From an uncultured delta proteobacterium (GTDB lineage: Bacteria > Myxococcota_A > Polyangia > Polyangiales > JADJMO01), in the NCBI GenBank assembly GCA_903923175.1, contig CAIXWQ010001299.1, positions 1 to 33,712 of the forward strand: 33,712 nt of DNA, read 5' to 3'. The notes below the pieces were generated by a model. It ran no database searches and had not been told where the DNA came from. It was given only the letters and a program-made list of their open reading frames with translations. Made by a program: the position numbers and the translations under genes. Shown here one piece after another: positions 1-33,712 of this stretch. The first letter of the stretch is position 1. Each line of letters opens with the position of its first letter.

Positions 1-1330
1 CGTCTACGGCATCGACGTGGAGAAGCTCGTCGCGAAGATCCGCGACGGCGGCGCCGAGGAGTCGGGCCTCAAGAACGTCCGCAACACGTACCCGACCGGC
101 ATCCCGAGCTACGGCGCCGACGCGCTGCGCTGGACGCTCGCGACCTACCCGCCGCAGCAGCGCAAAATCCCGCTCGCGATCAAGCGCATCGAGAGCTCGC
201 GTCACCTCTGCAACAAGCTCTGGAACGCGCTCCGCTTCGCGCTGCCGCTGCTCGGCGGCGACGATCTCTACGCGCTCGCCGCGCAGCCGTGGTGGCGCTG
301 GGAGGGGCAGGGCGCGGGGAGCATCGTGCGCAGCGGCCAGATCGCTGCGATCGACGAGGCCGCCGCGCGGGCGCGCCTCTCGAGCGAGGGGGTCGAGGTC
401 ACGCTCTGCGTGCGGCTCGAAGGGGCCGAGGCGATGCCGGCGCCGACGACGCTGGCCGATCGCTGGATCCTCGATCGCGTGGTCGCGACGGCGCGCGCGG
501 TCGAGTCGGCGATCGACGAGTTCCGCCTCGACGAGGCCACGACGGCGCTGCACCGCTTCTTCTGGGGCGACGTCTGCGACTGGTACCTCGAGCTGGTCAA
601 GCCGGGGCTCCAGGCCGGCGCCGCGCAGCCGGCGCAGACCCTCCAGACGCGCCTGACGCTTGCGCGCGTGCTCGACGCGACGCTGCGCCTGATGCATCCG
701 TTCATCCCGTTCGTGACCGAGGAGCTCTGGCAGAAGCTCCCGAAGCCGAAGCACTACGAGACGCCCAAGGGCTCGGTCGCGACCCCCGAGTCGATCATGG
801 TCGCGCCGTTCCCGAGCGAGGTCGACGGGCGCGCCGATCCCACCGCCGCGCGCGACATGACGATCCTGCAGGCGGCGGTCTCGGCCATCCGCTCGATCCG
901 CAGCGAGCACGAGGTGCACCCGAGCGCGTCGGTCGAGGTGAAGCTGCGCGCGGCTTCGCCCGAGGTGCGCGCGCTGCTCGAACGCGAGCGCGCCGCGATC
1001 CGCACGCTCACCAAGGCCGCGGAGGACTTCGCGATCGAGCCGAGCGGCACCGCGCGCCCGGCCGGCTTCGCGCTGATGCCCGCGGGCGAGGTCGACGTGC
1101 TCGTGCTCCTGAAGGGGCTCGTGACCCCCGAGCACGAGACGACGCGCATCGAGCGCGAGATCAAGAAGCTCGATAAGGACATCGTCGCGATCGAGAAGAA
1201 GCTCGGGCAGCCGTCGTTCGCCGAGAAGGCGCCCGCCGAGGTCGTGGCCGAGTCGCGCGCGCAGCTCGAAGCGTTCAAGCAGGCGCGGCAGCGCTTCGAG
1301 GAGTCGCGCGAGCTGGTCGGCGAGCTGTAG
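1..1330 (+). CDS. valS: Valine-tRNA ligase, C-terminal part (partial at window edge)
   Basis: This is the 3' end of valyl-tRNA synthetase, which charges tRNA-Val in the cytoplasm. The reading frame is open from base 2, so the true start and the HIGH and KMSKS motifs lie outside the window. What remains begins just after the expected KMSKS position (VYGIDVEKLV), continues through the end of the class I catalytic core (GADALRW, then HLCNKLWNALRF), the helical anticodon-binding domain (FFWGDVCDWYLELVKPGL and MHPFIPFVTEELWQ), and ends with the C-terminal coiled-coil arm typical of ValRS (RIEREIKKLDKDIVAIEKKL ... FAEKAPAEVV). The arm and the WYLELVKP signature separate it from the related IleRS and LeuRS. 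The gene ends with TAG; no terminator hairpin is obvious before the next gene. Confidence 0.96.
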   Translation, partial: VYGIDVEKLVAKIRDGGAEESGLKNVRNTYPTGIPSYGADALRWTLATYPPQQRKIPLAIKRIESSRHLCNKLWNALRFALPLLGGDDLYALAAQPWWRWEGQGAGSIVRSGQIAAIDEAAARARLSSEGVEVTLCVRLEGAEAMPAPTTLADRWILDRVVATARAVESAIDEFRLDEATTALHRFFWGDVCDWYLELVKPGLQAGAAQPAQTLQTRLTLARVLDATLRLMHPFIPFVTEELWQKLPKPKHYETPKGSVATPESIMVAPFPSEVDGRADPTAARDMTILQAAVSAIRSIRSEHEVHPSASVEVKLRAASPEVRALLERERAAIRTLTKAAEDFAIEPSGTARPAGFALMPAGEVDVLVLLKGLVTPEHETTRIEREIKKLDKDIVAIEKKLGQPSFAEKAPAEVVAESRAQLEAFKQARQRFEESRELVGEL

Positions 1331-1380
1331 GCCCGACGCCCCACTGCGCAACCGGCGTGGGCCGTCGGTCGACCTCCGGC

Positions 1381-1833
1381 ATGGACCCGGACATCACCCA
1401 GACGGCCCCGCTGACCTTGCCGCCCACCCACGCCGAGCGCGCCGCCGCCGAGGCCTACCTCGCGCAGCGCACGAGCTGGACGAGCGTGCGCGACGACGAC
1501 GTGCTCACCGAGCCCTGCATGGCGCTCACCGCCGAGCTGAGCGCCTTCGAGGCGCCGGCGCCGCTCGCCGAGCCGCTCTCCGGCGAGCCCGCGTACCTCG
1601 TGGAGGCGCGCCCGCCCGCTGGCGGCGCGATGCTCGTCGCGGTGCGCGCCTCGCTGCTCGACGCGTTGGTCGCCGCCGGCGCGGTCCACCCGGGCGTGGC
1701 CGACGTCGTCGTCCGCGAGATGCCGCTCCCCTGCGACGCCGACTCGCTCGTGCGCGTGATGGGCGCGATGCGCACCTGGTCACGCGAGCCCGACGGCAGC
1801 TGGTGGCCGCCGCTGCCCGACCGCCTCGACTGA
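1381..1833 (+). CDS. Hypothetical protein, 150 aa
   Basis: I do not recognise this gene. It would encode a small soluble acidic protein with no signal peptide or membrane segment. Third positions are strongly G/C, as in neighbouring real genes. The ATG start is preferred over an upstream GTG at 1357 because the intervening codons look non-coding. The sequence has a Thr/Pro-rich N-terminus (DITQTAPLTLPPTH), an Ala-rich middle, and a C-terminal segment ending WSREPDGSWWPPLPDRLD. It lies 50 bases after valS on the same strand and could be read through from it. The opposite-strand frames here are compositional shadows. Confidence 0.6.
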   Translation: MDPDITQTAPLTLPPTHAERAAAEAYLAQRTSWTSVRDDDVLTEPCMALTAELSAFEAPAPLAEPLSGEPAYLVEARPPAGGAMLVAVRASLLDALVAAGAVHPGVADVVVREMPLPCDADSLVRVMGAMRTWSREPDGSWWPPLPDRLD

Positions 1834-1878
1834 GCCGCGCCCGCTCCCACGCCGGAGCCAACGCCCACGGCGAGCGGC

Positions 1879-2943
1879 TCAGCGCGGCGCGCGCCCCAGC
1901 CAGCGGAGCGCGGCCGGCAGCCGCGAACGGCGCGGCCGCCAACCTTGCCGGCGCGTGAGCGGGAAGGGCTCGGTGCTGCGCAGAGGCGCGCTCGGCGCCC
2001 CCGCGGGCCCTGGCGCCCGCACGTCCGCCACGATCGCCGCGACCTGTCGCGCGCCGACCGCGCGCGGCAGCGTCGCGAGCCACGACTCCAGCGCCTCCGC
2101 GAACGCGAGCGCGCTCGCGAAGCGCGCGTCCGGCTCGCGACGCAGCGCGCGCTCGAGCGTCTCGGCGACGTGCGGATCGAGCCCCGGCGCGTACGTGCGC
2201 ACGTCGGGGATGCGCGCCGCCCGCACCGCCATGACCGTCTCCACGTCGCGCGCGCGGCGGAAGAGGTGCCGGGAGGCGAGTGCCTCCCAGAGCACGATCC
2301 CCGCCGAGAAGACGTCGGTGCGCGGATCGACCGGGCGGTCGAGCGTCTGCTCGGGCGCGAGGTACGCGAACTTCCCCTTCACGATCCCCGGCATCGTGCG
2401 CCGCGCGCGGTAGAGCGGACGCGCGAGGCCGAAGTCCGCGACCTTCACGGCCCCCTCGGCGGACAGCAGGATGTTCGCGGGGCTCACGTCGCGGTGCACG
2501 ACCACGCGCGGCGTGCCGTCGCGCTCGGTTCGCGCGTGCGCGGCGTGGAGCCCCCGGAGCGCCTGCGCGACGATGCTGCACGCGACCGCGGGCGAGAGGC
2601 GGAGCCGCCGGTGGCGGAAGCTGCGAAGCGCGGCGCCGAGGTCGACGCCGTCGACCCACTCCATCACGAGGAACAGCGCCCCCTCGCGCGTGCAGCCGCA
2701 GTCGACCAGCTCGACGAGGTTCGGGTGCTGGAGGATGGCCGAGATCTCGACCTCCTCCTCGAACATCACGCGGAACTCGGGGTCGCGGGCGTGCTCCGCC
2801 AGCAGCGTCTTGAGCGCCACCACCGGTCGCCCGATGGCCTCGAGGAGCTCGGGCGGCGGTCGCGCTCGGTAGACGACCGCCATGCCGCCGCCGCCGACGG
2901 TGCCGAGGATCGAATAGCCGCCGATGCTCGCTGGATGTTGCAT
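1879..2943 (-). CDS. Serine/threonine protein kinase (soluble, Hanks type)
   Basis: A 354-residue eukaryotic-like protein kinase. Nearly all catalytic motifs are visible: glycine loop around residues 14-25 (GTVGGGGMAVVY), ATP-binding Lys45 in VALK, helix-C Glu around 66, HRDVSPAN at 150-157 with catalytic Asp152, DFG at 170-172, and APE at 197-199. HRDVSPAN, with Ser in place of the usual Lys two residues after Asp, is a variant I associate with myxobacterial kinases. The kinase domain fills roughly residues 10-290. The remaining C-terminus is short, basic and Pro/Arg-rich, with no transmembrane segment or PASTA-type sensor, so the protein is probably cytoplasmic and regulated by partners. 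It follows nuoI on the same strand by 43 bases, but the gap contains a short hairpin and the function is unrelated. Substrates are unknown. Confidence 0.93.
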   Translation of the reverse strand: MQHPASIGGYSILGTVGGGGMAVVYRARPPPELLEAIGRPVVALKTLLAEHARDPEFRVMFEEEVEISAILQHPNLVELVDCGCTREGALFLVMEWVDGVDLGAALRSFRHRRLRLSPAVACSIVAQALRGLHAAHARTERDGTPRVVVHRDVSPANILLSAEGAVKVADFGLARPLYRARRTMPGIVKGKFAYLAPEQTLDRPVDPRTDVFSAGIVLWEALASRHLFRRARDVETVMAVRAARIPDVRTYAPGLDPHVAETLERALRREPDARFASALAFAEALESWLATLPRAVGARQVAAIVADVRAPGPAGAPSAPLRSTEPFPLTRRQGWRPRRSRLPAALRWLGRAPR

Positions 2944-2949
2944 GAACCC

Positions 2950-2966
2950 CCGGCGCGACGCGCCGG
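2950..2966 (-). other. Short GC hairpin between nuoI and the kinase gene
   Basis: A perfect inverted repeat CCGGCGC-GAC-GCGCCGG (7-bp arms, 3-base loop) lies in the 43-base gap after nuoI and just before the kinase start. No U-tract follows, so it is not a canonical intrinsic terminator. It might attenuate read-through from the nuo operon or simply reflect GC-rich composition. Confidence 0.35.
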
Positions 2967-2986
2967 AAGCGGTGCATGCGCCCGAT

Positions 2987-3649
2987 CTAGTGATGCTGCC
3001 CGAGGCGAGTGATCCCGGCGAAGCCCTTCTCGCCGGGCTCCCTGCGCGGATTCTCCGACTGCTGCTCGCCGTCCGCGCTCACGAAGGACATCAGCAAGCT
3101 CTTGCCGAAGACGAACTGATCGCGAGAGTCGTACGGCTGAGGATGCATCCCGGTGTCCATGCGGATGGCGTCGCACGGGCACGCCTCGACGCAGAAGCCA
3201 CAGAAGATGCAGCGCAGCTCGTCGATGACGAACTTGACCGGGTATTTCTCGTAGCCGCGCTTCTTGTCCCCCTCGGGATACTCGCCGGCCTCGATGTAGA
3301 TGCACTGCGCCGGGCACGCCGTGGAGCAGCAGAGGCAGGCCACGCAGCGCGGCGAGCCGTCCGCCCGGTGGGTGAGCCGGTGCACGCCGCGGAAGCGCTC
3401 GGGGTAGGGGCGCTTCTGGAACGGGTACTCGAGCGTGGTGACGCCGTCCTCCATCGGATCGTTCACCGCGTCGGGGCGCGTGCCTCGGATCATCTCCTTC
3501 GTGTTCTTGAAGAAGTGATGCATCGTGATGGCGAGGCCATCGGCGATGTCCTTCACGTACGCCTGCTGGACGGCGTTGCGCCCGGGCTTCGAGATCTTCG
3601 TCCCCTTCACGCGGTCGTACTGGACGGGGCCTTCGAGCGGCAGCGGCAT
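2987..3649 (-). CDS. nuoI: NADH-quinone oxidoreductase subunit I (2x 4Fe-4S)
   Basis: NuoI is the peripheral-arm subunit of complex I carrying clusters N6a and N6b, which pass electrons toward NuoB. The 220-residue protein shows both classical ferredoxin motifs: Cys102-x2-Cys105-x2-Cys108-x3-Cys112-Pro and Cys147-x2-Cys150-x2-Cys153-x3-Cys157-Pro. The ATG at 3649 is chosen because GAGGAA lies a suitable distance upstream and the long upstream extension of the frame has no homology-like character. It follows nuoH by 47 bases and is the last recognisable nuo gene here; nuoJ, K, L, M and N do not follow. The tail after residue 195 is hydrophilic and longer than in short NuoI proteins. Confidence 0.97.
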   Translation of the reverse strand: MPLPLEGPVQYDRVKGTKISKPGRNAVQQAYVKDIADGLAITMHHFFKNTKEMIRGTRPDAVNDPMEDGVTTLEYPFQKRPYPERFRGVHRLTHRADGSPRCVACLCCSTACPAQCIYIEAGEYPEGDKKRGYEKYPVKFVIDELRCIFCGFCVEACPCDAIRMDTGMHPQPYDSRDQFVFGKSLLMSFVSADGEQQSENPRREPGEKGFAGITRLGQHH

Positions 3650-3696
3650 CTTGGGTTCCTCGAGGACTCGGCGGGGGGTGTCGGTGGAGAAGCGGG

Positions 3697-5033
<1,337 letters not shown>

Positions 5034-5037
<4 letters not shown>

Positions 5038-6644
5038 TCGGCGGGGGGCGCTTCGGGCGCCGTTGGCTGCGTGCTCGGGCGCGCCGCGGCGCCGCCCATG
5101 GCCTTGCGAACGTCCTTGATCCGCTTCCAGTCCAGCGGGTGGCCGGCCTGCTTCGCGAGACGCACGAGCGCGTCCCAGCCGGGCAGGGCGTCGCCGATGG
5201 GCTTCGGCCCCGCGACGAACTTCTGCTCGGTTCCCTGGCGGTTCACGAAGGAGCCGTCCTGCTCGGCCCAGCTCGCGATCGGCAGCACGACGTCGGCCAT
5301 CTTGGTGAGGGCCGTCTCCGCGTCGCTGAACACGATGAGCTTGGCGCGGCCCAGCGCGCCGGCCGTCACGTCGTCGAGATCGACGGGCCCGCCGAGCGCC
5401 ACGACGACGCCGACCTGACCGCCGACGACCGGCTCGGTGAGCTCACCGATCGGGTGCACCGCGCCACCGGCCGCGAGCGTCGCGCCGCGCGTGTTGGGGT
5501 TCTGGTCCGCGTCACGCAGGATGGCGTCGCCGTCCCACGTGCCGAGCGAGGCGAGGTGAAGCTCGCCGACGCCGAGGAACGTCTTCGCGATGTGCGCGAG
5601 CGTGAAGTTGTCTTCGGTGGAGCGCTGCGCCGAGAGCACCGCGCCGACCGACTTCGCCCCCTTGAGGAGCTCCGCGGCCGCCTTGAGCGCCGCCGACGGG
5701 GTGACGGCCTTGCGGTCCTTCCCCCTGCCGACCGTGGCGGTGACGACGCGGCCGCTCTGCACGCGCTTGTGCGTGAGGATGCCGTCGTCGCACATCCAGA
5801 ACTGGTTGACCGCCTGGTTGTCGCGCGGGCGCAGGCGCGGAACCTCGCCGGTGCGCGGGTCGTAGTCGAGCCACGCGTTGCAGCCGGTGGCGCAACCCGG
5901 GCAGACCGTCTCGACCTTGCGCAGGAACCAGACACGCGACTTGAAGCGGAAGTCCTTGGTCGTCAGCGCGCCGACCGGGCACACGTGATCGACCATCATC
6001 GTGTACTTGCCCTCGAGCTGACGCCCCGGGCTGAGCACGATCTCGCCGAGGTTGCCGCGCTCGCGCTTGTCGAGGACCGGATCCTTGGCGATCTCGTCCA
6101 TGAAGCGCACGCAGCGCGTGCAGACGATGCAGCGCTCCGCGTCGTAGACGATCGTCGGCCCGAAGCTCACGCCCTTCGGCTTGTGCACGATCTCGTCGTG
6201 CATGCGCTTGGGCGCGCGCTGCGACTGCAGCCAGTAGTCCTGCAGCTTGCACTCGCCCGCCTGATCGCAGATCGGGCAGTCGACCGGGTGGTTGAGGAGC
6301 AGGTACTCCTGCACGTGCTTGCGCGCGTCGGACACGAACGCCGAAGACTCGCTCTTCACGTTCATGTTCTCGAGGCATTCGACCTGGCAGGCCGGCTCGA
6401 GCTTGGGCTTCTTCGAGGGGACGTAGTCGCCCTTCTCGGCGTCCCAGTTGAGCACGTCGAGCATCATCTGACGGCCGCCTGGCCGCTCGATCTCGACGAG
6501 GCACATGCGGCAGTTGGCAGCCACGGAAAGCCCGGGGTGCCAGCAGTAGTGCGGGATCTCGAGCCCCTGGCGCCAGGCCGCTCGGATGATCGTGTCCCCC
6601 TTCTCGAAGGGGATCTCCCTACCGTCCAACTTGATCGTCGGCAT
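5034..6644 (-). CDS. nuoG: NADH-quinone oxidoreductase subunit G
   Basis: NuoG is the large iron-sulfur subunit of the complex I peripheral arm. In order I see a 2Fe-2S ferredoxin domain (Cys34, Cys45, Cys48 and Cys86 or Cys90), the His-ligated N5 site His119-x3-Cys123-x2-Cys126-x5-Cys132, the N4 site Cys172-x2-Cys175-x2-Cys178 with Cys222, then Cys248-x2-Cys251-x3-Cys255 with Cys285, the pattern of the extra N7 cluster known from Thermus and E. coli. A shortened molybdopterin-oxidoreductase-like domain follows (VVLPIASWAEQDGSFVNRQGTEQ). At 536 residues it is shorter than the 680-900 residue family members; the trimming is in the C-terminal domain. It lies directly downstream of nuoD, with no nuoE or nuoF between. 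Confidence 0.96.
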
Positions 6645-6705
6645 CGCTCTCGTTCCCTCGCACCACTACTGCGTCGAAGCGTTCAAGGAGTCGGGCTGCG
6701 GCCGG

Positions 6706-7920
6706 CTAGCGGTCGCACTCGCCGCCGATCATGTTCACGGAGCCGAAGGTCGGGACGATGTCCGCGATCATGTGCCCACGGATCATCCGCGGGAACCCCT
6801 GCAGCGTGAACACGCACGGCGGTCGCACGCGCACGCGGTAGGGCGTGCCGGTCCCGTCGGACACGATGTAGAAACCGAGCTCGCCGTTGCCGCCCTCGGT
6901 GTACGAGTAGACCTCGCCCTTCGGGACCTTCGGCCCCTCCATCACGAGCTTGAAGTGCTGGATGGTCCCCTCGATCGTCCGGTAGACGTCCTGCTTGTCG
7001 GGGAGGATCAGCTCGGGCGCGTCGACGTTGACCGGCCCGTCGTCGGGCATCTGCTCGACGCACTGACGCACGATGCGCATCGACTGGTACAGCTCGGCCC
7101 AGCGCACCATGAAGCGGTCGTAGTTGTCGCCGTCGTGGCCGACCGGGACCTCGAACTCGACGCGGTCGTACGTGAGGTACGGGTGCGCCTTGCGGACGTC
7201 GTAGGCGACGCCGGTCGAGCGGAGGGCGGGGCCGGTCCAGCCGAACTGGATGGCCTCGGCCGCGGAGATCTTCCCGATCCCCTGCATGCGGTCGAGGAAG
7301 ATGCGGTTGGTCAGGAGGAGCTTCTCGCTCTCGCGACACACGCGCTCGACCGCCTCGCAGATCTCCGTCGCCCTGCGCTTCAGGTTCTCGGTGGGCGGCT
7401 TGGCCGCGCCGCCGATGCGGAAGAACGAGTGCGTGAGGCGCGCGCCGGTCTCCTCCTCGAGGAGATCCCAGATGTGCTCGCGGGCCTTCATCATCCAGAG
7501 GAACGGCGTGAAGGCCCCGAGCTCCATCGCCATCGCGGCGTTGCAGGTCAGGTGGTCCGCGGCGCGCGACAGCTCGCCGAGGATCACGCGGTACCACTGG
7601 CAGCGCTCCGGCACGGTGATGCCGCAGAGTTTCTCGACCGCGAGGGCGTAGCCCACGTTGTTGAGGATCGGCGAGACGTAGTTCAGGCGATCCGTATACG
7701 GGAAGACCTGCGCCCACGTGCCGCGCTCGCACATCTTCTCGAAGCCGCGGTGCAGGTACCCCATCTGCACGTCGACCTTCTCGACCGACTCGCCGTCGAG
7801 CTCGAGGATCATGCGGATGGTGCCGTGCATCGCCGGGTGCGACGGGCCCATGTTGAGGCGCATCGGCTCCGTCGGGAGCTCGAGGTCGGTCTCGTCGATG
7901 TCGTAATCGTTCGGTTCCAT
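6706..7920 (-). CDS. nuoD: NADH-quinone oxidoreductase subunit D
   Basis: NuoD is the 49-kDa-type subunit that forms the quinone-reduction site with NuoB. The 404-residue protein opens with MRLNMGPSHPAMHGTIR, containing the quinone-site His32, and has the partner Tyr81 in DRLNYVSPILNN. Other hallmarks are GYLHRGFEK, NRIFLDRMQGIG, GPALRSTG, and the C-terminal DIVPTFGSVNMIGGECDR, the hydrogenase-like large-subunit tail lacking nickel cysteines. It is separate from NuoC, not a NuoCD fusion. It lies 81 bases after nuoC and 61 bases before nuoG. The ATG at 7920 has an AAGG Shine-Dalgarno-like stretch upstream. Confidence 0.98.
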   Translation of the reverse strand: MEPNDYDIDETDLELPTEPMRLNMGPSHPAMHGTIRMILELDGESVEKVDVQMGYLHRGFEKMCERGTWAQVFPYTDRLNYVSPILNNVGYALAVEKLCGITVPERCQWYRVILGELSRAADHLTCNAAMAMELGAFTPFLWMMKAREHIWDLLEEETGARLTHSFFRIGGAAKPPTENLKRRATEICEAVERVCRESEKLLLTNRIFLDRMQGIGKISAAEAIQFGWTGPALRSTGVAYDVRKAHPYLTYDRVEFEVPVGHDGDNYDRFMVRWAELYQSMRIVRQCVEQMPDDGPVNVDAPELILPDKQDVYRTIEGTIQHFKLVMEGPKVPKGEVYSYTEGGNGELGFYIVSDGTGTPYRVRVRPPCVFTLQGFPRMIRGHMIADIVPTFGSVNMIGGECDR

Positions 7921-8001
7921 CTGGGCCTTCGAGAGGGGGGCTCCGCCGAGAGGGAGTCCGCCACGTCGCGCGCCCGAGAGAGCGGCGACGCGCAGGGAAA
8001 A

Positions 8002-8673
8002 TCAGGGAACGGGAGTGGGGGCGGTGCCGTCGGGCGGGGGCGCGTCCGACGGATCGCCCATCGCGTCGTCGGCCCAGGCGGCGTCGCGCTGCGCCCAGTC
8101 CTTGCGGCCGAAGGGCATCCCTTCGTCGCCGAGGAACGGGAGCTGCTTGCCGAGGACGTCGGGCCCCTGGCGGTAGGGGATGAGCGGCTGCGTCTTGTCG
8201 GCCGGGTAGTCCTTGCGCAGCGGGTGCCCCTGGAACTCCTCGTAGAGGAGCAGGCGGCGCAGGTCCGGGTGACCCTCGAACTTGAGGCCGAACATGTCCC
8301 ACACCTCGCGCTCGAACCAGTTCGCCGCGGCCCAGATCGTCGAGACGGTCGGCACCGTCGTCGGCTTGGCGGCGTCGGCCGGCTCGCCCTCTTCCGCTTC
8401 GAAGAGGCGCGTCTTGAGGCGGATGCGGTGCCCCTTGTGGAGCGAGTAGAGGCTCAGGACGAGCTCGAAGCGCGCGTCGCGCGAGGGGTAGTCGACCGCC
8501 GTGATGTCGATGAACATCGACATGTCGCAGGCCGCGTCGTCGCGCAGGAACTTGGCGACGTCGTAGTAGGCCGCGGGCGTGACGACGATGGTCTCGTCGC
8601 CGCGGAACGAGGTCGTCTCGACGACCGCGCCGCCGAAGTGCGCCTTCACGCGCTCGACGATGACTGCGCTCAT
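8002..8673 (-). CDS. nuoC: NADH-quinone oxidoreductase subunit C
   Basis: NuoC is the 30-kDa-type structural subunit of the complex I connecting module. The 223-residue protein carries the family signature around residues 118-160 (NWFEREVWDMFGL, GHPDLRRLL, then GHPLRKDYP). After about residue 195 it has a low-complexity Asp/Pro/Ala tail (ending PPPDGTAPTPVP) that is not part of the conserved fold. Its ATG overlaps the nuoB stop by four bases (ATGA), so translation is probably coupled. No NuoD domain is fused to it. Confidence 0.97.
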   Translation of the reverse strand: MSAVIVERVKAHFGGAVVETTSFRGDETIVVTPAAYYDVAKFLRDDAACDMSMFIDITAVDYPSRDARFELVLSLYSLHKGHRIRLKTRLFEAEEGEPADAAKPTTVPTVSTIWAAANWFEREVWDMFGLKFEGHPDLRRLLLYEEFQGHPLRKDYPADKTQPLIPYRQGPDVLGKQLPFLGDEGMPFGRKDWAQRDAAWADDAMGDPSDAPPPDGTAPTPVP

Positions 8674-9293
8674 CGCTCACCCTCCGGCTTGATCGGCGTG
8701 CCGAGGAGCACCGGGGGCTCGACCGAGCGACGCTGCGGCCCGTACTCGAGCTCCTTCGGGGACTTCTGCAGCTGGACGAGCTGGCGCTCGACCAGGTCCT
8801 CGCGCGGCTTCACGATCCCGGGCGTCTTGTCGCCGCGCTGGATCTTGTCCTGGAGGAGGTTGAGCGCGTCGATGACCGCCTCGGGGCGGGGCGGGCAGCC
8901 CGGGATGTACACGTCGACCGGGATGACTTTGTCGATGCCCGGCACCGTCGTGTAGTTGTCGTAGAACCCGCCGCACGAAGCGCACGTGCCGAAGGCGACC
9001 ACGTACTTGGGGTCGCACATCTGCTCGTAGATGCGCTTGAGCGCGGGGGCCTGCTTCTGGCTGATCGTGCCGACGACCCACAGCAGGTCGGCCTGGCGCG
9101 GCGAGAAGCGGGGCGCCTCGGCGCCGAAGCGCGCGAGCCCGTCGTAGCGCGGCCCGTTGAGCGACATGAATTCCATGCCGCAGCAGGCGGTGACGAACGG
9201 GTACTGGAACAGCGACCACTTCCTCGCCCAGTTGAGCAGCGCGTCGAGCTTCGTCGTGGCGAAGCCGGCCTCGCTCCCGGCGATCTCTCTCAC
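8670..9293 (-). CDS. nuoB: NADH-quinone oxidoreductase subunit B
   Basis: NuoB holds the terminal cluster N2, which donates electrons to quinone. The tandem cysteines Cys37-Cys38 (TACCGMEF), Cys104 (FGTCASCGG) and Cys133 (IPGCPPRPEA) supply the four expected ligands with Nqo6-like spacing; Cys107 is an extra cysteine. The frame is open for 76 codons upstream, but the start is placed at GTG 9293 because it overlaps the nuoA stop as GTGA and has GGGAG just upstream, giving a normal-length 207-residue protein. The upstream extension covers nuoA in another frame and is Arg-rich nonsense. Confidence 0.96.
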   Translation of the reverse strand: MREIAGSEAGFATTKLDALLNWARKWSLFQYPFVTACCGMEFMSLNGPRYDGLARFGAEAPRFSPRQADLLWVVGTISQKQAPALKRIYEQMCDPKYVVAFGTCASCGGFYDNYTTVPGIDKVIPVDVYIPGCPPRPEAVIDALNLLQDKIQRGDKTPGIVKPREDLVERQLVQLQKSPKELEYGPQRRSVEPPVLLGTPIKPEGER

Positions 9294-9649
9294 TTCTCCC
9301 ACTCGAGCGCTCCCTTCTTCCAGACGTAGACGAGGCCGACCACGAGCACCGCGAGGAAGCCCAGCATCTCGACGAGCCCTGCCAACCCGAGCGAGCGGAA
9401 CTTCACCGCCCACGGGTAGAGGAACACCCCCTCGATGTCGAAGACGACGAAGAGGATGGCCGTCAGATAGAACTTCGCGCTCAGGCGTATGTGGCGCCCG
9501 CCGGAGGATTCGCTGCCGCACTCGTACGGCGTGTTGTGCTCGGGCTCGCCCTTGTTGCGGGGGCCCATGTAGGTGGACAGCAGGAAGAACGCCGCGACCA
9601 GCGTGGCCGCCACGGCGAAGAGCAGGAACATCGGGACGTACGCGGACAT
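9290..9649 (-). CDS. nuoA: NADH-quinone oxidoreductase subunit A
   Basis: NuoA is the small membrane subunit of complex I contacting NuoH near the quinone site. The 119-residue protein has three predicted membrane helices (about 5-25, 60-80 and 92-110), the loop motif PYECG at 41-45, and FDIEGVFLYPWA from residue 70, whose acidic residues are conserved. It is the first gene of the nuo operon here, preceded by a 243-base gap with a candidate sigma-70-like promoter. It overlaps nuoB by four bases. Confidence 0.97.
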   Translation of the reverse strand: MSAYVPMFLLFAVAATLVAAFFLLSTYMGPRNKGEPEHNTPYECGSESSGGRHIRLSAKFYLTAILFVVFDIEGVFLYPWAVKFRSLGLAGLVEMLGFLAVLVVGLVYVWKKGALEWEK

Positions 9650-9709
9650 CGTGCGATTGCCCTCGCTACCGCGAATTCAGCGGAAATCGCCCGGTTTTTG
9701 GGCAAGGGC

Positions 9710-9738
9710 TAAGTAGTCGGCAGGGGATCGGCTGTCAA
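9710..9738 (-). promoter_or_regulatory. Candidate promoter of the nuo operon
   Basis: On the minus strand a consensus -35 hexamer TTGACA (9733-9738) is followed after 17 bases by TACTTA (9710-9715), a weak -10 match keeping the leading TA. Transcription would start about 50 bases before the nuoA ATG. The same TTGACA appears in the tRNA-Leu promoter, which supports this box. The -10 assignment is the weak part. Confidence 0.5.
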
Positions 9739-9799
9739 CGAGCGTGCCACCGAACGTGCGCGAAACGGGGGCACGCTGCGCTCGGGGACAAAATGCCGG

Positions 9800-9839
9800 C
9801 GCCCCTCGACCGTGTCCGGGGGACCGGGGGCGAGGGGCG
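9800..9839 (-). terminator. Possible terminator hairpin downstream of mlaC
   Basis: A 9-bp perfect inverted repeat CGCCCCTCG/CGAGGGGCG with a 22-base loop lies 54-93 bases beyond the mlaC stop and before the nuo promoter. There is no U-tract after it, so it could be a Rho-independent-like pause, an mRNA-end stabiliser, or chance in GC-rich DNA. Confidence 0.35.
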
Positions 9840-9892
9840 TCGGAGGCGCTTCTGAAGTTGGAGCGAGAGGGGTCAGGCCGCGCGCCGCGCCG

Positions 9893-10534
9893 TCACTTCT
9901 CGGCGAGCTTCTTGTTCAGCTTCGCGATGAGGGCGTCCCAGCCGCCGTCGCTGCCGGTCCGCTTGAGCACCTTGGTGAATTCCTTGTTGTAGGTCTTCAC
10001 GTACGAGGACTGCTCCGGGACGATGTCGACGATGACGTAGCCGCTCCCCTTCTTGCGAAGGACGTAGTCGACCTGCACCGCCGCCGCGCGCTTGTCCTTC
10101 TGGCTCTTCGCCTCGGTCTTCACGGTCGTGTCGCTGCCACTGGCGGACTCGGACTTGTACGCGACGTCGTAGTCGACGAGGTCGTCGAGGCGCTTGGTGT
10201 AGCTCTTCACGATCAGCTGCTTGAGCAGCCCCGTGAACTGCGTCCGCTCGGCCTCGCTGTGCTTGCCCCACTCATCGGTGCCGAGGGAGCCCTTCGCCAT
10301 CTCCTCGTAGTCGATGAGGTTGGCGAGCTCGGCGTTGAGCTTCGTGGTCCGCTCGGCGCTCGGCTTGTTCTCGCGGAGCAGCTTGAGCAGCTTCGCCTGC
10401 TTGTCCTTGAGGAACTCCGACGCCGTCGTCGCGGTCTGGGCGTGGGCGGCCGACTCCGGCGCGACCACGGCGACGAGGGCCGGGGCGACGAGGAGCGAGG
10501 CGACAAAGGCGAGACGGCGGATCGTGCGGGACAT
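9893..10534 (-). CDS. MlaC/Ttg2D-family phospholipid-binding protein
   Basis: The 213-residue protein has a clear Sec signal peptide (basic MSRTIRR, hydrophobic core, cleavage after AHA at about residue 32) and then matches the MlaC/Ttg2D family in length and layout: an N-terminal helical part (EFLKDKQAKLLKLLR), the DYEEMAKGSLG segment, SEAERTQFTGLLKQLIVKSYTKRL, and a C-terminal beta-rich part (VDYVLRKKGSGYVIVDIVPE). Family members carry phospholipids across the periplasm between an inner-membrane ABC complex and an outer-membrane partner. No other mla gene is adjacent, so the partners must be encoded elsewhere. The ATG has a strong TGGAGGAA Shine-Dalgarno site. The assignment is by pattern, so no gene symbol is given. 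Confidence 0.82.
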   Translation of the reverse strand: MSRTIRRLAFVASLLVAPALVAVVAPESAAHAQTATTASEFLKDKQAKLLKLLRENKPSAERTTKLNAELANLIDYEEMAKGSLGTDEWGKHSEAERTQFTGLLKQLIVKSYTKRLDDLVDYDVAYKSESASGSDTTVKTEAKSQKDKRAAAVQVDYVLRKKGSGYVIVDIVPEQSSYVKTYNKEFTKVLKRTGSDGGWDALIAKLNKKLAEK

Positions 10535-10608
10535 CGAAGGTTCCTCCAGTTCGGGGCTCGTAGCGATCGACGGGCGGGCGGCCGTGAGATTCACCGACCC
10601 ACGCCAGA

Positions 10609-10659
10609 GATTCTCAGCAAGAATCGGGCGCGGGCGTAGTTTTGGCCGAATTGGCCGTA
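10609..10659. promoter_or_regulatory. Repeat motifs in the mlaC / histidine kinase divergent region
   Basis: The 244-base gap between two divergent genes contains an inverted repeat GATTCT-CAGCA-AGAATC (10609-10625) and, 16 bases on, a tandem direct repeat TTGGCCGAA/TTGGCCGTA (10642-10650 and 10651-10659). Both are less GC-rich than their surroundings, as binding sites in such genomes often are. They could be regulator sites for either gene, but no regulator can be named. Confidence 0.35.
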
Positions 10660-10766
10660 ATTTGCACGTCCTGCCGCGTCGGGGAACCGACACCCTGCCA
10701 TCCACGCCGGTTCGCCGTGGACGCTCGTTTACGCTGTGGGGGGCGCCGCGGTCGGCGCGCCTCTGG

Positions 10767-10772
10767 TAGGCT
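10767..10772 (+). promoter_or_regulatory. -10 element, leaderless-type, for the histidine kinase
   Basis: TAGGCT ends six bases before the GTG at 10779. With the usual -10 to start-site distance, the mRNA would begin at or next to the start codon. No Shine-Dalgarno sequence and no good -35 box are visible. The same arrangement recurs at other transcription-unit starts in this window. Confidence 0.55.
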
Positions 10773-10778
10773 CGCGCC

Positions 10779-11597
10779 GTGAGCGCCCGGCGACCTGACG
10801 GTGAGGCTGTCTCGCGGGCGCGGCGCGGCAGCTCGCGTCCGCCGCCGCGCCGATCGAGTCGCCCGCCGCCCCCTCCGTCGGCGCCGCGCATCCTGCCGGC
10901 GCCGGCCTCGGACGACGACGTCCGGCAGCGGCTCGAGCGCCTCGCGGCCCTCGGCGCGCGGTCGGCGGAGGTCGCGCACGAGCTACGAAACGCGCTCTCG
11001 GTGCTCGAGACGTCGCTCCACCTCGCGAAGCGCGCCGTGCGCGGCCAGGTCGAGGCGGAGCAGCGCCTCGGTCCGCACTTCGCGCGGATGGCGGAGCAGA
11101 TCCACGCAGGCCAGGCGATCGTGCGCGAGGCGCTCGATCAGACGCGGCTCGGGGGGCTGGAGCGCGCGCCGGTCGACCTCCGGTCGTTCCTGTTCGAGGT
11201 CGTGTCGGCCGTGGAGCGCCCGGAGACGGTGCGCGTCGAGGTCGAGGCGCCGGCGGCGCAGGTCGCCATCGACGCGCGCCAGATCCGGCAGCTGCTGCTC
11301 AACCTCCTGCGCAACGCCTTCGAGGCCCTCGCGGCGGGCGAGGGCGGCGCGGTCCGCGTCGCGGCGCGCGTCGAAGGGGGGAGCCTCGGCATCGAGATCC
11401 AAGACGACGGTCCTGGGATCGATCCCGCGCTCGCTCCGCGCCTGTTCCAGGCGTTCGCCACCGGTCGGCGGGGCGGGACGGGGCTCGGGCTCGCGGTCTG
11501 CCGGCGTATCGCAGAGGCGCACGGCGGAGCGATCCGGGTCGCGCGTCGCGAGCCGCATGGCACGGTGATGTCGGTCGACATCCCGCTCAGCGATTGA
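10779..11597 (+). CDS. Soluble sensor histidine kinase
   Basis: A 272-residue two-component histidine kinase. After a low-complexity Arg/Pro/Ser-rich N-terminus (about 1-45), it has the dimerisation/phosphoacceptor helix with His67 in AEVAHELRNALS, then an HATPase domain: N-box around 171-182 (QLLLNLLRNAFEA), G1 DDGPGI at 209-214, and G2 GGTGLGLAV at 232-240. There is no transmembrane segment and no recognisable sensor domain, and no response regulator gene is adjacent, so the input and partner are unknown. The GTG start sits six bases after a TAGGCT element, suggesting a leaderless transcript. Its 3' end overlaps the convergent tmk gene by 11 bases. Confidence 0.92.
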   Translation: MSARRPDGEAVSRARRGSSRPPPRRSSRPPPPPSAPRILPAPASDDDVRQRLERLAALGARSAEVAHELRNALSVLETSLHLAKRAVRGQVEAEQRLGPHFARMAEQIHAGQAIVREALDQTRLGGLERAPVDLRSFLFEVVSAVERPETVRVEVEAPAAQVAIDARQIRQLLLNLLRNAFEALAAGEGGAVRVAARVEGGSLGIEIQDDGPGIDPALAPRLFQAFATGRRGGTGLGLAVCRRIAEAHGGAIRVARREPHGTVMSVDIPLSD

Positions 11598-12228
11598 GCC
11601 CGAGCGCCTCGGTCGTCACCGCGAGGATCTCCTCGTGGATCAGGTCGATCGAGCGCGACGCGTCGATGCGGACGATGCGATCGTTCGGCCGGAGCGCGCC
11701 GAGCTTCTCGTACTGCGCGCGGATGCGCCGCTGCAGATCCAGCTTCTCGTAGAGCTCGGCCTCGCCGCCCCGCTGCGAGCGACGCGCGGCGGCGACGTTC
11801 GGGTCGAGGTCGAGCAGCAGCACGAGATCGGGGCGTCGCGCCGGCTCGTTCACGGTGGCGATCCAGCGCATGAGCGCGTCGCGGTCGGCGCCGTCGGGCG
11901 CGATCGCGGACTGGTAGGCGATGCTCGAGGCGTCGTAGCGATCGCAGAGGACGACCTCGCCCGCGGCCAGGTGCGGCTCGATCTCGTGCTCGACGTGCTG
12001 CATGCGATCGGCCGCGAAGAGCAGGGCCATCGACGACCAGCCAGGGACGCCGTCCTTCAGGTCGCCGCGCAGGTAGCGGCGGATGAGCTGGCCGATCGGC
12101 CATCCGCTCGGCTCGCACGTCACGTGGACGCGCTCGCCGCGCGCGGTCAGCGCTGCCGACAGCCGCTCGATCTGCGTCGACTTCCCCGCGCCGTCGACGC
12201 CGTCGACCACGATGAACCGGCCCGCCAT
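11587..12228 (-). CDS. tmk: Thymidylate kinase (dTMP kinase)
   Basis: Converts dTMP to dTDP with ATP for DNA precursor synthesis. The 213-residue protein has the P-loop GVDGAGKST at 10-18, the CEPSGWPIGQLIR substrate-side loop (cf. REPGGT-type in other Tmk), DRYDASSIAYQ, and a LID-like segment RRSQRGGEAELYEK. Length matches the family. The ATG at 12228 is chosen because the protein then begins MAGRFIVVDGVDG, the normal N-terminus; the frame stays open far upstream only as a shadow of the aspartokinase gene. It lies 80 bases downstream of the aspartokinase on the same strand. Its stop overlaps the end of the convergent histidine kinase. Confidence 0.95.
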   Translation of the reverse strand: MAGRFIVVDGVDGAGKSTQIERLSAALTARGERVHVTCEPSGWPIGQLIRRYLRGDLKDGVPGWSSMALLFAADRMQHVEHEIEPHLAAGEVVLCDRYDASSIAYQSAIAPDGADRDALMRWIATVNEPARRPDLVLLLDLDPNVAAARRSQRGGEAELYEKLDLQRRIRAQYEKLGALRPNDRIVRIDASRSIDLIHEEILAVTTEALGLNR

Positions 12229-12308
12229 CGGGCGCGATGCCAGCACGGCCGCGCGCGGACGCCCAGCGGCACGCGCGACCGGACCTCGGACTTCGGGGCG
12301 GCGTCTCG

Positions 12309-13550
<1,242 letters not shown>

Positions 13551-13654
13551 GACCGCGCGCGTACCACGCGGCTTCGGCGCGGGCCAAAAGGGGCGCGGCA
13601 CGACGGAGGAGGGCGCAGCCTCGGCCTTCGCTCGCGCGTGGCCGGCGAGGCGAC

Positions 13655-13693
13655 AAAAACGAAACGGCCGAACTCGTTTCCGAGCTCGGCCGT
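13655..13693 (-). terminator. Intrinsic terminator of the tRNA-Leu gene
   Basis: Reading the minus strand, ACGGCCGAGCTCG pairs with CGAGTTCGGCCGT around a GAAA tetraloop: 13 pairs including one G-U. TTCGTTTTTG follows directly. This is the strongest terminator in the window, starting about 20 bases after the tRNA 3' end. It separates the tRNA from the aspartokinase gene on the same strand. Confidence 0.9.
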
Positions 13694-13712
13694 CGTCTCC
13701 GTTCACCCAGAG

Positions 13713-13796
13713 TGCGAAGGGGGGGACTTGAACCCCCATTCCCTTTCGGGAGCTAGCACCTCAAGCTAGTGCGTCTGCCAGTTCCGCCACCTTCGC
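13713..13796 (-). tRNA. tRNA-Leu (anticodon GAG)
   Basis: An 84-base class II tRNA is read on the minus strand. The acceptor stem GCGAAGG pairs with CCTTCGC, followed by discriminator A. The anticodon arm is CTAGC-TTGAGGT-GCTAG with anticodon GAG at 13760-13762. A variable arm CTCCCGAAAGGGAA is present, and the T arm is GGGGG-TTCAAGT-CCCCC. The long variable arm and discriminator A fit leucine. The CCA end is not encoded (CT follows the discriminator), so a CCA-adding enzyme is needed. Confidence 0.97.
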
Positions 13797-13830
13797 GCCT
13801 GACGGCATTCCGCCGTTCAGCGAGGCCGGC

Positions 13831-13858
13831 ACCATATTCGCGGCACGAACGCTGTCAA
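13831..13858 (-). promoter_or_regulatory. tRNA-Leu promoter
   Basis: A consensus TTGACA (-35, 13853-13858) and TATGGT (-10, 13831-13836) are separated by 16 bases. The predicted start falls about 28 bases upstream of the mature tRNA 5' end, a usual leader length. The -35 is a perfect housekeeping sigma match, which makes this the best-supported promoter in the window. Confidence 0.8.
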
Positions 13859-14032
13859 CAACAAATCGTTCGGCGCGCGGATCGAAGGCATCTTGCGAGG
13901 TGCGCCGGACGCGACGCGACGAGCCTTGCCGCGCGCGCGACGCCGTCGAGGGCGATCGCGCGGGGCAGGTCGCAGCGATCGCCGTGCCTGCGCGTCAACC
14001 GATCGCCGCGGACATTGCTGGGAAGGCCACGC

Positions 14033-14060
14033 TTGCGCGCCCGCTCGCGCCGGTTAGCGT
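14033..14060 (+). promoter_or_regulatory. Promoter of the 111-aa gene at 14068 (leaderless type)
   Basis: TTGCGC (14033-14038) and TAGCGT (14055-14060) are separated by 16 bases, and the -10 box ends seven bases before the ATG. The mRNA would start at about the start codon. No Shine-Dalgarno sequence is present. Confidence 0.55.
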
Positions 14061-14067
14061 CGCCTGC

Positions 14068-14403
14068 ATGGAGACGGGTCGGCTCTCGGTCGTGCGCGAC
14101 GGCGTCGAGCTCGCAGAGGAGCAGGCTCGCGCGCTGTGGCGCGCGTTCAGCGAGCACATGGAGCGCAGTCAGGGCGACCTCGAGGGGTTCGCCCGCGACC
14201 ACGGCTTCGTGGGCGCGCGCACCGAGCGTCGGCGCGGCAAGGCGGTGCTCCTGGTCTGGAGCTCCGCGTCCATCCCGCCCTCACGCCGCTCGGATCCGCC
14301 GTCCGCCAATCGTCGGGCCGCCAAGCCGCGCGCGGCCCGCCCCGGCACCGCCAAGGGGCGGCCGCCGTCGACGCCCGCCCTGCGCGCCGCCGGCCGGAAG
14401 TAG
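14068..14403 (+). CDS. Hypothetical small basic protein, 111 aa
   Basis: I do not recognise a family. The N-terminal 65 residues look folded (METGRLSVVRDG, LAEEQARALWRAFSEH, DLEGFARDHGFVG, then KAVLLVWSS), with alternating helix and strand. The C-terminal 45 residues are a disordered Arg/Lys/Pro/Ala-rich tail that could bind nucleic acid or membrane surfaces. The start is placed at ATG 14068 because a TAGCGT -10 element lies seven bases upstream; the more upstream in-frame ATG gives an unconvincing Arg/Ala-rich leader. It precedes the feo locus by about 110 bases on the same strand, but a separate promoter lies between them. Confidence 0.6.
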   Translation: METGRLSVVRDGVELAEEQARALWRAFSEHMERSQGDLEGFARDHGFVGARTERRRGKAVLLVWSSASIPPSRRSDPPSANRRAAKPRAARPGTAKGRPPSTPALRAAGRK

Positions 14404-14474
14404 CCTTCGACCGCACGCGCCGACCGCGGCGCCCCGGCGAGCACCAGCGGGCACGTGGCGCGCGAATTCTGCGC

Positions 14475-14503
14475 TTGCGCATGGGCGAGGGCGCCACCAT
14501 ACT
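14475..14503 (+). promoter_or_regulatory. Candidate feoB promoter
   Basis: TTGCGC (14475-14480) and CATACT (14498-14503) are separated by 17 bases. The predicted start is near 14510, exactly where the Fur-like palindrome begins, so repressor binding would block initiation. The -35 hexamer is identical to that of the upstream gene at 14068. Confidence 0.55.
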
Positions 14504-14509
14504 GCGGCC

Positions 14510-14532
14510 AAGTTGAAAACGAATTTCAACTT
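14510..14532. promoter_or_regulatory. Fur-box-like operator at the feo locus
   Basis: AAGTTGAAA-ACGAA-TTTCAACTT is a perfect 9-bp-arm palindrome of 23 bp, strikingly A/T-rich in a region of about 70% GC. Its core TGAAAACGAATTTCA agrees with the Fur consensus TGATAATnATTATCA at 10 or 11 of 14 defined positions. Its position at the predicted transcription start of feoB fits iron-dependent repression. The identity of the regulator (Fur or another metal regulator) is inferred. Confidence 0.75.
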
Positions 14533-17299
14533 CAAGGCGTCCCTGGCCGCCGACGAAGACGACGTCGACGGCCACGATGCGCTTGAATCCGAGCGGTCCG
14601 GCGAACGTCCACGCCCGGCGGGGCCCCCTCGCGCCGTGCTCGTGGGCAACCCCAACGTCGGCAAGTCGGTGCTGTTCGGCAAGCTGACCGGCGCCTACGT
14701 GACGGTGTCGAACTACCCCGGGACGACCGTCGAAGTCTCCCGGGGCCGGGTCGTGCTCGCGGCCACCGCGGGCGCGCCGGAGTGGGAGGTGGTCGACACC
14801 CCCGGCACCAACAACCTTCTGCCAGTGTCGGACGACGAGGCGGTCACCCGCGCGATCCTCGTGCGCGAGCGCCACGACGCGCTCGTGCAGGTCGGCGACG
14901 CCAAGGCGCTCTCCCGCGTCCTGCTCCTGACGTTGCAGCTCGCCGAGACGGGGCTCCCCTTCGTGCTCGCGCTCAACATGATGGACGAGCTGCGGGCGCG
15001 CGGCCTCGCGCTCGACGTCGCGCGCCTGAGCGAGCTGCTCGGCGTGCCCGTCTTCGCGACCGCGGCGCTGCGCGGGGAGGGGGTCGACGCGGTGCGCGCC
15101 GAGATCGTGCGCGCGACGACGACGCGGCACCACGAGCGGCCGCTGCTGCCGCTGCCGATCGCCCCGAAGTACGCGGATGACGTCGAGTCCGCGCTGACGG
15201 AGCTCGAGGCGTTGGTGCGCGACGACGGGCGGTACGTGGTCGCGCCACGCGCGCTCGCGGCGCTGCTCCTCGGCGGCGATCGCTTCCTCGTCGAAGAGAT
15301 CGAGCCCGCGATCGCGGCGCGCGCGCACGAGCTCGCCGAGGCGCTGCGCGTCGCGCATGGGATGCCGGTCTTCGCGCTGCTGAACCGCACCCGCCTGCAG
15401 GTCGCGCAGCGCATGGTGCGCGAGGTGCAGCGGCGCGCGTCCGCCCTCGAGGGGCTCGTCGCGCCGGTCACCGTCGGTCGCTCGGTCGCGTTCGGCGCGG
15501 CCCTCGGCGCGGGGACGGCGTTCGTGCTGGACGGCGCGCTCGCGGCCGTCGCCGCGAGCTCCGGCGGCGATCCGCTCTCCGACTACGGGGCGATCCCGAT
15601 CGTCGCGCGGTTGTTCTCGCGCGACGTCGCGCGCGGCTGGCACCCCTCTGCGCTCGCGTTCGGCGCGGTGGTCGCGGTGGTCGCGGCGGTCGCGGCGCGG
15701 CGCGCGACGCGCGTGCGGGTCGTCTCTTGGAAGGCCTTCTTCGCGGGCGCGCTCGGCTACATGGCGTTCGCGATCGCCTCGATCACCGAGCAGCTCGCGC
15801 GCAAGTCCACGGGCGCGATGCCGCTCGTCGTCGGCTGCGGCGTCGGGCTCGTCGCGCTCGCGGTGGTGGCTTCGCTCGGCGAGCGCCGGGACGTCGCGGC
15901 GATCCGCGCGCTCGGTCGGCTCACGATGCGGCCGATCGCGGGGCTGCCGTTCCTCTTCGCCTCGCTGTTCCTCGCCTACCGCGTCGTCGGCGTGTTCGGC
16001 GCTGGCACCGCGGTCGACTTCCTCGAGAACAAGCTGTTCGGCGGCGTCGTCGCGGAGCGGTCGATCGAGTCCGCGGGGACCTCGGCGCCCGACGACGCGG
16101 ACGACGGCGCGCAGCGGCTGCGCGTGACGCGGCTCGCCGACGGCGCGAGCGAGATCACGATCGAGACCAAGGCGGGCGGGGCGTTCGCGCGCTCCGCCGA
16201 GCGCATCACGATCGAGGCGCGCGCGTCGCTGCAGGTCGTCGCCGAGGAGCCGGGGCGCTTGGTGGTGCGCGGCGATCCGGCCGGGCACGTCGCCAAGGCG
16301 TGGAGCGGCCACGTGAACCCGGCTGCGTATCGGCTGGTGGACCGCATCGGCGTGCGCTGGATCACCGCGTTCGTGGTGGGGCAGTACGGCCTGCTCACCA
16401 TGGGGCTCACCTACGCGATCGCGATCGTGCTCCCGGTGGTCGCGACGTTCTTCTTCGTGTTCTCGATCCTCGAGGACAGCGGCTACCTGCCGCGCCTCGC
16501 CGTGATGGCGAACCGCGGGATGCGCGCGATCGGCCTCAACGGCAAGGCCGTGCTGCCGATGATCCTCGGCCTCGGCTGCGACACGATGGCGACGCTGACC
16601 GCGCGCGTGCTCGAGTCGAAGAAGGAGCGGGTGCTCACCACGCTGCTGCTCGCGTTGGCGATCCCCTGCTCGTCTCAGCTCACGGTCGTGTTCGCGATGA
16701 TGCAGACCGTGTCGTGGAAGGCCACGGCGGTCTGGGCCCTCGTGATGGTGCTGACGCTGCTGATCGTCGGCTGGACGGCCGCGCGCGTCGTGCCGGGCGA
16801 TCGCAGCGATTTCGTGCTCGAGGTCCCGCCGATCCGTCGCCCGGAGATCGCGAACCTCGCGACCAAGACGCTCGCGCGCATCGAGTGGTACCTCAAGGAA
16901 GCGGTGCCGCTGTTCCTCATCGGCACCGTGCTGCTCTTCGCGCTCGATGCGGCGCACCTGCTGCCGTACGTGCACCGCGCCGGCGAGCCGATCGTCTACC
17001 ACGCGCTCGGCTTCCCGCGCGGGAGCGGCGTCTCCGACAAGGTCTCCGAGGCGCTGCTGGTCGGCTTCCTGCGGCGCGACTTCGGCGCCGCGGGGCTGCT
17101 CGATCTGGCGCGGCACGGCCAGCTGTCGCACACCGACGTCGCCGTCTCGATGGTCGTGATCACGCTCTTCATCCCGTGCATCGCGAACGTCTTCATGATC
17201 GTGAAGGAGCGCGGGGCGAAGACCGCGCTCTTGATGGCGAGCTTCATCTTCCCCTTCGCGATTGCGGCCGGCGCGCTCGTGCGTCGGCTGATGGGGTGA
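14513..17299 (+). CDS. feoB: Ferrous iron transport protein B (GTPase-gated permease)
   Basis: FeoB imports Fe(II) across the inner membrane. The N-terminal G domain shows G1 GNPNVGKS (about 45-52 from the listed start), YPGTTVEVSRG, G3 DTPGT and G4 NMMDE. The membrane part has the deltaproteobacterial-type GLGCDTMATLTARVL in place of the E. coli GCNVP gate motif, with ALAIPCSSQL and VGFLRRDFGAAGL. A stretch of about 90 residues (about 512-600) between KLFGG and NPAAY appears to be an insertion. The start is uncertain: TTG 14513 lies inside the operator palindrome but only nine bases after the -10 element; GTG 14636 would remove the first beta strand; an ATG at 14577 is out of frame. It is followed by a Cys-rich protein gene and feoA. 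Confidence 0.93.
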   Translation: MKTNFNFKASLAADEDDVDGHDALESERSGERPRPAGPPRAVLVGNPNVGKSVLFGKLTGAYVTVSNYPGTTVEVSRGRVVLAATAGAPEWEVVDTPGTNNLLPVSDDEAVTRAILVRERHDALVQVGDAKALSRVLLLTLQLAETGLPFVLALNMMDELRARGLALDVARLSELLGVPVFATAALRGEGVDAVRAEIVRATTTRHHERPLLPLPIAPKYADDVESALTELEALVRDDGRYVVAPRALAALLLGGDRFLVEEIEPAIAARAHELAEALRVAHGMPVFALLNRTRLQVAQRMVREVQRRASALEGLVAPVTVGRSVAFGAALGAGTAFVLDGALAAVAASSGGDPLSDYGAIPIVARLFSRDVARGWHPSALAFGAVVAVVAAVAARRATRVRVVSWKAFFAGALGYMAFAIASITEQLARKSTGAMPLVVGCGVGLVALAVVASLGERRDVAAIRALGRLTMRPIAGLPFLFASLFLAYRVVGVFGAGTAVDFLENKLFGGVVAERSIESAGTSAPDDADDGAQRLRVTRLADGASEITIETKAGGAFARSAERITIEARASLQVVAEEPGRLVVRGDPAGHVAKAWSGHVNPAAYRLVDRIGVRWITAFVVGQYGLLTMGLTYAIAIVLPVVATFFFVFSILEDSGYLPRLAVMANRGMRAIGLNGKAVLPMILGLGCDTMATLTARVLESKKERVLTTLLLALAIPCSSQLTVVFAMMQTVSWKATAVWALVMVLTLLIVGWTAARVVPGDRSDFVLEVPPIRRPEIANLATKTLARIEWYLKEAVPLFLIGTVLLFALDAAHLLPYVHRAGEPIVYHALGFPRGSGVSDKVSEALLVGFLRRDFGAAGLLDLARHGQLSHTDVAVSMVVITLFIPCIANVFMIVKERGAKTALLMASFIFPFAIAAGALVRRLMG

Positions 17300-17306
17300 G
17301 CCGGAC

Positions 17307-17543
17307 ATGGACGATCGAACGCCCCTCGACTGCGGACTCTGTGGCGCGAGCTTCACCCGCGCGGAGGCCGAGATGTGCAAGAAGGGGTGCCCGATCTCGC
17401 GCGGCTGCGGGATGGTGACCTGCCCCTCGTGCGGCTACGAGTTCCCGCCGGAGTCGAAGATCGCCAACGCGTTCGCGCGCCTCTTCCGTGGCCGCGGCGA
17501 CGCCGAGCGGTCGCGCGGCGCAGCAGGCGGCGGGGCGCGATGA
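17307..17543 (+). CDS. Cys-rich mini-protein of the feo operon (zinc-ribbon-like)
   Basis: A 78-residue protein with seven cysteines in its first 45 residues: Cys9-x2-Cys12, Cys24-x3-Cys28, Cys34, and Cys39-x2-Cys42 in CPSCGYEFP. Two CxxC knuckles suggest a bound metal, zinc or possibly iron. The C-terminal third is basic and Gly/Ala-rich. There is no membrane segment, which separates it from the membrane-anchored FeoB-associated Cys-rich family. It starts eight bases after the feoB stop and overlaps feoA by four bases (ATGA), so it is almost certainly co-translated with them. A role as an iron-handling or FeoC-like accessory factor is inference from context. Confidence 0.85.
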   Translation: MDDRTPLDCGLCGASFTRAEAEMCKKGCPISRGCGMVTCPSCGYEFPPESKIANAFARLFRGRGDAERSRGAAGGGAR

Positions 17544-17761
17544 GGCTCGTCGACGCGCCGCTCGGCCGCCCGCTGGTCGTGCTGACGATCGCGCCGTCGA
17601 AGCCCGCGCGGGCGTCGCGGCTCGCCGCGATGGGCATCGTCGGCGGCGTGTCGCTGATGGTGCGCCAGCGCCGCCCGGCGCTGATCGTCGAGTACGACGA
17701 GACCGTCCTCGCGATGGACTCGGAGATCGCGGCCGAGATCGACGTCGACGTCGCGGATTGA
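17540..17761 (+). CDS. feoA: Ferrous iron transport protein A
   Basis: FeoA is a small cytoplasmic SH3-like protein that assists FeoB. This 73-residue protein fits the family: an N-terminal strand LGRPLVVLTI, the helix ARASRLAAMGIVGGVSLMVRQ (compare the family's RRRLLDLGLxPGxxVxVxxxxP pattern), and the closing VEYDETVLAMDSEIAAEIDV, corresponding to the usual segment ending in A..I.V. The ATG overlaps the stop of the Cys-rich gene. The order feoB, Cys-rich gene, feoA is unlike the common feoAB order. Confidence 0.88.
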   Translation: MRLVDAPLGRPLVVLTIAPSKPARASRLAAMGIVGGVSLMVRQRRPALIVEYDETVLAMDSEIAAEIDVDVAD

Positions 17762-17777
17762 CCGGGCTACGGGGGCC

Positions 17778-17784
17778 GAGGAGG
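17778..17784 (+). promoter_or_regulatory. Strong Shine-Dalgarno site supporting a TTG start
   Basis: GAGGAGG ends five bases before TTG at 17790. This near-perfect anti-16S match at ideal spacing supports the unusual TTG start of the methyltransferase, with its mRNA presumably running on from feoA 28 bases upstream. Confidence 0.75.
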
Positions 17785-17789
17785 TTCCC

Positions 17790-19025
17790 TTGAGCGCATC
17801 GATCGCGACCGTGCACCTGCGTCCCGGCCACGTGCAGCCGATCTGGGCCGGGCACCCGTGGGTCTACGCGCAGGCGATCGCGCGGGTCGAGGGTGGGGCG
17901 CCGGCGACCGGCGACGAGGTGCGCGTGATCGACCCGCAGGGGAACCTGATGGGGCGCGGCTTCTGGTCGCCACGCAAGGCCATCCCGGTCCGACTGGTGG
18001 TGCGTGAGGACACGACCTCGCTCGACGACGCGGGCTGGCTGGTGGCGCGGCTCGAGGCGGCGCGCGCGCGGCGACGCGCGATCGGGCTCCCCGACGCCAC
18101 GGCTGGGCGCGAGACCGACGGCTTCCGGCTGCTCCACGCGGAGGGCGACGGCGTGCCGGGTCTGGTCGTCGACGTCTTCGGCGTCGACGCTTCGGGGCGC
18201 GGCGGCACGGCCGTCGTGCAGCTCGGCACCGCGGGGCTCCGGCGCCGCGCGCGGTTCGTGATCGAGGCGATCGAGCGCGTGATCGCGCCGAGCGCGATCG
18301 TCGATCGCACCACGATCTCGACCGCCCAGTCCGAGGGGTTCACGCTCGACGACGAGCTCGCCTCGCGCGCGCCGGTCGCGTCGCTCCGCTTCCGGGAGCG
18401 CGGGCTCGTCTTCGACATCCCCGGCGACGTGGGCCAGAAGACCGGCTTCTACTTCGACCAGCGCCCCCTGCGCGCGTGCGTCGAGGCGCTGGCGCGCGGC
18501 CGGCGCGTGCTCGACGCGTACTGCTACGTCGGTGGCATCGCTCTGTCGGCCGCGCGCGGCGGCGCCACGGAGGTCCAGGGGCTCGACGACAGCCTGCGCG
18601 CGATCGAGGTCGCGGCGGCGTGCGCGCGGGAGAACGGGCTCGCCGAACGGACGAGCTTCCTGCGCGGCGACGTGCGCAAGGAGCTCCCGCGGCTGGCGGG
18701 CGAGGGGGCGCGCTTCGACCTCGTGGTCCTCGATCCGCCGAAGCTCGCGCCGACGCGCGGCGATCGCGACGCCGCGATGAAATACCAGACGAAGCTCGTC
18801 GAGGCGGCCGCCGCCGTCGTGGCGCCGGGTGGGCTGCTCGCGATCTCGTCGTGCTCGGCCGCGCTCGGCCCCTCCGAGGTCGCGCGAAGCCTGGCGATCG
18901 GCGCGCGGCGCGTCGGCCGCTCGGCGACGGTGCTCGATCGCCTGGGCCAGGGGAGCGATCACCCTGTCCCCGCGGCCTTCCCCGAGGGGGTCTATCTCTC
19001 GACGCTCATCGCCGAGCTAGGCTAG
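17790..19025 (+). CDS. RlmI-like class I 23S rRNA methyltransferase (PUA + Rossmann)
   Basis: The 411-residue protein resembles RlmI/YccW, which makes m5C1962 in 23S rRNA using S-adenosylmethionine. The N-terminus is PUA-like (HPWVYAQAIARVEGG, TGDEVRVIDPQGNLMGRGFW). A central segment has the family pattern FRLLHAEGDGVPGLVVDVFG and FDIPGDVGQKTGFYFDQR, followed by the SAM-binding loop LDAYCYVGGIALSAARGG, VVLDPPKLAPTR and AISSCS, which carries the likely catalytic cysteine region. Length matches the family (about 395-400). The TTG start is supported by a GAGGAGG ribosome site. The exact rRNA target is not certain, so no symbol is given. Confidence 0.9.
   Translation: MSASIATVHLRPGHVQPIWAGHPWVYAQAIARVEGGAPATGDEVRVIDPQGNLMGRGFWSPRKAIPVRLVVREDTTSLDDAGWLVARLEAARARRRAIGLPDATAGRETDGFRLLHAEGDGVPGLVVDVFGVDASGRGGTAVVQLGTAGLRRRARFVIEAIERVIAPSAIVDRTTISTAQSEGFTLDDELASRAPVASLRFRERGLVFDIPGDVGQKTGFYFDQRPLRACVEALARGRRVLDAYCYVGGIALSAARGGATEVQGLDDSLRAIEVAAACARENGLAERTSFLRGDVRKELPRLAGEGARFDLVVLDPPKLAPTRGDRDAAMKYQTKLVEAAAAVVAPGGLLAISSCSAALGPSEVARSLAIGARRVGRSATVLDRLGQGSDHPVPAAFPEGVYLSTLIAELG
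19018..19023 (+). promoter_or_regulatory. -10 element, leaderless-type, for the HAD phosphatase
   Basis: TAGGCT overlaps the end of the preceding gene and ends eight bases before the ATG at 19032. No Shine-Dalgarno is visible for this ATG. Read-through from the upstream methyltransferase gene is also possible. Confidence 0.4.
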
Positions 19026-19031
19026 TCGCGA

Positions 19032-19829
19032 ATGCGACCCCTCGCCGACATGCCCCGCGACGAGGCCGCCCGCATCGACGCGCTCCTCTTCGACCTCGAC
19101 GACACCGTGCTCACGCACGGCAGGCTCTCGCGCGGCGCGTACGACGCCATCTGCGACCTCGCGGCGGCGGGCCTCACGCTCGTCGCCGTGACGGGGCGGC
19201 CGGCCGGGTGGGGCGAGCTCGTCGCGCGGCAGTGGCCGGTCGAGGGGGTCGTCGCCGAGAACGGTGCGGTGCTGCTCTACCGCCAAGGCGAGGGGATCAC
19301 CCGCAAGCTGCGGCACGAGGGCCCGATGCTCGACGCGGCGCGACGGCGCCTCGAGCACGTCGTGGCCCTGGTGAAGCACGCAGTCCCCGAGATCGAGCTC
19401 GCGGACGACAACGCCGCGCGGCTCACCGACGTGACCTTCGACGTCGGCGAGCGGCACAAGCTGCCGCCCGATCGCGTCGCGAAGGCGCGGGCCACGATCC
19501 TCGCGGCGGGCGCGCGGGCGATGCTGTCGAGCGTGCACCTGCACGCGAGCTTCGAGGGCGACGACAAGGCGAGCGGGGCCTTCCGGATGATGCTCTGGCG
19601 TAAGGCGCTCGACCCGGCGGCGGCGCGGATCCGCTGCGCGTACGTGGGCGACAGCGAGAACGACGCGGCGTGCTTCGCCGCCTTCGCGACCACGGTGGGC
19701 GTGGCGAACATCGCTCCCTGGGTGCACCGGCTGAGCATGCCGCCGCGCTACGTGACGCAGGGGGCGATGGGCGCGGGGTTCGCAGAGCTCGCGAGCAAGC
19801 TGCTGGCCGGCCGCGCGCGTCATGCTTGA
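19032..19829 (+). CDS. HAD-superfamily phosphatase (Cof-type / subclass IIB)
   Basis: A 265-residue haloacid-dehalogenase hydrolase, a Mg-dependent phosphatase. Motif I is LLFDLDDTVL with nucleophile Asp21 and Asp23. Motif II is the Thr in VAVTGRP, and motif IV is YVGDSENDAACFAAF near the C-terminus. The Cof/SPP-like layout (cap between motifs II and III; VAENGAVLLY after motif II) resembles sugar-phosphate and mannosyl-3-phosphoglycerate phosphatases, but the substrate cannot be read from sequence. The start lies seven bases after the methyltransferase stop and eight bases after a TAGGCT element. Confidence 0.88.
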   Translation: MRPLADMPRDEAARIDALLFDLDDTVLTHGRLSRGAYDAICDLAAAGLTLVAVTGRPAGWGELVARQWPVEGVVAENGAVLLYRQGEGITRKLRHEGPMLDAARRRLEHVVALVKHAVPEIELADDNAARLTDVTFDVGERHKLPPDRVAKARATILAAGARAMLSSVHLHASFEGDDKASGAFRMMLWRKALDPAAARIRCAYVGDSENDAACFAAFATTVGVANIAPWVHRLSMPPRYVTQGAMGAGFAELASKLLAGRARHA

Positions 19830-19853
19830 CCCCTGCGTCGAAATCGCTACGTT
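19826..19853 (+). promoter_or_regulatory. rplC promoter
   Basis: TTGACC (19826-19831) and TACGTT (19848-19853) are separated by 16 bases, about 100 bases before the rplC start. The -35 matches the housekeeping consensus at five of six positions. It overlaps the last codons of the HAD gene and shows that rplC is transcribed on its own. Confidence 0.65.
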
Positions 19854-19952
19854 TCGCGCCCCCGCATTCGCGTAAGCACGCCCCCGGCGGCCTCGTGCCC
19901 CGGCCAAAGCGTGACCTCGCACTTCGTCAGGTCGAGGCGGGCAGGATCGAAC

Positions 19953-20621
19953 ATGAACCAGCATCCCGGCATTTTCGGCAAAAAGCTCGGCGCCACCCAG
20001 ATCTTCAAGGCGGACGGCAACGTCGCCGCCTGCACCGTGATCGACGTCTCGGAGCTGATCGTCGTCGGCCACCGCACCACGGAGAAGGACGGCTACAGCG
20101 CCCTCGTCCTCGGGTACGGCAAGCGCAAGGCGTCGCGCACCACGAAGCCGCTCGCGGGCCACTTCAAGAAGCAGGGCGTCGAGCCGGTCCAGCACGTGAA
20201 GGAGTTCCGTCTCGCCGCCGAGGAGGTCGCCAAGTACGCGATCGGCTCGAAGCTGGACCTGAACGCGATCTTCACGGTCGGCCAGTTCGTCGACGCGCAG
20301 GGCTTCACCCGCGGCCGCGGCTTCACCGGCGTCATGCGTCGCTGGAGCTTCGCGGGCGGCGTCGGCTCGCACGGTACGCACGAGTACTTCCGCCACGGCG
20401 GCTCGATCGGTACCAACATGACCCCGGGTCGTACGCTGCCGAACGTGAAGATGGCCGGCCACTACGGTGACGAGAAGCTCACCGTCCTCAACCTCAAGGT
20501 CGCGCGCATCGAGAACGAGAAGGGGCTCCTCCTCATCGAGGGCGGCATCCCCGGCGCGCGCAACGCGATGGTCACCGTGCGCGGCGCCGTGAAGAAGAAG
20601 AACGCCGGCAAGAAGGCCTGA
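19953..20621 (+). CDS. rplC: 50S ribosomal protein L3
   Basis: L3 binds 23S rRNA near the peptidyl-transferase centre and is an early assembly protein. The 222-residue protein begins HPGIFGKKLGATQIF and has the family core GRGFTGVMRRWSFAGG, SHGTHEYFRHGGSIG, NMTPGRTLPNVKMAGHYG and KLTVLNLKVARI, ending in a Lys-rich tail. The ATG at 19953 is preceded by an AGGA-type ribosome site; an in-frame ATG at 19911 would add a leader unlike L3. Unusually it stands alone: no rpsJ before it and no rplD, rplW or rplB after it. It has its own promoter and terminator. Confidence 0.97.
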   Translation: MNQHPGIFGKKLGATQIFKADGNVAACTVIDVSELIVVGHRTTEKDGYSALVLGYGKRKASRTTKPLAGHFKKQGVEPVQHVKEFRLAAEEVAKYAIGSKLDLNAIFTVGQFVDAQGFTRGRGFTGVMRRWSFAGGVGSHGTHEYFRHGGSIGTNMTPGRTLPNVKMAGHYGDEKLTVLNLKVARIENEKGLLLIEGGIPGARNAMVTVRGAVKKKNAGKKA

Positions 20622-20628
20622 TCCGGCC

Positions 20629-20653
20629 CTCGCGCGCGGATGGCGCGCGCGAG
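20629..20653 (+). other. Hairpin immediately after rplC
   Basis: CTCGCGCGCG-GATGG-CGCGCGCGAG is a perfect 10-bp stem with a 5-base loop, beginning eight bases after the rplC stop codon. No U-tract follows. It precedes a genuine terminator by 10 bases and may protect the mRNA 3' end or act as a pause. Confidence 0.55.
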
Positions 20654-20663
20654 AACGAGTGCG

Positions 20664-20700
20664 AGCGGGAGCGTCGTGAGGCGTTCCCGCTTTGCTTTTT
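20664..20700 (+). terminator. Intrinsic terminator of rplC
   Basis: AGCGGGAGCG pairs with CGTTCCCGCT (10 pairs, one G-U) around the loop TCGTGAGG, followed by TTGCTTTTT. It ends 27 bases before the ATG of the next gene, which must therefore have its own start or be reached by read-through. Confidence 0.85.
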
Positions 20701-20727
20701 GCTGCGGGATGGAGTTCCGTTCGCACC

Positions 20728-23604
20728 ATGACCGAAGGAGACGCGGTGCGCCCGGATCTGCGCGCCGGCGCGGTGGACGACGCGGCCGCGCGCGAGCTCG
20801 ACGAGAGCCTGCGCGCGCTCCCGCCCACGTACGAGCCGAACGCGCTGCTGCGCTGGCTCTACCGGCGCTTCTTCGATCGGATCGAGGTCGATCCCGACTG
20901 GATCCGCAGCGTCCGCGAGGCGGCCAAGCACGGCACGGTCGTGTACGCGCTGCGCAACCTCTCGCTGCTCGATTTCCTCGCGCTCGATCACATCACGAAG
21001 CGCTTCGGCCTGCCGCACATCCGCTTCGCGAACGATCTCGGGCTCTGGCTCCTCGAGCCCTTCGGCAAAGGCGTGGAGCGCGCCTTCCGCGCCCGCACGC
21101 GCGACGACGATCTCGAGGACCTGCGCGCGGCGATCGCGCGCGGGCAGAGCGCGGCGCTGTTCCTCAAGCGGCCGCCGAACCTGGTCAACCCGAGCGCCAC
21201 GGGGCGCGGCCTGCTCGAGGGAGACGACTTCGTGCGCGAGCTGCTCGCGCTCCAGCGCGCGCGCACCGCGGCGGGCGAGCCGCCGATCCTCGTGGTGCCG
21301 CAGGTCTTCGTGTGGACCAAGCGCCCCGACACGCGGCAGCGCTCGCTGATGGACGCGATCCTCGGCACGCGCGAGTGGCCCGGGATCGTGCGGAGCGCGG
21401 GGCAGTTCCTGCTGAACTACCAGAACGTCGAGATGCGCGCGGGGCCGCCGCTCGACCTCTCCGAGTTCCTCGCGCAGGACGGCGTCTCCGCCGACGGGAC
21501 GCGCTCCGTTCCGCCGCCCCCGATGCTGTCGAAGGCGCCGGCCGGCTTCGCGGCGGGGGATCCTCGCCACGACGCGGTGGTGCGCCGCGTGGTGTACGCG
21601 CTGCTGCGCCGGCTCGAGCGCGAGCGTCGCGTGATCGTCGGCCCGGTGGTGAAGCCGAGCGATCGCCTCGTCGACGAGATCGTGCGCACGCCCCGGGTGC
21701 GGACGGTGATCGAGGAGCTGGCGGGCGAGGGGGCGCGCGAGCGGTTCGTCGTGGAGGCGCGCGCTCGCTCGATGCTCCGCGAGATCGCCGCGTCGATGGA
21801 GGTGGACGTCATCGCCGCCATGGGCACGGCGATCAAGCAGGTCTTCGAGCGGATCTACGACGGCCTCGACTTCGACGCCGAGGGGCTCGAGCGCGTTCGG
21901 GAGGCCTCGCGTCGCGGCACGGTCATCCTGTGTCCCTCGCACAAGAGCCACATCGACTACCTGCTGGTGAGCTACCTGTTCTGGAAGGTCGGGATGCAGC
22001 CCCCGCTGATCGCGGCGGGCGACAACCTCGCGTTCTTCCCGCTCGGGCTGCTGTTCCGCAACGCGGGCGCGTTCTTCATCCGGCGCAAGGTGGCGGGCGA
22101 TCGCCTCTACTCGTCGGTGCTCACCGCGTACGTGCAGAAGATCGTGCACGAGGGGTACTCGCTCGAGTTCTTCCTCGAGGGGGGGCGCTCGCGCACGGGC
22201 AAGCTCCTGCCGCCGAAGCTCGGGCTGCTGTCGATGGTCGTCGACGCGGCCTACGAGCTGCCGTCGCGCCCGATCTTCTTCGTGCCGGTCGCGATCGGCT
22301 ACGAGCGGGTCGTCGAGGCGAAGAGCTACGTGCGCGAGATCTCGGGCGGCGAGAAGGAGAGCGAGAGCGTCGCGGGGCTGGTGAAGGCGGTCCGCGTGCT
22401 GGCCGAGCGCTACGGGCGGCTGAACCTCCAGGTCGGCGAGATCCTGACGATCGACGGCATCAAGGCCGAGGTGGAGCGCTCGGCGCGCACGCGGCGCGAC
22501 GTGACTCGCGGCGACGCTGCCGAGGGGGGGCCGTTCGTGCCGCGGCGCGCGGTCGTCACGAGGCTCGGCCACCAGATCATCTACGAGATCAACCGCGCGA
22601 TGGCGGTCACGGGGGGCTCGCTGACCGCGATGGCGCTCTTGTCGGCGAGCGGCCGCGGCGTCCCGCGCGCGGCGCTCCTGCGCGACGCCGAGCGCTACCT
22701 CTCGACGCTCTCGCACCTCGGCGCGCGCATCCACGCGGATCTGCGGGCGCCCGGCGGCGGGCTCTCGGCGCGCGCGATCGACGAGGCGCTGAAGCTGTTC
22801 TCGTCGGCGGGGTGGATCCAGGTGCACGAGGGGGAGGGCGAGCCGACGCGGCGCAAGGCGCGCTTCGCGTCGCTTCTGCAGGCGAAGCCGCGCGCGCGCG
22901 TCGACGAGGGCGACGAGGGGCGCGAGCCGGTCTACGGCCTGCCCGACGATCGGCGCATGAGCCTGGCGCTGTCGAAGAACGTCATCGTGCACTTCTTCGT
23001 GCCGTACGCGCTCATCGCGACGAGCGTGCGCATGTCGAAGGACGGGCGTGCGCCGGCGCGCGTCGTGCGCGAACGCGTGCAGCGGCTGTCGCGGCTGTTC
23101 AAGTACGAGTTCATGTTCCGCGCCGACGCGACCTACGACGAGATCTTCGACGAGACGCTCGCCGACCTCGCGAAGCAGGGGTTCGTGCAGCTCGACGGCG
23201 GCGAGATCGTCGTGCCGAACGCGGAGGCCGAGGCGCAGCTCGCGCTGTTCGCGTCGACGATCGCGTCGTTCATCGAGGGCTACCGCGTCGCCGCGCGCGC
23301 GCTGGTGGTGCTCGCGCGCAAGGGGCCGCTCACGCAGAAGGAGTTGGCGCGCCGCGCGCTCGTCATCGGGCGCAGGATGTTCCTCGCCGGCGAGGTCGCG
23401 CGCAAAGAGGCGATCGCGCGGCCGGTCTTCGACAACGCGATCTCGGCGTTCCTCGATCAGGGGTACGTCGCGAAGTCGGACGGGAAGTTGGTCCCCGCCG
23501 AATCCTTCGCCACGATCGAAGCGATGGGCGCGCTCGAGCGGAGGATCGCCTCGTACCTCGGGGTCGACGTGCCGGGGACGGCGCACCCGGGAGAGGCGCC
23601 GTGA
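20728..23604 (+). CDS. plsB: Glycerol-3-phosphate (or DHAP) O-acyltransferase, PlsB family
   Basis: PlsB-type enzymes acylate sn-glycerol-3-phosphate at the membrane, the first step of phospholipid synthesis; the animal relative GNPAT acts on dihydroxyacetone phosphate. The 958-residue protein (E. coli PlsB 807) has the catalytic block CPSHKSHIDYLLVSYLF with His405 and Asp410, followed by PPLIAAGDNLAFFPLG, RNAGAFFIRR, the substrate motif FFLEGGRSRTGKLLPPKLG, and FFVPVAIGYERVVE. The long N-terminal part (KHGTVVYALRNLSLLDFLAL) and C-terminal helical part also parallel PlsB, so it is not a short PlsC/PlsY enzyme. The ATG at 20728 follows the rplC terminator. It overlaps the next gene by four bases. 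Substrate preference is not readable from sequence. Confidence 0.92.
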   Translation: MTEGDAVRPDLRAGAVDDAAARELDESLRALPPTYEPNALLRWLYRRFFDRIEVDPDWIRSVREAAKHGTVVYALRNLSLLDFLALDHITKRFGLPHIRFANDLGLWLLEPFGKGVERAFRARTRDDDLEDLRAAIARGQSAALFLKRPPNLVNPSATGRGLLEGDDFVRELLALQRARTAAGEPPILVVPQVFVWTKRPDTRQRSLMDAILGTREWPGIVRSAGQFLLNYQNVEMRAGPPLDLSEFLAQDGVSADGTRSVPPPPMLSKAPAGFAAGDPRHDAVVRRVVYALLRRLERERRVIVGPVVKPSDRLVDEIVRTPRVRTVIEELAGEGARERFVVEARARSMLREIAASMEVDVIAAMGTAIKQVFERIYDGLDFDAEGLERVREASRRGTVILCPSHKSHIDYLLVSYLFWKVGMQPPLIAAGDNLAFFPLGLLFRNAGAFFIRRKVAGDRLYSSVLTAYVQKIVHEGYSLEFFLEGGRSRTGKLLPPKLGLLSMVVDAAYELPSRPIFFVPVAIGYERVVEAKSYVREISGGEKESESVAGLVKAVRVLAERYGRLNLQVGEILTIDGIKAEVERSARTRRDVTRGDAAEGGPFVPRRAVVTRLGHQIIYEINRAMAVTGGSLTAMALLSASGRGVPRAALLRDAERYLSTLSHLGARIHADLRAPGGGLSARAIDEALKLFSSAGWIQVHEGEGEPTRRKARFASLLQAKPRARVDEGDEGREPVYGLPDDRRMSLALSKNVIVHFFVPYALIATSVRMSKDGRAPARVVRERVQRLSRLFKYEFMFRADATYDEIFDETLADLAKQGFVQLDGGEIVVPNAEAEAQLALFASTIASFIEGYRVAARALVVLARKGPLTQKELARRALVIGRRMFLAGEVARKEAIARPVFDNAISAFLDQGYVAKSDGKLVPAESFATIEAMGALERRIASYLGVDVPGTAHPGEAP

Positions 23605-24470
23605 CCGGAGCGATGCGAAGACTCGGCCGCGCGGCGCGCTTGCTCACGCTCGGCGCGGCGCTCGGCGCGGTGGCTTCGTGCGCGGTCCCCTCGGCGCTCG
23701 CTCCCGGCTATCGCGGCTCGGTCGGCCTACCGCACGCGGGGTTCCTCGACGGCGCGAAGGACTTGCCGAAGGAGTCGCCCGGGCTGCGGTGGCGCTCGGC
23801 CGCGGACTTCCATTTCGGCGTGCCGAGGCTCGTCGACGCGCTCCAGGACGCGGCTGCCGCGGTCGCCAAGCAGCGACCGACCGGCGTGCCGATGTTCGTC
23901 GGCGAGATCTCCGCGAAGACGGGCGGGCGGCTTCCGAAGCACCACTCGCACCGGACGGGGCGCGACGTCGACGTGATGTTCTTCATGACCACGCTCGACG
24001 GCGCGCCGCTCGCGGGGGCCGAGTTCGTGAAGTTCGGGCCCGACGGCCTCGGCGTGGACGCGTCGGGGCGCTTCGTGCGCTTCGACGTGGAGCGCGAGTG
24101 GCTCTTCGTGCGCTCGCTGCTGACGAACGAGCGCATCCACTTGCAGTGGATCTTCATCGCGACGCCGCTCGAGGCGCTGCTGGTCGAGCACGCGATCGCG
24201 CGCGGCGAGCCCGCGGAGATGGTCGCGATGGCCGAGAAGGTGATGCTGCAGCCGGGCGACTCGCTCCCGCACGACGACCACACGCACGTCCGCGTCGCCT
24301 GCGAGGCCGAGGAGCGCGTGCGCGGCTGCATCGACAACGGCCCGCAGTGGGCGTGGTTGCCGAGGATCCCGCGCGTGGAGGCGCCGACGTCCGAGATCGT
24401 CGAGGCGATCACCGCGCCGATCCGCGCGCTCCCGCCGGCCAAGCCCGCGGGCGTCGCCGCCTTGCCATGA
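23601..24470 (+). CDS. MepA-like murein endopeptidase lipoprotein (LAS metallopeptidase)
   Basis: Resembles MepA (peptidase family M74), a zinc enzyme cutting cross-links in peptidoglycan. The 289-residue protein starts with a basic segment, a hydrophobic stretch and lipobox VASC around residues 24-27, so it is probably a lipoprotein. The metal-site motifs are HHSHRTGRDVDVMFF (His...Asp) and DDHTHVRV (HxH). The GTG at 23601 overlaps the plsB stop as GTGA and is preceded by GGGAGAGG, which decides the start; an ATG lies four codons later. Translational coupling between a wall hydrolase and a phospholipid-synthesis gene suggests coordinated envelope growth (inference). Confidence 0.85.
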   Translation: MTGAMRRLGRAARLLTLGAALGAVASCAVPSALAPGYRGSVGLPHAGFLDGAKDLPKESPGLRWRSAADFHFGVPRLVDALQDAAAAVAKQRPTGVPMFVGEISAKTGGRLPKHHSHRTGRDVDVMFFMTTLDGAPLAGAEFVKFGPDGLGVDASGRFVRFDVEREWLFVRSLLTNERIHLQWIFIATPLEALLVEHAIARGEPAEMVAMAEKVMLQPGDSLPHDDHTHVRVACEAEERVRGCIDNGPQWAWLPRIPRVEAPTSEIVEAITAPIRALPPAKPAGVAALP

Positions 24471-25396
24471 GCGGGCCCGCCGCGCCGGCGCGACTGCTCC
24501 ACGGCGACTGCCTGGCTGGCTGCGCGCGGCTCGCCGCGGAAGGGATCGAGATCGATCTCGTCTACCTCGATCCGCCGTTCGGCGTGGGCGTGGTCCACGG
24601 CGCCCGGACGCGCGCGGGCGAGGAGCGCGGGCGCCGCACCTCGGCCGCGTACGAGGACGCTTGGGAGGGGGTCGATCGCTTCGTCGCCTCGCTCGAGGAG
24701 CGGCTCGCCGCGCTGCGGACGATCCTCTCGGCGCGGGCGTCGGTGTACCTGCACCTCGATCACCGGGCCGTGCACGACGCGAAGGTCGCGGCCGATCGCG
24801 TGTTCGGGCGCGCCGCGTTTCGCGGGGAGATCGTCTGGGTGCCGGGCAACGGCGCGCGCTCGAGCAAGGCGTGGAGCGCCACGCACCAGACGATCCTCGT
24901 CTACACGGCCGATGCGCGGCGCGATCCGGCCAAACCGGCGTGGGTGTTCCACGCCGAGGAGGTCCGCGAGCCGTACGCCGCGGGGAGCGCCGCCGAGCAC
25001 TTCGACAAGGTCGACGGCGAGGGCAAGCGTTGGCGCGAGCGAACGGTGATGCTCGCGACCGGCCCGAAGACGTACCGCTACGAGATGTCGCGCGGGCGAC
25101 GCATGGGGACGGTGTGGAGCGATTGCCCCTCGATGGCCGCGAACACGCCGCGCGCGAGGGAGACGACGGGCTACCCGCACCAGAAGCCCGAGAAGCTGCT
25201 GGAGCGCATCGTGCGGGCGTCGTCGGACGTTGGGGCGACGGTGCTCGATCCGTTCTGCGGCTCGGGGACGACGCTGGCGGTCGCGGCGCGCCTCGGCCGC
25301 CGGGCGCTCGGCTGCGACGCGAGCGCGCTCGCGATCGACACGACGCGCGCGCGGCTCGCGCGACTGGGGCTCGAAGTCGACGTCGAGCGGCTATGA
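24467..25396 (+). CDS. Site-specific DNA methyltransferase (beta-class, orphan)
   Basis: A 309-residue DNA methyltransferase transferring a methyl group from SAM to adenine N6 or cytosine N4. The catalytic motif LVYLDPPFG (Asp35-Phe38) comes first and the SAM-binding motif VLDPFCGSGTT (about 259-269) last, with the target-recognition region between, which is the beta-class order. HQKPEKLLERIV before the SAM motif is typical of COG0863-type enzymes. No restriction endonuclease gene is near, so it is an orphan, possibly regulatory, enzyme. Its ATG overlaps the stop of the MepA-like gene (ATGA) and codon use matches neighbours, so it is not an obvious recent arrival. Target sequence unknown. Confidence 0.92.
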   Translation: MSGPAAPARLLHGDCLAGCARLAAEGIEIDLVYLDPPFGVGVVHGARTRAGEERGRRTSAAYEDAWEGVDRFVASLEERLAALRTILSARASVYLHLDHRAVHDAKVAADRVFGRAAFRGEIVWVPGNGARSSKAWSATHQTILVYTADARRDPAKPAWVFHAEEVREPYAAGSAAEHFDKVDGEGKRWRERTVMLATGPKTYRYEMSRGRRMGTVWSDCPSMAANTPRARETTGYPHQKPEKLLERIVRASSDVGATVLDPFCGSGTTLAVAARLGRRALGCDASALAIDTTRARLARLGLEVDVERL

Positions 25397-25408
25397 TGCC
25401 CGGCCGAC

Positions 25409-26326
25409 ATGATCGACTACGAGGCCAAGAACTGGACTGACGTCGTTTTCCGGCTCCGCGGCTCGGTGCTGCCGCGGCTCTTCCCGCGCATCCTCGTGGC
25501 GGCCGGCTTCGGCGCCTTCGCCGCGTGGCTCTACGTCACGCGCGGGGTGAAGTTCCCGCCCATCGCGCACACGCTCATCGGCGTCGCCCTCGGCTTGCTC
25601 TTGGTGTTCCGCACGAACGCCTCGTACGACCGCTACTGGGAGGGGCGGCGGCTGCTCGGCGCGATGGTCAACCGCACCCGCGATCTCTCGCGCCAGATCG
25701 CGACGCTCATCGAGGGCGACGACGCCGCGACCGCCGCGGAGCGAAGCGAGCTGCGCCGCCTCACGGCCGCGTTCTACTGGGTCTCGATCTTCGGACTGCA
25801 GAAGCTGACCGACCTCGGCAACCTCGCGGGTCACCTCGAGCCCGCGGAGGTCGCGGCGCTCGAGAAGCGATCGGCGCGCGCGCCGATCCTGCTCGGCTGG
25901 ATCTCGCAGCGTCTCGTCGCGCTCGCCCGGGCAGGCAAGCTGACCGAGCCGCGCCTGCAGCTCTTCGACGCGAACCTCACGGCGCTCGTCGACGCGCTCG
26001 GCGGCGCGGAGCGCATCGTGAAGACGCCGATCCCGTTCGCCTATGCGCAGCACATCAAGACGTTCGTCGTGCTCTTCTGCCTCACCGCGCCGTTCGCGAT
26101 GGCGGAGTCCATGAAGTGGTACACGCCGATCGCGGCCGCGCTGCTCGCGTTCGCGCTCTACGGCATCGACGAGATCGGCGTGGAGATCGAGGATCCGTTC
26201 GGGGACGACCCGAACGACCTGCCGATGGACCGCATCGGCGCGGCCATCGACGCGGGCTCGCACGAGCTGCTCGACGCGCTCGCGCCGCGCGCGCGCGCCG
26301 TGACGGACGACGAGCGCGCCGCCTGA
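25409..26326 (+). CDS. Bestrophin-family (UPF0187/YneE) membrane channel
   Basis: The 305-residue protein matches bacterial bestrophin homologues, pentameric ion channels. I see hydrophobic helices near residues 25-45, 50-67 and 210-250, with the signatures FRTNASYDRYWEGRRLLG, KTPIPFAYAQHIKTFV and EIGVEIEDPFGDDPNDLP; the acidic cluster corresponds to the calcium-clasp region of animal bestrophins. Bacterial members are reported to conduct cations or anions, so ion selectivity is open. It starts 12 bases after the methyltransferase stop and probably ends the four-gene operon. TATGAT lies 11 bases before the ATG, so a private promoter is also possible. Confidence 0.9.
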   Translation: MIDYEAKNWTDVVFRLRGSVLPRLFPRILVAAGFGAFAAWLYVTRGVKFPPIAHTLIGVALGLLLVFRTNASYDRYWEGRRLLGAMVNRTRDLSRQIATLIEGDDAATAAERSELRRLTAAFYWVSIFGLQKLTDLGNLAGHLEPAEVAALEKRSARAPILLGWISQRLVALARAGKLTEPRLQLFDANLTALVDALGGAERIVKTPIPFAYAQHIKTFVVLFCLTAPFAMAESMKWYTPIAAALLAFALYGIDEIGVEIEDPFGDDPNDLPMDRIGAAIDAGSHELLDALAPRARAVTDDERAA

Positions 26327-26340
26327 CCCGAGGGGCTCGG

Positions 26341-28380
26341 CTACGCGCCGAGCTGCACACGGATGGCCTCGAGCAAGCGCGCCTCGCCGGCGGTCTCGGG
26401 CGCTGCGCGGTCGATGGCGGTCGCGCCGGAGCACACGATCGCCGCGCCGTCGCGGTGGATGCGCAACGTCGCCGAGAGGGGCGTCGCGAAGCGACCGCGC
26501 GCGCCGAGGACGAGCGCCATCGGATCGGGGCCGACCGCGCGGCGCGGGGCGGGTCGCACCGAGAGCACGCGGCCGTCGGGGAGGCGCGCGTCGAGCCCCG
26601 CGACCGCGTGATCGACGGGATCGTCGTACGGGTCGACCGCGCCAGGGCAGCCGGCGTCGAGCCAGGCGCCGACGGTCACGTCGAGCATCGCCGTGTCGAG
26701 GCGCAGCGAGGCCTGCACGGCGCGTGCGGCGCGTTCGACTTCGCTGAGCTTGGTCGAGGCCGGGGCGCGCGCGAGCAGGCTCTTCACGTCGACCGTGACG
26801 GCCGACGGCTGCGGCGCGTCGCTCCCCGCGAGCGGCGGCGCGTCGCGCTCCTCCGGCGGAAACAGGTTGCCGAGGTTGAGGATGGCCTTGGGATCCCACG
26901 CGCGCTTCACCGCGCGCAGCACGTCGATCCCGACGCCGAGCTCGAGAGGGAGCTTCGGCGCCTTCGAGCGACCGACGCCGTGGTGGTGTGAGAGCGTCGC
27001 GCCCGCGCCGATCGCCGCGTCGAGCGCGTCGCGCCAGGCCCGCTCGTACCTGGCGGTCGCGGCGGCCTCGCCGTCGGCCGAGCCGGCGAAGGTGAAATAG
27101 ATCGAGCAGCCGTCCGGGTAGGCGTGGCTCAGGTGCGCCATCACGAAGACGTGCTCGCCGAGCGCTCTGCGCACGTCGCGATAGAGCGGGCCGAGGTTCG
27201 ACCAGGTCGCCGCGACCTCCATCGTGTCGAGGAACGCGCCGGAGCGGATCGTCGGCGGCTGTCGGTAGCTGATCGCGTACCGGTGCGAGAGCCACTTGCG
27301 CGCCGGCGCTTCGCCGAGATCGCGGCCGCCGAGCTCGCGGGCCACGTCCTTGACCGCGTCGACGCCGCGCGCCGCCTCGGCCGCCGTGGCCTCCTCGAAG
27401 ACGAGCACCAGCATCGAGCCGAAGTAGCCGTCCGGCAGGTGCTCCTCCATCAGCTGGATGGCGCCGTTGAGCGCGCGGGGGAGCTTGAGGATGGTGCGGA
27501 GCGCCAAAGCCTTCAGGCCGGTGTCGCGGGGGCCGTGCGCCTCGCCGCTGCCGGCGGAGCCCGCGCGCGCGATGGCGGCGTCGAACGGGTCGTAGAGCCG
27601 CGCGACCGCGGGGCGGAGGCCGCGCTGGAAGATCGCGCGCATCGCCTCCCAGCCCGCCTCGGTCGTCGGGAAGGCGAACGCCGCGAAGCCCCGCGCCTGC
27701 GGGGCCGCGTGGAGCCGCAAGCGTGCGGAGGTCACGATCCCGAGCGTCCCCTCGCTCCCCACGACCAGCGAGGTCAGATCGAGCCCGCCCACGCGACGGT
27801 GCAGCCGCGCGACCTCGCCGGCGCCATCGACCAGCTCGAGGTCGACGATCATGTCCTCGATCTTCCCGTACTTGCCGCTCGTCTGGCCGGCGCCGCGCGC
27901 CGCGACCCAGCCGCCGACCGTGGAGCAGAGGATCGACGACGGGAAGTGCCCGATGGTCCACCCCTTGCGCTGCAGATCCTCCTCGAGCGTGACGCCGATC
28001 GCGCCGGCCTCGACGTCGAGGGTCGGGCCGAGCGGATCGAGGTCGCGCCAGCGCGACATCTTCTTCAGGTCGACGACCACGGTGCGCTCGTCGGGGAGCA
28101 CGCCTCCGCACACGCCGCTGCCGGCGCCGTAGGGGACGATCGGCACCCCCTCGCGGGCGCACCAGGCCACCAGCCGCGAGACCTCCTCCGTCGACGTCGG
28201 CCACGCGATCGCGCGCGGCCGCGTACCGGCTGCGTGGCCTGCGCGCAGCGCGACGAGGTGCTTCGGCCAGAGGTCGCGCGCGTACGCGACGCGGTCGGCC
28301 TCGTCGATCGACACCACCGCGCGGGCGCCGGCGGCCTGCGCGAGCGCGTGGGCGAACGAGGACGGGTCGGAGGCGGCCAT
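26341..28380 (-). CDS. FAD-linked oxidase, alkylglycerone-phosphate synthase (AGPS)-like
   Basis: The 679-residue protein resembles AGPS, which swaps the acyl chain of acyl-DHAP for a fatty alcohol to form the ether bond of ether lipids. The FAD-binding domain has VPYGAGSGVCGGVLP (82-96), GHFPSSILCSTVGGWVAARG (144-163), SGKYGKIEDMI and VVGSEGTLGIVTSARLRLH (206-224). The C-terminal catalytic domain has SHHHGVGRSKAPKL (His465-467, as in AGPS) and DPKAILNLGNLF (496-507). Residues about 540-679 are extra and look like a decayed second copy of part of the FAD domain. Myxobacteria are known to make ether lipids. It could instead be a D-lactate/glycolate-type oxidase, but the HHH motif favours AGPS. 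TACCCT lies seven bases before the ATG. Confidence 0.85.
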   Translation of the reverse strand: MAASDPSSFAHALAQAAGARAVVSIDEADRVAYARDLWPKHLVALRAGHAAGTRPRAIAWPTSTEEVSRLVAWCAREGVPIVPYGAGSGVCGGVLPDERTVVVDLKKMSRWRDLDPLGPTLDVEAGAIGVTLEEDLQRKGWTIGHFPSSILCSTVGGWVAARGAGQTSGKYGKIEDMIVDLELVDGAGEVARLHRRVGGLDLTSLVVGSEGTLGIVTSARLRLHAAPQARGFAAFAFPTTEAGWEAMRAIFQRGLRPAVARLYDPFDAAIARAGSAGSGEAHGPRDTGLKALALRTILKLPRALNGAIQLMEEHLPDGYFGSMLVLVFEEATAAEAARGVDAVKDVARELGGRDLGEAPARKWLSHRYAISYRQPPTIRSGAFLDTMEVAATWSNLGPLYRDVRRALGEHVFVMAHLSHAYPDGCSIYFTFAGSADGEAAATARYERAWRDALDAAIGAGATLSHHHGVGRSKAPKLPLELGVGIDVLRAVKRAWDPKAILNLGNLFPPEERDAPPLAGSDAPQPSAVTVDVKSLLARAPASTKLSEVERAARAVQASLRLDTAMLDVTVGAWLDAGCPGAVDPYDDPVDHAVAGLDARLPDGRVLSVRPAPRRAVGPDPMALVLGARGRFATPLSATLRIHRDGAAIVCSGATAIDRAAPETAGEARLLEAIRVQLGA

Positions 28381-28387
28381 CGGCCCG

Positions 28388-28393
28388 AGGGTA
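28388..28393 (-). promoter_or_regulatory. -10 element, leaderless-type, for the AGPS-like gene
   Basis: TACCCT on the minus strand ends seven bases before the ATG at 28380, in the 70-base gap after the lipoprotein gene. No Shine-Dalgarno sequence is present and no good -35 box can be assigned. Confidence 0.45.
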
Positions 28394-28450
28394 TCCCGAG
28401 GCCGACGACGGATCGACGCGCGCGAACGGTCGCCGACGCGCGCGACGAGC

Positions 28451-29149
28451 TCACATGCAGCCGCCGCAGTTCGACGCCATGCAGCTCACGAAGGTCTGCG
28501 TGGCCGCGTCGTTGTTCTTGTTGATGCACTGCGTGACGCACGTCCCGGTGTACGAGCCGCAGGCCTGCGCGCACGTCAGGAAGTTCTTGCAGGTCGCGTC
28601 GAAGTAGCACGCCTGCGCCTGGCTCGCGCAGGCGCTCTGCGCGCAGGTCGTGCAGCTGGGGGCCGGGCCCGCGTCGACGGGCGGCGGCGTCGCGCAGGGC
28701 GCGTTGCTCGTCACGCGGCCGTCGCAGTTCTTGTCCTGCCCGCCGCAGTCCTGGCCGGACGGCGTGCAGCGACAGAGCTTCCCGCCGGTGGTCTGGCTGC
28801 AGTACCAGCCGGAGACGCAGTCCGCCGCGTTGTTGCAGGTGGTCGTGCAGAGACCGCCGGAGCAGTGGCCGCTCGCGCACTGCGCGCTCGACGTGCACGT
28901 CGAGCCGACCGGGCCGCCGGGGTTGGGGCCCGTCTCGACCGGCGGGACCGAGGTCTCCTCGACGATCGGCGTGCCGTCGGGCTCCGGCTTGGCATCGACG
29001 GACACCGGCGACGAGTCGATCGGCTGGACGCTCGTGTCGTCGCCCGTGGCGCCATCGGTGCCGGGGTCGAAGACCGAGCCGTCGATTTGACCGCCGCAGC
29101 CGGCGACCAGGACCAAGGGGAGGGCGAGCGCGGCGAAGCGAAGCATCAT
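28451..29149 (-). CDS. Cys-rich surface lipoprotein
   Basis: A 232-residue putative lipoprotein with a short signal peptide and lipobox LVAGC, followed by a Gly/Asp/Thr/Pro-rich tether to about residue 85. Then come two cysteine-dense blocks of 12 Cys each: the first (CTSSAQCASGHC to NAPC) resembles short disulfide-knot repeats seen in myxobacterial extracellular proteins; the second (CTTCAQSACASQAQ to CGGCM) is another disulfide-rich motif ending the protein. Such proteins are probably surface-exposed and disulfide-bonded; the function is unknown. The first of two adjacent ATGs (29149, 29146) is chosen because a TAGGCT element ends seven bases before it. Confidence 0.85.
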   Translation of the reverse strand: MMLRFAALALPLVLVAGCGGQIDGSVFDPGTDGATGDDTSVQPIDSSPVSVDAKPEPDGTPIVEETSVPPVETGPNPGGPVGSTCTSSAQCASGHCSGGLCTTTCNNAADCVSGWYCSQTTGGKLCRCTPSGQDCGGQDKNCDGRVTSNAPCATPPPVDAGPAPSCTTCAQSACASQAQACYFDATCKNFLTCAQACGSYTGTCVTQCINKNNDAATQTFVSCMASNCGGCM

Positions 29150-29156
29150 CCGACGC

Positions 29157-29162
29157 AGCCTA
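29157..29162 (-). promoter_or_regulatory. -10 element, leaderless-type, for the Cys-rich lipoprotein
   Basis: TAGGCT on the minus strand ends seven bases before ATG 29149, identical to the hexamer before the histidine kinase. It lies in the 130-base gap after mazG, which otherwise shows no clear feature. Confidence 0.55.
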
Positions 29163-29279
29163 GTCGACCCGCGCGCACGCGCACGTCCATCCGCCGTCGC
29201 GGCTGCAGTCGTCCGTCTTCGCCGCAGGCCGCACCCACACGTCGTCTTCGGTGGCATGCGTCCGCGCGGGGCGCCTTCG

Positions 29280-30158
29280 CTACGACTCGGAGCGCTTCGC
29301 CTCGTTCCAGTAGCCGTCGAGCGTCTCGAGCGACGGATGGCTGCCGAACCCCCCGTGCTCCTCGCGAACGCGCTGCTCCACGTGCCCGAAGCGGCGCACG
29401 AACTTGTCGACCGTCCGCCGCAGCGCCCCTTCGGCGTCGATGCCGCCGCCGTCGCTCGTCTTCACGTGGCGGGCGAGGTTGACCAGGGAGAAGAACACGT
29501 CGCCGAGCTCCTCTTCGATCTTCGCGACCTCGCCGTTCGCCATCGCGGCGTCGAGCTCGGCGAGCTCCTCGCTCACCTTCGCGCGCACGCCGTCGATCGA
29601 CGGCCAGTCGAACCCCACGCGCGAGACCTTCTCGCCGACCCGCTGGGCGCGCACGAGCGAGGGGAGCGCGCGCGGCACGCCCTCGATGAGCCCGCGATTG
29701 CCCTTCTCCTTGGCCTTGATCTGCTCCCAGTTCTTGAGGACTTCGGCGGAGTCCACGGCCGTCACGTCGGCGAAGACGTGCGGGTGGCGGCGCACGAGCT
29801 TCTCCACGATCCCCTCGACGACGTCGTCGGGCCCGAACGTGCCGTCGCGGCGCGCGAGCTCGGCCTGGAAGACGACCTGCAGCAGCAGATCGCCGAGCTC
29901 CTCCCGGAGGTGGACCGCGTCCTTCGACTCGATCGCGTCGATGACCTCGCACGCCTCCTCGAGCACGTAGCGCTTGAGCGTGTCCGGGGTCTGCGAGCGA
30001 TCCCACGGGCAGCCGCCCGGCGCGAGGAGCCGGCGCATGACGGCGACGAGTCGGGGGAAGGCCTCGCCGATCTGCCGCTCGAGGGGGGTCTCGGCGGGCT
30101 TCGCGGTCGGGTCGGGGAGGCGGACGTCGGAGGCGAGGGGGCCGGATTTGTCGGGCAC
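29280..30158 (-). CDS. mazG: Nucleoside triphosphate pyrophosphohydrolase MazG
   Basis: MazG hydrolyses NTPs and dNTPs to monophosphates and pyrophosphate, cleaning non-canonical nucleotides and affecting (p)ppGpp signalling. The protein contains two tandem MazG domains: the first with GGCPWDRSQTPDTLKRYVLE, EEACEVIDAI and REELGDLLLQVVFQAELA, followed by RRHPHVFAD; the second with KVSEELAELDAAM, KIEEELGDVFFSLVNLARH and VDKFVRRFGHVE. EExxE and ExxD metal-binding acidic clusters are visible in both. The start is placed at GTG 30158 (292 residues); the frame is open to GTG 30206, but codons between the two have non-biased third positions. It is divergent from the Omp85 gene, about 120 bases away. 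Confidence 0.94.
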   Translation of the reverse strand: MPDKSGPLASDVRLPDPTAKPAETPLERQIGEAFPRLVAVMRRLLAPGGCPWDRSQTPDTLKRYVLEEACEVIDAIESKDAVHLREELGDLLLQVVFQAELARRDGTFGPDDVVEGIVEKLVRRHPHVFADVTAVDSAEVLKNWEQIKAKEKGNRGLIEGVPRALPSLVRAQRVGEKVSRVGFDWPSIDGVRAKVSEELAELDAAMANGEVAKIEEELGDVFFSLVNLARHVKTSDGGGIDAEGALRRTVDKFVRRFGHVEQRVREEHGGFGSHPSLETLDGYWNEAKRSES

Positions 30159-30261
30159 GCGCCCGTTGAAGCACAGTCGGCGCGGCGTGTCAGGACCGAC
30201 GTCCACCGCGCGCGACCCGGCGCAGACGGCTCCAAAATGCGTCCCCGCGGGGCGGACCTGC

Positions 30262-30267
30262 TAGCTT
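30262..30267 (+). promoter_or_regulatory. -10 element, leaderless-type, for the Omp85-like gene
   Basis: TAGCTT ends eight bases before GTG 30276. It supports that GTG as the start instead of the upstream in-frame ATG at 30237, which would put the promoter inside the coding region. Confidence 0.45.
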
Positions 30268-30275
30268 GTCCGACG

Positions 30276-32057
30276 GTGGCGACCCTCGGACGCTACGCAA
30301 GGGCCAACCGGGCGCTGCTCGTCGTCGGCGCGCTCGCGATCGGCCCATGGTCGTGGGCGCGCGGCGCCGTGGCGCAGCGGGGAGAGGCCGTCGGCGCCGC
30401 GTCTGCCGCGTCTCCATCCGCAGCCATCGCGCCCTCGACGTCGTCGTCGGCGACCGAGAGTGGCTCCGCCCCGACCATCGCCGCGACGTCGCCGAGCGCG
30501 TCGCCGAGCGCGTCGAGCGCCCCGGCCGCGGCGTCGTCGACGGCCGCGGCGTCGTCGACGGCCGCGGCGCCGAGCGACGCCGAAGCGTGCGTGCCCGTGC
30601 GCGAGGCCGCGGACGGCGGCGCTGCAGCGGGCGAGGCGGGCAAGCTCGGCCTCCGCTACGAGATCGAGGCGATCAAGGTCCACGGCAACCGCCGCACCCT
30701 CGAGCGCGTGATCCTCCGCTACGTCCCCTACCAGCCCGGCGATCAGCTGGAGGTCGACGACGAGCACCTCGAGCTGACGCGCTTTCGCCTGCTCGGCACC
30801 GGCTTCTTCTCCGACGTCCAGCTCTCGCTCACCAAGGGGTCCAAGCGCGGCCTGGTCGTGATGAACGTCACCGTCGTCGAGCGGAACACGATCGTCGTCA
30901 ACGATCTCTGGCTCGGGCTCTCGGCCGACGCGCGCCTCGACGGCGCCAAGCGCCCGCTCACGGCGTTCGGCGGGGCCGACATCGCGGAGACGAACTTCTT
31001 CGGCACGGGGATCTCGATCGGCGGCGGCGTCGCGGTCGCCGACAAGCAGCAGGCGTATCGGCTCCGCTTCGTCGACCCCTCGTTCCTGCGCAGCGCGTGG
31101 ATCGTCTCGGCCTCGCTCCTCTACAACAACGCGCGCGACTTCTTCGGCAACTGCACGCCGCTCCCCGGGCAGAGCTGCGCCGGCAAGGTGCAGTACGACC
31201 CCGCGCCGGGCGAGTCGACGGCGACCGACTACGCCGTCGCTCTCTACTCGCGCACCGGCTTCGAGCTCGGCGCCGGCTACGACCTCGGCGCCTCGACGCG
31301 CCTGCGCGGGGCCTACCACCTCGAGGTCATCAACGCGTCGCTCCCCGCGGCCGCGTCGCAGTACCGCGGCTACGACCAGGAGCCGATCGAGTTCCATCTG
31401 ATCAACGGGCGCTCGATCCTCTCGCTCGTCTCGCTGCAGCTCGAGGACGACACCCGCGACGATCCGATCCTGCCGACGCGCGGCTACTTCGTGCAGCTCG
31501 GCCTCGATCTCGGGCTCTCGTCGCTCGGCAGCGACTACCCGTTCCTGCGCTTCCAGGGGCGGGCCTCGAAGTACTGGACGCTCCCCTGGGGCGGCGACAA
31601 CCGCCACGTCTTCCGCCTCGACGGCTTCGCCGGCGCGATCACCGGCGACGCGCCGCTCTTCATGCGGTTCTACGTCGGCGACCTCTCCGACTTCCTCCCC
31701 GATCGCGCGCTCGATCTGAACTTCGATCGCCGCCCGTCGCCGAACTTCCTGCGCACCAACGTCGGCGAGATGCGCTACGAGGAGCTCGCCGCGAGGCTCG
31801 TGGGCGAGTACCGCATCCCGATCTACCGCGGTCATCGCTCCGTCTACGGCATCGACTTCTTCGGCTCCGCGGGCTTCTTCGCGCTCGGCTCCCGGCGCGA
31901 CTTCACCGAGCCCGCGCGCGGCTTCTACGGCGCGTCGCGCTTCCCGGTCGACCTCACGTTCAACCTCGGGCTGCGCATCTCCACCAACGCCGGCGGCTTC
32001 TTGCTCGGGCTCTCCAACGCGATCGGCGCGTTCCCGATTCGCAGCGAGGCGAAGTGA
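30276..32057 (+). CDS. Omp85/BamA-family outer membrane protein (single POTRA)
   Basis: The 593-residue protein has a signal peptide (RALLVVGALAIGPWSWARGAVAQ), then about 70 residues of Ser/Ala/Thr/Pro-rich linker, one clear POTRA-like domain (YEIEAIKVHGNRRTLERVIL, YQPGDQLEVDDEHLELTRFRLLGTGFFSDVQL), and a beta-barrel of the bacterial surface antigen type (DDPILPTRGYFVQLGLDL, amphipathic strands, ending RISTNAGGFLLGLSNAIGAF). BamA itself has five POTRA domains, so this is probably a TamA-like or lineage-specific paralogue involved in outer-membrane assembly or secretion. The GTG start is favoured by a TAGCTT element eight bases upstream. It overlaps the next gene by four bases. Confidence 0.85.
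   Translation: MATLGRYARANRALLVVGALAIGPWSWARGAVAQRGEAVGAASAASPSAAIAPSTSSSATESGSAPTIAATSPSASPSASSAPAAASSTAAASSTAAAPSDAEACVPVREAADGGAAAGEAGKLGLRYEIEAIKVHGNRRTLERVILRYVPYQPGDQLEVDDEHLELTRFRLLGTGFFSDVQLSLTKGSKRGLVVMNVTVVERNTIVVNDLWLGLSADARLDGAKRPLTAFGGADIAETNFFGTGISIGGGVAVADKQQAYRLRFVDPSFLRSAWIVSASLLYNNARDFFGNCTPLPGQSCAGKVQYDPAPGESTATDYAVALYSRTGFELGAGYDLGASTRLRGAYHLEVINASLPAAASQYRGYDQEPIEFHLINGRSILSLVSLQLEDDTRDDPILPTRGYFVQLGLDLGLSSLGSDYPFLRFQGRASKYWTLPWGGDNRHVFRLDGFAGAITGDAPLFMRFYVGDLSDFLPDRALDLNFDRRPSPNFLRTNVGEMRYEELAARLVGEYRIPIYRGHRSVYGIDFFGSAGFFALGSRRDFTEPARGFYGASRFPVDLTFNLGLRISTNAGGFLLGLSNAIGAFPIRSEAK
30489..30512 (+). repeat. 12-bp tandem repeat in the Ser/Ala linker
   Basis: TCGCCGAGCGCG occurs twice in tandem within the Omp85 gene, encoding part of the Ser/Pro/Ala linker (SPSASPSAS). 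In-frame repeats like this can expand or contract without breaking the gene. Confidence 0.7.
30524..30569 (+). repeat. 18-bp tandem repeat in the Ser/Ala linker
   Basis: GGCCGCGGCGTCGTCGAC is repeated twice exactly (30524-30541 and 30542-30559) with a partial third copy (30560-30569). It encodes repeated Ala-Ala-Ser-Ser-Thr-Ala units just ahead of the POTRA domain, so linker length may vary between strains. Confidence 0.8.
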
Positions 32058-32692
32058 GGTCGCGGCTCTGCGCGCTCGGCGTCGCGGCGTCGCTCGCGGT
32101 GTCCACGCTGGCGACCGAGGCGTCCGCGGCGCTGCCGCTGCGCGCCGCCAAGTTCGGCTGGGACAAGGTCGGCGTGCTGCGCGGCAGCTTCTCGTTCCGC
32201 GAGGCGCTCGACGACAAGGCGATCGCGAAGAAGCTCAGCAACGGCCTCGAGGTGAAGCTCGTGATGCGCGGCTACGTCTACCCGAACGCCGGCGGCGATC
32301 CGATCGCGCTCACCGCGCACACCTGCAGCGTCGCCCTCGATCTCTGGAACGAGGTCTACCTCGTCTCGGTCAACGGCGCGAAGAGCAAGCCGGTCGTCAA
32401 CAAGAAGGGCGTCTATCGCCTCTGCACCGATCTGGTCGACCTTCCGATCGCAGATCGCCCGACGCTGCGCAACAAGCCCTCGGACTACTACCTCGCGGTC
32501 AAGGTCGAGGTGAATCCGGTGAGCGCCGACACGCTCAAGAAGGTGCAGCAGTGGGTCACGCGCTCGACCGGCGCGAGCGGCTCGATCTCGCCGGGCGACA
32601 CGCTGTTCGCGAGCTTCGTCGGCGTGTTCATGAAGAAGATCGCGACCGCGGACCTGGTGATCGACTTCCAGACCGATCCGTTCCCGTCCTGA
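32054..32692 (+). CDS. Secreted hypothetical protein coupled to the Omp85 gene
   Basis: A 212-residue protein with a signal peptide (RSRLCALGVAASLAVSTLATEASA, cleavage after ASA) and no membrane segment afterward. The mature part looks beta-rich (LRGSFSFREAL, GLEVKLVMRGYVYP, SVALDLWNEVYLVSVNG, DYYLAVKVEVNPV). The layout, with a large-to-small strand pattern and the W-x-E-x-Y stretch, vaguely recalls DUF4390-type proteins, but I cannot assign it. GTG 32054 overlaps the Omp85 stop as GTGA, so the two are co-translated and this may be a periplasmic partner of the barrel protein. The gene ends directly against the convergent stop of the next gene (shared TGATCA). Confidence 0.8.
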   Translation: MRSRLCALGVAASLAVSTLATEASAALPLRAAKFGWDKVGVLRGSFSFREALDDKAIAKKLSNGLEVKLVMRGYVYPNAGGDPIALTAHTCSVALDLWNEVYLVSVNGAKSKPVVNKKGVYRLCTDLVDLPIADRPTLRNKPSDYYLAVKVEVNPVSADTLKKVQQWVTRSTGASGSISPGDTLFASFVGVFMKKIATADLVIDFQTDPFPS

Positions 32693-33190
32693 TCACGCGG
32701 CCGAGCGCGCCTCGCCGAAGCGCCGGCGCAGGAACGCGTGCCGGCGCGTGAAGAGCGCCCGCACCAGCGCGGTGACGGGCGCCAGCGCGAGCGCGAGCCG
32801 CGGCGCGAAGGTCAGCGTGTCGCGCAGCGTGCAGCCGCCGTCGGCCTCGGGCGCGACCGAGCGCTCGTGGCGCCACAGCGAGAGCGTCAGCACGCGCGAC
32901 TCCTCGACGAAGCGACGCTCCGGCCCCAGCGCGACGATGCGCAGCCGCCAGCGCTCCGCGGGGAAGCCGCCGAGCGCGAGGATCCAGCTCGTGAACAGCG
33001 GCTCTTCGGGCGGCGCGCCGCCGCGCTGGAGGACGCTCGCCGCGAGGTCGTCGAACCCCTTCGGATAGGTCATGCGCAGCCAGGGCGAGAGCTCCTCGTT
33101 CACGCCGCGCATGGAGGTCGCGTGCGCCCAGACCTCGTCGGCCGGACGCGCGAGGTGCGAGGCGAAGCCGAGCGTGCGGGTGCGGACCAC
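32693..33190 (-). CDS. SRPBCC (START-like) ligand-binding-fold protein
   Basis: A 165-residue protein with the typical opening of the SRPBCC/polyketide-cyclase-like superfamily: TRTLGFASHLARPADEVWAHATSMRGVNEELSPWLRMTYP, where a beta strand is followed by PADEVWA. Later come strands RWRLRIVALG, RFVEESRVLTLSLWRHERSV and CTLRDTLTFAP, and a C-terminal helix rich in Arg. The family binds lipids or other hydrophobic ligands, and the function is unknown here. GTG 33190 is chosen because TACGCT ends six bases before it; the open frame extends further upstream without SRPBCC-like sequence. Confidence 0.72.
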   Translation of the reverse strand: MVRTRTLGFASHLARPADEVWAHATSMRGVNEELSPWLRMTYPKGFDDLAASVLQRGGAPPEEPLFTSWILALGGFPAERWRLRIVALGPERRFVEESRVLTLSLWRHERSVAPEADGGCTLRDTLTFAPRLALALAPVTALVRALFTRRHAFLRRRFGEARSAA

Positions 33191-33196
33191 GCCGAC

Positions 33197-33202
33197 AGCG
33201 TA
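33197..33202 (-). promoter_or_regulatory. -10 element, leaderless-type, for the SRPBCC gene
   Basis: TACGCT on the minus strand ends six bases before GTG 33190, in the 140-base gap after the TonB-domain gene. No Shine-Dalgarno is visible. Confidence 0.45.
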
Positions 33203-33330
33203 CTCGCTCGCGGGCTGCCGAAAAGCAGCGCGCGAAGACTGTGACCGTCGGCGGGTTGCGCGAAGTGTCCGAACGATCGCGAGCTCGGAGGGCGGCAGAT
33301 CGACGAGGAACCGCCAACGTCGGCAACCTG

Positions 33331-33712
33331 CTAGAGCCCCCAGCCGCCGTTGACCGCGAGCAGGAAGCTCACCGGCGCGCCGCCGAGCAAGTCCGGCAGC
33401 GGCTGGAACGCGCGCGCAGCGTGGATCGCCGCGACGACGTTGTCGTCGAAGCCCGGCACGCCGCTCGGACGCGTGACGATGATGCCGACGATCCGGCCGT
33501 CCTTCGCGATGGTGAGCTCGACGTAGATCGTGCCGTTGCGCAGCTGGGCGATGGCGTCGTGCGGGAAGGCGTCCGAGAGCAGCGGCTCGATCCACTGATG
33601 GAGCTCGAGCTCGTACTGCGTCCGCCGCATCCGCCGCGCCTGCGCCTCGGGCCCTTCGTACGTTCCCTGCGCGCCGCCGACCGAGCCGCTCCCGGCGTTG
33701 CCGCCCGCGGCC
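33331..33712 (-). CDS. TonB C-terminal domain protein (partial at window edge)
   Basis: The C-terminal part of a protein with a TonB-C-like domain, the fold used by energy transducers to contact outer-membrane receptors. The visible 126 residues begin with a Gly/Ala/Ser-rich linker (AAGGNAGSGSVGG) and continue through YVELTIAKDGRIVGIIV, SGVPGFDDNVVAAIHAARAF and QPLPDLL, matching the usual order V..I..DG.V......SG...LD..A..A......F.PLP. The N-terminal anchor and linker lie outside the window. An internal ATG at 33630 is not taken as the start because the coding frame continues to the edge. Confidence 0.85.
   Translation of the reverse strand, partial: AAGGNAGSGSVGGAQGTYEGPEAQARRMRRTQYELELHQWIEPLLSDAFPHDAIAQLRNGTIYVELTIAKDGRIVGIIVTRPSGVPGFDDNVVAAIHAARAFQPLPDLLGGAPVSFLLAVNGGWGL

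Follow-up and report, generated by a model that had tools for sequence, protein, structure and literature searches.

Among the multi-subunit FAD oxidases, the glycolate dehydrogenase GlcDEF is composed of the catalytic FAD subunit GlcD, the small FAD-fold subunit GlcE, and the CCG iron-sulfur subunit GlcF. GlcE is thought to play a supporting role beside GlcD, and reduced FAD-fold subunits of this kind are known in the superfamily, with a poorly defined role. The other closely related enzymes are AGPS, in which residues R419, R515, Y578, and H615–H617 matter, and the mammalian D-lactate dehydrogenase LDHD, which shares the two-domain FAD fold.

We analyzed a window (the whole stretch of DNA under study) of 33,712 nucleotides from an uncultured delta proteobacterium, where an unbroken open reading frame on the reverse strand (26341..28380) encodes a protein of 679 amino acids. 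We call A the enzyme core, or its gene, and B the C-terminal tail, or the separate downstream gene that corresponds to it in relatives. Our main reading, to which we assign a probability of about 0.7, is that this protein is a catalytic AGPS/GlcD-like FAD subunit (A) fused to a reduced, non-catalytic FAD-domain subunit, a degenerate half PCMH domain (B), that was formerly a separate downstream gene. The assembly is of a known kind, that of the multi-subunit FAD oxidases having a reduced FAD-fold subunit, such as GlcDEF; here B is fused and amounts to half a domain.

Domain Organization of the Fused Protein

All the features described here lie on the reverse strand. A carries both Pfam domains of a VAO/PCMH enzyme above their gathering cut-offs, namely the FAD_binding_4 (PCMH) domain at residues 55–193 (27802..28218; E 2.4e-41 in the whole protein, 141.1 bits against a cut-off of 26.4) and the FAD-oxidase_C cap domain at residues 227–505 (26866..27702; E 3.1e-35, 122.5 bits against 21.2). 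The pyrophosphate loop PYGAGSGV (residues 83–90, 28111..28134) is mostly invariant in 23 fused proteins. By alignment to guinea-pig AGPS (4bby), A has the equivalents of R419, Y578, and H615–H617 in R261 (27598..27600), Y428 (27097..27099), and H465–H467 of the SHHHGVG motif (26980..26988), all of them invariant in the 23 fused proteins, while AGPS R515 is aligned with Q374, which has an Arg next to it. A variable linker (residues 506–529, 26794..26865), delimited by alignment and by gene overlaps, occupies the position of the stop/start junction of those relatives that have two separate genes.

The AlphaFold2 model of the whole protein (pLDDT 83.9, pTM 0.87) was matched by Foldseek to AGPS. 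A fused homologue with 85% identity exists in the same genus, and a PADLOC search of the 679-residue protein gave no hit. Around the gene, the window contains a Bestrophin_2 family channel gene convergent with it (25409–26326, forward strand), a predicted secreted Cys-rich lipoprotein-like protein without a Pfam match directly upstream on the same strand (28451–29257), a MazG pyrophosphohydrolase gene (29280–30206, reverse strand), and an Omp85/POTRA outer-membrane protein gene (30231–32057, forward strand); an Omp85/POTRA gene is also found near the homologue in locus L067.

The Tail as Half a PCMH Domain

The preliminary description of this gene had proposed that residues 569–642 repeat the pattern of residues 154–224, and the motifs it quoted are indeed found at those residues. 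The self-alignment that it called for gave a Smith-Waterman score of 78 between N-domain and tail, a score reached by none of 1000 shuffles of the tail (mean 32, standard deviation 5). At the family level, HHalign aligned the tail family with the N-domain family with a probability of 98.1% and an E-value of 1.3e-13, residues 530–645 (26446..26793) running collinear with residues 114–227 (27700..28041) over 113 columns, and the repeat is thus confined to the PCMH domain's second half. The tail alone (residues 513–679) matches positions 57–138 of the 139 of Pfam FAD_binding_4 with an E-value of 1.7e-4, although its 21.7 bits stay below the gathering cut-off of 26.4.

Structure prediction agrees with the sequence comparison. 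The AlphaFold2 model of the isolated tail (pLDDT 88.2, pTM 0.82, residues 530–600 mostly above 90) repeats the order of elements of residues 111–222, E-E-H-H-H-E-E-H-E, with no counterpart of the short N-domain helix at residues 174–177. In the model of the whole protein, there is a C-terminal helix of poorly conserved sequence (residues 664–678, 26347..26391). With the tail model, Foldseek placed first the FAD domain of mammalian AGPS (4bby; E 1.6e-8, TM 0.56 by query length), followed by D-lactate dehydrogenases, with Thermus GlcE (2yvs, a 219-residue chain) also among the matches, and a sequence search with the tail profile again put AGPS first (E 1.8e-8). The loss of FAD-contacting residues, as had been claimed, is apparent in the replacement of GSEGTLG by GARGRFA and of STVGGW by VTVGAW. 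In addition, the tail is missing the whole first half of the FAD domain, so that the residue table shows no counterpart of the pyrophosphate loop PYGAGSGV there. With this loop absent and GSEGTLG lost, the tail lacks the FAD-binding loops expected of a VAO/PCMH protein and is, judging from its sequence, a degenerate PCMH piece unable to hold FAD in the usual way.

Origin, Decay, and Fusion of B

In relatives, the tail domain is either fused to A or encoded by a separate gene immediately downstream. The suggested survey of relatives thus found that the tail recurs, but often as the separate gene B rather than as a fused extension. In the Myxococcota loci, B directly follows A, often with a stop/start overlap. 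It has 155–190 residues in Labilithrix, other Polyangiaceae, and similar genomes, where the short separate gene often begins on the stop codon of A; 290–310 residues in other families (loci L015, L017, and L020); and, in other Myxococcota such as Archangium, mostly 235–475 residues, its FAD domain being either entire or decayed in part. Each of the 35 tails tested favored a B profile over an A profile (mean 78 against 19 bits); they still scored 55 bits when the B profile was built only from more distant loci, and 19 bits was all they reached even when the A profile came from the very enzymes that bear them. A tree of the second halves puts the tails in one clade (support 98) and unites this clade with B (SH-aLRT 97.8), apart from A and the other AGPS-like proteins; forcing each tail to group with its own A comes at a cost of 65 log units, and the AU test rejects it (p 0.0115). 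Given the separate B genes, the profile scores, and the common clade of tails and B, we therefore take the tail, from these sequence data, to descend from a separate downstream gene and not from the enzyme's own N-domain. Read by eye, the longer-form B and A branch alike in several groups. In its deep origin, B may be either a copy of A or another AGPS/LDH-like oxidase, the branches of the tree being long and the root distant.

Several stages of decay are found. At the top of the series, B consists of the two domains, or its cap has partly decayed; in L099 and L091 it has a complete FAD_binding_4 domain plus part of the cap, most FAD-domain residues being kept, including GSEG, while the catalytic HHH motif is gone. 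In the middle, B is a PCMH domain only (L015 and L093), and late in the series it is half a PCMH domain, separate in L014, L080, and L098 and fused in the window. The aligned residues show neither the pyrophosphate loop nor GSEG in most of the remaining B proteins, and in the short ones the entire first half of the FAD domain is missing. A G-P-D loop is nevertheless retained in nearly all B proteins, long forms included, and becomes PRRAxGPD in the short ones; in the window, it is PRRAVGPD (residues 612–619, 26524..26547), the most conserved stretch of the tail. To explain the fused and separate states, the tree of A needs 8 changes, of which at least 7 are forced by well-supported branches. 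Another fused set, with long tails of 320–415 residues (L111, L105, L096, L109, and L107), comes from elsewhere in the A tree and is an independent fusion of a longer B. In two loci, L100 (6460–7887) and L108, A has another full-length FAD oxidase downstream of it; these proteins were excluded from the series as independent tandem paralogues because they keep most catalytic motifs and fall outside the B clade.

Two other explanations of the tail can be weighed on these data. The partial duplication that had been suggested before, in which the tail would be the second half of the enzyme's own N-domain after losing FAD binding, agrees with the clear homology and collinearity of the two segments. 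Such a duplication would, however, make the two copies each other's closest relatives, whereas in the profiles the tails are nearer to B proteins encoded separately than to the domain of any A, the tree groups them with B, the AU test rejects their grouping with their own A, and many relatives encode this domain in a gene of its own; we consider this origin strongly disfavored, giving it the lowest probability of all the readings. Scarcely better placed, and very improbable, is the view of the tail as evolutionary debris, a functionless remnant passively kept. Its last 30 residues are poorly conserved, and its dN/dS is about 1.2 to 2.3 times that of the core, but the tail values are only 0.19–0.30 (core 0.10–0.23; NG86, five close pairs). 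Two more distant pairs gave higher tail values of 0.41 and 0.72, with dS saturated or noisy. Also against debris are a confident predicted fold, a reading frame unbroken in every complete copy seen, six residues (D587, G595, P612, R613, G617, and P618) that are invariant in the fused set, and about eight independent switches of the fusion state in which the tail was never lost. In the five close pairs, the tail is under purifying selection.

The Putative Iron-Sulfur Partner and the Type of Enzyme

The gene next after A in archaea (including Asgard lineages) and in several bacterial phyla encodes a Fer4_8/CCG iron-sulfur protein, and many Myxococcota have the order A, B, and iron-sulfur gene, often with a lipid kinase gene. 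In the group with short B, the iron-sulfur and kinase genes were not within 5 kb of A, where the contig allows such a view. Compared with GlcDEF, the CCG gene is adjacent to A in many relatives and unlinked in the short-B lineages and in the window's own genome. An unlinked CCG iron-sulfur gene is present in 23 of 23 genomes with A, compared with 1 of 30 without it (Fisher p 4e-14, a value that is only indicative, as the genomes are related and kinship is uncorrected). In the window's own genome, two pieces of this gene lie at contig ends, one on C986 and one on C425; the simplest reading is a single gene that the assembly has split. The co-occurrence suggests a functional relation of A and B with the iron-sulfur protein. 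Separately, we observed about ten CCG-type iron-sulfur matches in one relative without A (genome G024).

Some arrangements outside the Myxococcota are worth recording. Ten loci of Asgard and Thermoplasmatota genomes (L122, L128, L131, L132, L134, L135, L138, L142, L143, and L144) have an AGPS-like FAD oxidase with an HHHG-type motif and an adjoining CCG iron-sulfur gene, without B, and in the archaeon L122, an FGGY-family kinase gene lies directly upstream of the oxidase. Four Bdellovibrionota loci (L118, L124, L126, and L127) and an unplaced bacterium (L120) share a conserved run of three genes, for an AGPS-like oxidase, a CCG iron-sulfur protein, and a lipid kinase of the YegS type, which may be a lipid-linked redox operon undescribed in the literature that we found.

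With AGPS (4bby from guinea pig and 2uuu from Dictyostelium), the window's protein shares the fold of both A and the tail, the order of the domains, R419, Y578, and the HHH motif. It differs in having about 25% identity in the structural match, a replaced R515, an extra C-terminal half PCMH domain, an iron-sulfur partner, and a place in the tree apart from the clade that the other AGPS-like proteins of the genome form. With GlcDEF, the likeness lies in the three-part layout of A, B, and iron-sulfur gene in relatives and in B being a reduced FAD-fold paralogue like GlcE. Unlike GlcD, which has EHG, A has the AGPS-type HHHG; the window has no adjacent iron-sulfur gene, and only half of the FAD domain is left in the short B. 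A reaches 168.2 against a cut-off of 567.9 for the GlcD equivalog, the B-clade proteins tested reach at most 70.8 bits with the GlcE model (NF008439, cut-off 284), the long B proteins score higher with the GlcD model than with that of GlcE, all far below the cut-offs, and the window's tail matches neither. LDHD has no B domain, a different metal/acid motif, and a lower sequence similarity to A than AGPS has.

The label of AGPS-like enzyme in the preliminary description therefore holds for the catalytic residues but not for the placement of A or for its partner. That A could be a genuine AGPS, one that supplies alkyl-DHAP for ether lipids and is tuned by B, is favored by the AGPS residues kept, by AGPS being the best PDB relative, and by the lipid kinase gene (DAGK_cat, YegS_C) in the operon of relatives. 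We nevertheless regard it as unlikely from these sequences, given that R515 is aligned with Q and that the remaining AGPS-like proteins of the genome group by themselves, without A (SH-aLRT 99, in a tree without a named AGPS), one of them being closer to solved AGPS (234 bits against 208 for A). Moreover, the AGPS candidate of M. xanthus, MXAN_1676, belongs to another operon, together with epimerase and FAR1/GNPAT-like genes, and contributes only in a minor way to ether lipids (PMC9131029). An electron-carrying iron-sulfur partner, ill-suited to the redox-neutral exchange of AGPS, points instead to redox chemistry and suggests that A is a dehydrogenase with an AGPS-type site. A glycerol or lipid substrate is hinted at by neighboring genes, a lipid kinase and a thioesterase in some Myxococcota and the FGGY kinase of one archaeon, with unrelated genes elsewhere. 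The same partner raises another explanation for the tail, namely that it is a docking module for the iron-sulfur protein, kept by fusion once the iron-sulfur gene had left the A-B operon. The downstream position of this gene in many Myxococcota, its co-occurrence with A when unlinked, and its absence within 5 kb in short-B lineages speak for such a module, but archaea and Bdellovibrionota pair A with the iron-sulfur gene without any B, and so B is not needed for the pairing in general. We hold this explanation to be rather doubtful, if slightly more probable than a true AGPS.

Proposed Role of B and Its Significance

Returning to the reading of A as a catalytic subunit fused to its reduced former neighbor, B would have begun as a separate gene of the FAD-oxidase type directly downstream of A in Myxococcota; the loss of its cap domain, followed by that of the first half of its FAD domain, would have left about 115 folded residues, and this reduced B would then have been fused to A in several lineages. 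Because of the adjacency of the two genes and their repeated fusion, we infer that B stays bound to A, where its half PCMH domain would fill a subunit interface and, by analogy with GlcE beside GlcD, would stabilize the complex or help to seat the partner. Fusion would secure a one-to-one supply of A and B. A itself would be a lipid- or glycerol-related dehydrogenase of the AGPS type, probably passing its electrons to the CCG iron-sulfur protein encoded elsewhere in the genome. B is most likely a pseudo-subunit that serves assembly or the docking of a partner, and it may also regulate substrate access. A structural or regulatory role, proposed earlier as dimerization or substrate control, is still the most plausible one, now separated from the duplication to which it had been tied.

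We found no description of B in the literature searched, which mostly did not extend to subscription journals. A stronger version of our reading, which we put forward only tentatively, is that B constitutes an undescribed family of Myxococcota pseudo-subunits that have lost catalysis and cofactor but are essential to A, gating or seating the iron-sulfur carrier. If this were true, the family would have been caught at every stage from a whole paralogue to a fused remnant of 115 residues. With all the stages and repeated fusion in one clade, the smallest piece that is still needed can be read and tested. We also suggest keeping in view that an apparent internal repeat may be the fused relic of a neighboring gene, and that the link of AGPS-type active sites to an iron-sulfur partner suggests that some proteins annotated as AGPS-like are dehydrogenases.
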